A program made the position numbers and the translations under genes. This document shows, one piece after another, positions 1-64,000 of a stretch of DNA of 64,000 nt. Position 1 is the first letter of the stretch; every line of letters starts with the position of its first letter. The notes under the pieces are model-generated. The model did not search any database, was not told the DNA's origin, and worked only from the letters and a program-made list of their open reading frames with translations. Source of the DNA: an uncultured Ectothiorhodospiraceae bacterium. GTDB lineage: Bacteria > Pseudomonadota > Gammaproteobacteria > UBA6429 > Thiohalophilaceae. The DNA lies in the NCBI GenBank assembly GCA_947260005.1, contig CAMYOL010000029.1:187077-251076 (forward strand), given 5' to 3'.

Positions 1-739
1 TAAGATTCTCAAAAACAAACATCAGATCTTGTATGCCGGTGCCGATATCTTCGTCGACCTCTTTTACTTTCTCGATTATTTCGGATTCAATGCTACTATC
101 AAGGAAATTCATAATATTAGCCGCGGTCTTAATTCCACCAACCGCTGAAGTCCGTATGCTTTCTGAATTACCTGAGAACTGTTTTTCCAGCATATCATCG
201 AGTTCATGAATGGCACTAGGCTGAATACCATCCAGCGATGAAATACGTAAAACGATATCGACACGCATGTTTTCAGGAAGGGCCACTAAAACATCAGCCG
301 CCTGATCTTGTTCTAAGTAAGATAAAACAATGGCAATAATTTGCGGGTGTTCTAAGCGAATCATATCGGCGACTGCTCGTGGTTCCATCCATTTTAAAGA
401 ATCCAGACCTTTGGAATGACGCCCTAATAAAATCCGATCGATGACACTGCTTGCCTTGTCTTCACCCAATGCCGAGTTCAAAACATTTTTAAGGTATTCT
501 TCATTGCCTATGCCTAGCTCGGTTTGTTCATCAACCGTATCACAAAAATCACCAAGTACCGCAGTTACAGATTCTTTTGGAATGTTTGCCATACTGGCCA
601 TAGCTTCACCCAGTTTCTGTACTTCTTTCGGGCTCATATGCTTTAAAACCTCGGCAGCATCGTTTTCACCCAGCGTCATTAATAATATCGCCGCTCGTTC
701 AGCACCATTTAATTTTTCTTTTTTTTGTTCACCTGCCAA
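1..739 (-). CDS. fliG: FliG, flagellar motor switch protein (N-terminal part, cut by window edge)
   Basis: FliG forms the C-ring layer that meets the MotA stator and couples torque to the FliF MS-ring. About 246 residues are present; the C-terminal torque domain lies beyond position 1. The reading frame gives the FliG N-domain signature GAERAAILLMTLGE followed by AAEVLKHMSPKEVQKLGEAM, and the middle domain with EPRAVADMIRLEHPQ. The frame is closed by a TGA two codons before a TTG at 737-739, and the only nearby ATG is in another frame, so a TTG start is likely. A purine-rich AAGG lies just upstream. It follows fliF after 12 bases, as in the usual fliEFG operon. Confidence 0.93.
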   Translation of the reverse strand, partial: MAGEQKKEKLNGAERAAILLMTLGENDAAEVLKHMSPKEVQKLGEAMASMANIPKESVTAVLGDFCDTVDEQTELGIGNEEYLKNVLNSALGEDKASSVIDRILLGRHSKGLDSLKWMEPRAVADMIRLEHPQIIAIVLSYLEQDQAADVLVALPENMRVDIVLRISSLDGIQPSAIHELDDMLEKQFSGNSESIRTSAVGGIKTAANIMNFLDSSIESEIIEKVKEVDEDIGTGIQDLMFVFENL

Positions 740-751
740 TGTTCATTTACC

Positions 752-2383
752 TTATTCATTAACCCACTGTTTCACTACTTGCGCGACGCGTTTTGGTTCC
801 TGCACAACCATCGACTTGGCCATCTCGAGATCAGACTCATAATCATTTGGTTTTGGCAGACGGGCCTCTTGTTCTCCCGTCAGAGTTAACTGGTCGTCTT
901 GCAACTCATCTCCTGCTTCTTGACCGGCCGCTAGCGCCGTAACTTTAGGAATGACTGATAAATTGCGCATTACTGGACGTAAAATTCCAAATAAGATAAT
1001 TGCAGCTAATAAACCACCCAGGATTTGCTTGCCAATTTCCCATACCCAGGGTTCATCTAGCAATGATTTTTCTGGAATAGGTCCCAGTGGATCCGGGACC
1101 GAAAAAGCGGCATTTATAACATTAACGGTATCACCACGTATTGTATTAAAACCGACGGCTTCTTTTACTAGCAAGGTAATTCGATCCAGTTCATTTTTTG
1201 TGTAAGGGGTAGCAACCTCCTCACCCTCTGCATTGGTAACGGATTTATGATCCACTACCACGGCAATAGATAATTTTTTGATATCGCCAGGACTTTTACG
1301 TTTATGGACAATTGAACGATCAAGTTCATTATTTATCGTGTAACGAACACTCGATTTACTGCGTGCACCGGCGACATTATTTGAAGTAACATTGGTTGTT
1401 GTTTGTGGCGCCGTTGCCGCACCAGGCGGTTCATTACTTAATGCGCCAGGGACGCCAGACACTGCCGCGCTACCGTTAGTATTTTCTTCAACACGTTGCT
1501 CACTGCGTACTGCAGGCACATCAGGGTTAAATGATTCCTGGGTCATCTCATATTGGGTAAAATCCATATCAGCGACGACCTGTGCTCGCACCTTTGCATC
1601 TCCGGTAATGGGTGCGACGATATTTTCAATATTATTCTTGAAATCTTTTTCTATCTGTTTTTTATACGCCAACTGTCTTGACGACAAGCCGATCCCAGCC
1701 ATTTGGTCAGACTTTGAAAGTAATCGACCCTTCTCATCCACAACAGTCACATCTTTGTTATTAAGATTCGGCACACTAGAAGCAACCAGGTTCATAATTG
1801 ATTCTACCTGCTCATCTTCCAGGCTTCTGCCCGAAGCAAGGTCCAGTAATACTGAGGCACTTGGTTTTCTCTTATCCGCCAGGAATGAACTTTGTTTAGG
1901 CAAAGCCAGATGCACGCGTACATTATTGACTGCAGACATCCACATAATGGTTTCCGCCAGTTCATTTTGCAGGGCAACCTGGTAGCGTTTATTCTGGATA
2001 AAACTATTGGTGGTGATACCCTGCGGCTCACTAATAAATTCAAAACCACCACCAGAATGGCTGGGTAGACTTTGTTCAGCCAGTGCCATACGGGCCTCAT
2101 GTACTTTTCCAGTCTCAACCATGATGACACCACTGCTCGTATCGACCTGATACTGTATCTTTCTTGTTTGCAGTACCTTAATGATTTCACTGGCATCCCT
2201 TGCTGAAGCCTGATGATATAAAACACTGAAATTCGGGTTCTGAGACCACAACACCACATAAACGCCAATCGCAATACTCGCCGCCAGACCGATTAATAAA
2301 CCAAACTGACGAATAATGGGCAATTGAGACATGCCCTGAAATGAGGCATTAATTTGTTCTGATTTTACAAGTTCCGCTGCCAT
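752..2383 (-). CDS. fliF: FliF, flagellar MS-ring protein
   Basis: FliF builds the membrane-supramembrane ring on which the rod, export gate and C-ring assemble. The 543-residue product has the usual family length. An N-terminal membrane segment lies at about residues 25-47, followed by the periplasmic ring-building motifs with FSVLYHQASARDASEI. A second membrane segment is at about 450-472, and the acidic C-terminal tail that binds FliG (PNDYESDLEMAKSMV) is present. The Asn/Ala/Pro-rich loop at about 300-345 is the variable periplasmic insertion normal for this family. It lies 12 bases after fliE and before fliG. Confidence 0.96.
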   Translation of the reverse strand: MAAELVKSEQINASFQGMSQLPIIRQFGLLIGLAASIAIGVYVVLWSQNPNFSVLYHQASARDASEIIKVLQTRKIQYQVDTSSGVIMVETGKVHEARMALAEQSLPSHSGGGFEFISEPQGITTNSFIQNKRYQVALQNELAETIMWMSAVNNVRVHLALPKQSSFLADKRKPSASVLLDLASGRSLEDEQVESIMNLVASSVPNLNNKDVTVVDEKGRLLSKSDQMAGIGLSSRQLAYKKQIEKDFKNNIENIVAPITGDAKVRAQVVADMDFTQYEMTQESFNPDVPAVRSEQRVEENTNGSAAVSGVPGALSNEPPGAATAPQTTTNVTSNNVAGARSKSSVRYTINNELDRSIVHKRKSPGDIKKLSIAVVVDHKSVTNAEGEEVATPYTKNELDRITLLVKEAVGFNTIRGDTVNVINAAFSVPDPLGPIPEKSLLDEPWVWEIGKQILGGLLAAIILFGILRPVMRNLSVIPKVTALAAGQEAGDELQDDQLTLTGEQEARLPKPNDYESDLEMAKSMVVQEPKRVAQVVKQWVNE

Positions 2384-2395
2384 TACTTAAAAACC

Positions 2396-2731
2396 TTAAA
2401 TCTGCATATTCATAATTTCCTGGTATGCACTGACCAGACGATTTCGAACTTCAACCATTGCCTGAAAGGATACATTAGCCTTTTGTAATGAAACCATGAC
2501 TTCTGACATCTGCACATTAGGATCACCGCTTTGCATTGCGGTCGCCAATTCATTCGCTTGTGATTGATTTGTATTTACAGTATTAATGGCATTCTCAAGT
2601 AAATTTGAAAATGCATCACGTTGAGCATTCGTTGGCGCTGCAATCTCGTTCGCTTGTGTACCAATCTTCGATTGCTCAATCATGCCCCGCATTTGGGCAA
2701 GTAAAGCATCAGGTGAAATAGTATTACTCAT
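2396..2731 (-). CDS. fliE: FliE, rod-MS-ring junction protein
   Basis: FliE joins the proximal rod to the FliF ring and is the first substrate of the flagellar type III export gate. The 111-residue protein has the typical C-terminal half with DPNVQMSEVMVSLQKANVSFQ and RNRLVSAYQEIMNMQI, the helical part that packs in the rod. The start lies 11 bases after the fleR stop. I found no convincing separate promoter in the last 100 bases of fleR, so fliE is probably at least partly read from the fleSR transcript or from a site further up. Confidence 0.95.
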   Translation of the reverse strand: MSNTISPDALLAQMRGMIEQSKIGTQANEIAAPTNAQRDAFSNLLENAINTVNTNQSQANELATAMQSGDPNVQMSEVMVSLQKANVSFQAMVEVRNRLVSAYQEIMNMQI

Positions 2732-2742
2732 AATATCGCCCT

Positions 2743-4119
2743 CTAAAACATTTCAGCCGAACGACCTGGCACACTGACCCCAGCCTCTCGCATTTTGGCT
2801 AATTTATATCTTAATGTACGCTGACTGATACCCAATTTCTCAGCGGCTTGCTTACGACTGCCGTTCACCGCCGATATCGCATTTAAAATAACATTCCATT
2901 CCTTTTGCTTTACTTCGCTGTTCAATGTGTCCGTTTCAGTATTAACCTGAGTTTCTTCGCATTTAAGTTTAGTCGCAGTAGCAGACGATGGTGCTCCTAA
3001 CTCAAAATGAATATCATCTTCAGTTAAAGAGCCGTCCCGGAACAGCACCAGTGCACGCTGCACGACATTATCCAGTTCGCGTACATTACCCGGCCAGCTA
3101 TGTGACAATAATTTTTTCTCTGCACTTTCTGATAAAACAGGTATAGCGATATTTAACTGTTTACACGTTTTTTCAATAATCCGTTTGGTCAAAGCAACAG
3201 TGTCTCCCTGACGGTCGGCCAATGAGTGGATATTGATTGGGAAAACATTTAAGCGGTAAAATAGATCTTCTCGAAACTTACCTTCATTAACATATTTGCG
3301 TACATTTCGATTCGAAGTCGCAATTACTCTCACATCCAGGTCGATCACCTTGGTGCCACCAAGACGTTCTACTTCTCTCTCCTGTAAAACTCGAAGTAAT
3401 TTGGCTTGTAAACCTTGATCCATTTCAGTTATTTCATCCAGCAATAAAGTTCCACCTTGTGCCTGTTCAAACTTTCCCGGGCAGGCCTTATAGGCACCGG
3501 TATAAGCACCCTTCTCATATCCAAACAAGGTCGCTTCTAACATATTCTCTGGAATGGCCGCACAATTTATTGCCACGAAGGGTTGTTCGCTTCGGCTAGA
3601 ATGTGAATGAATATATTGGGCCAACACTTCTTTTCCCACTCCACTCTCGCCAGTAATCATGACGGTGGCATTACTTTGTGCTACTCGATTGGCAATGGCT
3701 AACATTTCTTTCGATTTTGGATCTTCGGCGACCATTTCGTTGTCAATAACATCAGGTTGACCAGCATAACGCGACACCATATTAACAAGCACTTCGGCCT
3801 CAAACGGTTTCACCATGTAATCCACAGCTCCATCTCTCATCGCATCAACGGCCTGTTGAATACTTCCATACGCCGTCATTAACATAACCGGTAATTCAGG
3901 TGATTTTTCTTTTACTTTTTTCAATAGAGCATGACCATCCATATTCGGCATTTGAATGTCTGTCACAATCAAATCAAAAGTATGACTCTCTAGTACTTTT
4001 AACGCTTCGAGTCCATCACTCGCCTGGGTAACCCTATATCCAGCACTTTGTAATGTTTCAGAAAGTGCTTCTAATAAATCAACGTCGTCTTCTACGACCA
4101 TTACTTGTGCTACAGACAT
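2743..4119 (-). CDS. fleR: FleR/FlrC, sigma-54-dependent response regulator of flagellar genes
   Basis: This NtrC-type regulator is phosphorylated by FleS and activates sigma-54 promoters of rod, hook and cap genes. The 458 residues contain a receiver domain with acidic pocket EDD near residue 10, phospho-acceptor D54 (VTDIQMP) and K104. An AAA+ domain follows with Walker A GESGVGKE at about 157 and the sigma-54 contact loop GAYTGA, then a C-terminal Fis-type helix-turn-helix (RKQAAEKLGISQRTLRYKL). The frame is open 18 codons further up, but the ATG at 4119 has a strong AGAGGTGG ribosome site and matches the receiver-domain start. It follows fleS by 13 bases. Confidence 0.94.
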   Translation of the reverse strand: MSVAQVMVVEDDVDLLEALSETLQSAGYRVTQASDGLEALKVLESHTFDLIVTDIQMPNMDGHALLKKVKEKSPELPVMLMTAYGSIQQAVDAMRDGAVDYMVKPFEAEVLVNMVSRYAGQPDVIDNEMVAEDPKSKEMLAIANRVAQSNATVMITGESGVGKEVLAQYIHSHSSRSEQPFVAINCAAIPENMLEATLFGYEKGAYTGAYKACPGKFEQAQGGTLLLDEITEMDQGLQAKLLRVLQEREVERLGGTKVIDLDVRVIATSNRNVRKYVNEGKFREDLFYRLNVFPINIHSLADRQGDTVALTKRIIEKTCKQLNIAIPVLSESAEKKLLSHSWPGNVRELDNVVQRALVLFRDGSLTEDDIHFELGAPSSATATKLKCEETQVNTETDTLNSEVKQKEWNVILNAISAVNGSRKQAAEKLGISQRTLRYKLAKMREAGVSVPGRSAEMF

Positions 4120-4132
4120 ATCCACCTCTCTT

Positions 4133-5452
4133 TCAAACCGCATCCGACAAATTTGGATTGCGTATATCTTCATTAACAGTATTTTCTTCTTTTACTTCCA
4201 ATAGTGGTATTTGAACAATAAAAGTTGTACCAACACCTTTTTCAGTATCAACGATAACCTCACCTTTGTGTGCATGAATAATCGCACGTACCACGGCCAA
4301 GCCTAATCCAGTGCCGTCATTACGTGTTGTAAAAAACGGGTCAAAAATATTTGTTAATTTTTCATTATTAATACCTGGCCCATCATCACATACCAGTATT
4401 TCTAAACTTGCTTCATTCGATAGCCTTGCCAGCACTTTTAACTGACCCTCACCCTGCATTGCCTGTATTGCATTGACACATAAGTTCAACAACGCGCTGA
4501 GTAGCATCTGTTTGTTCGCCGTCACTTGTTTTTGTCCAACAAGATCCTGCCAACTAAAATCGACATTACTGTTCAATATCTGTTCGTCTAGCAACAGCTC
4601 AAGTTCGTTTAATAATTCATTCAATGTAAATTCGTCATCGCGACCCGTTGTATTGCTTCGTGAATATAACAACATGTCATTTACTATATGTTCCAGATGA
4701 TCAAGTCTGTCTTTAATTTTGGTTGTGTAGCGATTGAAATCTGATTGTTCAAGACCAACACGCTTAAGGTTGGAGGTATACAACACGGCAGAGCTGAGTG
4801 GTGTTCGAATTTGATGAGCTAACGATGCAGCCATCTCACCCATTGCAGCAAGGCGTTCGCGTTGATTCAGTTTTTCCTGCAGGTCACGCATCTCAGTAAC
4901 ATCGGTAATCAATAAAATCTGTCCCGGCTCATTGATCAACGGACAGGTCGAAATATTTACTCTGCGGCCATCAACTAATGAAACATCGTGCCCATCATCT
5001 GATTTGGGAGAAAAAGCACGTGAAATCACATCCGACCAAAACTGGTTTTTTAAAGGTTCGCCCAAATAATCCAGGGCTGTTGGATTATATTCCTGAATCT
5101 TACCGTCGCTATCCAGTACTACGACCCCGCCCGGTAGGGCTTGTAGTAATGTAGATAACCGATTAGCAAGTCGTTCCTTTTCAGTCAGTTCTCGTAAACG
5201 AGACTCATGAGACTTATTCAACTCTTCGTTTAGGTGGGCAACTTGTTGTTCTAAAGCATGATAAGAAGATGCAAGTTGGTTTGATATTTGATTAAAGGCC
5301 GAAAAAGCATCTCGAAGTGCCTGCTTGGAACCATCCGACTCAGTAGATAAACCTTCCGTCGCCAATGACCCTAATAAATTAGGGTCAACGTCAGGTACTT
5401 TAGGTTTGATAGACTCGACAAGAATCGATTGTTTATTTAATTCTGCACTCAT
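4133..5452 (-). CDS. fleS: FleS/FlrB, soluble sensor histidine kinase of the flagellar cascade
   Basis: The partner kinase of FleR, 439 residues. No membrane segment is visible, as expected for this cytosolic kinase. Residues 60-95 are a coiled coil, followed by a PAS-like sensor (LPGGVVVLDSDGKIQEYN, about 106-122). A HisKA domain carries H213 in LAHQIRTPLSS. The HATPase domain has the N box (NLCVNAIQAM), DDGPG, and the GTGLGLAVV G box. A good AGAAGG ribosome site precedes the ATG. Transcription most likely starts at the sigma-54 site at 5523-5540. Confidence 0.94.
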   Translation of the reverse strand: MSAELNKQSILVESIKPKVPDVDPNLLGSLATEGLSTESDGSKQALRDAFSAFNQISNQLASSYHALEQQVAHLNEELNKSHESRLRELTEKERLANRLSTLLQALPGGVVVLDSDGKIQEYNPTALDYLGEPLKNQFWSDVISRAFSPKSDDGHDVSLVDGRRVNISTCPLINEPGQILLITDVTEMRDLQEKLNQRERLAAMGEMAASLAHQIRTPLSSAVLYTSNLKRVGLEQSDFNRYTTKIKDRLDHLEHIVNDMLLYSRSNTTGRDDEFTLNELLNELELLLDEQILNSNVDFSWQDLVGQKQVTANKQMLLSALLNLCVNAIQAMQGEGQLKVLARLSNEASLEILVCDDGPGINNEKLTNIFDPFFTTRNDGTGLGLAVVRAIIHAHKGEVIVDTEKGVGTTFIVQIPLLEVKEENTVNEDIRNPNLSDAV

Positions 5453-5522
5453 AGCACCTTCTTCCCAACAAATAGCTCAAAGGCTTGAATTGAACAAGCC
5501 TAACGTAACGTCTATTGTTGTT

Positions 5523-5540
5523 GAGCAAGAAGTATGCCTA
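5523..5540 (-). promoter_or_regulatory. Sigma-54 promoter of fleSR
   Basis: Read on the minus strand the site is TAGGCATACTTCTTGCTC. It has GG and GC exactly ten bases apart, as the -24/-12 elements of RpoN require. It lies about 70 bases upstream of the fleS start, in the 140-base gap after fleQ. This is where FleQ-type activators switch on fleSR in Pseudomonas and Vibrio; that FleQ does so here is inference. Confidence 0.8.
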
Positions 5541-5592
5541 AAAGAATATTACTATTGAAACAAGAGCTTACTGAGACTAGCATCGGTCACGG

Positions 5593-7017
5593 TCAAATTC
5601 CCGACACGTGTTCTTGACGTTGCAAACCGTATTTGCGCATTTTTTCGACCAAAGTTGTGCGGCGCATGGATAAACGCTTCGCCGCATGTGCAACCACGCC
5701 TTCGGCTTCTTCTAGTGCCTGCTTTATTAATGAAAACTCTAACTGACTTAAGTGTTCTTTTAAATCTAAACCATTGCGAGGAAGACGCATGGCGTTGGAA
5801 ATTTCACCGTCACTTTCGATAACCGATTCAATTGATAGAGCTTCACTCTCATCAACCTCTCCTATTTGGCCCCGGAATTTTTCAGGTAAATCTCGAACAT
5901 CTACCACGCCGTACGGGTACATAATAATAAGCCGTTCCATCAGGTTGGATAACTCCCTAACATTACCAGGCCAAGGATAATGGGCTAATGCAGCTATTGC
6001 GGTTGGCGTTAAACGCACCGAACCTCGTTGGTCGTGTTCCATACGAGTCACCAGTTCTTTGATAAGCAACGGGATATCATCACTCCGATCTTTTAATGCC
6101 GGCATTTCAATCGGGAATACGTTTAACCGGTAAAAGAGATCTTCACGGAAACGGCCTTCAGTAATTTCGATTTCCAGATCACGATGGGTCGCCGCAATAA
6201 TTCGTACATCGGCTTTAATACTCTTGTTGCTTCCGACACGCTCAAAAACTCGCTCTTGTAGTACCCGCAATATTTTAACTTGCATCGCCAACGGCATATC
6301 ACCAATTTCATCCAAAAATAAGGTCCCACCCTCGGCAAGTTCAAAACGACCTTGTCGGGCTGATATCGCACCGGTAAAAGAACCTTTTTCATGTCCAAAC
6401 AACTCACTTTCTAATAAGTCAGGTGGAATCGCTCCGCAATTGACCGGCACAAAAGGTTGATCGCGACGTGAAGAGTAATAATGAAGATTTCGAGCCACAA
6501 CTTCTTTACCCGTACCAGATTGGCCTAATATGAGAACATTCGCATCGGTATCAGCTACTTGTTCAATTAATTTTCGTACCATGATAATAGATCGTGAGTG
6601 CCCAACCATACTACGAAACAGCATAGGCGTTGAACTACCTTTTCCGGTTTGAGATTCTCGGTAAACTTGAGCAAGATGTAATGCATGTAGCAATTGACGA
6701 TGCTTTACAGGCTCCTCGATAACATTTACGATCTTTGAAGCAATTTCAGGAGGGAGCAAACTTTTATCACGTAATTCAGTTAATAGCAGTATCGGAGTAA
6801 TCGAGTCAAATTTATCCTTTACGTTGGTGATGGTGTCGGTAATATCGGTAGAATCACCTACATCACCCAGTATAACTACCTCAGGGTTTTTTTCGGTTTT
6901 ACACGACATCCAGTTTTCTGAGGATGTTGCCGCATACAGTTCATAGTCAATGAAACTAAGCAAGAACTCCATTTGATCTCGCCGCTCAATATTATTATCA
7001 ATTAATAGTATAGACAT
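5593..7017 (-). CDS. fleQ: FleQ/FlrA, master sigma-54 activator of flagellar genes, c-di-GMP responsive
   Basis: FleQ is the top activator of polar flagellar genes and its activity is opposed by c-di-GMP. The 474 residues contain a divergent receiver-like domain (1-120) in which the usual phosphorylation motif is not recognisable (VVILGDVG). The c-di-GMP contact motif LFRSMVG is at 133-139. The AAA+ domain has Walker A GQSGTGKE (165-172), GSFTGA (212-217) and Walker B LFLDEIGDMP, and a Fis-type helix-turn-helix ends the protein (AKRLSMRRTTLVEKMRKYGL). It is monocistronic by spacing. A possible sigma-70 site (TTGACT, 17 bases, TACGCT) lies at 7081-7109 on the minus strand, but the -10 is poor. 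Confidence 0.95.
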   Translation of the reverse strand: MSILLIDNNIERRDQMEFLLSFIDYELYAATSSENWMSCKTEKNPEVVILGDVGDSTDITDTITNVKDKFDSITPILLLTELRDKSLLPPEIASKIVNVIEEPVKHRQLLHALHLAQVYRESQTGKGSSTPMLFRSMVGHSRSIIMVRKLIEQVADTDANVLILGQSGTGKEVVARNLHYYSSRRDQPFVPVNCGAIPPDLLESELFGHEKGSFTGAISARQGRFELAEGGTLFLDEIGDMPLAMQVKILRVLQERVFERVGSNKSIKADVRIIAATHRDLEIEITEGRFREDLFYRLNVFPIEMPALKDRSDDIPLLIKELVTRMEHDQRGSVRLTPTAIAALAHYPWPGNVRELSNLMERLIIMYPYGVVDVRDLPEKFRGQIGEVDESEALSIESVIESDGEISNAMRLPRNGLDLKEHLSQLEFSLIKQALEEAEGVVAHAAKRLSMRRTTLVEKMRKYGLQRQEHVSGI

Positions 7018-7175
7018 AAGCTCCCATTTCTATAAGTAAGTGTCATTAATCAGTTTTCTTTTAAGTAGTACGCAGTAAAGAGCGTAGACAGTGTCGGAGT
7101 GAAAGTCAAAATATTGGCGTTAAATAATTTAAGGCGGATATATCGGACTTAATTGGGGAGTTAGCAAAAAAATAT

Positions 7176-7676
7176 TTATTTGGACTGTGCCCTGGCAATA
7201 GCAACATTCCTTCGATGTTGACGAAATACCCATCGTTCCCAGGCTGATTGTTCATCTAGACGTTGTTGTTCTATTCGTGCGTGACACCAACCCGATTCGA
7301 GATTATTAACCTTCACGATCATTTTAATGGGTACGCAATGATCTTCATTTAAATAAAGGGTCGTTTGGTAGTACTGATCGACTTTAGCTTCCGGATTATA
7401 CCAGGCTAACTCTTCAGCCCCTAGTTTAACCCTGGCTTTATCAGGCAAAGTTGAATTAGCGTGCATCATTTGCCCTAATATTTTCAATATCAAGTTAACT
7501 TTATTTTCGATACGTTGAAGCTCTGAATCATGCTCGTCATCAGTGTGATTATATTGTTCGTCATTTTGCTCTATTAAAGAATAGGCAATATGATTCATTG
7601 GAAACTCTGAATACGCATCACCTGTCGTCAGCAAAGACCACATAAAGGGCAGTTCTTTTTCAAATAAACAAGACAC
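7176..7676 (-). CDS. Atypical (tetramer-type) PilZ-like protein
   Basis: A 166-residue soluble protein. Residues 50-75 (SELQRIENKVNLILKILGQMM) form a heptad helix. After this comes a beta-rich region with LGAEELAWY, YLNEDHCVPIKMIVKV and CHARIEQQ. This plan, a long central helix inserted in a PilZ barrel, matches the atypical tetrameric PilZ family of Xanthomonas (XCC6012 type), also found beside flagellar genes. The canonical RxxxR and DxSxxG c-di-GMP motifs are absent, so direct ligand binding is doubtful. The first start in frame is GTG at 7676 with no clear ribosome site; ATG at 7643 is an alternative. It follows fliT and precedes fleQ, so it probably belongs to the fliDST transcript. Confidence 0.6.
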   Translation of the reverse strand: MSCLFEKELPFMWSLLTTGDAYSEFPMNHIAYSLIEQNDEQYNHTDDEHDSELQRIENKVNLILKILGQMMHANSTLPDKARVKLGAEELAWYNPEAKVDQYYQTTLYLNEDHCVPIKMIVKVNNLESGWCHARIEQQRLDEQSAWERWVFRQHRRNVAIARAQSK

Positions 7677-7764
7677 AGAATCGTCGCTATTGATTTTAGA
7701 ATATTTAAGCTTATCTTAAATTAAGAATAGTACACAGACCGATAATTTATCGGCTTAAATTGAT

Positions 7765-8100
7765 TTATATCTGTCCTACCGAATTATTTCGATAGAGATT
7801 AACCGCCTTATCCTGATTAGATTGGTGATGAAGATTTTGTAAAAGTACAAACCGTTCTTTCTCAGTCACCTGAATACATTTCCGATCCACCTCCAGGACT
7901 TCATATAGTATATCAGATAATTTCGGTAAACACTTTTCAATTTCCGGGTGATCAAATAAATATTTTAACGCGCTGGAACGATCGACTTCCAAGCTGGCTA
8001 ATTGTTCCCAATCTTTGTCGATTGCTTGCTGTAACATGCGCTTTGTAAGTCGCAAAATCTTTTCGGCATAATGCTTTAAAGAAACATGTTCGATGTCCAT
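7765..8100 (-). CDS. fliT: FliT-like flagellar export chaperone
   Basis: A 111-residue all-helical protein, typical in size and position for FliT, the chaperone that holds the cap protein FliD before export. Sequence similarity in this family is low, so the call rests on helical character (YAEKILRLTKRMLQQAIDKDWEQLASLEVDR) and on its place 4 bases after fliS. The helix with DWEQLASLEVDRSSAL is the recognisable FliT piece. It is translated from the fliD operon. Confidence 0.8.
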   Translation of the reverse strand: MDIEHVSLKHYAEKILRLTKRMLQQAIDKDWEQLASLEVDRSSALKYLFDHPEIEKCLPKLSDILYEVLEVDRKCIQVTEKERFVLLQNLHHQSNQDKAVNLYRNNSVGQI

Positions 8101-8104
8101 TTTT

Positions 8105-8509
8105 TTACTTCATACTCGCGACAGACGGAATCTCATCCCATGCGTCTTTTACTGATTTAAGCAAAGAGACCACTTCGTCTAGCAAATCAGGGTTATTTTC
8201 TGCATTAGAACGTATTAATCGGCGAATCATATAATCATATAAATCATCGAGATTATCAGCGATGTCGCCACCGGCACTTTTATCTAAGGAGGAACGAAGA
8301 CCTTCAATAATTGATATGGCCCAACTGATATGACCACCTTTTTGTGAAATCTCATTTCGCTCCATAAAGCCTTTGGCCATCGCCACTTTTTCGATTGCCC
8401 CATCCATCAACATTTGAATCAATCTATGTGGACTTGCCTGTTCAATGCCCGACGAGACACCTACCTGGCTATACTCATGTACTGCACTATGTAATTTTGA
8501 CATATTCAT
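8105..8509 (-). CDS. fliS: FliS, flagellin export chaperone
   Basis: FliS binds the C-terminal helices of flagellin and prevents polymerisation in the cytoplasm. The 134 residues carry the family marks: a conserved N-terminal Tyr region (VHEYSQVGVSSGIEQASPHRLIQMLMDGAIEKVAMAKG is the canonical opening helix pair), SIIEGLRSSLD, and DNLDDLYDYMIRRL. It sits between fliD and fliT with a GGAG ribosome site. There are 54 bases between the fliD stop and this start, consistent with one transcript. Confidence 0.95.
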   Translation of the reverse strand: MNMSKLHSAVHEYSQVGVSSGIEQASPHRLIQMLMDGAIEKVAMAKGFMERNEISQKGGHISWAISIIEGLRSSLDKSAGGDIADNLDDLYDYMIRRLIRSNAENNPDLLDEVVSLLKSVKDAWDEIPSVASMK

Positions 8510-8563
8510 AACTTACTCCAATACTGCTCACTGCTTAATTATTACTTTTGCTAAATTTCTTTA

Positions 8564-10576
8564 CTAGTTATCACTAGCCCCTGGTAAAGTTGCTAACCGG
8601 CTTGACAAAAAGTTACTCGTGCTTCTCATCTTGCCGAGTGTTGCATCCAGGGTTGAAAACTGCTTCATTAACCGTTTCTCCGAAGTCTCCAACCGTCTGG
8701 CCAGCTGATCTCGCTGCTGGTTTATATCTTCGATGCGACGATTAAGTCCTTCTGATCGACTTTGTAGAACACCCTGATTACCAATGTAGCGATCCAGACT
8801 TTTACTAAGCTGTTCAGCTACACCCATTGAAAAAGACACATTGCCTCTTTTGCCTTCCTTACCACCAATAACTTCAATTTTTATTCCCTGGGCATCACCT
8901 GTACCGGTGAGTGCCTGGCCCTGCCCTTCAGCACCAAGACGTCCTATTCGCCCTGCAATGTTCTCTCCTGCTATACCCTCAGCGGGATCAATTCCCAAAT
9001 CTTTAATACTATTATCAGCAGAGATTACATCAACCCGGGATTGCCCGCCTAATCGGTTAGACGTAATAACCAACTGGCCAAGTGCATAACTTACGGAAAC
9101 CGATACGCCTTCGCGTTTAAATATTTCGTCTTTATTCATTTGCCCTTGTATTGCTTCAGCAAGTTGCAGTCCGCTTTCATAGACCCCGGCTTCTACTGAA
9201 ATTTTTGAACTGGTTACTCCATCGACACGCATCACCAAACTATTTTCGCCCGCCTGAACGGTCCGTGGGCCACCCGGTCCTATATCACGTCCAATATAGG
9301 ATCCTTTACTGGCAAGTTGTGTAATCGTGATATCATGCGTTCCCATGTTGGCATCGTCACTGGCAGACACATATCGTATCAGTGGATCACTCGTTGCACC
9401 TGCACGTGAAAACAATTTAGTCACCTGCGCCAGTTCTTCTTCGATGGCATTACGTAATTTGCTCTCATCAACGACTAAACTGCCATTCCGTTGCGTCTCG
9501 ATACCGATACTTGCCAAAGACCCGTGATCTTCATTAACGCCGTTGTATGATGCACCAATCACACGCCGAATCTGTTCGGCTAAACCACGCACTGAGGAAT
9601 CTCCAGCCAGTGGCCCTGCCACACCCGTCTCAGGATCAATCCCCGATACACTTTGGATCGTATTAACGATTTCGTTATAAGAAGCAACAAAGGATTGGAT
9701 ACTTTCCTGAACGGCCGCAATGTCAAACTCAGTGGTTAACAAAACTGGTTTATCGGTCAACGCATTTACTTCAACCGAAACACCTTTAATAGCCTCATCA
9801 ATGTTATTAGAAGCATTTTTGATTCGAATACCATCCAGCAAGACAACGGCATCTTGTGCCTTGGCGGTTTCAATCATATTCAATGCATTAGGTTGGGTTG
9901 GATCATAAGATAATCTGGATAAGCCACTGCCATCGTTCATTAATCCGTCTTGATCACTCACCACTAAACGTAAACTATTTATCTCGCCGGTCGCTTCGGT
10001 TGATAAAGCTAAACGATGACCTTTACCATCGTTAATGATAGAAGCTCTAACACCAAACTCGGCCTGATTGATGGCCTGGGCGACACCGAGTAATGAGTTA
10101 TTCTCATCACTGATTTGAATATTTTTAATCGTTGCTTGATCATTACTAACAAACTGGCCGCTTGTCGAATCAATCCGGCCAAATTGAAAACTTAAATTCC
10201 CCGTACCGATAGATTCAAGCTCTGAAGCGAAGGACTCAGAGGTTAGTCGGTGAGATTGTGCCAACTGTTCTACATCAACAGAATAAGCACCCGCCTGGGC
10301 CTCGTTGTTGGCACTGATCACAATTTTGTCTTCATCCGACGACGTCGCTGAAATCTTGTTGAAATCCTGACTTGATCGTAATGCCTCGAGCGAGGCTTGA
10401 AAATCGGATAAGGCACCACGAAAGACACCAAAAGCAGAAATACTGGACTGGGTTTCAATCTCCTGTCGGTCGAGTCGGTTTTGGGCAGGTGCGCCCTCAG
10501 CCGTGACTAACTGGTCAACGAGTCCTTCCACATCGAGGCTGGAACCGCCGAGCCCGGTTGGATTGATGCCTTGCAT
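8564..10576 (-). CDS. fliD: FliD, filament cap protein (HAP2)
   Basis: FliD caps the growing filament and directs flagellin insertion. At 670 residues it is longer than the roughly 450-500 of enteric or Pseudomonas FliD, the extra length lying in the exposed middle domains. The N-terminal part (GLGGSSLDVEGLVDQLVTAE) and the C-terminal coiled coil (RIEDINQQRDQLARRLETSEKRLMKQFSTLDATLGKM) are conserved. A strong GAGGAGAGG ribosome site precedes the ATG. It is driven by the sigma-54 site at 10642-10660, and its leader begins with the hairpin at 10605-10630. Confidence 0.95.
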   Translation of the reverse strand: MQGINPTGLGGSSLDVEGLVDQLVTAEGAPAQNRLDRQEIETQSSISAFGVFRGALSDFQASLEALRSSQDFNKISATSSDEDKIVISANNEAQAGAYSVDVEQLAQSHRLTSESFASELESIGTGNLSFQFGRIDSTSGQFVSNDQATIKNIQISDENNSLLGVAQAINQAEFGVRASIINDGKGHRLALSTEATGEINSLRLVVSDQDGLMNDGSGLSRLSYDPTQPNALNMIETAKAQDAVVLLDGIRIKNASNNIDEAIKGVSVEVNALTDKPVLLTTEFDIAAVQESIQSFVASYNEIVNTIQSVSGIDPETGVAGPLAGDSSVRGLAEQIRRVIGASYNGVNEDHGSLASIGIETQRNGSLVVDESKLRNAIEEELAQVTKLFSRAGATSDPLIRYVSASDDANMGTHDITITQLASKGSYIGRDIGPGGPRTVQAGENSLVMRVDGVTSSKISVEAGVYESGLQLAEAIQGQMNKDEIFKREGVSVSVSYALGQLVITSNRLGGQSRVDVISADNSIKDLGIDPAEGIAGENIAGRIGRLGAEGQGQALTGTGDAQGIKIEVIGGKEGKRGNVSFSMGVAEQLSKSLDRYIGNQGVLQSRSEGLNRRIEDINQQRDQLARRLETSEKRLMKQFSTLDATLGKMRSTSNFLSSRLATLPGASDN

Positions 10577-10604
10577 ACCTCTCCTCTAGCTTACCTTCGA
10601 GATT

Positions 10605-10630
10605 GCCGGCCCCGCCAATTCGGGGCCGGC
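10605..10630 (-). promoter_or_regulatory. Strong hairpin at the 5' end of the fliD leader
   Basis: A perfect 10-base-pair inverted repeat, GCCGGCCCCG and CGGGGCCGGC around six bases, nearly all G-C. No T-run follows on either strand, so it is not a classical terminator. Given the sigma-54 site just upstream, transcription should start within a few bases of the hairpin, so it would sit at the very 5' end of the fliD mRNA. A role in mRNA stability or in separating fliD from flaG is inference. Confidence 0.6.
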
Positions 10631-10641
10631 CTTACCGGTAA

Positions 10642-10660
10642 TTTGCAATTCCAATGCCAA
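10642..10660 (-). promoter_or_regulatory. Sigma-54 promoter of fliD-fliS-fliT
   Basis: The minus strand reads TTGGCATTGGAATTGCAAA. The -24 GG and -12 GC are ten bases apart, and the match to the RpoN consensus (TGGCAy, five bases, TTGCA) is close to perfect. It lies about 65 bases upstream of the fliD start. Confidence 0.88.
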
Positions 10661-10697
10661 TCCTAAGCTTTTAACTCCAATAACATCCCTTTCATCT

Positions 10698-11003
10698 CTA
10701 ATTGATGGTCATCCATCTTACGATAACTCGCCCTGTCTTATCATCAATCTGAAAATCCAGGTTGCGTTGTGCATTCTGCACAAAAGATTCTAACTCGCTG
10801 ACAACCCTTTCGAACGACTCTCGTGAGACTTGCATTTGCTCGGCAGACGCCTCTTTGGCGTTCGCAATACTCGCAGCTGCATCTATCCTTGGTACTTTAA
10901 CAGCCGCAACATCGACATCCTTGATCCGAGTTACACTAATCTCACTACCGTTGCTTCGCGTGTTTACCAGCGAGGTTATCTGAGCTATGGGTTCATTTGC
11001 CAT
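10698..11003 (-). CDS. flaG: FlaG-like protein between flagellin and cap genes
   Basis: FlaG proteins lie beside fliD in polar flagellar systems and affect filament length. The C-terminal core is recognisable (VSELESFVQNAQRNLDFQIDDKTGRVIVR). The 101-residue product ends there with WMTIN, lacking the family's usual final strand (D..TGEVIRQIP), so the protein looks C-terminally shortened. The N-terminal half is unordered and variable as in other FlaG proteins. It lies 59 bases after the fliC stop, with a short inverted repeat (GGAACG/CGTTCC, 11026-11052) in between. Confidence 0.82.
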   Translation of the reverse strand: MANEPIAQITSLVNTRSNGSEISVTRIKDVDVAAVKVPRIDAAASIANAKEASAEQMQVSRESFERVVSELESFVQNAQRNLDFQIDDKTGRVIVRWMTIN

Positions 11004-11062
11004 ATCTGCACCTCTATTGGTAATAGGAACGTTTCATAAAATAACTCGTTCCAGTCTCACGC

Positions 11063-12532
11063 TTATTGCAGCAACGACAAGACGCTCTGTGGAGCGACGT
11101 TTGCTTGCGCAAGCATGGCCACACCGGCTTGTTGCAGAATCTGGTTCCGTGTCAATTCCGCCGTTTCCATCGCAAAGTCAGCATCCCGAATACGTGAACG
11201 CGCAGCCGTCAAGTTCTCGGAGTTGGTTGACAAGTTAGCAATGGTAGAACCAAAGCGACTTTGTATCGCACCAAACTTCGCACGTTGTGAGTTCACTGTA
11301 TTCAATGCTGAATCTACAATTGCAAGCGAAAGGTTAGCACCATCAACGGTACTTACATCAAGTGCTTGCACCGCATTCAGCTCTGAAGCTTCCTGGGCCA
11401 TGACATTGGTCACACCCGCAAGGCTAGAAACACCAAATGACTTGTCTGAGTCAAAGGTAACCTGACCGACAACCACTGCGGTATCCACGGCACCATTCGC
11501 CGATAAGACGGTACCACCGGCTCCAGGCGCACCATCAGGGCCCGGGCTTGATGCACCAACCGTTACATTACCTGAGTTGGAGTTAACGGTATCCCGCATA
11601 GTAATGTTATTACCAGTTGCGTTAGTTAAAATAACCGTGCTGCTGTCACCACTTAAACGTGCGGTAACCCCTGTTTTTGAGGCGATATCATTAAAGGCAG
11701 TGACCGCCGCTGACAGACCATCATTACCGTCGGTACCGGCTAAGGTGAAAGAAATAGATTGGAAGTCCTTATTATCCGATTGAACATCAATCGTATAAGC
11801 ACCCGCAGCACTGAACGATAAACCCACTTCCGTTTGAGCAAAGGCACTGACGCCGGTTTCATTACTTTTAGCATCGACTGCTGATGCCACCGCTTTAGCA
11901 TTTGATTCTGGATCAATGGCAATAGTACGTGTTCCTAAGTTACCCGCTATTGTCAATGAATCGCCCTGAGCATATCGATTGGTTGGCGCGGCAGATGAAG
12001 CCACCCCTTCAATACGATGATTACCAAACTGACCAATGCGGAAGTTATTCGTTGTGGTTTGAATGGTTTGATTAGCATTCGCACCCACCTGGAATACTGC
12101 CGTACCAAAAGTACCGTCCAGTAATTTTTGTCCATTAAATTCCGTGTTTGTGGCAATACGATCTAACTCCTGTACCAACTGACCTACTTCAGCCTGAAGG
12201 GCCTGACGGTCAGATGCTGAGTTAGTGGCATTGGCTGATTGAACAGACAATTCACGAATCCGTTGCAGGATGTTTCCAGACTCCGCTAGTGCACCCTCTG
12301 CTGTTTGCGCAAGTGAAATACCATCATTGGCGTTTCGCACGGCTTGATTCAAACCACGAATCTGTGAAGTAAAACGCTCAGAAATCGCTAGTCCTGCAGC
12401 ATCGTCTTTGGCACTGTTAATTCGTAAACCAGATGACAAACGCTGCAACGAAGTTTGTAACGCCTCTTGCGAGGTGTTCAAATTACGCTGCGAGTTGAGC
12501 GACATAATGTTTGTGTTAATGACTTGAGGCAT
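11063..12532 (-). CDS. fliC: Flagellin
   Basis: The filament subunit, 489 residues. The N-terminal D0/D1 region is classical ([18 protein letters not shown], then [22 protein letters not shown]). The C-terminal D1/D0 region is equally clear ([29 protein letters not shown], ending SVLSLLQ). The central 170-380 region is the variable surface domain, rich in Ala, Thr, Ser and Gly. The ribosome site is AGAGGAGC. Only one flagellin gene is present in this window. The best promoter candidate is a FliA-type site at 12640-12666. Confidence 0.97.
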
Positions 12533-12873
12533 GACGCTTATGCTCCTCTTCGAACTTTATCTCAATGACCTGTTTCAGGCTTGAGAAACCAACTTTAGCG
12601 GACATACGCACAAGGCGTAATCACCGCTCCCGTGGATCACTAGCGTCCCGGATCCTGGCTTCTTTATAGACAATGCGGAAAATATTTGCCGGCCCGGAAT
12701 ATTTTAACCTGTTGTTTTTATTGTATTTATATTTATATTTGGTGGTGAGCTGAAATTAATTTTAATCCTCATCAATATCCTGAGGGAATGCCGGCAGCGC
12801 TTAGTTGTTGATTACAAACCAAAGCGTCAATTTAACTAATAAATTCAGTTAATAACCACACTAAAGGTTACCC
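12533..12873. other. Intergenic region between divergent fliC and the DUF6316-like gene
   Basis: The 341 bases hold the fliC leader and the candidate FliA site described separately. They also hold an AT-rich run of TTTATATTTATATTT type at about 12716-12741, which may mark promoter DNA for the plus-strand pair. I see no further gene, repeat or clear terminator here. Confidence 0.5.
12640..12666 (-). promoter_or_regulatory. Candidate sigma-28 (FliA) promoter of fliC
   Basis: On the minus strand, TAAAGAAG and GACGCTAG are separated by 11 bases, the exact FliA spacing. The -35 keeps the essential TAAAG. The -10 matches five of eight positions of GCCGATAA. It would give a leader of about 100 bases. 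It is weaker than the flgM and cheV sites but is the best candidate upstream of flagellin. Confidence 0.4.
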
Positions 12874-13179
12874 TTGAAAAAAAGAATATCTGATCCATGC
12901 TTAACTACATCAATGGATATTTATAATTCAAACATAGAAGTACACCGTGGTGGGGCCAAATTGCGCCAGCATGCTGATCGCTATTTTTATCTTAAAAAAG
13001 CAGGCTGGTTTCTTCGAACTCGTGGCGATGTCTTGCTGGGCGAAGGACTGGAAGTTTCCGAAGGCATCGTTGGCCCCTTTCGTTCCAGGGCCGCTGCGAA
13101 ATTTTTTCTGTTGAAATTAATCTATGAGGAACATCCAGAACTATTTGAGAAAACCGATGAGATAGTCGTATCTTCTTAA
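12874..13179 (+). CDS. Small GPF-motif protein (DUF6316-like)
   Basis: A 101-residue soluble protein of unknown function. The core reads RGG..., DRYFYL, GWFLRTRGD, then VGPFRSRAAAKFFL. The same pattern (DRYF, GWF-TR, GPF-R-A-FL) recurs in the small gene at 29219-29449. I think both belong to the short DUF6316-type family, from memory. This copy has an insertion (VLLGEGLEVSEGI) before GPF. The first in-frame start is TTG at 12874 with an AAAGG ribosome site; ATG at 12913 lacks one. It is divergent from fliC and followed closely by the DsrC-like gene. Confidence 0.65.
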   Translation: MKKRISDPCLTTSMDIYNSNIEVHRGGAKLRQHADRYFYLKKAGWFLRTRGDVLLGEGLEVSEGIVGPFRSRAAAKFFLLKLIYEEHPELFEKTDEIVVSS

Positions 13180-13221
13180 CAGTAGAAACTCCTTCACATT
13201 AATAACAGGAGTTAGTCAATC

Positions 13222-13575
13222 ATGTTAGAGACAATGTCAGACGCTGATGACACCAAACAATTGCTTGGTCTCCATGATGACCTGGAACCATGGGATCAAA
13301 CTGTTGCCTTTTCACATGCTATCAAAGAAGGCATACAGCTTAGTGAGGAACATTTTGAGGTGCTGATGTTTATTCGCCATTGTTACCATAAGCATGGCAT
13401 CATTCGACATGCACGTTCGCTTACACAGGCGCTGGATATCCGTTTTGCTGCTAATGGTGGATTAAGATATTTATATCAATTATTTCCGAATGGACCGGTT
13501 TCGCAAGGATGCAAACTTGCCGGCGTACCTTTGCCTGGTGGATCGAGCGATCGTTCTTTTGGTACTGTGCAATAA
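13222..13575 (+). CDS. DsrC/TusE-family protein lacking the C-terminal cysteine
   Basis: DsrC and TusE carry sulfur on a conserved penultimate cysteine. The 117 residues follow the family: EPWDQTVAFSHAIKEGIQLSEEHFEVLMFIR, then LRYLYQLFPNGPVSQGCKLAGVPLPGG. The cysteine of the GC-KLAG motif (C97, CysB position) is present. The terminal CysA is replaced by a tail GGSSDRSFGTVQ. It therefore cannot act as TusE in tRNA thiolation, and resembles the regulatory DsrC variants (RspA type). Its place between flagellin and hook-junction genes, with a GGAG ribosome site, is unusual for this family. Confidence 0.85.
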   Translation: MLETMSDADDTKQLLGLHDDLEPWDQTVAFSHAIKEGIQLSEEHFEVLMFIRHCYHKHGIIRHARSLTQALDIRFAANGGLRYLYQLFPNGPVSQGCKLAGVPLPGGSSDRSFGTVQ

Positions 13576-13608
13576 AAACGATTTTTTCTAAATATTAAAC
13601 TGCATGCA

Positions 13609-14835
13609 TTAGATAAAATCGAATAAAGAGATATCCTGCACACGGGTAAACGCCTTCTGCGAGGCCTGCAAGCCCGTTAACTTTAAATTTAAATCGCTAA
13701 CCGCTTTACCGTAATCCAGGTCTTCAACATCAGATAATATGGTTTTGACCTGGATTTTAACTGAAGCATTTATGTTCTCCTGACTTTCCAGGGCATTTAA
13801 TCGTGCGCCAACATTTGATCGAACATCCAATACCGTGCCTAAGGCCTCGTCAATTGATACCAGTAACCGATTAACAGAATTATTTAGCTTCGCCTGACTT
13901 GCATCCGTTCCTGATCCTTCTTTTAACTTTTCAACAAATTTATCTATCGTTGTAAATATATCCTGATGATAGCTTGGCCTTACCACAAAGTAATCACCTG
14001 GCTCAGGTGCACCTTTGACAAATGTGTGAATCCCCGCAAACTCAATCGAGCCACCTTCAATGTACCGTTGACCTGGTGGCAAGATTTCTTTTCCTTTTTC
14101 ATCTACGACAGAATAGGTCACGGGTTCTTCTGGATTAATACTTTCTTTTCGGTCGAAGACAATGGCATAAGTCCCCATGTCATAATTACCAGTTACTGTA
14201 CCGGGATCAGTTACACCACTGCCTCGGTTTAATTTTCCTTCTAAGATATTAAACTTTCCATTGCCATCACGGATTTCTCTGAATACATCACTACCAGAAT
14301 CATTGATAGCTACTTTTCGTCGTGGTCCAATTTGTATTAAACGTTGCCCATCATCTCCACTATAATCATAACCACCTGTAGAGTTCTTTGAAAATGGTTT
14401 GAATTTTCCTTTATTACCTGAAAATAAAAATTCACCATTACTATCCGCCGCATTCGCCAGGCCAACCACCTCTTCTAATAGTTGTGATACTTCTTCAGCA
14501 ATAAAAGAGCGCGTTTCATTAGTTTGGCTGGCATTATTTGCCTGAATCGTTAGCTCTCTGATGCGATGATAAACCTCGACCACATCGGCTAAGGCGCTTT
14601 CTTCGAGCGTTAACTTTGCTCGAGCGGCAACGATATTGGATTGAAATTGATCCGCTGATTTTAAAATATCGTTTAGCTTGACTATCTTAGCAGAAGCAAC
14701 GGGATCATCTGAGGGGCGATGGATTTTACGTCCCGTCGCAACTTGTTGCTGAACCTTGCTCAACTTGCTTTGCTGATCCAGCATAGAATCAACAGCCACT
14801 TTGTGAAATTGATTTGTCGATACACGTAATGACAT
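13609..14835 (-). CDS. flgL: FlgL, hook-filament junction protein (HAP3)
   Basis: FlgL connects hook cap protein FlgK to the filament. The 408-residue product starts with the flagellin-like helix (RVSTNQFHKVAVDSMLDQQSKLSKVQQQVATGRKI, followed by PSDDP) and ends with a helix pair including DVEDLDYGKAVSDLNLKLTGLQASQKAF. The stop of flgK and this start share one base (position 14835), which suggests coupled translation. It is transcribed with flgJ and flgK. Confidence 0.95.
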   Translation of the reverse strand: MSLRVSTNQFHKVAVDSMLDQQSKLSKVQQQVATGRKIHRPSDDPVASAKIVKLNDILKSADQFQSNIVAARAKLTLEESALADVVEVYHRIRELTIQANNASQTNETRSFIAEEVSQLLEEVVGLANAADSNGEFLFSGNKGKFKPFSKNSTGGYDYSGDDGQRLIQIGPRRKVAINDSGSDVFREIRDGNGKFNILEGKLNRGSGVTDPGTVTGNYDMGTYAIVFDRKESINPEEPVTYSVVDEKGKEILPPGQRYIEGGSIEFAGIHTFVKGAPEPGDYFVVRPSYHQDIFTTIDKFVEKLKEGSGTDASQAKLNNSVNRLLVSIDEALGTVLDVRSNVGARLNALESQENINASVKIQVKTILSDVEDLDYGKAVSDLNLKLTGLQASQKAFTRVQDISLFDFI

Positions 14836-16967
14836 TAGCGGAAAGCGTCCATAAGAACCTGAAAGGTCTGGTTTGCAGCAGCAATCACCTGAGCATTCGC
14901 CTGATACATATTTTGATAGCGTATCATTTCTGCTGCTTCTTCATCCAGATTGACTCCCGTTATTTCTTCTTTCGAATCGACGGCTTGATCGAGAAGTAAT
15001 TTTTGTGCCTGACGGTTTATATCCAACTCATGGGTACGGCTACCCACTTTTGATACCAGTTGACCATATGTTTGAGCGTAATCCGATGTACCATTTAACA
15101 AGGTCGGTTTTGTTTGTAATTCAGCTAACGCTAACGCGTTTTTATTATCGCTTGTCCCATCCTTATTAAATTCAATTCGAAACATATCCCCTGTTTTAGG
15201 TTTACCGTCAATGCGGATATGCATTCCTCGATCGACACCACCTGGCGTGGGAAACACGGTTGCACCTCTATTAGCATCATAGGCGATGATATTATCAACC
15301 TTTGATAGTCCATCCGCTGTCTGTTGTTTGTCATCCCGATCATGTTTTGGAGGTACTGCAGGAATAGCTTTCTCACCTGTTTCTGTAGCTGGAATCGCAG
15401 GCGTTGCACCACGCTTTTCATTTAGATCTATCGCGGGATCATCTGCAGTCGCTGCCTGTTTAATGGCAATGGCTTTTCCCGAATTATCCAGTATCTCAAA
15501 GTTTTGTTCGTCGACAAATCGAATCACATAGGGCGGGCTCAATTTGCCAGGTTCGCCCTTAAACGTGGTATTATCGACATCTGTAATTTGAGTAATCTCA
15601 ATACCGGCATCACCAAGATTATTAATATCGGATTCAACACGTATAGGAGTCGATGCGGCTATCTCATCAACTGTTTTAACTGCGACTGCAAAAATATCGG
15701 CCGATCTTCTGGTTGGCTGTATAATATAACGATCACCATCTTTTATCGCCCCACCATCCATTGTTAACTTAAATCCATCCGTTTCGATTTCATGGGGTAA
15801 ACTAGTGAACCTTCCGATGACGCTTGCATCATCCAGACGTAATAATTCATACTGACCATTCTGATAGGTTAATTGATAATTACTGGTGGTTAATTTGTTG
15901 GTGTCGACTATTTCAGAGTTTACCTTTAAATCACCCTGATTCTGATTACTTGGTAATACCAGAGGGGCATTCACATCAATGGGTCGAAAATAATTCCCTC
16001 CCAACTCGTTATTCATATTCATACCAAGACGGTGCTGGTTATTAAAGGATTGAGTAATACCTATCGCAATTCTTCCCAATTCATTTTGAGCAGGGTCTAA
16101 TATTTCTTTTCGGAACTTAATTAATCCACCGAGCTCACCACCAGATAAAAATTGATTAATAACTATTTTTTCACCACTGCCAGTGAATATCACATCCGTT
16201 TGTGATGGATCATATTCATTTAAGGCTGTCCCTAACTCTTCGTATACATCGGCAACCACAAGTGTTTGGCCATTACCGATAAATACATTCATGCGACCAT
16301 CATCTTGTATGCTGGTTCGAACATTAATTAAACCTGATAACTCCTGAACCAGGCGATCACGTTGATCCAGCAAATCGTTTGCCGGTTTATCGGTCACTTC
16401 CCGGGCTCTTACGATGCTATTATTTAATTGTGCAATACCTTTAGCCAGTTCGTTTACCTGGCCAACCATACCCTTCATATCCTGATTGACACCTTTGCGA
16501 AGCGATTCAAAGCGGTCATTTAAAAAAGCAAACCGATCCGATAAATTTCTTGAAGTACTCAACAAGACCTGGCGTGAAGCGTTTGAAGTAGGATCATTAG
16601 CCAGCCCATTCACTGAATCAAAAAACTCTGACAAAGCCGGCGCCAACCCGGCTTCCGGGTCGGCCAAAAGATTGTCAACCTGGGTGGTAAATTCATAACT
16701 CTTATCAAGAAACTTACTTAATGAATTGGTATGTCGAACTTCCGATGTAAGAAACTCATCGTAATAACGATCAACACTGTTTACAATTACCCCCGTTCCA
16801 ATAGTGCCATTGCCTGCAAATTGTGGTGCTCTGGTGTCCAGGTCAGTACGTTGACGAGAAAATCCAGGCGTTGAAGAATTTGCAATATTATGACCGACAG
16901 TTGACAGTGCGCGCTGCGCTGCCTGCACACCTGAGGTACTAATACCTAATAAATCACCACCGGACAT
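14835..16967 (-). CDS. flgK: FlgK, hook-filament junction protein (HAP1)
   Basis: FlgK forms the first junction layer on the hook. The N-terminal signature (GISTSGVQAAQRALSTVGHNIANSSTPGFSRQRT) and the C-terminal helix (GVNLDEEAAEMIRYQNMYQANAQVI) are canonical. At 710 residues it is longer than most FlgK (about 550-680). Part of the excess is an Ala/Pro-rich insert with two related AIPA-TGEKAIPA units at about residues 520-545 (bases near 15330-15410), likely a surface loop. It follows flgJ by 16 bases. Confidence 0.95.
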   Translation of the reverse strand: MSGGDLLGISTSGVQAAQRALSTVGHNIANSSTPGFSRQRTDLDTRAPQFAGNGTIGTGVIVNSVDRYYDEFLTSEVRHTNSLSKFLDKSYEFTTQVDNLLADPEAGLAPALSEFFDSVNGLANDPTSNASRQVLLSTSRNLSDRFAFLNDRFESLRKGVNQDMKGMVGQVNELAKGIAQLNNSIVRAREVTDKPANDLLDQRDRLVQELSGLINVRTSIQDDGRMNVFIGNGQTLVVADVYEELGTALNEYDPSQTDVIFTGSGEKIVINQFLSGGELGGLIKFRKEILDPAQNELGRIAIGITQSFNNQHRLGMNMNNELGGNYFRPIDVNAPLVLPSNQNQGDLKVNSEIVDTNKLTTSNYQLTYQNGQYELLRLDDASVIGRFTSLPHEIETDGFKLTMDGGAIKDGDRYIIQPTRRSADIFAVAVKTVDEIAASTPIRVESDINNLGDAGIEITQITDVDNTTFKGEPGKLSPPYVIRFVDEQNFEILDNSGKAIAIKQAATADDPAIDLNEKRGATPAIPATETGEKAIPAVPPKHDRDDKQQTADGLSKVDNIIAYDANRGATVFPTPGGVDRGMHIRIDGKPKTGDMFRIEFNKDGTSDNKNALALAELQTKPTLLNGTSDYAQTYGQLVSKVGSRTHELDINRQAQKLLLDQAVDSKEEITGVNLDEEAAEMIRYQNMYQANAQVIAAANQTFQVLMDAFR

Positions 16968-16983
16968 TATTCATCCTCAACAC

Positions 16984-17880
16984 TTAAACTTCGTGTAAAT
17001 ATTCTGAATATGGCGCACTAATAATCTCCCGTTGATATATACGATTAATCTTATCTGCATAGTTTGGATCGGTTGCATAACCTGCTTTTTGTAACTCATG
17101 GGTATAGGCTTCCGGGTCATTTGCCGCTGATAAGGCATCTTGATAACGAGGATTCGACTTTATAAATTGAACATAATCATCAAAACTCTCCTGCAACGAA
17201 TCATATACTCTAAACGATGAATGTGTTTTTTCAGCAATACCGTTTTTATATTCTAATGCTTTAACATTTATCTCTGGACCTTTCCAGGCTGAACTGGATT
17301 TAATATTAAACAGGTTATATGTACTTTTACCATTAGGTAAACGTTGCATATGCTGCCCCCAGCCCGTCTCTAAAGCAGCCTGAGCAATCAAGACTTGTGG
17401 CGCGACCTCTAACTCTTCAGCGGCGTTTTCAGCATAAGGCATCAAGGTATTAACAAACTCTTCATGTGAATTAAATCTATCAGGATCAATTGTTTTATTT
17501 GAAACCTTTTGTTGATTAACACTATTACGGATAGCGTTAAATGAAACCTCATCAGGCTTATTTTCTTTACTGGTTGCAGGCATACCCTTTTGCAGTTGCT
17601 TGACCAACATATCGGCCAAACCTAAGCCCCTTTGTTCGCTGAGTTGTAAGGCAATTTGCTTATCATACATATCCCGATACATCTCACTACTGTTCGAGTC
17701 AAAATTAGGATCGCCAAAACTGGCTGCACGCATGCTTTTGAGCATCATATTCATATATAGACTTTCGAAATGCTTGGCGACTTGTTTTAACGTAGCCTGG
17801 GGATCATTACGCGCCTTAGTGCGTAACTGAGTCATGCTCTGTACATCGGTATAAACTGACTGTGTATCATTACTTAGCAT
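16984..17880 (-). CDS. flgJ: FlgJ, rod-capping protein with peptidoglycan hydrolase domain
   Basis: FlgJ caps the rod during assembly and cuts peptidoglycan for its passage. Residues 1-110 are the rod-cap domain (AKHFESLYMNMMLKSMRAASFGDP, then SEQRGLGLADMLVKQL). Residues 140-295 are a glucosaminidase/muramidase domain (APQVLIAQAALETGWGQHMQ, NLFNIKSSSAWKG, FDDYVQFIKSNPRY) with the catalytic Glu in ALETGWG. The bifunctional form is typical of beta/gammaproteobacteria. It is the first gene of flgJKL. Confidence 0.95.
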   Translation of the reverse strand: MLSNDTQSVYTDVQSMTQLRTKARNDPQATLKQVAKHFESLYMNMMLKSMRAASFGDPNFDSNSSEMYRDMYDKQIALQLSEQRGLGLADMLVKQLQKGMPATSKENKPDEVSFNAIRNSVNQQKVSNKTIDPDRFNSHEEFVNTLMPYAENAAEELEVAPQVLIAQAALETGWGQHMQRLPNGKSTYNLFNIKSSSAWKGPEINVKALEYKNGIAEKTHSSFRVYDSLQESFDDYVQFIKSNPRYQDALSAANDPEAYTHELQKAGYATDPNYADKINRIYQREIISAPYSEYLHEV

Positions 17881-17926
17881 TATGCTTTAACACTCGCCTT
17901 CTCTTAATTCCATCATAATGATAGAA

Positions 17927-17946
17927 ATGCAATAACCCTGCCAGAA
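17927..17946 (-). promoter_or_regulatory. Sigma-54 promoter of flgJKL
   Basis: The minus strand reads TTCTGGCAGGGTTATTGCAT. The TGGCA and TTGC elements have GG and GC ten bases apart. It lies about 50 bases upstream of the flgJ start and after the flgI terminator, so it gives flgJKL its own RpoN start. Confidence 0.85.
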
Positions 17947-17994
17947 CCTGATCTCTCTAAGTTATTCTTTTTATTGTTAATTTCAGATGATTTT

Positions 17995-18033
17995 CGGCAA
18001 AAAACAGCCACTACGGCAACATGATGTTGCCGT
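17995..18033 (-). terminator. Terminator after flgI
   Basis: A perfect 10-base-pair inverted repeat (ACGGCAACAT and ATGTTGCCGT around one base, 18013-18033) lies 26 bases after the flgI stop. A run of six T follows a few bases further on the minus strand. The T-run is slightly displaced, so efficiency is uncertain. Confidence 0.65.
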
Positions 18034-18059
18034 CGGTATTATTGCCTGAATGACTGAGT

Positions 18060-19181
18060 TTAGATTACGATTAATTCAGCTCGCAAAGAACCTGCTTCTT
18101 TGAGTGCTTCGAGAATGGCCACCAGGTCACCGGGTGCCAGCCCGACTTCATTCACACCGCGGACCACATCATCCAAAGTCACACCTTCTTTGATCTTGAA
18201 CATACGATAATTATCCTGAGCAATATTCAAATCTGATTGAGGAGTCGTTACAGTACGACCCACTCTTGAAAAAGCACCGGGTTGACTCACATTGACACTC
18301 TCGGTAATCGTAACGGTCAAACTGCCATGTGAAACGGCAGCCGGTAATACTCGGACATGCCGGCCAATGACAACCGTTCCGGTACGGGCATTGATAATCA
18401 CTTTTGCAGAGGGTTCTGCTGGCTCCACTTCTAAATTTTCAAGCAAAGAGATATAGGACACTCGTTGTGCCAGATCTTGTGGTGCCTGGACATTAATTGA
18501 TCCAGCATCGATTGAATAAGCGGTACCTGGTCCCAACGTTTCATTGATTACCTTGGTAACATGATTAGACGTTGTAAAATCGGGCGTGCGTAAATTCAAC
18601 ACAATCTCACGTTTTTGTCCAAAGGGTGTGTCTACAGCCTTTTCAACTATTGCACCATTGGGAATACGACCAACACTCGGTACATTGACGGTCACACTCG
18701 AACCGTCATTTCCTTCTGCACCAAATCCGCTTACGATGATACTGCCTTGAGCGAGTGCATATATCTGCCCATCGACACCTTTTAATGGTGAAATAAGCAG
18801 ACTCCCTCCGCGTAAACTTCTGGCATTACCAATCGACGAAATTGTAATATCAAGTGTCTGTCCTGGCTTTGCAAAGGCGGGCAAATCTGTATGAATGGCT
18901 ACCGCAGCTACGTTTTTTGATTGTAACGACACGTCTTGTGGAATATTAACTCCGAGTCTTGACAACATTCCTCGCAAACTCTGTACCGTGTGAGGTGCAT
19001 TACCATCTCCGGTTCCATTTAAACCCACCACCAAACCATAACCCACCAGTTGGTTATTACGAACCCCCTGTACTTTGGCAATATCCTTAATCCGATCTGC
19101 GGCAACAAAACCGGAGTACATGGCTAAAAACATGAGCAGCCCGCTAATCAATACAAATTTAAACTCTGTTTTTCTTAACAT
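18060..19181 (-). CDS. flgI: FlgI, flagellar P-ring protein
   Basis: FlgI forms the periplasmic P-ring bushing around the rod. The mature part opens with [32 protein letters not shown], the diagnostic sequence, and ends with [12 protein letters not shown]-type and [21 protein letters not shown]. The frame is open 65 codons further upstream, but ATG at 19181 is preceded by AGAGG and begins a normal signal peptide ([17 protein letters not shown]), giving 373 residues. It follows flgH by 16 bases. Confidence 0.94.
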
Positions 19182-19197
19182 TATTACGACCTCTTGC

Positions 19198-19908
19198 TCA
19201 ATAAGGATAAACGCCACTTTGGAAAAATCGAGCCAGCGGCCCCATTTTATTAGCTGAAGATAAAACACCACGTCCAGAATAACTAATACGCACATTGCCA
19301 ACTTTTTGCGACTCAACGGTATTATCCTGATCAATATCTTGTGGCCGGACAATCCCTGAGAAACGAATATAGTCATCCGATTGATTTAACATGATCAACT
19401 TCTCACCTCTGACAACCAAATGTTGATTTGGCAGCACATCAATTACACTGACGGTAATGACCGCCTGAAAATTATGTGCCTGATTCGATTCGCCACTACC
19501 GCGAAAATCCCGTCCTGCCTCAATTTCGTTTTCTAATACTTCTTTATCTTTATTAGTGACTTTATCACCTGCAATTTTAGGTGGTGGCATTTCAACATTT
19601 TGCTTTTTTTCCGCCGCCGTATCAGAGCTCGCTAGCGCCGTGGCGGATTCAACTAAAGTGATCGTCAAGATATCACCAATTTGTCTTGCCTGAGTATCAG
19701 CAAACAAATTCACTCGCATTCCTGCTTGATAAATAGAGCCATTATGTAGAATGACAGGCTCCCTCTGTTCTATTTTTGGTGGCTCGAATTTATTTTTCTT
19801 TTTGATGTCGGAGCTTTTCACGCATCCGGTCAGGGCGATAATTACCATCGCCAGGATAAATACAATGGAGAGACGTGTTAATGCTATATAAGTAGTCTTA
19901 GCTTTCAT
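19198..19908 (-). CDS. flgH: FlgH, flagellar L-ring lipoprotein
   Basis: FlgH forms the outer-membrane ring. Starting at the ATG at 19908 gives a lipoprotein signal with lipobox LTGC ([12 protein letters not shown]). Then come the family motifs [46 protein letters not shown] and the end [23 protein letters not shown]. An upstream in-frame ATG (19932) overlaps flgG but would put extra residues before the signal. No strong ribosome site is visible for either start, suggesting coupling to flgG. Confidence 0.93.
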
Positions 19909-19912
19909 ATTT

Positions 19913-20695
19913 TTACAGTTGGTTATTGGCAAATTGCAACATTTGATCCATAGTTGAAATTGCTTTTGAATTCATTTCATAGGCACGTTGGGTTTCAATC
20001 ATATTCACTAATTCTTCAACAACGTTAACATTTGAACCCTCTAGTGCACCCTGGATTAATGTGCCGGTATTATTGTTACCCGGATTGGCGACCGTGGGTG
20101 GACCACTGGCCGTAGTTTCCAGATAAAGATTCTCACCGGTCGGTTGCAAACCGCTTGGATTAACAAAATCGGCTAATTGTATCTGACCTATCTGCTGCGG
20201 TTGGGCAATGCCTGGCGTGGTAATGGAAACCGCTCCATCATTACCGATGGTTAAACTAGCGGCATTGGCAGGAACCGTAATTTGAGGTTGAATGGGATAA
20301 CCTGAGGCAGTAACAATGACGCCTTCAGCACTGAGCTGAAAATTACCCGTTCTGGAAAAAGCCACATCACCATTTGGTTTTTGAATTTGAAACAGACCGC
20401 GTCCCTGAATGGCGACATCCAGTTTGTTTTTGGTTTGTAAAATATTACCCTGGGTATGAATCTTTTGCGTTGCGACAGTACGCACACCGGTCCCTAACAT
20501 AAGACCTGATGGTAGCACTGTTTCCTGAGAGGTTTGCGCACCGGCCTGGCGAACATTTTGATAAATAAGATCTTCAAAAATTGGACGGTCACGTTTAAAA
20601 CCGGTTGTATTGACGTTGGCCAGGTTATTACTAATAGTTGAAAGACGATTTTGTTGAGCTTCCAGACCTGTTTTACTTACCCATAGTGGATTCAT
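19913..20695 (-). CDS. flgG: FlgG, distal rod protein
   Basis: The 260-residue protein begins with the rod/hook family helix (WVSKTGLEAQQNRLSTISNNLANVNTTGFKRDRP) and ends with the C-terminal motif NVVEELVNMIETQRAYEMNSKAIST. Length and both ends are typical of FlgG, the main part of the distal rod. It lies between flgF and flgH in the standard order. Confidence 0.96.
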   Translation of the reverse strand: MNPLWVSKTGLEAQQNRLSTISNNLANVNTTGFKRDRPIFEDLIYQNVRQAGAQTSQETVLPSGLMLGTGVRTVATQKIHTQGNILQTKNKLDVAIQGRGLFQIQKPNGDVAFSRTGNFQLSAEGVIVTASGYPIQPQITVPANAASLTIGNDGAVSITTPGIAQPQQIGQIQLADFVNPSGLQPTGENLYLETTASGPPTVANPGNNNTGTLIQGALEGSNVNVVEELVNMIETQRAYEMNSKAISTMDQMLQFANNQL

Positions 20696-20758
20696 TTGTT
20701 ACTCCAGTTATTTTATATAACTAATTAAAACGATAACTAACGTTCATATTTGCAGAAT

Positions 20759-21499
20759 CTATGCCATTCTCAATAAATTCCGAGTGGCATCCGCATTTTC
20801 TTCCGCATCACGCATTATTTTGACCTGAGTTTCATATTGTCGTGATAACTCAATCATATTCACTAACGCTGAGGCAATGTTCACGTTGCTTGACTCCAGC
20901 ATCCCGGAAACGACTTTCACATCTGCATTGATTTCAGCTTCTCCACCACCTTTCAGACGCATCAGGCCATCAGTGCCTTTTTGCAATTCATTCGAAGGTG
21001 GATTAACCAGCTTAATTCTATCGGCAACATCAAATGCGTTAGCCTCTTCTCCTAGCGCCTTGACAGACAACGTACCATCCTCGGCAATCTCCATCCGGTT
21101 TATGGGCGGCAAGGTTATAACGCCACCATCACCTTTTACAGGATGGCCACCACCGGTAACTAACAAACCTTCTGTGGTTAAACGTAAATTGCCAGCACGT
21201 GTGTAAGCCTCACTACCATCCGGGGCCTGTACCGCAATCCATCCCTGGCCATTTATCGCGATATCCATTGTATTTCCAGTCGCATTTACTGAACCAACAG
21301 TAAAATCTGATCCAGAACGTTCCGTCATGGCAAAGACTCGAGTTGGCAAACCTGAACCGTAAACTGGCATACTACGAAATTGTGCATAATCGGCACGAAA
21401 ACCAGGCGTACTGACATTCGCAAGATTATTGCTGTTTGCGGTTTGGGCCAACATCGTTTGCTTGGCACCGGACATTGCTGTGTATAGAACTTTATCCAT
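20759..21499 (-). CDS. flgF: FlgF, proximal rod protein
   Basis: A 246-residue rod protein. The N-terminus (MSGAKQTMLAQTANSNNLANVSTPGFRADYAQF) and C-terminus (NVNIASALVNMIELSRQYETQVKIM) are those of FlgF. The middle includes the DIAINGQGWIAVQAPDGSEAYTRAGN segment common to rod and hook proteins. It starts 14 bases after flgE. Confidence 0.95.
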   Translation of the reverse strand: MDKVLYTAMSGAKQTMLAQTANSNNLANVSTPGFRADYAQFRSMPVYGSGLPTRVFAMTERSGSDFTVGSVNATGNTMDIAINGQGWIAVQAPDGSEAYTRAGNLRLTTEGLLVTGGGHPVKGDGGVITLPPINRMEIAEDGTLSVKALGEEANAFDVADRIKLVNPPSNELQKGTDGLMRLKGGGEAEINADVKVVSGMLESSNVNIASALVNMIELSRQYETQVKIMRDAEENADATRNLLRMA

Positions 21500-21513
21500 G
21501 GTTGATTAACTCG

Positions 21514-22770
21514 TTATCGAATGTTAATGACGGTTTGAGTGACGGTATCGGCCGTGGTAATGACTTGCGCATTGGCCTGGAAATTTCGTTGCGCCGTAAT
21601 CATGTTTACCAATTCACTCGTTAAGTCCACGTTAGAGCCTTCCAAAGCACCCGACTGTAATACACCTAAGCTACCAGAGCCGGGGGTTCCGAGTAGCGGT
21701 ACACCAGATGCAAAACTTTCTGCCCAACCGGTATCACCTAATGGACGTAAACCTTGTGCGTTGGAAAAATCAGCAAGCGCAACCTGGCCTAATGTACGAG
21801 TTTGACCATTACTGTAACGTGCACGAACCACACCGGTATCATCAAAATCAATTCCGCTTAAGCGACCTGAAGTGAAACCATTTTGGGTTAGCTCACTTAC
21901 ATTAAAACGGGTACCAAACTGTGTGATCGGAGAATTTGATAGCAAGTTCATACTAAGTTTCAGTGGTTCTGCGCCTGAACCCGTATCAAACTCCGGGTAA
22001 TCGATTGTACCGGGAGGAATTGGTGTTCCATTAATGCTTGCTAATTGTCCTGCACCATCAAAACCTAATTTGTCAAAGGCCAAAGGTGGTGCCTGGTTAC
22101 CGTGTACGTCCTTGCCATCGATTAAGGTATACATTTCCCATTCCCCGGGCTGCTCACCTTTAACGTAATACATTGTTGCAAGGTGTGAACCACCCAAAGA
22201 ATCGAACACACTTAACGAAGTTGATGAGTTAAATGAAGAAGGAATGTTTGGCGAAAAAGGGACTGTTGGTGGTCGTTCTTCAGTGCTGTCTAAATTTAAT
22301 CCCACATCAACGCGACTGGTGGCCTGTGGAGTAATGTTAGAACGATCAAGTTGCAAGGGACCCACCGCACCGGTAATCGATCCATTTTCGTCCGCACCGT
22401 TTACCACCAATTTGGCACCATCCGGATTGGTTAAAAATCCTTCCCGATCAACCTGGAAATTACCCGCTCGTGTATAAGCGCGCGAACCACCTTCATCCAA
22501 AACAAAAAAACCTCGGCCATTAATGGCCAGATCCAGTTTGCTATTGGTAAAACCAATATTGCCCTGGCCAAATTGTTGTGAGACCCCGGCTAAACGTACA
22601 CCAGCACCAATCGAGGTACTGGCGGCGCCATCGGTTGCAGCGTAAACATCTGCAAATTCGGCACGAGACTTTTTAAAACCAGTTGTACTTGCATTGGAAA
22701 CATTGTTACCAATAACTCTTAACTCTTCACCTGCTGCGTTTATTCCACTAAGTGCGGCTCGGAATGGCAT
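21514..22770 (-). CDS. flgE: FlgE, flagellar hook protein
   Basis: FlgE polymerises into the universal-joint hook. The 418 residues open with FRAALSGINAAGEELRVIGNNVSNASTTGFKKSRAEF and close with NVDLTSELVNMITAQRNFQANAQVI. The central domain (SLSVFDSLGGSHLATMYYVKG) is the FlgE D2 core. It follows flgD by 25 bases with an AAGGAGAAG ribosome site. Confidence 0.96.
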   Translation of the reverse strand: MPFRAALSGINAAGEELRVIGNNVSNASTTGFKKSRAEFADVYAATDGAASTSIGAGVRLAGVSQQFGQGNIGFTNSKLDLAINGRGFFVLDEGGSRAYTRAGNFQVDREGFLTNPDGAKLVVNGADENGSITGAVGPLQLDRSNITPQATSRVDVGLNLDSTEERPPTVPFSPNIPSSFNSSTSLSVFDSLGGSHLATMYYVKGEQPGEWEMYTLIDGKDVHGNQAPPLAFDKLGFDGAGQLASINGTPIPPGTIDYPEFDTGSGAEPLKLSMNLLSNSPITQFGTRFNVSELTQNGFTSGRLSGIDFDDTGVVRARYSNGQTRTLGQVALADFSNAQGLRPLGDTGWAESFASGVPLLGTPGSGSLGVLQSGALEGSNVDLTSELVNMITAQRNFQANAQVITTADTVTQTVINIR

Positions 22771-22795
22771 AATACTTCTCCTTAAATGAACCTGT

Positions 22796-23539
22796 TTAGA
22801 TTATTTCTTGAACTTCGGATAACAGTGTGGCACCTGCATTTTTAAGATTAAGCGTGACGCCTTGCTTATCTTTTGCCAGTGATACACTGTCTACTTTATC
22901 AACGGTAAATGTTTTAACAGCGGTTGGCTCGCCCTCAATGATGGCTTCTGCTTTCACGCTGTAGACACCAGGGTCAGCACGAACTTGCTGGTTACCTGGT
23001 AGATTTTCTGGCTGATGACCAAATTGGTTGTCTGCGACAGGCGGTACGTTGTCTTCTATCTTCTTAATCACACCGTCCCAATTAAATTGAGTTGAACCAG
23101 GACGTTGAGGACCCAGATCCATGACCGTTACCTGTTCTCCAGATTGATTAAATATTTTTACGGTAACTTTTTCGGCTGCATTGGGAATTTCAACAGAACC
23201 ACGAATTCCCCCTTGCGCATTTAACTCGGCCACATCACCAGGCACCATGACCTGACGTCCGACCATCGATGAAGCTTGCAAGGCCTGTGATGATTGCAAC
23301 GCATTTGCCAGGGTATTAAAAGAATCCTTGATTTCTTTTAGCCCACTAACTGAACTAAATTCAGCCATCTGACTAATAAAATCACCATTTTCCATCGGCT
23401 TCATCGGATCCTGATGCTTGATTTGCGCCATCATCAGATTCATAAAATCTTCCTGACCAAGACGTGGCTTTTCTAGCGGCGTCTCTTTATTAAGCCCAAG
23501 ACTTTCAAAAGTCGGTAATGTTTTGTCTATACCTTCCAT
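22796..23539 (-). CDS. flgD: FlgD, hook-capping scaffold protein
   Basis: FlgD forms the temporary cap for hook growth. The N-terminal motif (QEDFMNLMMAQIKHQDPMKPMENGDFISQMAEFSSVSGLKEI) is canonical. The C-terminal half carries the FlgD Tudor/FnIII-like region (VTVKIFNQSGEQVTVMDLGPQRPGSTQFNWDG). It is 247 residues, slightly longer than the enteric protein. Confidence 0.95.
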   Translation of the reverse strand: MEGIDKTLPTFESLGLNKETPLEKPRLGQEDFMNLMMAQIKHQDPMKPMENGDFISQMAEFSSVSGLKEIKDSFNTLANALQSSQALQASSMVGRQVMVPGDVAELNAQGGIRGSVEIPNAAEKVTVKIFNQSGEQVTVMDLGPQRPGSTQFNWDGVIKKIEDNVPPVADNQFGHQPENLPGNQQVRADPGVYSVKAEAIIEGEPTAVKTFTVDKVDSVSLAKDKQGVTLNLKNAGATLLSEVQEII

Positions 23540-23555
23540 CTTGTTATCCCTTTAT

Positions 23556-23969
23556 CTATTGCCCTATGGTTAACGTGCGCATCAACATCTGTTTCGCACT
23601 GTTCATCACTTCAACATTTGTTTGGTATGCACGTGAAGCCGAGATCATATTGGCCATTTCTTCGACCACGTTCACATTCGGTAAAAATACAAAACCCTCT
23701 TCGTCCGCCATAGGATGGTTCGGGTTATGTTCACGCCTTAATGGCTTATCACTTTCAACGATGCCTAACACCTTTACACCAACATTCGATTCTTGTTCAC
23801 CAAACTCATTAAAAATCGGAGCGAATACCGGATGACGTGCCCGATAGGTTCCTCCTTGACTACTGCTAATACTATTAGCATTAGCCAGATTACTTGACGT
23901 GGTATTCAAACGTACACTTTCTGCCTGTAACGCAGTACCCGAAATATCAAATACACTAAACAATGACAT
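23556..23969 (-). CDS. flgC: FlgC, proximal rod protein
   Basis: The 137-residue product shows the FlgC start (FDISGTALQAESVRLNTTSSNLANANS) and the characteristic PNVNVVEEMANMISASRAYQTNVEVMN near the end. The flgB stop and this start are adjacent (one base apart), which points to coupled translation. Confidence 0.96.
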   Translation of the reverse strand: MSLFSVFDISGTALQAESVRLNTTSSNLANANSISSSQGGTYRARHPVFAPIFNEFGEQESNVGVKVLGIVESDKPLRREHNPNHPMADEEGFVFLPNVNVVEEMANMISASRAYQTNVEVMNSAKQMLMRTLTIGQ

Positions 23970-23970
23970 G

Positions 23971-24369
23971 TTATTGTCCTTTTATCGCAGTTCTTAGGGT
24001 ATTGAATTTACCCGTTAGAATTCTTAGATTCGCCAGGTAACGCATCGCGTTATCTGAATAAGCTGCCATTTCAACTTGATGTTCAACGGTGTTGCCATCA
24101 AGTGAATTTTGATACGGATTACGATATTTCAAATCGTAGCCCGGTATAAACTGTTGCGGTTGAATATGCATGGCATGAGTAGCGCGCATCGCTCTCGCAC
24201 CTGGGCCACTGGAGGCACTTTTGAGGGCATCGGTAAAATCGATATCACGCGCCTTGAAATGAGGTGTGTCAATATTGGCTAAATTAGAAGCCAGTACCTG
24301 TGCCCGCTTGGACCTCAAGTGCAAGGCCTGCTCATGAACACCTAAATATGAATCAAAACTAAACGGCAT
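23971..24369 (-). CDS. flgB: FlgB, proximal rod protein
   Basis: FlgB is the first rod layer over FliE. The start chosen is ATG at 24369, seven bases after a GGAG; a TTG four codons earlier is less likely. The 132 residues carry ALHLRSKRAQVLASNLANIDTPHFKARDIDF and the C-terminal DGNTVEHQVEMAAYSDNAMRYLANLRIL. It is the first gene of the long flgBCDEFGHI run and lies downstream of a near-perfect sigma-54 site. Confidence 0.95.
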   Translation of the reverse strand: MPFSFDSYLGVHEQALHLRSKRAQVLASNLANIDTPHFKARDIDFTDALKSASSGPGARAMRATHAMHIQPQQFIPGYDLKYRNPYQNSLDGNTVEHQVEMAAYSDNAMRYLANLRILTGKFNTLRTAIKGQ

Positions 24370-24400
24370 GTTACGCTCCAATTATCAACTACTGTGATAA

Positions 24401-24418
24401 GAGCAACAACTGTGCCAG
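24401..24418 (-). promoter_or_regulatory. Sigma-54 promoter of the flgB operon
   Basis: The minus strand reads CTGGCACAGTTGTTGCTC. TGGCAC, five bases, TTGCT is an exact match to the RpoN consensus, 32 bases upstream of the flgB start. This is the best promoter sequence in the window. Confidence 0.92.
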
Positions 24419-24511
24419 AAGAGAAAGTCTTATTAATACATGGGGTTAGGGATAGAAGCAGAATGTTTTATTGGTAATACAGGCAAGCTTTGGCCTGCCG
24501 GCAAATGTTAA

Positions 24512-25396
24512 CTAGCTATTTTCATCCTTTAAACGGTAGACAACGCCTTTCGAAAAGCGGGTCATTTCAAAAGCCCGACTATACCCGGTGGGTGATTCAG
24601 ATCCGCCCAGGACAAGAAAGCCACCGGGATTAAGTATCTGTGCCATACGATTCAAAATATCACTTTTAAGATCGGCCGAAAAATAAATCAAAACGTTACG
24701 ACAAAAGATTAAATCAAACTTTCCTATTAACGCATAATTTTGCAGTAAATTAATTTCATTGAACTTAACAATCGATTTGACCTTGTCATTTAGTTTCCAG
24801 CGATTTCCATCCATGCTGGTAAAAAATAATTTTTTCTTCTCTTCGGATAAACCTCTGGACACACTTAATTGATCGTATTCGGCACGACGAGCCATATCTA
24901 ATACGGTGCTGGATATATCCGTCCCAACAATTTCAACTGGCATACTTAGCATACCAGGGAATTTCATCTGGAACTCATTAATAGACATGCTAATCGAATA
25001 GGGTTCTTGCCCGGTTGAACAAGCTGCTGACCAGATTCTAAAACGGTTTGGCTTGTTATTTTTTACTATCTCTGGAATCAGGTTTTCTTTGAGTAACTCG
25101 AAGGGGTAATTATCTCGAAACCAACTGGTTTCATTAGTCGTCATCGCATCAATCACACGTTCTTTTAATTTTGCATCATTTTTGTTCTTTAATTCATCGA
25201 GCATTGAGCTTAACGAATCAAAAGAAAATTCATGGGTGAGCTTGTTCAAACGAGAGGTGACCAGGTAATGTTTATTGTCACCTAATACGATCCCGCACGA
25301 ATCTTCCAGAAAATCACGAAAGTTATCGTATTGATCTTTTGATAATAAGGTATCCGTCACGAATTTTTCATCACTTCCAATTTGTGTCGACATCAC
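24512..25396 (-). CDS. cheR: CheR, chemoreceptor glutamate methyltransferase
   Basis: CheR methylates receptor glutamates with S-adenosylmethionine during adaptation. The 294 residues include the N-terminal helical domain (FLEDSCGIVLGDNKHYLVTSRLN) and the methyltransferase domain with RIWSAACSTGQEPYSISM and DLIFCRNVLIYFSADLK. The C-terminus has LVLGGSESPTGYS. It is 15 bases after cheV, and cheV-cheR beside flgB is the usual Vibrio and Pseudomonas context. Confidence 0.95.
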   Translation of the reverse strand: MMSTQIGSDEKFVTDTLLSKDQYDNFRDFLEDSCGIVLGDNKHYLVTSRLNKLTHEFSFDSLSSMLDELKNKNDAKLKERVIDAMTTNETSWFRDNYPFELLKENLIPEIVKNNKPNRFRIWSAACSTGQEPYSISMSINEFQMKFPGMLSMPVEIVGTDISSTVLDMARRAEYDQLSVSRGLSEEKKKLFFTSMDGNRWKLNDKVKSIVKFNEINLLQNYALIGKFDLIFCRNVLIYFSADLKSDILNRMAQILNPGGFLVLGGSESPTGYSRAFEMTRFSKGVVYRLKDENS

Positions 25397-25411
25397 AGCC
25401 TGATGAAACTA

Positions 25412-26371
25412 CTAATTGTCATCAAGCTCTTTTAAAGTATCTGATTTAATCAGGCCTTTTTCTTCCAGCATTCCCTTGACCTCTTTTGCAAGCTCCTTTG
25501 CATCAAACTTGGCAACAAATCTATCGGCACCGACTTTCTTAACCATATTACTATTAAAAGTACCGCTTAATGAGGTATGCAACATGACTGGAATTTTAGC
25601 CAGACGTTCATCAGCTCTAATCTCAGTTGTTAATGTATAACCGTCCATCTCTGGCATTTCGATATCGGAAATAACCACGTCATAGGTATCTGATAGAGGT
25701 TTTCCACCATCGACAGCCGCTTGCAACATTTTCAGTGCTTCCAGACCATTCTTCGCTAAATCACATTCAAGGCCGACTTTATCAAGCGTCGCTTTCACCT
25801 GTTTACGCGCTACCAGCGAATCATCAGCTACCAGTAATTTAATTGAGCTTGCATCTTCTGCATCAACAATTTCATTATCCTCAACATCAATAATAATACC
25901 AACCATTTCGGCCATTATTTTTTCGACGTCAATGATTTCAACTAATGAATCATCGATCTTGGTCACTGCCGTCATATAATTATTTTTCCCCACCCCTTTT
26001 GGCGGCGGCAGAATATCTTTCCAGTTCATATTAATGATTCTATCGACACTTCCGACCAAAAAACCCTGAGTCGAGCGATTGTATTCCGTGACGATGACAT
26101 ACTGATCTTTGGTAATGTCGATAGGCTTTTGGCCAATGGCGGCAGCCAGATCCATAATTGTGATGGTGCGACCACGCATATTTGCAATACCACGAACAAT
26201 GCGATGTGATTTCGGCACACTGGTTAACGGCGGGCACTGGATCACTTCCTGCACTTTAAAAACATTAATCCCGAATTTTTGTCGTCCACCTAAACCAAAC
26301 AATAAAAGCTCAAAACGATTTTCTCCAACCAGCTTAGTTCGCTGATCGACGCCTTCCATTACGCCTGCCAT
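25412..26371 (-). CDS. cheV: CheV, CheW-receiver coupling protein
   Basis: CheV couples receptors to CheA and has a phosphorylatable receiver for adaptation. The N-terminal 160 residues are CheW-like (GVDQRTKLVGENRFELLLFGLGG; VQEVIQCPPLTSVPKSHRIVRGIANMRGRTITIMDL). The C-terminal receiver has VADDSLVARKQV, DVVISDIEMPEMDG and LHTSLSG. ATG at 26371 matches the family start (MAGV...VDQRT); an ATG four codons earlier is possible. No clear ribosome site is visible for either. Confidence 0.93.
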   Translation of the reverse strand: MAGVMEGVDQRTKLVGENRFELLLFGLGGRQKFGINVFKVQEVIQCPPLTSVPKSHRIVRGIANMRGRTITIMDLAAAIGQKPIDITKDQYVIVTEYNRSTQGFLVGSVDRIINMNWKDILPPPKGVGKNNYMTAVTKIDDSLVEIIDVEKIMAEMVGIIIDVEDNEIVDAEDASSIKLLVADDSLVARKQVKATLDKVGLECDLAKNGLEALKMLQAAVDGGKPLSDTYDVVISDIEMPEMDGYTLTTEIRADERLAKIPVMLHTSLSGTFNSNMVKKVGADRFVAKFDAKELAKEVKGMLEEKGLIKSDTLKELDDN

Positions 26372-26407
26372 ATTAGACACCATACATAGTTTATTAATCT
26401 GCCTACC

Positions 26408-26435
26408 TTATCGGCCCGTTACGCTAAAAACTTAG
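26408..26435 (-). promoter_or_regulatory. Sigma-28 (FliA) promoter of cheV-cheR
   Basis: On the minus strand a perfect GCCGATAA (-10) lies 15 bases after TAAG within CTAAGTTTTT, close to the FliA -35 TAAAGTTT. It is about 37 bases upstream of the cheV start. The -35 has one mismatch in the core. Confidence 0.72.
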
Positions 26436-26446
26436 CATGTTTGCTA

Positions 26447-26463
26447 TGGCATATGTCTTGCAC
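26447..26463 (+). promoter_or_regulatory. Sigma-54 promoter of flgA
   Basis: The plus strand reads TGGCATATGTCTTGCAC. GG and GC are ten bases apart and both elements match the RpoN consensus. It is about 80 bases upstream of the flgA start and overlaps the back of the cheV promoter region, so the two divergent genes use different sigma factors. Confidence 0.87.
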
Positions 26464-26543
26464 TCTCTTATGCAAATGAAAACCAATTTCCTAAATCTAA
26501 ATGCAAATAAATATAATTTTCAATGAGTTAAGTTGGTGCGGCT

Positions 26544-27278
26544 ATGAACCAGTCAGAAAATAACCTTATTACGGCGTGTAAATTTTGGCTCACTGTCATT
26601 TTTATGGCCGTTTTTGCTCTGTATATCACTGGAAATGTGGTGGCGAGTCCAGCTTATGAAGCGCACAGTTCGTTACAACAGGCGGTAAAAACCTATCTAC
26701 ATGACAATTACGCAGATCAATATGATTTGACGCTCAAGTTTGGACGCCTGGACAAACGTTTACGTCTGAAAAAATGCAAAACTCGACTGCAAGTTTTCAC
26801 CACCAGTAATCAGCAACCATTCGGGCCCTCCAGTATTGGGGTACGTTGTGAAAATCCAGACTGGCGAGTTCGCTTACCTGTTCATGTTCATGCCTACACC
26901 AATGTCATTGTGGCGAAACACCCTATCCCACGTGGGGACATGATAACCAAACATCATCTAAAATTCGTACGCCATGATGTTGGGCGCTACCACGCCGGTG
27001 TATTTACTGATATAAATAACCTGCTCGGAATGATAGCCAAACGCCCAATACGAAACACGGCGGTAATCACCGCACAAATGGTCAAACCCAGGTTACTGGT
27101 GAGTCGCGGCGAGATGGTCACTATTATTGCCGAAGGCAATGGACTGAAAATTCGCACCGCTGGCAAAGCACTGATGGATGGCCATCATGGTCAGGTCATT
27201 AGTGTTAAGAACAACCGAAGTGGTCGAAAATTATCGGCGGAAGTGGTTGCGCGCTCCACCGTTAGGGTTAAAATGTGA
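26544..27278 (+). CDS. flgA: FlgA, P-ring assembly chaperone
   Basis: FlgA helps FlgI assemble in the periplasm. The 244 residues have a signal segment (FWLTVIFMAVFALYITGNVVA, about 12-32), then LQQAVKTYLHDNY. A SAF-like domain follows, with VIVAKHPIPRGDMITKHHLKFVRHDVG, and a C-terminal VTIIAEGNGLKIRTAGKALMDGHHGQVISVKNNRSGR segment. It is followed by flgM in the common flgAMN order. Confidence 0.94.
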   Translation: MNQSENNLITACKFWLTVIFMAVFALYITGNVVASPAYEAHSSLQQAVKTYLHDNYADQYDLTLKFGRLDKRLRLKKCKTRLQVFTTSNQQPFGPSSIGVRCENPDWRVRLPVHVHAYTNVIVAKHPIPRGDMITKHHLKFVRHDVGRYHAGVFTDINNLLGMIAKRPIRNTAVITAQMVKPRLLVSRGEMVTIIAEGNGLKIRTAGKALMDGHHGQVISVKNNRSGRKLSAEVVARSTVRVKM

Positions 27279-27307
27279 ATAATTTCAAGGACATGGAAAA
27301 TTGTTGC

Positions 27308-27334
27308 TAAAGCTTTTCATAAATAAGCCGCTAA
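27308..27334 (+). promoter_or_regulatory. Sigma-28 (FliA) promoter of flgMN
   Basis: TAAAGCTT is followed after 11 bases by GCCGCTAA. Seven of eight -10 positions and the TAAAG core of the -35 match the FliA consensus, with exact spacing. It lies 35 bases upstream of the flgM start, so the anti-sigma factor can be made both from flgA readthrough and from its own late promoter. Confidence 0.88.
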
Positions 27335-27368
27335 CAATTACGGCAAAATGCGTTAGGAGTCTAGTTTC

Positions 27369-27674
27369 ATGCCTCATGATATAAGCGGGATAAATTCCGG
27401 CCGGAGTCAGCACTCAAGTGATCGACAGGTTTCGTCGATTAAGCAAGATGGCGATTCAAACACGTCCAGCAGTCAGTCTGCGACACAAGGTGATACGGTT
27501 AGTATTACCGATATGGCTGGACGACTAAGATCTTTGGAACAAAAACTGGCCAATCAATCAGAAGTCGATCAATCACATGTCAATGAGATACGTGATGCGA
27601 TTTCGCGTGGTGAATATAAAGTTAATCCTGATCGCGTTGCAGACAAAATGATGGATTTTGAAGCTGACTTCTAA
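27369..27674 (+). CDS. flgM: FlgM, anti-sigma-28 factor
   Basis: FlgM holds FliA inactive until it is exported through the finished hook. The 101-residue protein is hydrophilic and probably unfolded in its N-terminal half (many Ser, Asp, Gln). The FliA-binding C-terminal half is conserved: DTVSITDMAGRLRSLEQKLA, then VNEIRDAISRGEYKVNPDRVADKMMDFE. An AGGAG ribosome site is present. Confidence 0.94.
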   Translation: MPHDISGINSGRSQHSSDRQVSSIKQDGDSNTSSSQSATQGDTVSITDMAGRLRSLEQKLANQSEVDQSHVNEIRDAISRGEYKVNPDRVADKMMDFEADF

Positions 27675-27691
27675 TCCCCGCGTCCACTCTT

Positions 27692-28180
27692 ATGAGCCAG
27701 CAAGAATCCATTAACCTCCTCGTTAACAGCCTCACAGAGCTGGATACCTATCTGACCGAACTCTGCAAGATCTTATTGCAGGAACAAACCGCGCTCGTTG
27801 ATAAACAAATGGATAGCATCGAGAAACTTGCGGAACAGAAAACAAACTTAACTCAACAAATTGAAAATGTTGAGCAACGTCGAGTCAGTATCTGTGCAGA
27901 TTTAAACATTCAACCGGATAAAAAAAGTCTCGGTTTATGGCTCAAAACACAGCCCAAAGCGATTCAACAACAAATAGCTAAACGCTGGAAGCGTATTACT
28001 TATTTAGGTCAAAAATGTACGACACAAAACCAGATTAACGGCATCATGGTGGTCCATCAACAACGCTTTACCCAGGATGCAATTTCCATATTACGTGGGA
28101 CCGTTAGTGGCCAGGATGAATACTCTGAAAATGGGATGCAGGAAAATAAATCCAGTCATAACATAATCGGTAAAGTCTAA
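27692..28180 (+). CDS. flgN: FlgN, chaperone for FlgK and FlgL
   Basis: A 162-residue helical protein in the FlgN position after flgM. It has ELDTYLTELCKILLQEQTALVDKQMDSIEKLAEQKTNLTQQIE, the family's first long helix pair. FlgN keeps the junction proteins soluble before export. Sequence similarity in the family is low, so the call leans on length, helical heptads and order. Confidence 0.88.
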   Translation: MSQQESINLLVNSLTELDTYLTELCKILLQEQTALVDKQMDSIEKLAEQKTNLTQQIENVEQRRVSICADLNIQPDKKSLGLWLKTQPKAIQQQIAKRWKRITYLGQKCTTQNQINGIMVVHQQRFTQDAISILRGTVSGQDEYSENGMQENKSSHNIIGKV

Positions 28181-28186
28181 TTTAGC

Positions 28187-28903
28187 ATGCCTGAAACCTT
28201 GAAGTCCGAACAAACGATCTCTTACCAACCACACATGGTAAACCTGTTACGCCGACTGCAAGCCGCCCGCTCACTCGTTAAAATAAAAATCGGCAAAGAC
28301 ACCGATGAATATAACAGCATAATCCTCGAGGCAAATTACGATACTAACGAACTTTATCTGGATGAACTCAATTCTAAATTTGGTCATAAAAAAATTAAAA
28401 AAGGCACCCTGATTAACGTTGATGGTCGATTGCAAGGCGTACGCGTGCAGTTTCAGACTAAGGTTATCGGCATCGATAATACTAACAGTATTGCCGCCTA
28501 CCGACTGGCTTTACCTAAAAATATGCTTTACCAACAACGCCGGCGACATTATCGAGCCAGTGTTAATGGCGATCAAAAACTCGCCATCGTTTTACCCGTT
28601 CCCCTGAAACATCATGTCATGGGTGACATTGTCGACATATCCGCCAGCGGCTTCTGTTCGCGACTAGATTATTCTGATTCGATCAATTTTCAGGCTGAAC
28701 AGGCGATCTATTCAGCCACCATCAATTTACCTGGTCGTAATGAAATCACCTGCGACATTCAGGTTCGAAGTGTACGATCCTATCCGGATAAAGGTTATAC
28801 CCTGATTGGTAGCCAATTCATTGAGATACAACCCAACCAACAAACCCACCTTGAACGCATTGTGGCCATGCTCGACCGCAATCATCGACGCGCCGTTAAC
28901 TAG
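28187..28903 (+). CDS. ycgR: YcgR-like PilZ protein, c-di-GMP flagellar brake
   Basis: Proteins of this type bind c-di-GMP and slow the motor. Residues 10-110 form the YcgR N-domain (TLINVDGRLQGVRVQFQTKVIG, YRLALPKNMLYQQ). The PilZ domain starts at the RRRHYR motif (118-123, RxxxR present) and carries DISASG at 150-155 (DxSxxG). Both c-di-GMP motifs are thus intact. It follows flgN by six bases and should be expressed from the same FliA promoter, so the brake is produced with late flagellar genes. Confidence 0.9.
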   Translation: MPETLKSEQTISYQPHMVNLLRRLQAARSLVKIKIGKDTDEYNSIILEANYDTNELYLDELNSKFGHKKIKKGTLINVDGRLQGVRVQFQTKVIGIDNTNSIAAYRLALPKNMLYQQRRRHYRASVNGDQKLAIVLPVPLKHHVMGDIVDISASGFCSRLDYSDSINFQAEQAIYSATINLPGRNEITCDIQVRSVRSYPDKGYTLIGSQFIEIQPNQQTHLERIVAMLDRNHRRAVN

Positions 28904-28973
28904 TAATCAATGCGCTAACCGTAAAATCATGAAGCCTTCGTGTGAAGGTGGTAATATTCAGGCTTATCCATAG

Positions 28974-29050
28974 GTCCTCGTAGCATAACTGGATAATGCC
29001 ATCCCCTCCTAAGGGATAGATTACAGGTTCGAGTCCTGTCGAGGACGCCA
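28974..29050 (+). tRNA. tRNA-Arg (anticodon CCU)
   Basis: A full cloverleaf can be drawn. The acceptor stem is GTCCTCG with CGAGGAC. The anticodon stem ATCCC/GGGAT closes loop CTCCTAA, giving anticodon CCT (DNA). The T arm is ACAGG TTCGAGT CCTGT, followed by discriminator G and an encoded CCA. It reads AGG arginine codons. It stands alone after the ycgR-like gene, and no integrase lies near it. Confidence 0.95.
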
Positions 29051-29218
29051 TTATCCCTTTAAATTCATAAACTTACGCCATAGATTTAAATCCATACCCT
29101 TATAATTCAGAATATTTTTAACCCTGTAGGGAAAAACCTACGTTTACTTCAGAATCTGCCGACAGACGTTCGAGAGAACAAGTTCTATCATCTCTATATT
29201 GAAATAATAATTAAGCGA

Positions 29219-29449
29219 TTGGAATGCAAAATGAACGATTTATCAGACGATTTACCCCCACGTGCCGGAGAAAACCATCGAGGTAATCCGGATCGATATT
29301 TTCATGTTATGACGGAAGGATGGTTTGTATATACACGTGAAGGTGTACGCGGACCTTTTGTAGATCGAAATTTAGCTCATAACTTTTTGCAATCACACAT
29401 TTCAGACATTAAACCCGGTGATGATCCAAGCTCATCCTGGAGATTATAA
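29219..29449 (+). CDS. Small GPF-motif protein (DUF6316-like), second copy
   Basis: A soluble protein of up to 76 residues. DRYFHVMTEGWFVYTREGVRGPF followed by DRNLAHNFLQSHI matches the gene at 12874-13179, without that copy's insertion. Function unknown. The reading frame can start at ATG 29231 (MNDLSDD), four codons after a first in-frame start at 29219. It is followed by a strong terminator, so it is a single-gene unit. Confidence 0.7.
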   Translation: MECKMNDLSDDLPPRAGENHRGNPDRYFHVMTEGWFVYTREGVRGPFVDRNLAHNFLQSHISDIKPGDDPSSSWRL

Positions 29450-29474
29450 AAAATTTGCCTCTGGCGATATTTTT

Positions 29475-29499
29475 GGGGGCCCACTGGCCCCTTTTTTTT
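29475..29499 (+). terminator. Terminator after the small GPF-motif gene
   Basis: GGGGCC and GGCCCC pair around CACT, followed directly by eight T. This is a textbook intrinsic terminator on the plus strand. The opposite strand lacks a T-run, so it serves only the plus-strand gene. Confidence 0.92.
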
Positions 29500-30088
29500 A
29501 AGCTAATCTTTGTAACGTATCACGCCATAGATCATTTTCAGCAATTTCTTGTTTTAATAAAATCTTTGTGCCATCCAGACCGTCAATCCAGCCATTTATA
29601 CCGGGCACTGGTTTATTTTCAAAGCCCCACCACACACCATTCGCATCTTGTGCTATCCAGTTTAAGGTCTTTTTATCGATTGAAATTGAGCTTTCAGAAT
29701 GGGTAATGTGAGCATTTTCTAAACGACTCAAGACACTATCAAGTTCTTTCTTACCGATCTGCATGGTCGGATCAAATTCCATCGTCGCAGGCTCACTCTC
29801 AATTTCTTCATTGGTGATCGAATACTTTCCAATCACAACCACATCACCGTTGGCTAACATTTTGTCACTCACTAACATGCCATTCACCAGGGTTCCATTG
29901 GTGCTATCGCAATCCTGAATGAACAAGCCTCCAGGCTTCATCATTAATTTTGCGTGGTGACTACTGACGGTCGTATCTTCAAGACGTAAATCGTTATCCA
30001 ATTTGCGACCAATCTTAAAAATATCACGGCTGATGATAAGTTCATCAATTTTTCGGCCGTTAAATCGAATAATCAATTTATTCAACAT
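29498..30088 (-). CDS. FHA-domain protein
   Basis: FHA domains bind phosphothreonine peptides. Residues 5-95 show the complete motif set: FKIGRKLDNDLRLEDTTVSSHHAKL (GR and SxxH) and GLFIQDCDSTNGTLVNG (STNGT). The C-terminal half (about 110-196) is a small unknown region with WIAQDANGVWWGFENKPVPGINGWIDGLDGTKILL. No kinase or secretion gene adjoins it, so the partner is unknown. It is a 196-residue cytosolic protein. Confidence 0.88.
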   Translation of the reverse strand: MLNKLIIRFNGRKIDELIISRDIFKIGRKLDNDLRLEDTTVSSHHAKLMMKPGGLFIQDCDSTNGTLVNGMLVSDKMLANGDVVVIGKYSITNEEIESEPATMEFDPTMQIGKKELDSVLSRLENAHITHSESSISIDKKTLNWIAQDANGVWWGFENKPVPGINGWIDGLDGTKILLKQEIAENDLWRDTLQRLA

Positions 30089-30276
30089 GGATTTAATTTA
30101 CCTTGATACATTTATCCTAAACCCTAAGTATAGAAAACAAATGACCTGTTTTTCTATTGGTTTTTTTAAAATATAGTCTGTTATGAAGCAAACGGATAAA
30201 ATTTAAATTCATCGATTCCCAGATAAATTCAGTGTATTAATTTTACACAGAGAAATTCGTTAATTTAAGATCGCCT

Positions 30277-30549
30277 TTATTTTTGTTTTCGAGCCGCATA
30301 GGTTGAATTCCCACCAGTTGCCCGGGCATTAAGATCGCTTGCAACCGACTCTGCATGCTGAGTGACGGCTTTTAAGGTACCCGGTTTTAAACCTTCGATC
30401 TTGGAACCACCCTGACCGATAACATAACGATGCCAATTTCCAGCGGGCATACCTTCAGGAGGTTCGGTTTTTTCAACACTTTCTACACGATATTTGTCAG
30501 CGGCTTTGGGTTTGATAGCCTCTTCAGTTGTCTCTGCTTCAGTACTCAT
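30277..30549 (-). CDS. Conserved small hypothetical protein
   Basis: A 90-residue hydrophilic protein, 3 bases after rhlE and probably co-transcribed with it. The first 35 residues are charged and probably disordered. The remainder (GNWHRYVIGQGGSKIEGLKPGTLKAVTQHAESVASDLNARA) looks like a folded core with a Gly-rich turn. No family is recognised. A role linked to the helicase is only suggested by position. Confidence 0.7.
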   Translation of the reverse strand: MSTEAETTEEAIKPKAADKYRVESVEKTEPPEGMPAGNWHRYVIGQGGSKIEGLKPGTLKAVTQHAESVASDLNARATGGNSTYAARKQK

Positions 30550-30551
30550 TT

Positions 30552-31877
30552 CTATCGACTCCTTTGGTTGGCTTGTCCCGCATTCGGTCTGGAACGATTG
30601 CCGTTATTACGGTTTGCATGCAAGGGGGAAGATGATCCCCGACATTTTGACGTCGACTTACGATTGCCGCGCTTCGAATTACCCGGTTTGCCTTTGCGGC
30701 CTTTTTGAATAGGTTCTGCTTTAATTGAAGGATCAGGTTCATATCCCGGTTTAATGTCTTTGGGAATTTCAAATTTAATTAATCGCTCAATGTCTCTCAA
30801 TAGTTTCAATTCATCTATACACACTAATGAAATGGCCACACCTTCATTACCTGCTCGACCCGTCCGACCAATCCGGTGTACATAGTCTTCAGCAATATTT
30901 GGCAACTCAAAGTTAACCACATGAGGAAGCTGATCAATATCCAGGCCCCGTGCGGCGATATCCGTCGCCACTAACACGCGTACGGCACCACTTTTAAAAT
31001 CAGCCAGCGCCCGCGTGCGAGCCCCCTGACTCTTATTGCCATGAATGGCCGCAGCGGTAATGCCATCTGTCGCCAACTGTTCGGAGAGACGGTTCGCTCC
31101 ATGTTTGGTACGCGTAAACACCAATACCTGATGCCATTGCTCAGAACCAATTAACCACGATAACAATTCACGTTTGCGCTTACGATCGACGGGATGAACA
31201 ATCTGTTCGATACGCTCCGCCGTCGTGTTTTCTCTGGCAACTTCGATCATGGCTGGATTGTGCAATAAATCCTGGGTAAGTCGTTTTATTTCTTTTGAAA
31301 AAGTGGCTGAAAATAATAAATTTTGGCGCTGTTTTGGTAATAAGGCCAGAACTTTGCGGATATCACGAATAAAGCCCATATCCAGCATGCGATCGGCTTC
31401 ATCTAACACCAGAATTTCAATCTGGGATAGATCAACGGTACGCTGACCGACATGATCAAGCAATCGACCCGGTGTGGCGACCAGGATATCAACGCCCTTT
31501 CGCAATTTATTTATTTGGGGGTTGATGCTAACGCCTCCAAAAATGACGGCCGATTTCAATGGAAGATGAGCCGAATAAGTCCTGACACTTTCAGCCACTT
31601 GCGCCGCCAATTCTCGTGTTGGGGTTAGGATCAGGGCCCGCACTGGGCGACGTTTTTTCGAATTGTCTGCCTGAGGTTTCGACTGACTTAATCGATGTAA
31701 CATTGGTAATGTAAAACCGGCCGTTTTACCGGTACCGGTTTGTGCGCCGGCCAAAATATCTCGTCCTTCTAGTATGACGGGGATAGCCTGACTTTGAATA
31801 GGGGTGGGTTGAGTATAACCGTGCTCGCTAATCGCGCGCAGCAATTCAGCCGACAGGCCGAGAGAATCAAATGACAT
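30552..31877 (-). CDS. rhlE: RhlE-type DEAD-box RNA helicase
   Basis: An ATP-dependent RNA helicase of 441 residues. Visible motifs: Q motif QPTPIQSQ, Walker [21 protein letters not shown] ([17 protein letters not shown]), SAT (LLFSATFS), and [10 protein letters not shown]. The tail after residue 375 is rich in Lys, Arg, Gly and Asn, as in RhlE. ATG at 31877 ([15 protein letters not shown]) is preferred: it has AAGGG ten bases upstream and matches the family start. RhlE helicases act in ribosome assembly and RNA decay, often in the cold. Confidence 0.93.
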
Positions 31878-32226
31878 GTGTAGTTTGCCCTTCAAGGGTT
31901 TGAGTTACCGCCTACCCAAGTAATATGCTTGAGACAGTCCAGGTGGGAACATTTAAATCGTCTTCGAGGCTTAATGTGATAAAAGTCCGCGAAAGGGACA
32001 CAGACTGATGTGTGTCGTGTATGTAAGTTGGCGAACAGTATATCAGAAATTAAGCACTAACTGTTGGATTTCAGCCATTTTTAGCCCAAATTGGGCAATA
32101 AATAGCGAAAAACTGTCGATTTTGTGTTGTCGATGTATAGAGTTTTTAGTTAAAAAAGAGTTAAACTATCGACCGGCTACATATCATCCTGGTTTTTTAC
32201 AGAATACTGTCGTACGTTTTTCCTGT
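31878..32226. other. Non-coding stretch upstream of rhlE and of the cold-shock remnant
   Basis: These 349 bases separate divergent rhlE and the csp remnant. I see no real gene; the short open frame at 32008-32229 has no family features. The stretch probably holds the rhlE promoter and the start of a long cold-shock leader, but no element is clear enough to mark. Confidence 0.4.
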
Positions 32227-32279
32227 TAAATACCTCGTAAGATTTGTAACATTTTTTAAAATATTTAATGAGGTATTTA
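32227..32279 (+). promoter_or_regulatory. Inverted repeat in the cold-shock leader covering the ribosome site
   Basis: TAAATACCTC (32227-32236) and GAGGTATTTA (32270-32279) are exact reverse complements separated by 33 AT-rich bases. The right arm contains the GAGG ribosome site of the csp start at 32284. Folding would hide it, as in temperature-sensitive cold-shock leaders. The mechanism is inferred; the repeat itself is directly visible. Confidence 0.6.
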
Positions 32280-32283
32280 TACT

Positions 32284-32359
32284 ATGGCAACAGGAACCGT
32301 TAAATGGTTTAGTCGAAGATGGTCCTAAGGGCCCTCAGGCCTCTAACGTAACGGTTTAA
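32284..32359 (+). pseudogene. Cold-shock protein (CspA family) remnant with internal deletion
   Basis: The first nine codons read MATGTVKWF, the exact start of CspA-type RNA chaperones. After a further few bases, another frame reads EDGPKGPQASNVTV and stop, the exact end of such proteins. About 45 central codons with both RNA-binding motifs are missing. The junction also shifts frame, so translation from the start ends after 14 residues (MATGTVKWFSRRWS). The leader, ribosome site and terminator remain. An assembly error is a possible alternative. Confidence 0.85.
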
Positions 32360-32385
32360 ACCCTACGTTTGATGACACATAAGAA

Positions 32386-32416
32386 AGGCCTACCTGTAAA
32401 GGTAGGCCTTTTTTTT
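32386..32416 (+). terminator. Terminator of the cold-shock remnant
   Basis: AGGCCTACC and GGTAGGCCT form a nine-base-pair stem around TGTAAA, followed by eight T. It is a strong plus-strand terminator that ends the csp remnant and faces the end of prx-grx. Confidence 0.92.
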
Positions 32417-32440
32417 GCCTCGATATTATTCCATATTAAT

Positions 32441-33193
32441 TTAAGCAACCTTACTTGAACGCTTATCGAAATAGTTATTTAACGCCTCAGAATCACCGAT
32501 ATAGTCACCCTCAATGAAGACCTGGGGTACGGTTTCCTGACCGGTAATCGCTCGAACTGAGCGTAAGCTGGCATCATGACCTAAGGATATCTCATCATAG
32601 CTCATGCCTTCTTGCTGCAAGCGTTTTTTCGCCTCGGCACAATATGGGCAACCGGGTTTGGTCAAAATGCTCACCGCAGCCGGTTTTAGAGCTGTCGGGT
32701 TGATGTAATCCAACATGGTATCAGCATCCGAGACTTCAAACGGGTCGCCAGGTACATCCGGCTCGATGAACATCTTTTCAACAATACCGTCTTTGACTAA
32801 CATCGAATAACGCCATGAACGCTCGCCAAAACCCAGGTCAGATTTATCCACCAACATACCCATACCACGAGTAAAATCACCATTACCATCAGGAATTAAA
32901 GTGATATTCTCCGCTTCCTGATCTTGTTTCCAGGCATCCATGACAAAGGCATCATTCACTGAGATACAAACAATGTCATCGACGTTATTGTCATGTAAGG
33001 CGCCCGCTAATTCATTAAAGCGTGGTAAATGAGTCGATGAACAGGTCGGAGTGTAGGCACCTGGCAATGAAAACACCACCACGGTCTTACCAGCAAAAAT
33101 ATCATCACTGCTGACATCCACAAATTCATTATCCATACGAGTTTTGAATACAACACTCGGAACCGCCTGGCCTTCACGATTTTCTCCAATCAT
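32441..33193 (-). CDS. Hybrid peroxiredoxin-glutaredoxin
   Basis: A fused peroxidase that reduces hydroperoxides with its own glutaredoxin domain and glutathione. Residues 1-165 are a Prx5-type domain with peroxidatic Cys C51 (PGAYTPTCSSTHLP). Residues 172-245 are glutaredoxin with CPYC at 182-185 and the TVPQVFIEGDYIGD glutathione-binding region. The 250-residue length matches the Haemophilus and Neisseria type fusions. It is divergent from oxyR across an OxyR operator, so peroxide induction is expected. Confidence 0.95.
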   Translation of the reverse strand: MIGENREGQAVPSVVFKTRMDNEFVDVSSDDIFAGKTVVVFSLPGAYTPTCSSTHLPRFNELAGALHDNNVDDIVCISVNDAFVMDAWKQDQEAENITLIPDGNGDFTRGMGMLVDKSDLGFGERSWRYSMLVKDGIVEKMFIEPDVPGDPFEVSDADTMLDYINPTALKPAAVSILTKPGCPYCAEAKKRLQQEGMSYDEISLGHDASLRSVRAITGQETVPQVFIEGDYIGDSEALNNYFDKRSSKVA

Positions 33194-33266
33194 TTTCTTT
33201 CTCCTGATTCGTTTAACGAGTTATTTAACATGGCTCTATTGTCAACCTATCCAGATAATTGGTAAA

Positions 33267-33303
33267 ATCGTTTATTTCTACTACAATAATAGCTCTTTTC
33301 TAT
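33267..33303 (+). promoter_or_regulatory. OxyR operator between prx-grx and oxyR
   Basis: Four tetramers, ATCG, CTAC, ATAG and CTAT, are separated by exactly seven bases each. The OxyR consensus is ATAG, CTAT, ATAG, CTAT with the same spacing; 14 of 16 positions match. The site ends 18 bases before the oxyR start and lies about 75 bases from the prx-grx start, fitting autorepression and divergent activation. Confidence 0.75.
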
Positions 33304-33320
33304 CATTAAAGAATATAACC

Positions 33321-34214
33321 ATGAATTTCAAAGACTTGGAATACCTGATCGCCATCGATGAAGAGGGCCATTTTAATAAAGCGGCCCAACGTTGCTTTGT
33401 CAGCCAACCAACATTAAGCGGTCAACTCAAAAAACTGGAAGTTGAACTGGGCGTCTTATTAGTAGAAAGGACAAACCGACAAGTCAACATGACTGAGGCC
33501 GGACGGGCCGCTGCTAATCAGGCTCGTCGCATCCTTGCTGAATCACGAGTGCTTAAAGAGATTGCCCAGAGCTACCAGGACCCGATGGTTGGTGAGCTAC
33601 ACGTGGGACTGATCCCCACGGTTGCACCTTACTTACTCCCTCGTTTTATGCCGGCATTGCGAAAGCAGTATCCACAACTCAAGTTATGGTTACACGAACA
33701 TCAAACCAATATCCTGTTAGACAAACTCCGCAACGCTGAACTGGATTTACTCATACTGGCCTTACCTGTGGATACCAATGAGTTCAGTGAAAAAGATTTA
33801 TTCGCCGAACCCTTTTTATTGGCCGCACCAACGACAGAGGATTTATCTCAACAAGAACAAATCAGTTTACTTGAGCTTAACGAACGCGAGATGTTGTTAC
33901 TCGAAGAAGGACATTGTCTACGTGGACAGGCACTGGATATCTGTTTTAGCGCCGGAGCAACTGAACAAAAAGGCTTTCAGGCTACCAGCCTGGAAACATT
34001 GCGCCATATGGTCGCAGAAGGCATGGGGTTAACATTAATGCCAAAACTTGCTGTGCCCGCCCGAATCCATAAGGGGGACAATGTTAGGTACATTCCATTT
34101 AAAAAACCTCAACCCACGCGACGTATCGGTATGCTCTTCCGTAAAGGCAGTTATCGTGAGCAAACGTTTATGTCGATCGCTGAACAAATACAAAAACAAA
34201 TGAAGGAACTTTGA
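33321..34214 (+). CDS. oxyR: OxyR, peroxide-sensing LysR-type regulator
   Basis: The 297-residue product starts with the LysR helix-turn-helix (MNFKDLEYLIAIDEEGHFNKAAQRCFVSQPTLSGQLKKLE). The redox pair C199 and C208 (EEGHCLRGQALDIC) is at the same positions as in E. coli OxyR. Hydrogen peroxide forms a disulfide between them and switches the protein on. The frame is open 59 codons upstream into prx-grx, but the ATG at 33321 is the conserved start. Confidence 0.96.
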   Translation: MNFKDLEYLIAIDEEGHFNKAAQRCFVSQPTLSGQLKKLEVELGVLLVERTNRQVNMTEAGRAAANQARRILAESRVLKEIAQSYQDPMVGELHVGLIPTVAPYLLPRFMPALRKQYPQLKLWLHEHQTNILLDKLRNAELDLLILALPVDTNEFSEKDLFAEPFLLAAPTTEDLSQQEQISLLELNEREMLLLEEGHCLRGQALDICFSAGATEQKGFQATSLETLRHMVAEGMGLTLMPKLAVPARIHKGDNVRYIPFKKPQPTRRIGMLFRKGSYREQTFMSIAEQIQKQMKEL

Positions 34215-34257
34215 TTCCGTGTTTCTAAGTTTTCATCGTTAAGCCAGACATCATGTT

Positions 34258-34334
34258 GTCATTCCCGAAAAAATGTCATACCCGCAGGATACTTTTCCCG
34301 GAAAAATTGTCATTCCCGCGGAGGCGGGAATGAC
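34258..34334. repeat. REP-like GTCATTCCCG palindrome with two partial copies
   Basis: GTCATTCCCGC (34309-34319) and GCGGGAATGAC (34324-34334) form a perfect 11-base-pair hairpin with a four-base loop. Partial units GTCATTCCCG (34258) and GTCATACCCGC (34275) precede it at 17-34 base spacing. This is the common extragenic palindrome type of many proteobacteria. It sits between the convergent ends of oxyR and the glycosyltransferase gene and may end both transcripts. Confidence 0.8.
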
Positions 34335-34358
34335 GATTTTACGTGAATGACTATAAGT

Positions 34359-35489
34359 TCAAAGAACGGAGTCCGTCACATCCAGCAAGATCCGTTTTAA
34401 TTCCTTAAAATGCCCTTGTTCAGAAAAACGATTTTGCGCCGTCGCTTGACCTGCTTTCGCTAATATTTCCCGACGTTTTGGATCGTGATACAAGTTTGCC
34501 AACGCCAATGCCAATTCCTGATAATTTCCCGATTCATATAATAAACCATCACTATCATTAGTAATTATCTCCGGCACACCGCCAGCGTTCGTCGCAACCA
34601 CAACCACACCTGCTTGCATTGCCTCTATAACGACCAGTCCAAACGTTTCAGCATAAGTCGTCATCACAATAACATCAAAACAATTCATTAAATGAGTTGG
34701 ATTATCGACAAACCCAAAATAATGGACTCGTTGTTCAAGGCCGGCTTCATGAATATTCTGTTTGAGTTTGGCATAATAATCTTCATCCATCACATGGCCG
34801 ATCAATCCGGTAGCAAACTCACAGCCTTGTGCATGCAACAGTTTCATAGCCTCAACGAGCACATGCTGGCCTTTACCATGTTCTATTCGACCAAATAAAC
34901 CAATCTTAAATTTGTTTTTATCGCCATCAACATTGGCCAGAGCCGTATCTTTAAAAAAATCCTCACACTCTTTTGGCTTCGATGGTGGTACGGCTTTCGT
35001 ACCTAAATAGCTTAATTTAATTTTATTTTCCGGAACCGGCAAAAACTCAATGGCTTCCTTTCGGCTTAATCTGGTATGCGTAATTAAACAATCAACCTGC
35101 TGATACAACAGCCGATGATAAGGATCTTTTTTACTACGAGTAATCTGCATATGCCGGCTATAAACCAACTTTACCTTACGATGACTAAACAGCTTGGCCA
35201 ACGCAGCCAGCTTCAGATCACGATTCCAATGGATGTGTATGACATCAATCTCTAATTGAGTTACCCATCGAGCCAAACGAATTGCCGAATAAAGGGGGAG
35301 AAAGTTGAACCTGAGTTTCAGGGTATAAAAACCTTGTTCCTCTTTTGATAGTCGTGTGGCCAGCGCACCCTTTGGAACAACAACGGAATAATGGTCAATA
35401 CCATCCCTATTCAACATTTTGCCTACGTTATGAGCATATAATTCCAGGCCACCCAGGTTCGGGGACAAACAGAGTGTTAATACCTTCAC
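34359..35489 (-). CDS. GT4-family glycosyltransferase
   Basis: A 376-residue transferase of the GT-B fold. The N-terminal domain begins MKVLTLCLSPNLGGLELYAHNVGKML with the Gly-rich acceptor loop. The C-terminal donor domain has FKIGLFGRIEHGKGQHVLVEAM and the E-x7-E motif region AETFGLVVIEAMQAGVVVVATNAGGVPEII. Substrate cannot be told; such enzymes build lipopolysaccharide or surface polysaccharide. It stands alone, with no other polysaccharide gene nearby. Confidence 0.88.
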   Translation of the reverse strand: MKVLTLCLSPNLGGLELYAHNVGKMLNRDGIDHYSVVVPKGALATRLSKEEQGFYTLKLRFNFLPLYSAIRLARWVTQLEIDVIHIHWNRDLKLAALAKLFSHRKVKLVYSRHMQITRSKKDPYHRLLYQQVDCLITHTRLSRKEAIEFLPVPENKIKLSYLGTKAVPPSKPKECEDFFKDTALANVDGDKNKFKIGLFGRIEHGKGQHVLVEAMKLLHAQGCEFATGLIGHVMDEDYYAKLKQNIHEAGLEQRVHYFGFVDNPTHLMNCFDVIVMTTYAETFGLVVIEAMQAGVVVVATNAGGVPEIITNDSDGLLYESGNYQELALALANLYHDPKRREILAKAGQATAQNRFSEQGHFKELKRILLDVTDSVL

Positions 35490-35733
35490 GCAATGACTCC
35501 GACGACATTCAGTCTAAAACTCGATCGGTTATTCATAACATCCCCTCACATAAAATACGCACATCGCTGATTAGATTAGCGGTTTGTAATGGTCTCTTCA
35601 ATTAAAGTTTTTACTGCGAAATATTTCACAGTTCCAAACTGAGCTCCATAATTTGAGCCGGTGAACTTATCAAAAGGCTAGGGGTTAAAGGCCGGTACGA
35701 ATTGTGGCTCTTGTGTCCCAGACTTACGAGAGA

Positions 35734-35755
35734 TTATTCAGTCCACACTGAATAA
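35734..35755 (-). terminator. Terminator-like hairpin after pcm
   Basis: TTATTCAGT and ACTGAATAA form a nine-base-pair stem around four bases, five bases downstream of the pcm stop. The following minus-strand sequence (TCTCTCG) is only weakly T-rich, so termination is uncertain. The rest of the 271-base gap up to the glycosyltransferase start shows nothing further. Confidence 0.5.
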
Positions 35756-35760
35756 GAAAT

Positions 35761-36465
35761 CTAAAAATCATCATGATCATGATGCCCTCCAGGCGAATCT
35801 GGAACCTTGTCATTTTCCATCACTAGTGGAACAAAAGCGACACCAAGTACAGACTCAGTATTAATCTTGCCTGTTTCATTTTTTCTCACCAGCATGAGCT
35901 CCTGTGGCATATATTCCAAGCCAACAGGGATGACCATCCGCCCTCCTGGCTTGAGTTGCTCGACCAGATCTTGAGGGATATGAGTCGCCGCTGCGGTTAC
36001 GATGATCGCATCAAAGGGGGCCTTGTCAGCCCAACCGTAATAACCGTTAACACAGCGTATCTCGATGTTATTATAACCGAGTTGTTGTAAACGCAATCCA
36101 GCAGACTCTGCAAGTTCGCGAATTCTCTCAACACTGTAAACCTGTTTAACCAACCGGGAAAGAATGGCCGTCTGATAACCAGACCCAGTCCCAACCTCCA
36201 GAACAACACTGTCCGAGTTGATATCCAATAAGTCTGTCATCAGCGCGACAATATAAGGTTGTGAGATGGTTTGCCCGTAACCTATCGGTAGAGGCCCGTT
36301 ATCGTATGTCTGTTGCTTATATAACTTGCTAACAAAGGCTTCCCGATCTACCTCCTGGAATGCTTGTATCACTCGATCATCAAATGCTTCGCGACCAGTT
36401 TGTGAAGCAGTATATTTGGCTTCTATTCTTATAGTCTCCAGCATGCTCTTAAGTTTTTCGTTCAT
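35761..36465 (-). CDS. pcm: Protein-L-isoaspartate O-methyltransferase
   Basis: This enzyme repairs isoaspartyl damage in proteins with S-adenosylmethionine. The 234 residues show the family block YGQTISQPYIVALMTDLL, motif I VLEVGTGSGYQTAILSRL, and the later PFDAIIVTAAATHIPQDLVEQLKPGGRMVIPVG. The C-terminus carries a His/Asp-rich tail (GGHHDHDDF) beyond the usual end, which could bind metal or be neutral. It stands alone. Confidence 0.94.
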   Translation of the reverse strand: MNEKLKSMLETIRIEAKYTASQTGREAFDDRVIQAFQEVDREAFVSKLYKQQTYDNGPLPIGYGQTISQPYIVALMTDLLDINSDSVVLEVGTGSGYQTAILSRLVKQVYSVERIRELAESAGLRLQQLGYNNIEIRCVNGYYGWADKAPFDAIIVTAAATHIPQDLVEQLKPGGRMVIPVGLEYMPQELMLVRKNETGKINTESVLGVAFVPLVMENDKVPDSPGGHHDHDDF

Positions 36466-36582
36466 AATAAGATAAACAAAACCTTTAGGTTCCTTACTAC
36501 GGCCACAACTGATACTTCTACCGATTAGTATTTAGCCCCCAGATTTAGAAGTATAATTTTAAATAGCTAAAAATAATAAACA

Positions 36583-37338
36583 TCAAGTCCCTTTATCTTT
36601 CTTAGTCAACGAATCAATCAGGTCCATAGGCAGAGGAAACACAATCGTATTCGATTTTTCATTAGCGATCTCGGTTAGTGTTTGCAGGTAACGCAGCTGC
36701 AAAGCCTGAGATTGTTGGGAAAGAGTTCTGGCAGCCTCTAACAATTTTTCTGATGCCTGCATTTCACCTTCGGCATGAATAACCTTAGCCCGTCGTACCC
36801 GTTCGGCCTCAGCCTGTTTGGCAATGGCACGAACCATACTCTCGTCAAGGTCCACATGTTTGATCTCAACATTAGCGACTTTAATACCCCAGGCATCGGT
36901 TTGTTGATCCAGGATTTCCTGAACATCGGTATTCAGACGTTCGCGTTCTGCCAGCATTTCATCCAACTCATGTTGTCCCAACACCGAACGCAAAGTGGTC
37001 TGGGCAAGTTGACTGGTGGCATCATAAAAATTTTCCACCTGGATGATCGCCTTGTCTGGTTCTATCACGCGAAAATACACAACTGCATTGACCTTCACAG
37101 ATACGTTATCACGTGAGATCACATCCTGGCTCGGCACATCCATGACGATGGTACGCAAATCGACGCGTACCATTTGCTGAATCACTGGAATGATAAGAAT
37201 GAAACCAGGCCCCTTTACACGCCAGAACCGTCCCAGCAAGAACACAACCCCACGTTCATATTCTCGAAGAATACGGATAGCGCTGGCAAAAAACATCACC
37301 ACCAGGACTACTACACTATATACAACGTACGATGTCAT
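36583..37338 (-). CDS. Slipin (SPFH/stomatin-family membrane protein)
   Basis: A 251-residue SPFH protein. One N-terminal membrane segment ([19 protein letters not shown]) is followed by [38 protein letters not shown], the stomatin signature, and a C-terminal coiled coil ([30 protein letters not shown]). The start overlaps the NfeD-type gene by four bases (ATGA), so translation is coupled. Slipin/NfeD pairs are a widespread two-gene unit thought to act in membrane protein quality control. Confidence 0.93.
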
Positions 37339-38798
37339 GAGACTTTCTCCTTTGTTTCACTATTAGCCAACGTTTTTGTTTTGACTTTTAGGGTTAACCC
37401 CTTGATGCCAATGACATCGACCACTTGATCTTTTTGTAAGGGCGTGTTCGTTTTGGCCTGCCAGGTTTCACTGTGAACCATAACTTGGCCTTTGCGATCA
37501 AAATCTTCCAAAACCAGCGCCTCACTACCTACAAGTTGTTCCCTACCACTGACCACCGGCCGTCGTCGTGCCTTGATCGCCATGCCTATTGCGAAAATAA
37601 ACACCAATGCACTTAACAGGGTAAACGTTATAATAACGGAAATATTAATACCGAATCCTGGCACATCGGTATCCATCAAAATGATCGAGCCGATCGCAAA
37701 AGCGACAATACCTCCTATACCCAGAATGCCAAAACTCGGTTCATAGGCTTCACCCACCATCAGCGCCACACCTAACAGGATTAAACCCATGCCAGCATAA
37801 TTGATCGGTAACAACTGCAGGGAATACAGGGCTAGTAATAAACATATTGCACCAACCGTCCCAGGAACAATGGCACCGGGGTTGGCAAATTCAAAGATCA
37901 AACCATAGATGCCTATTAACAACAGGATATATGCCACATTAGGATCGGTTAGCACACTAAGCAATCGACTGCGCCAATCCATTTCGTGTGGTTGCACCGT
38001 CAGTCCAGTCGTTTGTAATGTGCGCTTCCGTCCCTGCACTACCACTTCTTTAGTATCAATTTGTCTTAATAGATCAGTCATGCTAGTAGCGACGATATCA
38101 ATCACATTTAGTTTCAATGCCTCCGTTGCCTGTAAACTCGCCGACTCACGTACTGCCGTCTCTGCCCATTCCTGATTACGACCATGCAGTTCAGCCAGGC
38201 CACGGATATAGGCTACTGCATCATTTATAACTTTATTTCGCATTGCATCTTGATTGTCGGGTACCACAGGGGATGATTTTTTACTTTCGTCTTTAGTCTT
38301 ATCCCGCTCCTGATCTTTACTCTTGCCCGGTGACATACCACCGAGTGAGACCGGGGTCGCTGCACCCAGATTGGTACCGGGTGCCATTGCGGCAATATGA
38401 CTGGCATAGATTATATAAGTTCCGGCGCTGGCAGCACGTGCCCCGGTAGGCGAGACATAACTCGCTACTGGCACGGATGAACCACTAATGGCTTTGATGA
38501 TATCGCGCATCGATGAATCCAAACCACCCGGTGTATCCATCCTGATAACCACCAGCTCGGCATTTTGCTGTGCTGCGCTCTGCAACGCACGTTTAATATA
38601 ATCTGCCGTCGCCGGCCCAATAGCCCCATCGATAGTGACTTGCATGATGGCACCCGGGCTATCCTTACCAGCAGTAATATTGCTTAAGAGAACGCTGGCC
38701 AATAACAGCGCGATCATCAAGCTTAACCGACTAAATCCGGGCTGAGGTATAAATTTGAACACCTGGCGAATTACTCCGTTTAATAAAGTGGTGAGCAT
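37335..38798 (-). CDS. NfeD-type membrane serine protease (ClpP-class fused to NfeD)
   Basis: A 487-residue membrane protein. After a signal/anchor ([18 protein letters not shown]) comes a ClpP/SppA-like protease domain with [21 protein letters not shown] and the nucleophile region [35 protein letters not shown]. Four or five membrane segments lie at about 285-425, followed by the NfeD OB-fold ([27 protein letters not shown]). An acidic/basic Ser-Lys insert ([16 protein letters not shown]) follows the catalytic core. It is the partner of the downstream slipin, which is probably a substrate. Confidence 0.92.
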
Positions 38799-38963
38799 TT
38801 ATCAGCTTTCATTCCAAAAGTTTAGTCTTCAGCGCACAGATAGATATTGCATTAGATCAACAGATGCTAAAAAACATGATTTGAGTGAGAAAGGAAACAA
38901 TTTTGATTAACAATGCGTCAGCCTGCTACCACTTTATTAATATGGTATATTCTATAACAGTAT

Positions 38964-41402
38964 TTAAGCCTTTAGTTTTTCATCCTTTTCCTGTTCAGGA
39001 CACTGTTTGTGTTTATCATCTGCGGTTGTACCAAAATCATGTCGCAAGTTTGCCAACTCTTCAAGACGCATATTTACGCGTCCATTAATAGATTCCGTCG
39101 GATAGTTTCCTTCTGCATCGAGCTCACCAGCACTCACGCCGGTCAACAGCTCGATGGCCTGATCAATATCAGACACCGGATAAATATTAAAATCACCTTT
39201 TTTTACTGCTTCAACAACTTCCTGACGTAGCATTAAATGCTGAACATTAGATTGGGGTATGATCACGCCTTGTTGTTTATTTAATCCTTTGATCTTGCAG
39301 ATATCGAAAAAGCCTTCGATTTTTTCATTAACGCCACCAATGACCTGAACATTTCCATGCTGGTTGGCTGAACCGGTAATCGCCAGGGATTGCTTAATGG
39401 GTGCATCGGCTAGTGCCGACAGTAATGCACATAATTCACCGATTGTGGCGCTATCACCATCAATCTGACCATAAGACTGCTCAAACACCAGACTCGCTGC
39501 TAATGATAAAGGATAATTACGCGCATAACGTGCCGCTAAAAATGAAGTTAATATCAGTACACCTTTTGAATGGATGGCTCCCCCCATCTCGACTTCACGT
39601 TCAATATCAACCACCTCACCTTCACCTAGCCTTGCTGTTGCCGTAATTCGTGAGGGTTGTGCAAAAGCATATGGACCTAATTCTATAACTGAGAGTCCAT
39701 TTACCTGCGCAATTTTTTCTCCGTCGACATCGATGAGTATCGTTCCGCGACTGATCTCTTCCTGCAGCCGAGTGTGATAGCGACTTGAACGATAAATCTG
39801 TTTATCGATGGCCTTTTGCACATCTTCTTTGCCTACTAGTTCTGTATTTCGTTTACCAGCCCAGTAATCTGCCTCGCGCATAACATCAACAACTGAAAGC
39901 ATGTGGGTTGAAAGTTTTTCAGAATCATCAGCCAATCGAGCACTATGCTCAATCAGACGTGCGACGGCTTCACAATCAAACTCGGCAAGTTTCTCTTTAC
40001 GTACCAGGCTTGCCAGTAGCCGTGCATATATTTCGTTGTTTTTATTATCCCAGGGTATACTGTCTTCAAAATCAGCAGCCACTTTAAATAGTTCAGCAAA
40101 TTCCGGATCAAATTCAATTAACAAATAGTAAAGAGCTCTCTCGCCGACTAATATCACTTTAATATCCAGAGGGATTGGGTCGGGTTGTAATGAAACAGTG
40201 CTAACCAGCCCAATTGTTTCAGCCAATGATTGAATCGTTATACAACCTGAAGAAATCACTCTCTTCAATCCTTCCCATGCATAAGGTTGGCTTAATACTT
40301 TAATCGCATCTAATATTAAATAACCCCCATTGGCCTTATGTAGCGCCCCAGGTTTTATTAACATGTAATCGGTGATCAATGTCCCCATTTCAGAAATATA
40401 TTCAACACGCCCGATAAGACTTTGGAATGTTGGATTGTTTTCATATACTATCGGCGCACCATTATTATCTGAATTATCTACCAACAAATTAACTTCATAG
40501 CCACGAAAAGAAGGTTCCACTTCCTCCCCTAACATTTCATCACCAACGTCAATATGACGAAAGGCCCGTAAATGACCTATCACATGCTCTTGAACTCTAT
40601 CGAGATGATTTTGTACGGCTTCATTTCCTGCATACTTTTCTTTTAATTCTTCAATAAAATGTCCTACAGCGAATAATCCAACCTCGCGGTTTAATCCTTT
40701 AATTTTTTCTCTGACTTCGCGTTGCCATTTCAGCCGCTGACGCAGGATTGATTGAGCCTTTTCTTCCAACACGGCAATAATTTGTTCCAGCCGCTGTTTT
40801 TCGTCTTCGTCCAGCGCATCATATTCTTCACTGGTTATTGTTTTATCATTCTTCTTTGGCACAAACGTTATATCCATGTCTGCGTGTAAAACTGCAATGT
40901 TATGCTTCTCAGCCTCTTGTGTTAATTCACTAAATGCCTGTTGGTTATGATCATAGAAACTATCCTGGATTTCCTGAAACCGAATATGATACTGTTCGCT
41001 CTCAAAAGCGCCTGGTATAGCGGTACGCAGCTCATCGACCAGTTGCTGCATATCCAGTTTAAATAAACGTCCCCGCCCTGCTGGAAAAGATATTGCAATG
41101 GGTTTTTGAGGATCTAAAAAATTTCCTACATAACACCAGTCTACCGCTGCCTGTGTCTCATCGCTTAGCTGCTCAAGGTATTGTCGGATCATGCCATGTT
41201 TCCCATACCCGACAGGTCCTAACACATACAGGTTAAAACCTTCACGTTGAATGCCTACTCCAAACTTTAGTGCCTCCATGGCACGCTCCTGGCCAACAAA
41301 CTCTTTTATTTCTTCTAATTCAGCAGTACTGCTAAAAGAAAATGCGTTGGGGTCGCATCGGGTGTATAGCTGTTGTGCTGAAAGTGCTGCAGGCTTTGAC
41401 AT
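38964..41402 (-). CDS. Lon-like ATP-dependent protease (AAA_32 / AsrA type)
   Basis: An 812-residue protein. A divergent AAA+ region has Walker A GPVGYGKH at 62-69. A long coiled-coil insertion (about 160-260) and the remainder of the ATPase (ANGGYLILDAIKVLSQPYAWEGLKRV) come next. A C-terminal Lon protease domain has catalytic Ser in QIDGDSATIGELCALLSALAD and Lys in GGVNEKIEGFF. It lacks the N-terminal Lon substrate domain. It resembles the family of P. aeruginosa AsrA, linked to heat-shock control; equivalence here is inference. It stands alone. Confidence 0.9.
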   Translation of the reverse strand: MSKPAALSAQQLYTRCDPNAFSFSSTAELEEIKEFVGQERAMEALKFGVGIQREGFNLYVLGPVGYGKHGMIRQYLEQLSDETQAAVDWCYVGNFLDPQKPIAISFPAGRGRLFKLDMQQLVDELRTAIPGAFESEQYHIRFQEIQDSFYDHNQQAFSELTQEAEKHNIAVLHADMDITFVPKKNDKTITSEEYDALDEDEKQRLEQIIAVLEEKAQSILRQRLKWQREVREKIKGLNREVGLFAVGHFIEELKEKYAGNEAVQNHLDRVQEHVIGHLRAFRHIDVGDEMLGEEVEPSFRGYEVNLLVDNSDNNGAPIVYENNPTFQSLIGRVEYISEMGTLITDYMLIKPGALHKANGGYLILDAIKVLSQPYAWEGLKRVISSGCITIQSLAETIGLVSTVSLQPDPIPLDIKVILVGERALYYLLIEFDPEFAELFKVAADFEDSIPWDNKNNEIYARLLASLVRKEKLAEFDCEAVARLIEHSARLADDSEKLSTHMLSVVDVMREADYWAGKRNTELVGKEDVQKAIDKQIYRSSRYHTRLQEEISRGTILIDVDGEKIAQVNGLSVIELGPYAFAQPSRITATARLGEGEVVDIEREVEMGGAIHSKGVLILTSFLAARYARNYPLSLAASLVFEQSYGQIDGDSATIGELCALLSALADAPIKQSLAITGSANQHGNVQVIGGVNEKIEGFFDICKIKGLNKQQGVIIPQSNVQHLMLRQEVVEAVKKGDFNIYPVSDIDQAIELLTGVSAGELDAEGNYPTESINGRVNMRLEELANLRHDFGTTADDKHKQCPEQEKDEKLKA

Positions 41403-41656
41403 ATTAAACTCCAGTTATGCCTTGATTATTAACAATAATGTAATCAATGGTAACGAATTATGTCGCCATTCGTTTTCACAAATTTATCCAGACAAGAAGT
41501 CATCATTAATTCTAGCAGATTAACACTATAGCTTATTTTATGGTAATTTTTACAGGCCTAAAAGTGGCTATTGATTGTGTAATATACGTGACTTAAACAG
41601 CTTTTTGATCACGAAAGATAAATAATACCAGACTCGATTAATCCTTTTAATGGTCA

Positions 41657-42499
41657 CTACAGGTTCATCCAGAGTCCAATACTTACATACTTCTCTTTGT
41701 TCTGAAAAAACTCCCCGTATTGACTACGCCCATCATAGTATTCAAGTCCTAATCGCCAACGACGATCACGAGCCAGCCAGTCAAAACCAATTTGGAAGGT
41801 AGTGTTTTTGTTCCAGTCATCTTCTTGAAAAGCAGAAATATCAATAGCACCATACCAACCCACTTTGCCATTCATGAATACACCAGGCTTTTCGTATTGC
41901 AGGCCAGCTTGTACCCGTCCGTAATCCTGCAATTCTTGATTGCGCAGAGAAAAGGCATAGGCAATATCGGAATAAATCGTATATAGTTCATTAACAGTCC
42001 AGGCGATACCTGCGACCCATTCTTCACGAGTATATTGAATACGAGTACGCCCCGTACGTTCTATATATTCATCTCCCACATGACTGGAGTAATGCTTGGT
42101 ACCAAAATGCCACGCAATATCATTGTGATACCGAAATGCGGCTTGCAGACCATAAATACCTTCCCAGGCGACACTGTCCTGGTTATTATCATTATCAAAT
42201 TGACTACGCAATGCAGCCAAAAATATCAGTTGCCAACCATGTCGAGGTTCATCAGATTTTTTTTGCTCAAAGATAATAAAAGGTGCACCGGCCATAAGAT
42301 CCCATCGTGATGAACCGGAATCCGGTATGCCAGATTCAAAATAAGATTGTAACTGCATATGAAACCGGGGTTCATAAGGATCTGCTAAATATCTCGGGTA
42401 AAGATGTTCTGTTGGGAACCAGGTTGATTCACTGGCAGCACATAACCAATTAGAAAACAGAGACAGAGGCAAAAATAATATTGCGTATGTGAATTTCAT
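41657..42499 (-). CDS. DUF1207-like outer-membrane barrel protein
   Basis: A 280-residue exported protein. A signal peptide (YAILFLPLSLFSNWLCAAS) is followed by WFPTEHLYPRYLADPYEPRF. The C-terminal part alternates aromatic and polar residues and ends WRLGLEYYDGRSQYGEFFQNKEKYVSIGLWMNL, a terminal beta-strand typical of outer-membrane barrels. The LADP-PRF start and EYYDG-Q-GEFF end match the DUF1207 family as I remember it. No function is known. It lies 39 bases after the alpha/beta hydrolase gene and may be co-transcribed. Confidence 0.75.
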   Translation of the reverse strand: MKFTYAILFLPLSLFSNWLCAASESTWFPTEHLYPRYLADPYEPRFHMQLQSYFESGIPDSGSSRWDLMAGAPFIIFEQKKSDEPRHGWQLIFLAALRSQFDNDNNQDSVAWEGIYGLQAAFRYHNDIAWHFGTKHYSSHVGDEYIERTGRTRIQYTREEWVAGIAWTVNELYTIYSDIAYAFSLRNQELQDYGRVQAGLQYEKPGVFMNGKVGWYGAIDISAFQEDDWNKNTTFQIGFDWLARDRRWRLGLEYYDGRSQYGEFFQNKEKYVSIGLWMNL

Positions 42500-42538
42500 T
42501 TTAATAGCTCTAATAATTCATAATTTATTTGTATGGTA

Positions 42539-43450
42539 CTAATCTGTTTTCAGTTGCAGCAAAAATTGTTTAATGATGTTCATACGCCGTTCATGGCTTG
42601 AAAGATCTGTTTCCATAAAGGGATGAGAAAAACTATCGTCACTAATAACACTGGCATTTCGCTTTGCAGCCTGAATCAATAGTTCTTTTGACATGGCAGG
42701 AGTGACAACTGTATCTCGCTGCCCAGCGATGAACATGAAAGGTGAACAGTCATCAGGCAAGTGGGTCACTGGATCATAAACTTCTGGACAACCGTAGTTT
42801 GACAGGTGGCTGGGTGTAGAATCGATGACAATCCTGTCGAGCCCAAAATTGACATCAAAACCATCCAACAAAATAATTCCGCCAAAGGAAAAGGCATAAA
42901 CAAGTTTCCGCTTGTATGGCTTTGCGTTGAGGGCTGACAATATTTCTCGTGTATCATTCACCATGGCTTTAAGTCGTCGCTTGCCCTCCGATCGACCATA
43001 ACCACGATAATCATACATATAGACATCATAACCAGACTCTGCATAATGAACGAACTCGCCAATAAGCTGATCAGACAAAATTGCATTTCCTTGAATTACG
43101 TACAGGTATCCTTTGTTTTTCTCTGTTCGGCCTGCAAGTTTGTAACCACGTAAAATTTTACCGTCCTGGCTGGTAAAGGAGATGTCCTCTACCCCTTCTA
43201 GCCCAGCTAAGCGCGACTCATCGGCGTTACCGGCCATGCTGCTCCATAACCAGAAAAGAAAGGGTTCTTTTATCCCACAAACACTCGTTTCCAGTTCCAT
43301 TTTATTATTAGTCTCATCACTAAGAGCTGTAGCGGGCAAAGTCAAAAACAGATAAATAACGAATACAGTACGCACACTCAAATAGTCAACATAGGTAAAC
43401 CATTCAAATCGAGATAATATTCTTTGTAAGAAAATTGGCATTACTAACAT
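42539..43450 (-). CDS. Membrane-anchored or exported alpha/beta hydrolase
   Basis: A 303-residue protein with an N-terminal hydrophobic segment (TVFVIYLFLTLPATALS, about 28-44) that serves as signal or anchor. The hydrolase core has YMYDYRGYGRSEGKRR, the nucleophile elbow YAFSFGGI (AxSxG rather than GxSxG), the acid in PFMFIAGQRDTVV, and the His in SFSHPFME. Related to BEM46-type serine hydrolases. Substrate unknown. The DUF1207-like gene follows. Confidence 0.85.
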   Translation of the reverse strand: MLVMPIFLQRILSRFEWFTYVDYLSVRTVFVIYLFLTLPATALSDETNNKMELETSVCGIKEPFLFWLWSSMAGNADESRLAGLEGVEDISFTSQDGKILRGYKLAGRTEKNKGYLYVIQGNAILSDQLIGEFVHYAESGYDVYMYDYRGYGRSEGKRRLKAMVNDTREILSALNAKPYKRKLVYAFSFGGIILLDGFDVNFGLDRIVIDSTPSHLSNYGCPEVYDPVTHLPDDCSPFMFIAGQRDTVVTPAMSKELLIQAAKRNASVISDDSFSHPFMETDLSSHERRMNIIKQFLLQLKTD

Positions 43451-43984
43451 ACACTATTATTTCCATTGATCTTAGCTTCGTAAAATTTTTCATCCACACT
43501 TTAGAAAAATAAGCGTGAGTCATCATTGCTATCCAGCTCGGTAACATATTAAATAATAGTGTCCCTTCAGAGGTACACAAATTAAACCCTTACCTTCATA
43601 TCCTAAATTTAGTACCTATTTGAAACTCGTGTATAGAACAGATAAATCCCATTGATGTAGATCAGGTTAATTTGTTAATTTTAAACGATTAATCAAATGA
43701 TAATTAAATTACATTAATTGTGTGAATGCAGCCGCAAGGCGTTCCAGTGCTTTTTCCAAATCCATAAAAGTGTTGTCGTAGCGGTCGTCAGTAGTATTGG
43801 GGGGGGGTTAGGCTCAACGCTAGAGACCACGTCGTCGTTGATCAAAAAAAAATATAAATAAATTTTCGAGTACTCCCCATAATCCAGACTTCTGGATATG
43901 GTTATTGCCCCGCCCAGATCGGTGGGGCCTTTTATGGATGGCCCATAATGGAGACATGTCTTGTAACTGACATTTTCCAATTTT
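43451..43984. other. 534-base gap with degenerate coding traces and a nine-C tract
   Basis: No intact gene is convincing. On the minus strand the sequence after a run of nine C (43799-43807) reads NTTDDRYDNTFMDLEKALERLAAAF and then TQLM stop, a gene-like C-terminus. The frame before the tract reads INDDVVSSVEPNPP; one base more or less in the tract would join them. A G-C-rich hairpin (GCCCCGCC with GGTGGGGC, about 43907-43928) followed by CTTTT lies further on. The stretch may be a decayed small gene. Confidence 0.35.
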
Positions 43985-44557
43985 TTATTTAAGCGGGTTA
44001 ACTAACGGCCAGTGTCTAATAACAGAATACATAACGCCTTTGTCAGTTTGCCTCGATTCAATCAAGGCAAACTCTTTTGCCGTCAAAGTCACGGGTTTAA
44101 ATTTAGTTTTCTTCATAGGCTGTTTTGCTTTTCGCACGACGGTCATATGGGGAATTGGATGTTTTCGATCGGGTTTATATCCACATATCGCTAATTGCTC
44201 GTTTAAATTACTAACTAATTCATACCAGCCATCGGGTATTTGCTCACCACCAAGCCAGATAATTTGAGGTCGTTCAAAAAAATCATATTTATTAAGCGTG
44301 ATACTAAACGCCTCCGCAGTAACCAGACTGCCCTGTTGTAAACAACAGTCAAAGGTTTCATCGGAAACGTTACCCACAAAGGCTAAGGTCAAATGCCAGT
44401 TATGCGTCGGCACTTTGCGGGCCGGATTTGTTTTTAGATAATGAGTTATATCAGGTTTGATATTTTGATTCAGTGCGTCTCGAGTGACTTGTTCTGGCCA
44501 CAAAGCAAAAAATATTCGTCTTTGAAATTTAGGTTGTTGAGAACGGTCTTCTTTCAT
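43985..44557 (-). CDS. thpR: RNA 2',3'-cyclic phosphodiesterase (ThpR/LigT)
   Basis: A two-histidine phosphoesterase that opens 2',3'-cyclic phosphate ends in RNA. The 190 residues start with RRIFFALWPEQVTRDALNQ. The two catalytic HxTx motifs, HLTL (NWHLTLAFVGNV) and HMTV (HPIPHMTVVRKAK), are both intact. The length is the family norm. It stands alone. Confidence 0.92.
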   Translation of the reverse strand: MKEDRSQQPKFQRRIFFALWPEQVTRDALNQNIKPDITHYLKTNPARKVPTHNWHLTLAFVGNVSDETFDCCLQQGSLVTAEAFSITLNKYDFFERPQIIWLGGEQIPDGWYELVSNLNEQLAICGYKPDRKHPIPHMTVVRKAKQPMKKTKFKPVTLTAKEFALIESRQTDKGVMYSVIRHWPLVNPLK

Positions 44558-44683
44558 TGATGATATTCACAATCCACTTGCTAAAATAATCAGCATAACG
44601 TTATGTAATAATACCTGGAATATAAGTTATATCATGCCCTGTCACATTTGCATGTGTCAATGCATGCACAGCCCTCGATATGA

Positions 44684-44709
44684 AACCTCTCCCTTTTCAG
44701 GGAGAGGTT
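44684..44709 (-). terminator. Hairpin downstream of the metalloprotease gene
   Basis: AACCTCTCCC and GGGAGAGGTT form a perfect ten-base-pair stem around TTTTCA, about 55 bases after the metalloprotease stop. No T-run follows on the minus strand, so it is either a weak terminator or an extragenic palindrome. The sequence type (CCTCTCCC/GGGAGAGG) is a common interspersed hairpin. Confidence 0.5.
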
Positions 44710-44762
44710 AGGTTTGGATAAGGCCTTAAACCTTATTAGGAATCGTCAGGATTTCTCAGGCT

Positions 44763-46877
44763 TTATGCCGCCGCAATCTCAGCACCACCCAGTTCATTTT
44801 TAATGGTTTCCATGCGCATGATTTCACGTCGCCGTAATGCTTCGTTGCTAACGATGGTTTGCTGAACGAATTCACAGGCTAAATCTATCGTCTCTTTCGC
44901 CTGTTTTATATCTCCACTGGCTTCATGGATGTGGGCAAGATCGATCCATAATTGACGACTCTCCAGGTTTGGTATTCCCTGATAAATCGAATCGCTCGTT
45001 GCCAGTGCCTGATCCAGATATTTCAAGGCCTGTTTACTGTCAGGTTTTGTACAGGTCATGATAGATTGCCGGATCGGAATACCGTTCTCAACAGTCTGTT
45101 CATGTCGCACATCTTTGAACGGTATACCATCCACCATGCCAAGATAAGCGGCAAGCGTTTTGCTAACCGCAGTATCCGGTAACTTCTCTACTACTTCACG
45201 AAAGAAGTCAATGTTAGAGGTAAATTGAGCGGAACCCGATGGACCCACTGCCAGTAGATGACCATTAATCGGATCAAAGAAGTCAGCCGCCAAATGTTCC
45301 TGTTCCATAGTACGTGGTGCCGCCACTCGCAGACTCAGCACATTGGAATAACAGGTGCGACGTTCGCCTCCCAGATATACGGCCCGGATCAAATATGTCC
45401 CGGGCTCCTGAAAGTAGAAACCTTCTTTGCCAAAGGTTAGATGAATATCCTGATAGAGCGGCAAGCCCGGTTTCAGGATCGCCTCGGGTGTTTTTTCCAG
45501 ACACTGCGTCATCAAAGGCCTAAACTGCACCACTTCACCGGTCGGCCGTTCAACATAAATGCCCACAACGCCTTCATTGGGATCCAGTTGATTGACAATG
45601 CTGACTTCCTGATTACCTTTGCAGGCCATTTTTAATTCCAGATGAACCGGTTCCATCAGTTCAAAGGCACGCACTTCCTGATCTTTGACCCGCTTACCAC
45701 GCAATTCCAGGGTCACAGGTGATTGGTTATTGCTCTGGGTAATCTCAGGATGTTCGAGTGTGGTCACTCGATTATGACCGTGAATACCAAAGGCCTCACC
45801 ACCAAAAATAACCTCAGAGCGATCGTGATGACGCAGGTGCATTAACTCCGTCGGATCGAAATTAAAATCAAATCGGGACCAGTAATCGGGAGTACCATCC
45901 CAACCTGTCGGCATGTTATGCCCATGAGGATAACGCCAGGGATAATTCATATAGGACAAGGAATCAGAGCGAGGCATCATAAACGGGTTATCGCCAAAAC
46001 CAAGTTCCGAAAACACGCCTTTTTGGAAAGAATGTAACAGATTCATGGCATGACCGATTTCATGAACGGCGGTGCGAACGAAATTACGCTCTTTTATTCC
46101 ATCAGGTAGGTTTCGATAATGGCTATAAAAGATCGCCGCACCTTGTCGAGGTAACGGATCGGTTGAATCAAACATGATGCCACTGACACCCGGATTAACG
46201 AAACGCTCTCCGACCATCAAGTACACATTCCAGGTCGGTTCGTTCGAAACAAGTGAGAAGTAGTTCATCATTGCCGCATGTAGTTCGGCAGACGTCCAAC
46301 GACCATCTACCCCGGCATCGGCATTAGGAATGTTTGAATGGTTAGGGTGCACAATCATCTCAATGCCAGCCCGTTGATAAGCGCGCTGAATGGTGATGGG
46401 TTCCGGTGACATTCCCGCGGGAACATTTTCCGGGTTACTATGCCAGGGTTCATAGGGGCCGGGATACTGGGTCCCATTTTCGAGATCGACCTCCAGACGG
46501 ACTGTTCGAAAGTAACTTGAGGTCTTTTCCAAAGAAAATGTCAGCATATGATTATGGTAACCGTAACCAGTCAATTCCACGCGCGCTACAGCCGATGAAG
46601 CTCGCAGCTCAACTTCCATGGTGCCGGTAAGTTCAGGCAAACGATAAAAACGAATCGAAGTAGTAATGATCAGGCTATTGCCTCTATCCTCGCGGGATAT
46701 GTCATCACCAATAAAAGAATGTTCACGTAAATTAAAATAATTAAATTGTTTAAGCTCAACGGATTGATTGAGCTCACCACTTAACATGTTGAGTGGCGAA
46801 TTACCGTCAATATCCAGACGGAGAACCAATTCGACATCGCCACCAACCCCTTGATAAGTACCACTTATGGGACTCAT
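44763..46877 (-). CDS. Large zinc metalloprotease-like protein without signal peptide
   Basis: A 704-residue protein. Residues 1-130 are a beta-rich domain (SGTYQGVGGDVELVLRLDIDG). The protease centre is HEIGHAMNLLH (H272, E273, H276, H282), a metzincin-type HExxHxxxxxH in which the usual Gly is Asn. It is followed by a Met-containing SLSYMNYPWRYP that could serve as Met-turn. A further beta domain (about 390-530) and a helical C-terminus rich in short repeats (YLDQALATSDSI, ASGDIKQAKETIDLA, TPR-like) follow. No signal or membrane segment is seen. Substrate and family name are unknown. Confidence 0.75.
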   Translation of the reverse strand: MSPISGTYQGVGGDVELVLRLDIDGNSPLNMLSGELNQSVELKQFNYFNLREHSFIGDDISREDRGNSLIITTSIRFYRLPELTGTMEVELRASSAVARVELTGYGYHNHMLTFSLEKTSSYFRTVRLEVDLENGTQYPGPYEPWHSNPENVPAGMSPEPITIQRAYQRAGIEMIVHPNHSNIPNADAGVDGRWTSAELHAAMMNYFSLVSNEPTWNVYLMVGERFVNPGVSGIMFDSTDPLPRQGAAIFYSHYRNLPDGIKERNFVRTAVHEIGHAMNLLHSFQKGVFSELGFGDNPFMMPRSDSLSYMNYPWRYPHGHNMPTGWDGTPDYWSRFDFNFDPTELMHLRHHDRSEVIFGGEAFGIHGHNRVTTLEHPEITQSNNQSPVTLELRGKRVKDQEVRAFELMEPVHLELKMACKGNQEVSIVNQLDPNEGVVGIYVERPTGEVVQFRPLMTQCLEKTPEAILKPGLPLYQDIHLTFGKEGFYFQEPGTYLIRAVYLGGERRTCYSNVLSLRVAAPRTMEQEHLAADFFDPINGHLLAVGPSGSAQFTSNIDFFREVVEKLPDTAVSKTLAAYLGMVDGIPFKDVRHEQTVENGIPIRQSIMTCTKPDSKQALKYLDQALATSDSIYQGIPNLESRQLWIDLAHIHEASGDIKQAKETIDLACEFVQQTIVSNEALRRREIMRMETIKNELGGAEIAAA

Positions 46878-47433
46878 GGGTCACCTCCATATGTATTCAG
46901 TATAAAACAAGAGTGTCAAACGCCGCAGGCCCGCAGAATCTTAAATTAATCACAATTGGAGCAGGACACCTGGAATGAAGTAGCAAGAAGTCGCCAGAGA
47001 GAAACACAAACAAGCACATCTACTTCCATTTGGAATATAGTAAATAAATGGAAAATTACCATTGATACACATCAATTATGTGTCGTTAATGTAAGATCAG
47101 GCTGCATACAAAATGTCTTAAATAAATCTAGTCATCTCTAGTCATCTCTAGTCATCTCTAGTCATCTCTAGTCATCTCTAGTCATCTCTAGTCATCTCTA
47201 GTCATCTCTAGTCATCTAGTCATCTCTAGTCATCTCTAGTCATCTCTAGTCATCTCTAGTCATCTCTAGTCATAATGGGGTTAATGCTAAATAATTGTTA
47301 TCCGCATTTATTATCCTACGATATATTTACCCTCTCTCCGACTTAATCATCCTCATTATTATAATTTTAATTTATGGCAAGTTATTGACAGGTTAGTTAT
47401 GCTGCAGTCAGTCATTATATAAAAAACAAGGTT
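46878..47433. other. 556-base gap holding the decamer array
   Basis: Between the divergent metalloprotease and DUF2784 genes. Apart from the tandem array at 47131-47273 (separate entry) the sequence is AT-rich with no credible gene. An AAGG ribosome site for the DUF2784 gene is at about 47428. Confidence 0.5.
47131..47273. repeat. Tandem decamer array (unit GTCATCTCTA)
   Basis: Eight perfect copies of GTCATCTCTA are followed by one eight-base unit lacking TC, then five more perfect copies and a partial GTCAT. The near-identity of the copies points to recent expansion by slippage. There are no spacers, so it is not a CRISPR array. It lies about 160 bases upstream of the DUF2784 gene. Confidence 0.97.
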
Positions 47434-47826
47434 ATGGAACCCTCAATAAACTGGTCAGCCATCGCAGCGGATATTATTGTCATTGTGCATTTTGCCTTCG
47501 TATTGTTTGTATTATTCGGCGGCGTGTTGTTGTTATGGTGGAAAAAAATCGCCTGGATACATTTACCCTGTGTCGTGTGGGGCATCGTAGTTGAATTTAC
47601 CGGTTGGATTTGTCCATTAACGCCGTACGAAAACACATTACGAGCACAGGCAGGTCTCGAAATGTATGACGGTGATTTTGTTATGCGTTATATCATGCCG
47701 ATCCTCTATCCGGAGGATTTAACACGCACAGTACAAATAGTACTAGGCCTTGTGGTACTGTTCGTTAATTCCGCTTTATACTATTATGTTTTCAGAATAA
47801 AAAAGCCGCATCGAGCTGATAAATAA
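47434..47826 (+). CDS. DUF2784 membrane protein
   Basis: A 130-residue protein with about four membrane segments: IIVIVHFAFVLFVLFGGVLLLWW, IHLPCVVWGIVVEFTGWICPLTPYE and VQIVLGLVVLFVNSALYYYVF are clear. The order HF-FVLFVLFGG, then W-KIAWIHLPCVVWG and CPLT-E, is that of DUF2784. Function unknown. The decamer array lies upstream and could affect its expression. Confidence 0.85.
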   Translation: MEPSINWSAIAADIIVIVHFAFVLFVLFGGVLLLWWKKIAWIHLPCVVWGIVVEFTGWICPLTPYENTLRAQAGLEMYDGDFVMRYIMPILYPEDLTRTVQIVLGLVVLFVNSALYYYVFRIKKPHRADK

Positions 47827-47872
47827 TAGTGGATAACCAACCCAGCAATATCTGACCATTTCCCTTTCCCTA

Positions 47873-49003
47873 TTATTTTCTTGATTTAGATCGCATCAGA
47901 CTCACAAGCCAAAATATCAAACTGAACAGAGTTAAACCAAACAGAACGGGATAAATAATTAAGAGGTCTACACGTATATTGGCACCGATTGAGTGACTGT
48001 AGTATTCCCATGCCGCATAAAATATCCAAAATATTGCAGTTGCGTAAAGAACCTTAGGCAAATATTTTTTCTTTTCGTTCTTTCGCATCGTATAAAATGC
48101 AATGATCCCGATGCCTATCCCCACTAAAATGGCCAACCATGGCATAACCATAAAAATAGACATTAGGCTAAAGAAATCCGCAAATAATTTTTTTCGAAAC
48201 GCATAGAATTTTGCCGCCTCTTTCGCCTCGGGTGTACCTATCTTTAACAACGCCTCTCCTGCCGCTCTTCGTACAAAATTCAGTGAGCTGTTGGAAAGTT
48301 CCTCCAATCTTGGTACCGCGGAACTGGCTGCGGGACCAATTTCACCCAAAGCATCGGCCGCATACATTCGTGCTGCATTATCCGGACTATTAAGTATTTT
48401 CAGCAACGTGGGCACAGCAGGAGCAGCTTTGGGCCCGGCTGCGCCTAAACCAATACACGCAGTATAAGGATTAATTTTTTCTTCTTTGCCCTGTAGTGCT
48501 CGTATTAAAAAGTCGATCTCGCCGATTTTGGCTAAAGCAATTGCCGCTTTGTTTTTCAGCATGATGTCAGTATGTAATTTTTGTTTTTGACGAATAATAT
48601 CTTTAAGTACAGGTACGGCTTCTCTGGCGTCAGATCCAATCATGCCCAAGGCAATGGCTGCGCCTTCAGCTATTTTAGGTCTGGAATCGCTTAGTGCATG
48701 TATAAGATGCGTCACCGCTGGCTGACCAATATACGATAAGGCTATTTTTGCCGCACCTCTATCAAAGTAAAAATAATCTCCTTCAAGACACTTGATTAGT
48801 TCAGGAATATTTTCTAATCCATCCTTTTTATTCTGATTCAATATTAATCGGGCTAGTTTAACGCATTCATAGTTAGTGTTAGAGGCATTTGGCAAGTTAA
48901 TAGACGAATTAATTGATTGAACATCTGCGGTTGATAGCTGGCACAGAAGAAAGATGTTAATTGAAAATAATAATTTTGCAAACCTTAACTTTTTTTTATT
49001 CAC
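47873..49003 (-). CDS. HEAT-repeat protein, exported or membrane-attached
   Basis: A 376-residue protein. It has a signal peptide (FAKLLFSINIFLLCQLSTADV) and five or so HEAT repeats at about 60-260 (AVTHLIHALSDSRPKIAEGAAIALGMIG; AAPAVPTLLKILNSPDNAARMYAADALGEIG). Three membrane segments (about 275-370) end in a basic tail (RSKSRK). HEAT repeats form protein-binding scaffolds, here probably in the periplasm. Partner unknown. Confidence 0.82.
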   Translation of the reverse strand: MNKKKLRFAKLLFSINIFLLCQLSTADVQSINSSINLPNASNTNYECVKLARLILNQNKKDGLENIPELIKCLEGDYFYFDRGAAKIALSYIGQPAVTHLIHALSDSRPKIAEGAAIALGMIGSDAREAVPVLKDIIRQKQKLHTDIMLKNKAAIALAKIGEIDFLIRALQGKEEKINPYTACIGLGAAGPKAAPAVPTLLKILNSPDNAARMYAADALGEIGPAASSAVPRLEELSNSSLNFVRRAAGEALLKIGTPEAKEAAKFYAFRKKLFADFFSLMSIFMVMPWLAILVGIGIGIIAFYTMRKNEKKKYLPKVLYATAIFWIFYAAWEYYSHSIGANIRVDLLIIYPVLFGLTLFSLIFWLVSLMRSKSRK

Positions 49004-49024
49004 CGAACTTCCTTTTTCACTATC

Positions 49025-49062
49025 GAGGTCAGATCCTAAGATAATATAAGGAGTCTGACCAT
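49025..49062. repeat. Inverted GGTCAGA / TCTGACC pair
   Basis: GAGGTCAGATCC and GGAGTCTGACC face each other across 13 bases between the HEAT gene start and the darP stop. The same GTCAGAC core recurs at 51573, 52144 and 52929 in this window. Confidence 0.6.
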
Positions 49063-49067
49063 ATTGA

Positions 49068-49625
49068 TTACCGTTTATTTACGTTGTCATCTATCAATTT
49101 ATCCATCATTATCTCACGCAAATACTTAAACAATAATCGTGCAGAACGTGGTGGTTGCTTGTGATCGGCTTCCCGTTGCGCACTGGCAATGAGTTTGCGC
49201 AAATGACTGGTTTCAATCTCAGGATAAGTTTGCAATAACTCATTAAAAGCCTTCTCCCCCTCATTCAACAACCGCTCGCGCCAGCGTTCCGTTTTGTGCA
49301 ACTGTGCTGTCGCCACCTGTCCGCCGCGTTTAAATTCGGTCAATAATTTCTCGATGGACGTCAAGTCCAAACCGCGCATCAGTTTACCGATGAATTGTAA
49401 CTGACGCCGACGTCCCTCTCGTGCCTTGATGGTTTGATAGGCCAGCAAAGCCTCATGCAGTTTTTCCGACATTTTAGTTTTATCGGACAATTCATTAATC
49501 TGAGTTACGGACAACTCAGCCAGTTTCATACCCAATGCTTGCGCCGCCTCGGCCTCACGTTTTTGTTGGGCCTTACTTTTGGGTTTGAGCTCTCTATTGT
49601 CAGTGTTCATGTTATATTTAGCCAT
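49068..49625 (-). CDS. darP: DarP (YjgA), ribosome-associated assembly factor
   Basis: DarP helps late 50S subunit assembly. The 185 residues match throughout: KSKAQQKREAEAAQALGMKLAELS, KLHEALLAYQTIKAREGRRRQLQFIGKLMR, the WRERLLNEGEKAFNELLQTYP region, and the C-terminal RSARLLFKYLREIM. The strongly basic and helical nature fits. Start could also be the ATG five codons later. Its first bases overlap the end of the gp25 fragment. Confidence 0.93.
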   Translation of the reverse strand: MAKYNMNTDNRELKPKSKAQQKREAEAAQALGMKLAELSVTQINELSDKTKMSEKLHEALLAYQTIKAREGRRRQLQFIGKLMRGLDLTSIEKLLTEFKRGGQVATAQLHKTERWRERLLNEGEKAFNELLQTYPEIETSHLRKLIASAQREADHKQPPRSARLLFKYLREIMMDKLIDDNVNKR

Positions 49626-49809
49626 TGTTTATTGAGTGTATCTTAAGATACTTGCCATGTTGTACGCGATAACGCAACCAGAAGGTAATAGGTCCGAATA
49701 TATACTGTTGTAAACCAATACCGAAATCAGACTGGTTAAGACGTTCACCACGATTGGTAAACAGAACATGTTTAATCAAATCACGAATAAATTCAATATC
49801 ATCGTTCAT
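49618..49809 (-). pseudogene. Fragment of a gp25/GPW-type baseplate protein
   Basis: Residues 1-39 (DDIEFIRDLIKHVLFTNRGERLNQSDFGIGLQQYIFG) match the core of gp25-like baseplate wedge proteins of contractile tails: IRDLI-VLFT-GER, then DFG-GL-Q-F. Both ends are missing. The normal N-terminus is cut by an in-frame stop seven codons upstream, and the sequence after YIFG (about 24 residues) does not resemble the family. At 63 residues it is about half size. It runs into the start of darP. It is probably a relic of a phage tail or extracellular contractile injection system. Confidence 0.7.
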
Positions 49810-50010
49810 AAGAATGGCTCGAGATCAGAGAAGAATATTCTCTTACATAGAATTAATTACTCTCTGCCCCTGAAATATTCCCACAAAAAAGCGATCAAAA
49901 ACAACACATTAGCTTATTTGTACCTTTCAAATAAGAATCCCCGCTCCCTGATGGAGAAGGCGTTTCTGGTACAACATTTGAGGGGATCCTCAGTCTCTGA
50001 CCCTGGTTTT

Positions 50011-50820
50011 TTATACCTGTTCCACTATCTTCAGCACAGCTTGTTCAAAATCCGAGAAATTAACATGACTACCTGGACATTTTTTTCTGGTTTCGGAATC
50101 ATGGCGATGAAAGTTGAGCTTCGTGGTACTGATCCCGGCGTGTTTCATCAACACGGCTGCGGCAAACATTCCGTGAGCGCGTGCAGACACACCGCGAGGA
50201 TGATTGTAGTCGGCTTCCGTATCAAAATTACCGAGCATTTCGATACCATAACGGGTTGAATTGTAAGACACCGCATGGATACCTCGCCTCGATAGTGGAT
50301 TAAAAACCCAGATGCCATGATCATCGGTATAGATATGCGGACCGCAAGACCAGCCATTATCATTTTTATACCCGTGACGCATGTTAAGCATATGCTGTTC
50401 ATTAAATCCATTGGGGCGAATGGATAAATTCGGGAAGCCGGTGTGATGCATCGTGATACCGGTCGGCGCCCAATGGTAAGACTCGTTCTTTTTTACCCAC
50501 TTCACATATTCAATGAACTCGGCCTTGCTGAATTTTCTTCCCACAATGGGAAAATCATTCCCCTCTATCTGCCATTTAGGTGGCGTAAACGTCCCTTGAA
50601 AATCGAGATCGGATAGATCCGGTAAAGGATTATCTTCTGGAGTAATCGGCTGCAGGGTTTCCCCATTAGCCAGCGCAAGCAGTTGGTCTGCGACTCGTTT
50701 GGCATCGGCCTGCTGTTCCTCAACACCCCAGCGATTTTCGATATACCACTGGTTTTTTTCAGCAAGTTCTCGTAGTTCTTCTGATAACACACTTTCTTTT
50801 TCGGATTCTGTCGGTACCAT
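50011..50820 (-). CDS. N-acetylmuramoyl-L-alanine amidase (Amidase_2 type) without signal peptide
   Basis: A zinc amidase that cuts the peptide from peptidoglycan glycan. The 269 residues have zinc ligands in TMHHTGF (H125/H126), NFHRHDSETRKKCPGSHV (H238 or H240, and C248), and the fold segments DDHGIWVFNPLSRRGIHAVSYN and YGIEMLGNFD. Residues 1-90 form a helical, Glu-rich extension of unknown role. No signal or membrane segment is visible, so export would need another route or cell lysis. Single gene. Confidence 0.88.
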   Translation of the reverse strand: MVPTESEKESVLSEELRELAEKNQWYIENRWGVEEQQADAKRVADQLLALANGETLQPITPEDNPLPDLSDLDFQGTFTPPKWQIEGNDFPIVGRKFSKAEFIEYVKWVKKNESYHWAPTGITMHHTGFPNLSIRPNGFNEQHMLNMRHGYKNDNGWSCGPHIYTDDHGIWVFNPLSRRGIHAVSYNSTRYGIEMLGNFDTEADYNHPRGVSARAHGMFAAAVLMKHAGISTTKLNFHRHDSETRKKCPGSHVNFSDFEQAVLKIVEQV

Positions 50821-51003
50821 AAATTACTCCCTTAAATTACAGTTGTTTGTTCCCAGGTAATGGTATTGAACATCGAAATCAAGCACTAACCTGACGGTAT
50901 TTTAAAAAAATAGAGGCTACCCGCCATTAATGCACTCCCTGGTATCTTACATATCGCAGAACAGCATTCCACTTGAGCGCAGTGTTATTAACTATTTTGC
51001 TCG

Positions 51004-51408
51004 TTAACTACCGCTAGCCTGAAGTATCTTCAGATACTGATAACCCATGTACACAACCCCCGCCCCAAATACGACAAACGTTGGGACAATACGATTTCCT
51101 TTGTTTGGGAATACTTTTGTAAATTCTTCTGTAGTAAAATTTTTTAGCGATTCCGGACTGTATAATACGATGGGATTCCACAAGACAATCAGTGTAAAAA
51201 TACCAATGATGCCTAAGAACATATGAATGCAATAGATAAATAATTGGGGATCTTGAAATGTAGCTGCGGCAAGAGAAAAAATGGTGGTGCATATCATGGC
51301 CATTAGTGAGAAAAATGCAATTGGTGAGTTTGCTGCCAGCATCAAGCTTACCCAGCCTTTAACAGACTCTGGTGATTTAGAAGTGCTCGTTTCTGTAACA
51401 TTTACCAT
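51004..51408 (-). CDS. Small membrane protein of unknown function
   Basis: ATG at 51408 has GGAG nine bases upstream, giving 134 residues; the frame is open 17 codons further. Three membrane segments are visible: LMLAANSPIAFFSLMAMICTTIFSLAAA, LFIYCIHMFLGIIGIFTLIVLW and IVPTFVVFGAGVVYMGYQYL. No family recognised. Confidence 0.6.
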   Translation of the reverse strand: MVNVTETSTSKSPESVKGWVSLMLAANSPIAFFSLMAMICTTIFSLAAATFQDPQLFIYCIHMFLGIIGIFTLIVLWNPIVLYSPESLKNFTTEEFTKVFPNKGNRIVPTFVVFGAGVVYMGYQYLKILQASGS

Positions 51409-51572
51409 ATTCTTATCTCCGTTTCCAAAAGATTTAAAATGATGAAAAAGGTTCTTCACTTGTTATGCGCACGGTATCCCACAACAGGTAATTCCTTAAC
51501 CAGGACCACTAGAGACAAATACCATTCGTTACTATACTAGCTATAATTGACTCAATTCATTTCTAAACCATT

Positions 51573-51588
51573 GAGGTCAGACACCTGT
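51573..51588 (+). repeat. GTCAGAC-type motif, copy A
   Basis: GAGGTCAGACACCTGT lies just downstream of the gene at 51596-52105. It shares GTCAGACACC with copy B at 52144. Confidence 0.55.
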
Positions 51589-51595
51589 GGCTCAT

Positions 51596-52105
51596 TTAAT
51601 TACACAAACTCTTAGGAATGTAATTGACAAAGAAATAGGATTCAACCCCATCAAAGCTTTCCTCGATCTCAACGACCTTAATCTTAACAGTGTATACGCC
51701 AGGAAAAAGACGAACGTTTTTTGCAATAAATTTAATTCGTGGGCCACCATGCCGATAGCCGATCTTTTTCCCTCCAAAGGATTTTTTATCCAGGACGGTA
51801 TGCGAATCGGCGCCATTCATTTTTATTGAAAATCTTGCAGGCAAATCAAGTTTCGGCATTCTTCCAAAGATCCTATCCATTTCTTTTGTGTCACCTTCTT
51901 TACTCTCAAACTTAACGCCCACCTCGTAAGCACACTCTTCCTCGATTTCTAAATTGAAATCGAATTCTTTGCCCTCTTGCAACAAAAACTTTATGTCGTC
52001 TGGCTCAAAATTATCACCAAAACCAAACGCAACATTATCAAAGTCATGCATTAATCCAATCTGGATTAAAACAACTAACAGCAAATATTTTTTTACTTTA
52101 AACAT
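51596..52105 (-). CDS. Exported protein, DUF5625-like
   Basis: A 169-residue protein with an N-terminal signal (YLLLVVLIQIGLMHDFDNVAFG). The mature part is beta-rich: FDFNLEIEEECAYEVGVKFESKEGD, a middle ARFSIKMNG, and RLFPGVYTVKIKVVEIEESFDGVESYFFVNYIPKSLCN. The pattern of a Y-x-V/F-x-L-x-F strand, a charged EGD turn and a final PG-Y-V strand resembles DUF5625, from memory. Function unknown. It is bracketed by two GTCAGACACC motifs. Confidence 0.6.
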   Translation of the reverse strand: MFKVKKYLLLVVLIQIGLMHDFDNVAFGFGDNFEPDDIKFLLQEGKEFDFNLEIEEECAYEVGVKFESKEGDTKEMDRIFGRMPKLDLPARFSIKMNGADSHTVLDKKSFGGKKIGYRHGGPRIKFIAKNVRLFPGVYTVKIKVVEIEESFDGVESYFFVNYIPKSLCN

Positions 52106-52143
52106 GCCAAACCTTATTTCGGAAATAAATTAAAAAGAGAATC

Positions 52144-52159
52144 GAAGTCAGACACCATT
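52144..52159 (+). repeat. GTCAGAC-type motif, copy B
   Basis: GAAGTCAGACACCATT lies between the two hypothetical genes at 51596-52105 and 52176-52862, in the same orientation as copy A. Confidence 0.55.
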
Positions 52160-52175
52160 GTTTTTAAACAAGCTA

Positions 52176-52862
52176 TCATTTATTTGATTTATTTTCTTTT
52201 TGGATTTTTGACAACTTCATTAATTCCATTTTTTTAATAACAGTGTCTTTAAAAACATCTAAATTCTCCCATGAACAATCTACAATAAATTCTCCAGACA
52301 TTAAATCCTTGTTAGTATCATTGTAAACCGTATTAAATAATGATTCTACACCATGAAAATCTAGTTCTTTTTTGGTTCCTGCATCAGAAGAAGTGAATGC
52401 TTGATTAAAGAATTGATCATATAAATTCACCCTGTCACTACGTCTACAGCTATGCTCAACCGATTTATGTATTCCTAACATAATTACATTTTGAGATATT
52501 TGCTGTATTTGAATTTGCACTAATTCTTCAGTCATTTTAATTCCACTTTTGGTATAATCAGTCCACGTTGAACGTAAAGTTTCTATTTCACTTGCACAGG
52601 TCTCAGGACAATCATTATTCAAATATTTTAATTTATTTTGTATATTACGTGACTTTACCAGCAACTCATTCTGTGATTTTAAATTACGTACTTTCGCTAC
52701 CTGAAAATCAACCTCGGTACCAGGAAAACTTCTATAGTATTGATAAATTATATTTTCCCCAGATGTATTCGTATCGGTATCACTCCCTTTCGAGCACGAC
52801 ATACAGAAAACTGAACAAAAAACAAAACTAAAAACGATAACAATGAGTCGGGTTTCGATCAT
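52176..52862 (-). CDS. Hypothetical lipoprotein
   Basis: A 228-residue protein. The N-terminus (VIVFSFVFCSVFCMSCSKGSD) is a lipoprotein signal with a plausible lipobox CMSC. The mature part is helical and charged with several Cys (CPETC, HSCRRSD, CSW). Low GC and many Asn/Lys codons compared with neighbours suggest recent acquisition. No family recognised. Confidence 0.6.
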   Translation of the reverse strand: MIETRLIVIVFSFVFCSVFCMSCSKGSDTDTNTSGENIIYQYYRSFPGTEVDFQVAKVRNLKSQNELLVKSRNIQNKLKYLNNDCPETCASEIETLRSTWTDYTKSGIKMTEELVQIQIQQISQNVIMLGIHKSVEHSCRRSDRVNLYDQFFNQAFTSSDAGTKKELDFHGVESLFNTVYNDTNKDLMSGEFIVDCSWENLDVFKDTVIKKMELMKLSKIQKENKSNK

Positions 52863-52928
52863 ATTCGTCTACATTAAACGGAGTGGTCCCAGTATTTCAC
52901 AAAAAACACTACAAATACAGCAATCACA

Positions 52929-52945
52929 AGGGTCTGACTCACTGG
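52929..52945 (-). repeat. GTCAGAC-type motif, inverted copy C
   Basis: Minus strand CCAGTGAGTCAGACCCT, between the lipoprotein gene and the DUF2235 gene. It faces copies A and B in opposite orientation. Confidence 0.5.
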
Positions 52946-52974
52946 TTTAATTATGTCTTTCAAATACTTATGGT

Positions 52975-54075
52975 CTAAAGAGGCAGACAAGGTTCACCAC
53001 GGTCTATACGAGTGGTATCCACAACCGGCAAACCGTCTACCAGATTTTTGGGATGATAGTGGCTGGGTTCATTATCACGCCGATTGAACGTGGCCGCATG
53101 AATCGATTCACCATCTTGTACATGGGCCCCCAGCTTACGCTGATATTCACCAAATAGTTTATATTTAAAGCTCATTGAATCACGTAACTCTGAATCGAAG
53201 CAAGGACGAAAGTAAGATAAATAGTTATCATCAAATGCCAGGCCTAGCTTCTCGGCTTTTTCGATGATCCAATGGAGTGGTTCATTGGCAACCCCGTCAG
53301 GATGATATCCCCCGCCCACATTGGAATGAACACCGGGAAACCAGGCCTGCTCTAACTGCCCGGTCCAGTCCGAAGGACGTGTCCAAATACTTGGTCGAAA
53401 GGGCTTTCGCCGTTCATCGATAGCAAGGGCATGATAAGCGTTGAGAATATATTGATTTAAGCCAATATCATGATATTTGTATTTTCGACGATGAAAGAGT
53501 TGGCCAAGCAATCCAGGCGCACCCAGCGAACCAACCGTATCCCAGACACCAATAAAATGAATCGGTGGGCACGGCCGACGGCTACGAATATTCTTAAATG
53601 CTTTTTCCCACTTGGCATCATTTTTTGTCGTGCGAGATTCATAGAGTTTATAAAGATTGGGAGTGTAGAATTCATCATTTTTTTTGAGCAGGCCGACTTT
53701 TTTCATAAACCCGGCCAATGTCCGTACCGTAAATGCACCACGGCTAAAACCAAAAAAATAAAGCTCATCGCCTTCTTCATAATTAAATACAATAAAGCGA
53801 TACAATACACGCACGTTTACCGCCAGGCCATGCCCGAACGCTCCTCCGGTAAATTTATCCAGGCCTCCGTTTGTCCCGACGCCTTCATGATAGTACACAA
53901 TCTGATCGACTTTATTGGCGGTATAATCGGGTGTATCATCTGGTATATCACAAGGTAATACCGCCCGTGCAATTTTTAAAACATTACTGGGTTTACACCG
54001 ACCCGTTTTCTCATCGACCTGTTCAGGCTCATTCCAGGTTCCGTCGGCGCAGATGATGATTCGTCTCATAGCCAT
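52975..54075 (-). CDS. DUF2235 alpha/beta hydrolase (Tle1-like phospholipase fold)
   Basis: A 366-residue protein with the DUF2235 signature: RRIIICADGTWNEPEQ, IVYYHEGVGTNGG, the nucleophile elbow FGFSRGAFTVRTLAG (S111), the acid region FIGVWDTVGSLG and the His in FPGVHSNVGGGYH. Type VI secretion lipase effectors of the Tle1 group share this fold, but many DUF2235 proteins are not effectors. No signal peptide and no adaptor or VgrG gene is nearby. An AAGGAC ribosome site precedes the start. Confidence 0.88.
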   Translation of the reverse strand: MAMRRIIICADGTWNEPEQVDEKTGRCKPSNVLKIARAVLPCDIPDDTPDYTANKVDQIVYYHEGVGTNGGLDKFTGGAFGHGLAVNVRVLYRFIVFNYEEGDELYFFGFSRGAFTVRTLAGFMKKVGLLKKNDEFYTPNLYKLYESRTTKNDAKWEKAFKNIRSRRPCPPIHFIGVWDTVGSLGAPGLLGQLFHRRKYKYHDIGLNQYILNAYHALAIDERRKPFRPSIWTRPSDWTGQLEQAWFPGVHSNVGGGYHPDGVANEPLHWIIEKAEKLGLAFDDNYLSYFRPCFDSELRDSMSFKYKLFGEYQRKLGAHVQDGESIHAATFNRRDNEPSHYHPKNLVDGLPVVDTTRIDRGEPCLPL

Positions 54076-54517
54076 TGTCCTTATTTGATTTGTTACACTC
54101 GATCATGCCAGTGTCCAATTAATAGTAAGTAAAGCAGTAAATCCACCATTATGATATGACGTCATATGAACGACTATTTAATATCCAAATTGCCTGACTA
54201 CATTGGTCGAAATACATCCAGACAAAACCCAAGTTGGATACTCATATAATTGTAGTTTATTTTAAAAAAACGGCGTGTTACGATTTTTCCATATGGGTAT
54301 CAAACCATAATGTGAATAATTCACAGTTTTTTTCGAAACGACTTGTTAGGCTGGACGTAATAAATAAATCAACCCGTATTTAACGCATCAGAATCGAAAA
54401 CAATGAGTACATTTAATGTTTACCATATTCATTAAATTAGTCTTCATAATAAAGTGTATTAAAAAATGAATGGGTTAGTTTTGTTCTGTACTAAACCTCA
54501 AAACAAGGAGTATCGTT
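54076..54517. other. 442-base intergenic region upstream of the subtilase
   Basis: AT-rich spacer between divergent DUF2235 and subtilase genes, no credible gene. A small palindrome GTGAATAATTCAC (about 54311-54323) might be an operator for either gene; nothing else stands out. The subtilase has a clear AAGGAG ribosome site at its end. Confidence 0.4.
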
Positions 54518-55891
54518 ATGGGCGCAAAAAAAAAGGTCAAAGACACGAAGAAGATGGTCAATATTGAAGTATCCGTTAAGCCAGATGGTGATGCATTATC
54601 GGTTTATGATCAAGATACTTATCCCAGCACTAAAAATATTGACGACTTTCGGGCACATAAAGGACGTAGCATCGAGCTTGCACGTAAATTAGCAAAGAAT
54701 AATTTTACTGTTCACCACGTAGGTGATTTCAGCATCTCAGCCGCATGCCCAGCCGAACAATTTGAAAGTTTTTTTAAAACAAAAATATCTGATCAAAAAC
54801 CCGACGAACCCAAATTAGCGCCTGAAGGTTATATGATTCATGCTCCCTTAAGTGGTGCAGACTGGGAAATTCCTAAAGCAGATGGTTTATCAAATTTGAT
54901 TGAACGTGCCTATATTCAACAAGATCCGATTTTTATGAGTGATGAACGTGAACTCCCCCCCTTTTGGAATGATAAGTTTCGATTAAGGGTACCCGTCGAT
55001 GTAGCACAGATTATGGGAGCAAGTTCTGTGCATCGCATGGGTTTAACTGGCAATGGCGTGAAAGTTGCGATGCCTGATTCTGGTTTTTACCACCACCCCT
55101 ACTTCATTGAGCAAGGTTATAACTTTTTATCGGTAACGGCCCCAGATGCCCTCGATCATACAACTGATAGCAGCGGACATGGCACTGGTGAGTGCGCCAA
55201 TCTTTTTGCGACGGCACCTGAGGTCAATTTCATTGGTGTAAAAATGAATAACCCAACCCTGGCGTTTAAAACGGCCGTGGATTTTATGCCCGATATCATG
55301 ACGAACAGTTGGGGATATAGCGTCGATATGCCTGGGACCAGCATGCCAAACTGGCTACGTCCACTTTATCTTGCCGTATTAGATGCGGTGTCGAAAGGCA
55401 TTACCGTCTGTTTCTCAGCAGGGAATGGCCACTTTGCTTTTCCCGGAAGTATTCCCGAAGTTATTAGTGTCGGAGGTGTCCATGTTGACGGTGATTTAAA
55501 TTATACGGTGTCTGACTACACCAGTGGTTTTTCATCAACGTGGTTCCCGGGTCGTGAGACACCAGATATCAGTGGTCTGTGTGGGATGCGGCCGACAGCG
55601 GATTATATTGTTTTACCCGTTGAGGATGGCGCGAGTTTGGAAAAAGAGGATGGCTGGGGAGCATTCAGTGGCACCTCTGCGTCTTCACCGATGGTCGCAG
55701 GCGTATGTGCCTTGCTCAAACAAGCCGATCAAGAGCTTAGCCCTGAAAACATCAAAAACCTGCTTAAATTTACCGCGCAGGATATCACGACAGGAACCAA
55801 CGCACATGGCCGAGCTGCAACCCCCGGCCCTGATGGTGCAACCGGATTTGGACTGGTCAATGCGGAGCGCGCGATAAACGCCATCGTGTAA
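54518..55891 (+). CDS. Subtilisin-like serine protease (S8) without signal peptide
   Basis: A 457-residue protease. The catalytic triad is complete: D187 (AMPDSGFYHH), H221 (DSSGHGTGECA), S387 (FSGTSASSPMVAGV), with oxyanion Asn N303 (SAGNGHF). Residues 15-130 form a pro-domain-like segment (ELARKLAKNNFTVHHVGDFSISAACPAEQFESFFKTKI). The first residues are basic (MGAKKKVKDTKKM) with no signal peptide, unlike most bacterial subtilases. The next gene encodes a protein resembling the pro-domain, so a protease-inhibitor pair is plausible. Confidence 0.92.
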   Translation: MGAKKKVKDTKKMVNIEVSVKPDGDALSVYDQDTYPSTKNIDDFRAHKGRSIELARKLAKNNFTVHHVGDFSISAACPAEQFESFFKTKISDQKPDEPKLAPEGYMIHAPLSGADWEIPKADGLSNLIERAYIQQDPIFMSDERELPPFWNDKFRLRVPVDVAQIMGASSVHRMGLTGNGVKVAMPDSGFYHHPYFIEQGYNFLSVTAPDALDHTTDSSGHGTGECANLFATAPEVNFIGVKMNNPTLAFKTAVDFMPDIMTNSWGYSVDMPGTSMPNWLRPLYLAVLDAVSKGITVCFSAGNGHFAFPGSIPEVISVGGVHVDGDLNYTVSDYTSGFSSTWFPGRETPDISGLCGMRPTADYIVLPVEDGASLEKEDGWGAFSGTSASSPMVAGVCALLKQADQELSPENIKNLLKFTAQDITTGTNAHGRAATPGPDGATGFGLVNAERAINAIV

Positions 55892-55916
55892 TGCTTTGCA
55901 ATTGAAATAAATCTGG

Positions 55917-55938
55917 CCTGCTGGTGTTAACCAGCAGG
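55917..55938 (+). promoter_or_regulatory. Hairpin between subtilase and pro-domain-like gene
   Basis: CCTGCTGG and CCAGCAGG pair around TGTTAA, 26 bases after the subtilase stop and 22 before the next start. No T-run follows. It could adjust the ratio of the two proteins by partial termination or mRNA processing; this is inference. Confidence 0.5.
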
Positions 55939-55959
55939 TCATAGTCTAAAATTTAGTAG

Positions 55960-56304
55960 ATGAGTAATACTAATGTTCAGTTTGAAGTCCTGATACACGC
56001 CCGCGATTCCGGGCAAGTTCCTTCCGTTGCAACTATCGATTCATTTAAACCCGATCCCGCTGACCTTATTCATGCAAAACGCTGGTTTACAGAACAGGGT
56101 ATTACCGCCCATCAAACCGACTTCGGTCTGGTGTGCTCAGCCCCGAAAAATATCTTTGAATCAATCTTCGATGTCACACTGACGGAAAATGAAAATCAAT
56201 CATCTCAAGTTGCTTTTAATATAGTCGGACAAATATCCGCCCCTTCAGAATTAAAAGATATCATTGAGCAGGTGACCCTTTCGGTTCAGCCAGAGTATTA
56301 TTGA
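55960..56304 (+). CDS. Small protein resembling the subtilase pro-domain
   Basis: A 114-residue soluble protein. HAKRWFTEQGITAHQTDFGLVCSAPKNIFESIFDVTLTENE lines up with the subtilase N-terminal ARKLAKNNFTVHHVGDFSISAACPAEQFESFFKTKISDQ, including the FES-F block. Pro-domains of subtilases often act as tight inhibitors, so this could be a stand-alone inhibitor or folding aid for the adjacent protease. That role is inferred from position and similarity. ATG start after the hairpin. Confidence 0.7.
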   Translation: MSNTNVQFEVLIHARDSGQVPSVATIDSFKPDPADLIHAKRWFTEQGITAHQTDFGLVCSAPKNIFESIFDVTLTENENQSSQVAFNIVGQISAPSELKDIIEQVTLSVQPEYY

Positions 56305-56376
56305 CAAAAAACATAACTGTTCGAAAATATTTACTCAGTACAGAATTTAAATCAAGACATGAACCCATTATCACCA

Positions 56377-57051
56377 TTATTTTTTCAAAACAAAATTTGA
56401 CGTACCTAACCCCAACCATAAAAAACCAATCATCCACCATTGCCAGAAGGCAAAGCTCAACCAGACCGAGATACCCTTCTCCCGCCATGAGGCATCTACC
56501 CAGCCGTACTCACGTTGTGTCAGGTACAGCCATAGCAAGCGGAGGCTAACGGCAAACAGGAAGATCACGACAATAAATACGATTCGCTGATAACGTGATG
56601 GTTGTAATAGTGATCGGATCAACAAACCAATAATACCAACGTAGAGGCCAAAAAAAGTAGATAGCGCAATGAACTCGTGGGCCTTATAGAACCAGTTTGA
56701 TAGATCGACAATTAATAGGCGTTCCAACCCTAACAAAAAACCACTAATCAAACCAATACGTATCACATTGATTAACACATGTGTTTTTTTCGAGGAGCTT
56801 GGTGAGTTCGACAAAAAATATTGCTGGAGAGAAGTAACATAGGGCCACAGCAATAACATCGTCAGACTCAGGCTGGCAGAAAACCAGAAACTCCCGGAAG
56901 GATTGTGTTTTTGTGACATCAGCGCCGAGGCAACGGTGTAATGCCAGTCGAAACCCCCGGGGAAAGAATGGGCGGCAAGTAGTAAGCCGATCGCCATGGC
57001 AAACAGCGCTGCAAGATACCAATAGAACGTTGGATTAAGTTTGTAAACCAT
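56377..57051 (-). CDS. Polytopic membrane protein of unknown function
   Basis: Starting at the ATG at 57051 (MVYKLNPTFYWYLAALFAMAIGLLLAA) gives 224 residues and an overlap of 17 bases with the upstream yihY-type gene, a sign of coupled translation. About six membrane segments are visible, with a conserved-looking HSFPGGFDWHYTVASALMSQKHNPSGS loop after the first. No family is assigned with confidence; DUF998-like proteins have a similar plan. Confidence 0.7.
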   Translation of the reverse strand: MVYKLNPTFYWYLAALFAMAIGLLLAAHSFPGGFDWHYTVASALMSQKHNPSGSFWFSASLSLTMLLLWPYVTSLQQYFLSNSPSSSKKTHVLINVIRIGLISGFLLGLERLLIVDLSNWFYKAHEFIALSTFFGLYVGIIGLLIRSLLQPSRYQRIVFIVVIFLFAVSLRLLWLYLTQREYGWVDASWREKGISVWLSFAFWQWWMIGFLWLGLGTSNFVLKK

Positions 57052-57889
57052 GAAGATTTTTGTCTCCACTACCAATACGCTCATATTCGGCAATCACCTG
57101 GGCGCCGAGCAATAAAATAATGGCCGCCACTTCCAGGCTAATTAAAATAACAATAGCAGCGGTAAAGGTGCCATAGATCACGTTAACCAGGGACAAGGTG
57201 GAAAAATACCAGACCAAAACATGTCGCGATAGCTCCCATAACAAGGCCGCGGTGATCCCACCGATTAATGCATGCCGTATTGAGATACGTCCGACGGGCA
57301 TGACCAGATAAAGTGACGTCAACAAGGCAATCTCACCACTGATGCCAAGTAGATAGACAAAGACGATTTGCGTCGTCCCCCTTGACCATTCGTGACTACT
57401 TAAATAACCACTGACGAGACTCACCACAAACAACCCAACCGCCAACAATAAGATATAAATATAGGGAATAATAGCTGAGATCAGGAAACGGCGACGTTTA
57501 ATGGAGACCCGATGAAAAAAGATCACCGACATCGCATTTTCCAATGCGGTGAACGCAAAGGAACTAAAAAACAACAATAACAAAAAACCCAGAAACCCAA
57601 TAACTTTCCAGTTTTGTAGAAACAAATGAATTTGGTTGATCACGGCATCGGTTTGACCTGGTGTCACGATCACCAGATATTCACGTAACACCGCGAGTAA
57701 TTCCTGGGTTTCCTTGAATTGTGACAACACCACTAGAATCAGCGCGATCATTGGAATAATAGACAGTAAGGTGTAATAGGCAATCGCGCCCGATAACAAA
57801 AACCCCTGGTTGGCACGAAAACCGTTCACCACCTGCTTAATAAATTGCAGCGGTTCGTTCAAAACAACATGAGCGCGAGTAGACGGCAT
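57035..57889 (-). CDS. YihY/BrkB-family inner membrane protein
   Basis: A 284-residue protein with six membrane segments. The family pattern is clear: FIKQVVNGFRANQGFLLSGAIAYYTLLSIIPMIALILV at the start, then FTALENAMSVIFF. Later comes RHALIGGITAALLWELSRHVLVWYFSTLSLVNVIYGTFTAAIVILISLEVAAIILLLGAQVIAEYE. The old annotation as RNase BN is wrong for this family; transport or envelope roles are suggested. It follows the bacteriohemerythrin gene by two bases, so the three genes 56377-58293 look like one operon. Confidence 0.92.
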   Translation of the reverse strand: MPSTRAHVVLNEPLQFIKQVVNGFRANQGFLLSGAIAYYTLLSIIPMIALILVVLSQFKETQELLAVLREYLVIVTPGQTDAVINQIHLFLQNWKVIGFLGFLLLLFFSSFAFTALENAMSVIFFHRVSIKRRRFLISAIIPYIYILLLAVGLFVVSLVSGYLSSHEWSRGTTQIVFVYLLGISGEIALLTSLYLVMPVGRISIRHALIGGITAALLWELSRHVLVWYFSTLSLVNVIYGTFTAAIVILISLEVAAIILLLGAQVIAEYERIGSGDKNLHGLQT

Positions 57890-57891
57890 CG

Positions 57892-58293
57892 TTACGTCAC
57901 TTCAGCAAGAAAAGTACCCAACTTCATATCGGTAGAGAGAATATGTTCCGATAACCAATGCTCAAGAAACTCAATGTCGTCACTTACCATCTGTTTTCCT
58001 GCCTCAAGGATCGTCTGTTGCAGCGCCTTCACGCTTTTGATTAATTCCTGATGCTCCGCTTTATGATCGGCATAGCCCTCATAACCCGTTTTAAGCATCA
58101 AACGCTCCTCATGGCTAAAGTGCCAGACAGTACAGTTGATTAGCTCTTCCAATACCGCTGCCAGATAGATAGGCGCCTCCCCTTCCATAACAGCGTGATT
58201 GAGAATGTTTAAAAGATCAATGAGTCGACGGTGATCATCATCGATCTCGTCATCGCCGACACTGAGCAGGTTATCCCAGGCTATTTCTTTCAT
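57892..58293 (-). CDS. Bacteriohemerythrin
   Basis: A 133-residue oxygen-binding di-iron protein. The iron ligand motifs are present in order: EIDDDHRRLIDLLN, TVWHFSHEERLM, HKAEHQELI, and EHILSTDMKLGTFL. ATG at 58293 has AGGAG eight bases upstream; a GTG two codons earlier also reads. Such single-domain proteins store or deliver oxygen, or sense it. It heads the putative operon with the two membrane protein genes. Confidence 0.94.
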   Translation of the reverse strand: MKEIAWDNLLSVGDDEIDDDHRRLIDLLNILNHAVMEGEAPIYLAAVLEELINCTVWHFSHEERLMLKTGYEGYADHKAEHQELIKSVKALQQTILEAGKQMVSDDIEFLEHWLSEHILSTDMKLGTFLAEVT

Positions 58294-58404
58294 ATTCACT
58301 TCTCCTGTTGTGTGGAGTGGGGATAGATACTATTGGATCATAATTATGGCATTGCAGGACCTGCCCCTGATAGGCAATATCAGCATACCAGTGTTAAGTG
58401 CCTG

Positions 58405-61400
58405 TTATAACAAATCAAAATCACCCGCTAACACACGGTCGATGCGTCCTGTTCGCCAATTACGGACACTGTCTTTCACAAGTGGTGTTGGCTCTTCACA
58501 ATAACGCCGCACGACATTAAGTGTCTTGCTTTCAACACTTGCGAATACTGCTTCTGCCTGTGCTCTCATATCCTGTTGATTATCAATTGCGCCGATTGGC
58601 TGTCCAACAACACTAACTTTAGTACTAAATCGTTCTACCTGGTTTTCTTTGGCTGGAATCTCAAAAACATGAAGACCAGACTCTGGCTGAAGGATTCGAT
58701 ATGCACCGAATCCGTTTACTGCAAGAATACCTCGACACCCCCCTTTCGCATCACAATGATTCGCAATAAGTTGAACATGCATTCGTCGACGCTTCCCCCA
58801 GTTTTGATACATTTTCAACAAACGTGAGTAGACTTCTGCCGTTTGTTTTTCATCATGACTCTTTTCAAATTTTGTCTCCAGCAATATAAAAGCATCGAAG
58901 GGAGATGACTCCATAAAGTCTTGATAAGCATTGTCCAAAAGATATAACTGTTCTGCCAAACGTCGTACCATATCAGGATGGTAAACTGGCATTTTAGTCG
59001 GTGCGATTCGCTTTAACCGTTGCAAAAGTGATTCTGCTGATTTATAACCTGATTCGAGACGATCCATAAATTCTATCAAAGCAAGTGTGTTGAATCGATC
59101 AGCTGATTCCCAGAATTCTGGGGATCTCATTTTAGCCATTGCTTCATCTTTAGAATGGTTCCATTTCGACTCTGCAAGGGCATCCGATATTACCTGGAAC
59201 TGAGATTCAAGAAACCTGAATTCGTTGGCTGTACCTTTAGCAAGCAAAGCGAGAGTTTTCAAATCCAGCTTATCATTTTGTCCATTATAATTATCTTCGG
59301 CAATCGAAACAGGCTCTGGATTATCAGGGTCAATAAATTGCACCTGTATTTGATCGCCATCGCGGCCAAGAAATAAAAATTGATCGCCTTTAGGAAAACG
59401 TCTTTCTACGATAGTTTCTGCCAAAGGTGATAATACAAAGCGCTCAATTGCACGTTTAAGAGGTCGAGCCCCCAGATCCAACGTAAAGCCTTTTTGGAGT
59501 AAAAACTCGATGACAGAATCATCAAATTCAACCGCCCAATCTCGATGTCGAAGTCCATGACGATTAAATGCCAACTGTAATTCCTTTTTGATTATCTCTC
59601 TCATCACGCTGCGGGTTAGTGGATTAAAAATTATCACTCGATCCAAACGATTAATAAATTCACGGCGGAATGTGAGGTTGACTGCTTTCTCAACAGCAGC
59701 GGGGGAAAAACTCGCTGTATCCTTTGAAAAACCGATACTTGTTCCGCTGCTGATAGTAGCACCCAAATTTGACGTCAATATTATGATACATTGACGAAAA
59801 CTCACACTATGACCTGCCCGGTCTGTGAGTCTGCCATCATCAAATACCTGCAAGAATAAATCCCAGACATTTGAGTGAGCCTTCTCAAACTCATCAAGTA
59901 ACACAACGCTATAGGGTTGCTGTCTAACTTGGGTCACGAAGGACTTTGAGGGGTTCTGTTGGTTATTCTCGAGCAGCAATCGCCAAGAGGAATCTGAAGC
60001 TTGATATTCACTCATATCAATGCGAATCATACGGTTTTCTGACCCAAACAGAACTTCAGACAAGGTCTTGGCTATTTCAGTCTTACCGCTACCAGTCGGG
60101 CCAGCAAACAAAAATACGCCTAATGGTCGGGTCGGATCCGTCACTCCCGCCTTGATCATTGCGATTCGTTCTACCAGGCATTCAACGGCCTCTGCTTGTC
60201 CTATGACACGTTTTTGTAATGTGTTACGAATTATATCGAGATCCAATTCCTGGCGATCGTCCAATATATCGATCGGTATATTTGTAATTTGTGATAACGA
60301 TCTCAGTAAATCGTCTTTCCCGACTGGCAAGTACTCGGATTCACTTGCCGCGAGTCTATTAACAGTCACTTTTAATAACTGCAGAATATTGCCAGGTGCG
60401 ACAGTACTATATAAATAGTGTTGTACTAATTCGAACGCCTGGTTAATAGTTGATTTATCAATAACCGTATCACCGAACTTCTCCTCCTGGATATGAGCCC
60501 ATTCATGAGCAATACTCAAAGCCTGCTCGTCCTGTACGGGTTCAAGACGAACCGTTTCAAATAATGTTTTAACCTTTGGTCGTTCTCGTAACAGATTTTC
60601 AAACGCATCCGGGGTGGCGTCTCCAATAAGAATCAGCTCACCCCGTTCGATAGCAGGCATGATCAAGTCCAGCAAGCCACGTGGTTTTTCACGATAACTT
60701 CCTGCTGCAACCATTTCATAAATGTCAGGCACATACCAGACCACTTTTCTCTCAGCGCCCAGGGTTGCCAGCAGTGACTTCACACGCCCTTCCAACTCTC
60801 CGATATATTTCTGTCCAGCAACAACCTCTCCAGCTGCCCCCTCAAATACAAGCCAGTTCATATCATTGGCATAACGTGCAACATAACGTATTAAAGTAGT
60901 CTTACCAACACCACTTTCACCTACAACAATCATGGAACGTGCAGGTGGATTAAAAATAGTTTCTTGAATGCGTTGCGCCTGTTGCAATATGGCATCATAT
61001 TCCACTACAGGAACACGAAAAACCTGCTCATCCCATATTCGCCCAACACTTTCTAAAAGTGCTTTATTAATTCGATGCTTCTTCCATAGCTTAATTTTAT
61101 CTTTAACGACACTAGCACCTTTGCCCCGCATGTCCTTTAATAACTCATTGAGAATTTCAATAGCTTCACTTTTATAACCATCTAAATTTTCAAATAATGA
61201 ATCAGCCTTCGCTAGTTCGAATTGTTGATTAATATACGATTCAAGAATACCTACGGCAATGGGGTAATTTTTCCACCATTCTTGTACCTTACTCAACACC
61301 TCATCAAGTCTCGGTTCCAGACTTTTATGCTGAATAATTTCTAAAGAAAAATACACTGGCCATAATCCCATACGAGAGAGGGCGTTAATAATCTGCGTCA

Positions 61401-61770
61401 GCTCTTGTTCAGTTAAATCACGCTGTTCAAGCGCTCGCAAAGCCATGCAGGCAATAATATAGTTTTCCCCAACCGCATAAGATAATAAATTCTCAGTATC
61501 GTAACTTTCATGAGAAAGTTTTATTACACCTGTTTCAAAGTCCTGTGCGCCAACCAAATCTTTAGGATGGGCACTGCGTTCAAACAAATCATCTAATTCG
61601 GAAGCAATAGCATAGATGTCCTTCTTTTTTTCATCCTCAACAATATTTTCAGTATGACTAATTTGATTAGTTGAATCCTTCTTCCGTCCAGGCCAGATTT
61701 TACGGATCAACATTGTAAAGACTAACGCAGTGATGACACCTGAGATAAATATTAGTATAGTTTTGTCCAT
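58405..61770 (-). CDS. Membrane-anchored Clp-type double AAA+ protein fused to a release-factor-like domain
   Basis: ATG at 61770 gives 1121 residues; a TTG 17 codons earlier is also in frame. Positions below count from the ATG. An N-terminal membrane segment (TILIFISGVITALVFTMLI, 4-22) is followed by a helical region to about 260. The first AAA+ domain has Walker A GESGVGKT (284-291) but a degenerate Walker B (VPDIYEM, no Glu after Asp). The second is a full ClpB-type domain: GPTGSGKT (557-564), VVLLDEFEKAH (622-632), TSNLG, and GARPLKRAIER. No ClpB M-domain. Residues 876-1121 read as a PCRF/release-factor region: SPEFWESADRF, LLKMYQNWGKRR, GILAVNGFGAYRILQPESGLHVF, and the RF-like tail VVRRYCEEPTPLVKDSVRNW and RTGRIDRVLAGDFDLL. 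GGQ is absent. Disaggregase acting on ribosome-bound chains is a guess. Confidence 0.85.
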   Translation of the reverse strand: MDKTILIFISGVITALVFTMLIRKIWPGRKKDSTNQISHTENIVEDEKKKDIYAIASELDDLFERSAHPKDLVGAQDFETGVIKLSHESYDTENLLSYAVGENYIIACMALRALEQRDLTEQELTQIINALSRMGLWPVYFSLEIIQHKSLEPRLDEVLSKVQEWWKNYPIAVGILESYINQQFELAKADSLFENLDGYKSEAIEILNELLKDMRGKGASVVKDKIKLWKKHRINKALLESVGRIWDEQVFRVPVVEYDAILQQAQRIQETIFNPPARSMIVVGESGVGKTTLIRYVARYANDMNWLVFEGAAGEVVAGQKYIGELEGRVKSLLATLGAERKVVWYVPDIYEMVAAGSYREKPRGLLDLIMPAIERGELILIGDATPDAFENLLRERPKVKTLFETVRLEPVQDEQALSIAHEWAHIQEEKFGDTVIDKSTINQAFELVQHYLYSTVAPGNILQLLKVTVNRLAASESEYLPVGKDDLLRSLSQITNIPIDILDDRQELDLDIIRNTLQKRVIGQAEAVECLVERIAMIKAGVTDPTRPLGVFLFAGPTGSGKTEIAKTLSEVLFGSENRMIRIDMSEYQASDSSWRLLLENNQQNPSKSFVTQVRQQPYSVVLLDEFEKAHSNVWDLFLQVFDDGRLTDRAGHSVSFRQCIIILTSNLGATISSGTSIGFSKDTASFSPAAVEKAVNLTFRREFINRLDRVIIFNPLTRSVMREIIKKELQLAFNRHGLRHRDWAVEFDDSVIEFLLQKGFTLDLGARPLKRAIERFVLSPLAETIVERRFPKGDQFLFLGRDGDQIQVQFIDPDNPEPVSIAEDNYNGQNDKLDLKTLALLAKGTANEFRFLESQFQVISDALAESKWNHSKDEAMAKMRSPEFWESADRFNTLALIEFMDRLESGYKSAESLLQRLKRIAPTKMPVYHPDMVRRLAEQLYLLDNAYQDFMESSPFDAFILLETKFEKSHDEKQTAEVYSRLLKMYQNWGKRRRMHVQLIANHCDAKGGCRGILAVNGFGAYRILQPESGLHVFEIPAKENQVERFSTKVSVVGQPIGAIDNQQDMRAQAEAVFASVESKTLNVVRRYCEEPTPLVKDSVRNWRTGRIDRVLAGDFDLL

Positions 61771-61846
61771 GGCTACATTATAAACAAGTAAATAAGAAAT
61801 AAAACAGAAACCCCTGACCAATAAAACCTGAACAGTTTGATATCAC

Positions 61847-61948
61847 TCATTCTTGAACTCCATTCCCCGCCAACACCTCTTCCACGACTTTATGCGGCTC
61901 CGGTATATAGGTGACTTTAGGCAAGTACAGGTAATTTATTCCAATCTC
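61847..61948 (-). pseudogene. Possible C-terminal gene fragment
   Basis: Minus-strand frame reads EIGINYLYLPKVTYIP, then EPHKVVEEVLAGNGVQE and stop, with a stop just before it and no start codon. The composition looks protein-like (PKVTYIPEPHKVVEEVL) but I do not recognise it. It may be the remaining end of a lost gene between the ankyrin and AAA+ genes. Confidence 0.3.
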
Positions 61949-61960
61949 TTAACCGACCAA

Positions 61961-63490
61961 TCATCTTTTCCTAACCGCCGCTTTTTGGATTAACTCAGCA
62001 CAGTGAGATTGACCACTTTGCTTAGCAATCTCATAGGCGGTACGCCCTTGTTTGTCATCGAGTTGCTTCACCAACTTCAAGTGTCTATCCGCACCCGCAT
62101 TTAGCAATACGCTTACATTTTTAATGCGCCCTGCCCTCGCGGCAATCATCAGGGCACTCCAACCAAATTTATTTACGCTATTCACCTTTGCACCGGCGTT
62201 TAACATGACTTTCAGTATATCGCTATTGGCATTACCCGCCGCGACAGCCAACGGCATTTCACCTGTCAGGTCAGTGAGATTAATGTTCAGGCCCGCTTTT
62301 AATACTACGTCCAGAACCGAAGCGGATACCATCCTCTCTCTGGCAAACACAAACGCCAGGTTCTGTCCGGTGCGGGGATCGATCCAGTTGACCTCGGCAC
62401 CGTGTTGAATCAGTAAATCAACCATCTCAACATCAGCATTTATCGCGGCCGCATTGATGGGTCGTTTATTCAGGTGATCGCCGAAGTTGGGGCTGACGCC
62501 ATTTTTTAAAAGTCGCTGCACCTCACTATGTCGTTGCGAGCGCACCGCGCTTAGTAATAAAGACTGTTGACTTTCTGTCTCAGGTGGCAAGGTTGCGCCA
62601 GCTTTGATCAACAGATCGCATAAGCGGCGTTCACTTCTATACTTACACATTCGTAATGGCGTTTCTTTGCGTCCCCCTTTATCGTTAACCTGAGCACCAT
62701 GGGCAATTAACTGCACCAGTGATAACGCATCGTTTTCCAACAACGTTACCATCACTGGGGTAAACCCGCTGTGCGTGGTGGCATTCACATCGGCCCCGGC
62801 CTCAATCAATGTGCTTATTAAATTACGATCATGCAGACGTATCGCCTGCACCAGCGGCGTGAAGTTTTTTGCCCGACCCTGGCTGCTGGTTACATTTACA
62901 TTGGCACCCGCTTTAATCAAAGGCTCAATCATTTCATGGCGACCACGGCGCACTGCCACTAATAAAGGCGTTCGACCTTCGTGATCCCTTGCCTCTACGT
63001 TGGCACCAACCTTGAGTAAGATTCGTAAGGTGTCGAGCTGACCTTGTGCAGCGGCCAGGTGTAAAGGTGTACGGCCCTTGTCGGTGGCCGCACTCACATT
63101 TGCGCCTTTTTTAACGAGAGCCGTGATTAAACCAGTCGCATTGTTTCGCACCGCATAATGTAAGGGGGTAAGCTGATTTTTTGACTGTTTATTCGGATCG
63201 GCGCCCAACGTTAACAACAGCAAGGCGGTGTCTGCGCGCCGATTGTTGGCCGCATTGTGAATTGCGTAATAACCATTGCCATCACTGGCCTTATCAATGT
63301 TCATGCCGGCCGCTACAAACCAGCGAATATCATCATGCCGATGAAAACTCACCGCATGCATAAAGGCCTTCATAGTAAAGTCCAGGTCTTTGGCCTTGAT
63401 TTTTTCTATGGCCGACTGCGGTGTGGGGTACGCCTGTGCCCCACTGACCAGCCACAGTAATGCAAATAGAATGAGTAGTGGCCGCTTCAT
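61961..63490 (-). CDS. Exported ankyrin-repeat protein
   Basis: A 509-residue protein with a signal peptide (RPLLILFALLWLVSGAQA) and about thirteen ankyrin repeats covering residues 35-500. Units such as KGRTPLHLAAAQGQLDTLRILLKVGANVEARD and WSALMIAARAGRIKNVSVLLNAGADRH are canonical. Secretion to the periplasm is therefore likely. The start overlaps the stop of the upstream ankyrin gene by one base, so the two are co-translated. Function is protein binding, partner unknown; the AAA+ fusion gene follows on the same strand. Confidence 0.9.
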   Translation of the reverse strand: MKRPLLILFALLWLVSGAQAYPTPQSAIEKIKAKDLDFTMKAFMHAVSFHRHDDIRWFVAAGMNIDKASDGNGYYAIHNAANNRRADTALLLLTLGADPNKQSKNQLTPLHYAVRNNATGLITALVKKGANVSAATDKGRTPLHLAAAQGQLDTLRILLKVGANVEARDHEGRTPLLVAVRRGRHEMIEPLIKAGANVNVTSSQGRAKNFTPLVQAIRLHDRNLISTLIEAGADVNATTHSGFTPVMVTLLENDALSLVQLIAHGAQVNDKGGRKETPLRMCKYRSERRLCDLLIKAGATLPPETESQQSLLLSAVRSQRHSEVQRLLKNGVSPNFGDHLNKRPINAAAINADVEMVDLLIQHGAEVNWIDPRTGQNLAFVFARERMVSASVLDVVLKAGLNINLTDLTGEMPLAVAAGNANSDILKVMLNAGAKVNSVNKFGWSALMIAARAGRIKNVSVLLNAGADRHLKLVKQLDDKQGRTAYEIAKQSGQSHCAELIQKAAVRKR

Positions 63491-64000
63491 TAATCCAGCA
63501 CCTTGATCTCGACCTTTAAATTACCGCGGTCCTTGCGTGTCTTGGGTTGGGCTTTGATCGGGTCAGCCCCCCCGGCTTTGGTTAACAAGGTGACCACATC
63601 AAAATGCCCGGCACGTTTGGCTTCGCTCAAGGCTGTCCAGCCGCGCCGACTGCGCGCATTGATGTTAGCACCATGCTTTAATAACAAAGCAACTTTTTCT
63701 GAACTGCCTGTTTGCGCGGCGGCCATCAGTGGCGTCCAGCCATGCCAGTTGGGTTGATTTACGTCCACACCCGCTTCAATTAAGGCTTTTAACACGGCTA
63801 TACCCTCGGTCGCACTGGCTTTGACTAACAGTGGCCAATGATCCTTATCCGTGACATTTACTTTGGCACCGTGTTTGATTAATAAGCGAACCATTTTTGC
63901 ATCGGCGGTTGCATCACGAATCGCCACAAACATGACTGTGGTGTTTTCCTTAGAATGGCGCTGATGGATATTGGCGCCAGCCTTGAGTAATGTTTCCACC
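63490..64000 (-). CDS. Ankyrin-repeat protein (C-terminal part, cut by window edge)
   Basis: The visible 169 residues hold four to five ankyrin repeats (HWPLLVKASATEGIAVLKALIEAGVDVNQPN; WTPLMAAAQTGSSEKVALLLKHGANINARS). They are followed by a basic tail (KAQPKTRKDRGNLKVEIKVLD). The N-terminus lies beyond position 64000, so localisation is unknown. Its TAA shares a base with the ATG of the next ankyrin gene. Confidence 0.88.
   Translation of the reverse strand, partial: VETLLKAGANIHQRHSKENTTVMFVAIRDATADAKMVRLLIKHGAKVNVTDKDHWPLLVKASATEGIAVLKALIEAGVDVNQPNWHGWTPLMAAAQTGSSEKVALLLKHGANINARSRRGWTALSEAKRAGHFDVVTLLTKAGGADPIKAQPKTRKDRGNLKVEIKVLD

What the first reader, a model, noticed from the sequence alone, without database searches (positions are those of the whole stretch)
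58405..61770. Clp-type AAA+ ATPase fused to a GGQ-less release-factor domain and anchored in the membrane
Seen: one continuous frame with an N-terminal membrane helix, two AAA+ domains and a C-terminal 245 residues. The last part follows the release-factor order (SPEFWES helix, LLKMYQNWGKRR, GAYRILQPESGLHVF, RY-x20-GRIDRVLAGDFDLL). Known: in RF1/RF2 these elements form the PCRF and ribosome-contact parts, and GGQ releases the peptide. Inferred: a protein that recognises stalled or vacant ribosomes at the membrane and remodels or extracts something with its Clp motor, without peptide release. I cannot tell whether this fusion has been described.
Basis: partly seen in the sequence, partly recalled or inferred. 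Interest (0 to 1): 0.82.

Follow-up and report, generated by a model that had tools for sequence, protein, structure and literature searches.

The report
Clp motor fused to release-dead RF2
A bacterial membrane-anchored protein-unfolding motor carries at its end a copy of translation release factor 2 from which the peptide-releasing part has been removed; this fusion is conserved in several bacterial families and appears not to have been described, suggesting a motor aimed at ribosomes or at whatever the altered release factor now binds.

Summary
The gene lies on the minus strand, 61770 to 58405 (1121 aa). It has one N-terminal membrane helix, a helical domain without known relatives, two Clp-type AAA+ modules, and a C-terminal module that is a true release-factor homologue. 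A family profile of that module finds only release factors among solved structures (RF2, E 2.4e-19). Its AlphaFold model matches E. coli RF2 at Z 16.7 over 258 residues (domains 1, 2, 4). The GGQ domain is absent: 38-53 residues lie where RF1/RF2 have 123-124. The stop-codon motifs are gone too. Twelve genomes of two other families in the same class carry the fusion, and the AAA core forms one fully supported clade apart from ClpA/B/C. Shared oddities: D1 has a damaged Walker B and no arginine finger but keeps its pore-loop aromatic; D2 is catalytically intact but lacks the GYVG pore loop; a ClpA-like IGF-type loop is half kept. Neighbours are not conserved; distribution is patchy. I found no published description. 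Most likely it is a membrane-tethered remodelling or proteolytic motor docked onto ribosomes by the RF2-derived module, without peptide release. Ribosome docking is inferred; reuse as a protein adaptor is nearly as likely.

The parts
58405..61770 (-). whole coding sequence, 1121 aa, Clp-type ATPase fused to RF2-like module
   Evidence: homologues with the same full-length plan
61705..61761 (-). N-terminal membrane helix (residues 4-22), followed by a basic stretch (predicted N-out, bulk in cytoplasm)
   Evidence: hydropathy 2.54 over 19 residues; an equivalent helix in 11 of 12 members, L057 lacks it
61045..61656 (-). N-terminal all-helical domain (residues 39-242), in the place of the usual Clp N-domain
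   Evidence: AF2 pLDDT 84; no Pfam match, no Foldseek match below 0.001, generic HEAT/ARM-like Z up to 8.8
60331..60987 (-). AAA+ module D1 (residues 262-480): Walker A and pore-loop Tyr/Phe kept, Walker B acidic pair and arginine finger lost
   Evidence: (PF00004), motif table
60715..60747 (-). D1 Walker B region (VVWYVPDIYE in place of ILFIDEIH)
59335..60303 (-). AAA+ module D2 with D2-small (residues 490-812): Walker A/B, sensors and arginine finger intact
   Evidence: (PF07724 4.8e-43, PF10431 1.3e-15)
59923..59991 (-). D2 pore-loop region: GYVG replaced by a shorter stretch without it in all family members
59728..59736 (-). IGF tripeptide (residues 679-681) at the position of ClpA's ClpP-docking loop
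   Evidence: aligned with SIGF of this genome's own ClpA
58903..59235 (-). RF2 domain 1-like helical bundle (residues 846-956) with the PEFW motif
58600..58902 (-). RF domain 2-like (PCRF) beta region (residues 957-1057); SPF/PxT and GGTE motifs lost
58510..58599 (-). short linker where RF1/RF2 carry the inserted GGQ domain 3 (residues 1058-1087)
   Evidence: GxH-to-RRY distance 53 here against 123-124 in RF1/RF2
58408..58509 (-). RF domain 4-like C-terminus (residues 1088-1121, RRY..P.PL..D..R.WR.GR.D.VL.GDFDLL), the best-conserved stretch of the module

Best explanation
SHOWN: the protein is a membrane-tethered, double-ring-type Clp/Hsp100 ATPase (membrane helix predicted from sequence). Its C-terminal third descends from release factor 2, keeping domains 1, 2 and 4 but with the GGQ domain excised and the stop-codon-reading motifs lost. 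SHOWN BY SEQUENCE: D2 keeps the full ATPase machinery but not the GYVG pore loop, while D1 keeps the aromatic pore loop but has a damaged Walker B and no arginine finger. INFERRED: D1 grips the substrate and D2 powers movement, so it remodels or unfolds a client, and may pass it to ClpP through the IGF-type loop. INFERRED, less certain: the RF2-derived module is a docking module that still sits on the ribosome or on a ribosome-bound factor near the A site or stalk base, independent of codon and without hydrolysing peptidyl-tRNA. It would bring the motor, at the inner membrane, to nascent chains or ribosome-bound proteins. In logic, not ancestry, this resembles the release-dead Dom34/Pelota and the Vms1-Cdc48 pairing in eukaryotes.
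For: Release-factor homology; fold, RF2 1gqe Z 16.7 over 258 residues. GGQ domain missing. Fusion conserved at 31-39% identity to the window in full-length proteins of two other families. AAA core one clade, 100/100 support, apart from ClpA/B/C. Motif table. Membrane helix in 11 of 12. RF domains 1 and 2/4 are the parts that, in RF2, contact the stalk base and decoding centre (established knowledge), and the GGQ domain is an insert in the stop-codon domain (PMC6514570), so removing it leaves a complete binding module. The domain 2/4 part has turned from net negative in RFs to neutral or net positive in the family, which fits RNA contact. The genome keeps its own RF1, RF2, ArfB-like protein, tmRNA, ClpP and ClpA, so the fusion is an extra system.
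Against: No ribosome binding was or could be tested. Residues shared with RFs look mostly fold-related, and the known codon-contact motifs are lost. The most conserved stretch (RRY..RGWR) is partly family-specific, which fits a new partner as well. In Clp hexamers the C-terminus lies near the exit face of D2, not the entry pore (general knowledge), which is awkward for a module that presents substrate. The loop is PGF or PAF instead of [LIV]GF in six of 12 members, so ClpP docking is not secure. No conserved translation-related neighbours. The charge shift is small.
Confidence: 0.45

Rival explanations
1. The RF2-derived fold was kept only as a scaffold and now works as a protein-protein adaptor or oligomerisation module on a Clp motor that extracts or unfolds membrane-associated proteins; ribosomes are not involved.
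For: Both stop-codon motifs and the GGQ domain are gone; the conserved RRY..RGWR..GDFDLL stretch is partly family-specific; no translation gene is a conserved neighbour; the membrane anchor is near-universal in the family.
Against: All three non-catalytic RF domains are retained together, and the domain 2/4 part has become less acidic, neither of which a mere scaffold requires.
Confidence: 0.38
2. It is a regulator that occupies or sequesters a release-factor partner (RF3, L11 stalk, ArfA-like factor) rather than a ribosomal site, using ATP only for assembly control.
For: RF domain 1, which in RF2 faces the L11 stalk and RF3 (established knowledge), is retained; release is not expected without GGQ.
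Against: D2 catalytic residues are fully conserved, with a retained D1 pore-loop aromatic, pointing to active threading rather than passive binding. No such partner is linked by gene order.
Confidence: 0.1
3. The match to release factors is chance or convergent similarity, or the fusion is an assembly artefact.
For: The single-sequence match is modest (PCRF 1.1e-7).
Against: Profile E 2.4e-19 with only release factors in the list; Z 16.7 to RF2 across three domains; same fusion in 12 other genomes, ten of them with a complete frame.
Confidence: 0.01

Closest known systems
Peptide chain release factor 2 (RF2, prfB; PF03462 + PF00472)
   Same: Domains 1, 2 and 4 by profile and fold, RF2-type PEFW motif, RRY/D.R/G..D C-terminal pattern
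   Different: No GGQ domain, no SPF, no GGTE helix tip, no C-terminal tail helix after the FDLL; fused to a Clp motor and a membrane anchor
ClpA/ClpB/ClpC (Hsp100 class I)
   Same: Two AAA+ modules with D2-small, D2 catalytic residues, no ClpB middle domain, ClpA-like IGF loop
   Different: Separate clade with long stem; D1 Walker B and arginine finger lost; D2 GYVG pore loop lost; no Clp N-domain; membrane helix; RF-like C-terminus
Dom34/Pelota (release-dead paralogue of aeRF1)
   Same: Analogous logic: a release-factor relative without catalytic activity used on stalled ribosomes (PMC6514570)
   Different: Unrelated fold and lineage; Dom34 pairs with a GTPase, not a AAA+ motor; function here untested
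Vms1/ANKZF1 with Cdc48 (eukaryotic RQC)
   Same: A release-factor-type protein working with a AAA+ unfoldase (PMC6514570)
   Different: Vms1 is a separate aeRF1-type protein with hydrolase activity; here a GGQ-less bacterial RF2 is part of the same chain as the motor
PrfH and ArfB rescue factors
   Same: Bacterial RF relatives outside normal termination; PrfH also appears in the fold comparison (Z 9.9-11.0)
   Different: Both keep GGQ and have lost other RF parts (general knowledge); the reverse of this case

Membership tests
Class I release factor RF1/RF2 | PCRF / domain 2 homology | tested here: met
   PF03462 above gathering score, 11 of 11 members
Class I release factor RF1/RF2 | domain 1 helical bundle and domain 4 | tested here: met
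   profile alignment to RF2; Z 16.7, 258 residues, model 25-300 on RF2 6-356
Class I release factor RF1/RF2 | GGQ catalytic domain (PF00472) | tested here: not met
   no member matches PF00472; 38-53 residues instead of 123-124 between GxH and RRY
Class I release factor RF1/RF2 | stop-codon motifs (SPF or PxT; GGTE helix tip) | tested here: not met
   absent in the window protein in the alignment with RF1/RF2
Class I release factor RF1/RF2 | peptidyl-tRNA hydrolysis or ribosome A-site binding | not testable with these tools
   needs biochemistry
Clp/Hsp100 double-ring ATPase | two Clp-type AAA+ modules with D2-small domain | tested here: met
Clp/Hsp100 double-ring ATPase | intact D1 ATPase motifs | tested here: not met
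   Walker B pair altered and arginine finger lost in all 12 members
Clp/Hsp100 double-ring ATPase | aromatic pore loops in D1 and D2 | tested here: inconclusive
   D1 [YF].G kept, D2 GYVG lost in all 12
Clp/Hsp100 double-ring ATPase | Clp N-domain (PF02861) | tested here: not met
   no such Pfam match in the N-terminal regions of 10 members
ClpB disaggregase | coiled-coil middle domain | tested here: not met
   D1 and D2 are contiguous where this genome's ClpB has its insertion
ClpP-partner unfoldase (ClpA/ClpC/ClpX) | [LIV]G[FL] ClpP-docking loop | tested here: inconclusive
   IGF here; [IVM]GF in six, PGF or PAF in six of 12 members; ClpP present in genome
Ribosome rescue factor (ArfB, PrfH) | GGQ motif acting on stalled ribosomes | tested here: not met
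   no GGQ in the RF-like module

The most novel reading that the evidence does not exclude
A previously unknown bacterial ribosome-associated quality-control machine at the inner membrane: a release-dead, codon-blind RF2 module docks on ribosomes and directs a Clp motor in the same polypeptide to pull on nascent chains or ribosome-bound proteins, possibly feeding ClpP.
Probability: 0.35. Interest if true: 0.9.

Novelty: new variant of a known kind. Interest (0 to 1): 0.72.

Why it matters
As far as I know, bacteria couple ribosome rescue to Clp proteolysis only indirectly, through tmRNA tags or alanine tails. A motor and a ribosome-binding-type module in one chain would be a direct link, anchored at the membrane. 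It is also a clear evolutionary case of a release factor losing exactly its inserted catalytic domain and both codon-reading motifs while keeping the rest. The main prediction is simple to test: does the module bind ribosomes?

Tried and rejected
Chance or artefact: rejected. Operon partner that would reveal function: all-against-all comparison of neighbours in 13 loci showed essentially only sharing within one genus, so rejected as a guide. Phage or plasmid origin: no release-factor-type match in phages, only two chromosome-sized Neisseria records in the plasmid set at E 6e-3; viral-contig matches all cover only the AAA core. Known defence system: only generic AAA matches. N-terminal domain identity: Pfam, PDB profile, Foldseek and VIA gave nothing beyond generic helical-repeat similarity. 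The genome-contig scan with the single protein returned only an ordinary ClpB (L008). Promoter and terminator scans are at chance level. GGQ letters in five relatives (SGGQFLF) lie at the end of D2 and are a coincidence. Literature: searches in the open library and the dedicated review of release-factor evolution gave no such fusion; subscription papers and preprints are not held, so absence of a description is not proven.

Full report
What is there. The reported frame is real but lies on the minus strand, ATG at 61770 and stop at 58405-58407, 1121 residues. It occurs once in a 3.7-Mb, 99% complete genome. From the N-terminus it has a membrane helix (residues 4-22, hydropathy 2.54, basic flank after it), an all-helical domain (39-242), AAA+ module D1 (about 262-480), AAA+ module D2 with D2-small (about 490-812), and a release-factor-like module (about 846-1121).

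Is the release-factor match real? Yes. The single protein passes Pfam's gathering score for PCRF (32.3 bits against 24), and phmmer against the PDB finds RF2 and RF1 with E from 2e-7 to 1e-2, including a second weak stretch at the RF C-terminus. With 10 relatives aligned to it (A3), every member matches PCRF and none matches PF00472, the GGQ domain. The profile search of the PDB returns 39 sequences, all release factors, RF2 first at 2.4e-19 and RF1 at 2e-11. The AlphaFold model (pLDDT 80) matches RF2 by Foldseek at 1.3e-9. VIA-align gives Z 16.7, rmsd 4.2 over 258 residues with free E. coli RF2 (1gqe), spanning RF2 residues 6-356. So domains 1, 2 and 4 are all there, and RF2 is the closer relative. 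The last 25 residues of the model have low confidence; their match rests on the sequence pattern.

What is missing. Between the conserved G.H of domain 2 and the RRY of domain 4 the main family has 38-53 residues, where RF1 and RF2 have 123-124. [quoted passage not shown] its removal leaves the host domain whole. SPF/PxT and the GGTE helix tip are also lost. One divergent relative (L057, locus of G190) keeps 86 residues there, with GGR where GGQ would be; its similarity to the RF segment is weak but above shuffles (3 of 300 reach it), so it may be a half-way stage. I treat that as a hint only.

The motor. A motif table against this genome's own ClpA and ClpB and other Clp proteins shows features common to all 12 members. 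In D1, Walker A and the pore-loop [YF].G are kept, but the Walker B acidic pair is altered (PD, PE, HD, DR, EQ or SD) and the arginine finger pair is gone. In D2, Walker A, Walker B (DE), sensor 1, arginine finger and sensor 2 are intact, but GYVG is replaced by a shorter stretch without that motif. A loop of the form [IVMP][GA]F sits exactly where ClpA has SIGF; it is [IVM]GF in six of 12, PGF or PAF in the other six. There is no ClpB-type middle domain and no Clp N-domain match. The AAA core of the 12 forms one clade with 100/100 support, apart from seven reference Clp proteins; the root is drawn at the midpoint.

Distribution. In an even sample of 369 genomes of the class, three have it, the window's own included. 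In one other family 8 of 147 genomes have fusion-strength matches (E below 1e-60, against 1e-15 or weaker for ordinary release factors), including 6 of 8 genomes of one genus. In a third family 4 of 101 have it. It is absent from the three same-genus genomes and the other members of the window's own family (some of these are incomplete). It is thus patchy, but kept within at least one genus. Neighbouring genes are shared essentially only within that genus, so the gene appears to act alone.

Cell background. The genome has normal RF1 and RF2 with GGQ and codon motifs, an ArfB-like 160-aa-frame GGQ protein, tmRNA, ClpP, ClpA and ClpB. The fusion does not replace any of them.

How it may work. 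Shown: a Clp motor with an RF2-derived module that lacks the release domain and the codon motifs, and a predicted membrane anchor. Inferred from motifs: D1 holds, D2 burns ATP. Inferred with less support: the module docks on ribosomes without reading a codon, so that the motor can act on a nascent chain or a ribosome-bound protein at the inner membrane. The shift of the domain 2/4 part from net negative in RFs to neutral or positive here fits RNA contact but is small. The main rival is that the fold has been reused as a protein adaptor; the loss of codon motifs and the family-specific conserved RRY..RGWR patch fit that equally. Geometry (a C-terminus near the D2 exit face in Clp hexamers, from general knowledge) is a difficulty for any substrate-presenting role.

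Known or new? Both halves belong to known families; the combination, the excised GGQ domain and the split of catalytic and gripping features between D1 and D2 were not found described in the open literature searched. I therefore rate it a new variant of a known kind, with about one chance in three of being a genuinely new ribosome-linked quality-control machine.

Noticed in passing
L057:9583-12333 (same as L010:1381-4131): Divergent relative without membrane anchor or N-terminal domain, with a longer segment at the GGQ-domain position that shows weak RF similarity and GGR in place of GGQ; possible intermediate of domain loss.
   Followed up: partly
window 61771-61800, minus strand: A TATAAT hexamer (tttataatg) lies about 10 bases before the ATG and no clear Shine-Dalgarno is visible; the message could be leaderless or start elsewhere.
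   Followed up: no
window 61961-63999, minus strand: Two adjacent ankyrin-repeat reading frames directly upstream, touching at 63490, possibly one split gene.
   Followed up: partly
window 54518-55891 and 55960-56304, plus strand: A subtilase-family peptidase followed by a free-standing 114-aa protein resembling a pro-kumamolisin activation domain, i.e. a protease with a possible detached inhibitor or folding helper.
   Followed up: partly
window 52975-54075, minus strand: Protein matching the catalytic domain of the T6SS phospholipase Tle1-like family (E 3.9e-80); a further Clp paralogue without the D1 pore-loop aromatic is elsewhere in the genome (L004).
   Followed up: partly
window 38964-41402, minus strand: LonB/LonC-like ATP-dependent protease, next to an NfeD-like and stomatin-like pair at 36583-38798 (by general knowledge membrane quality-control genes).
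   Followed up: partly
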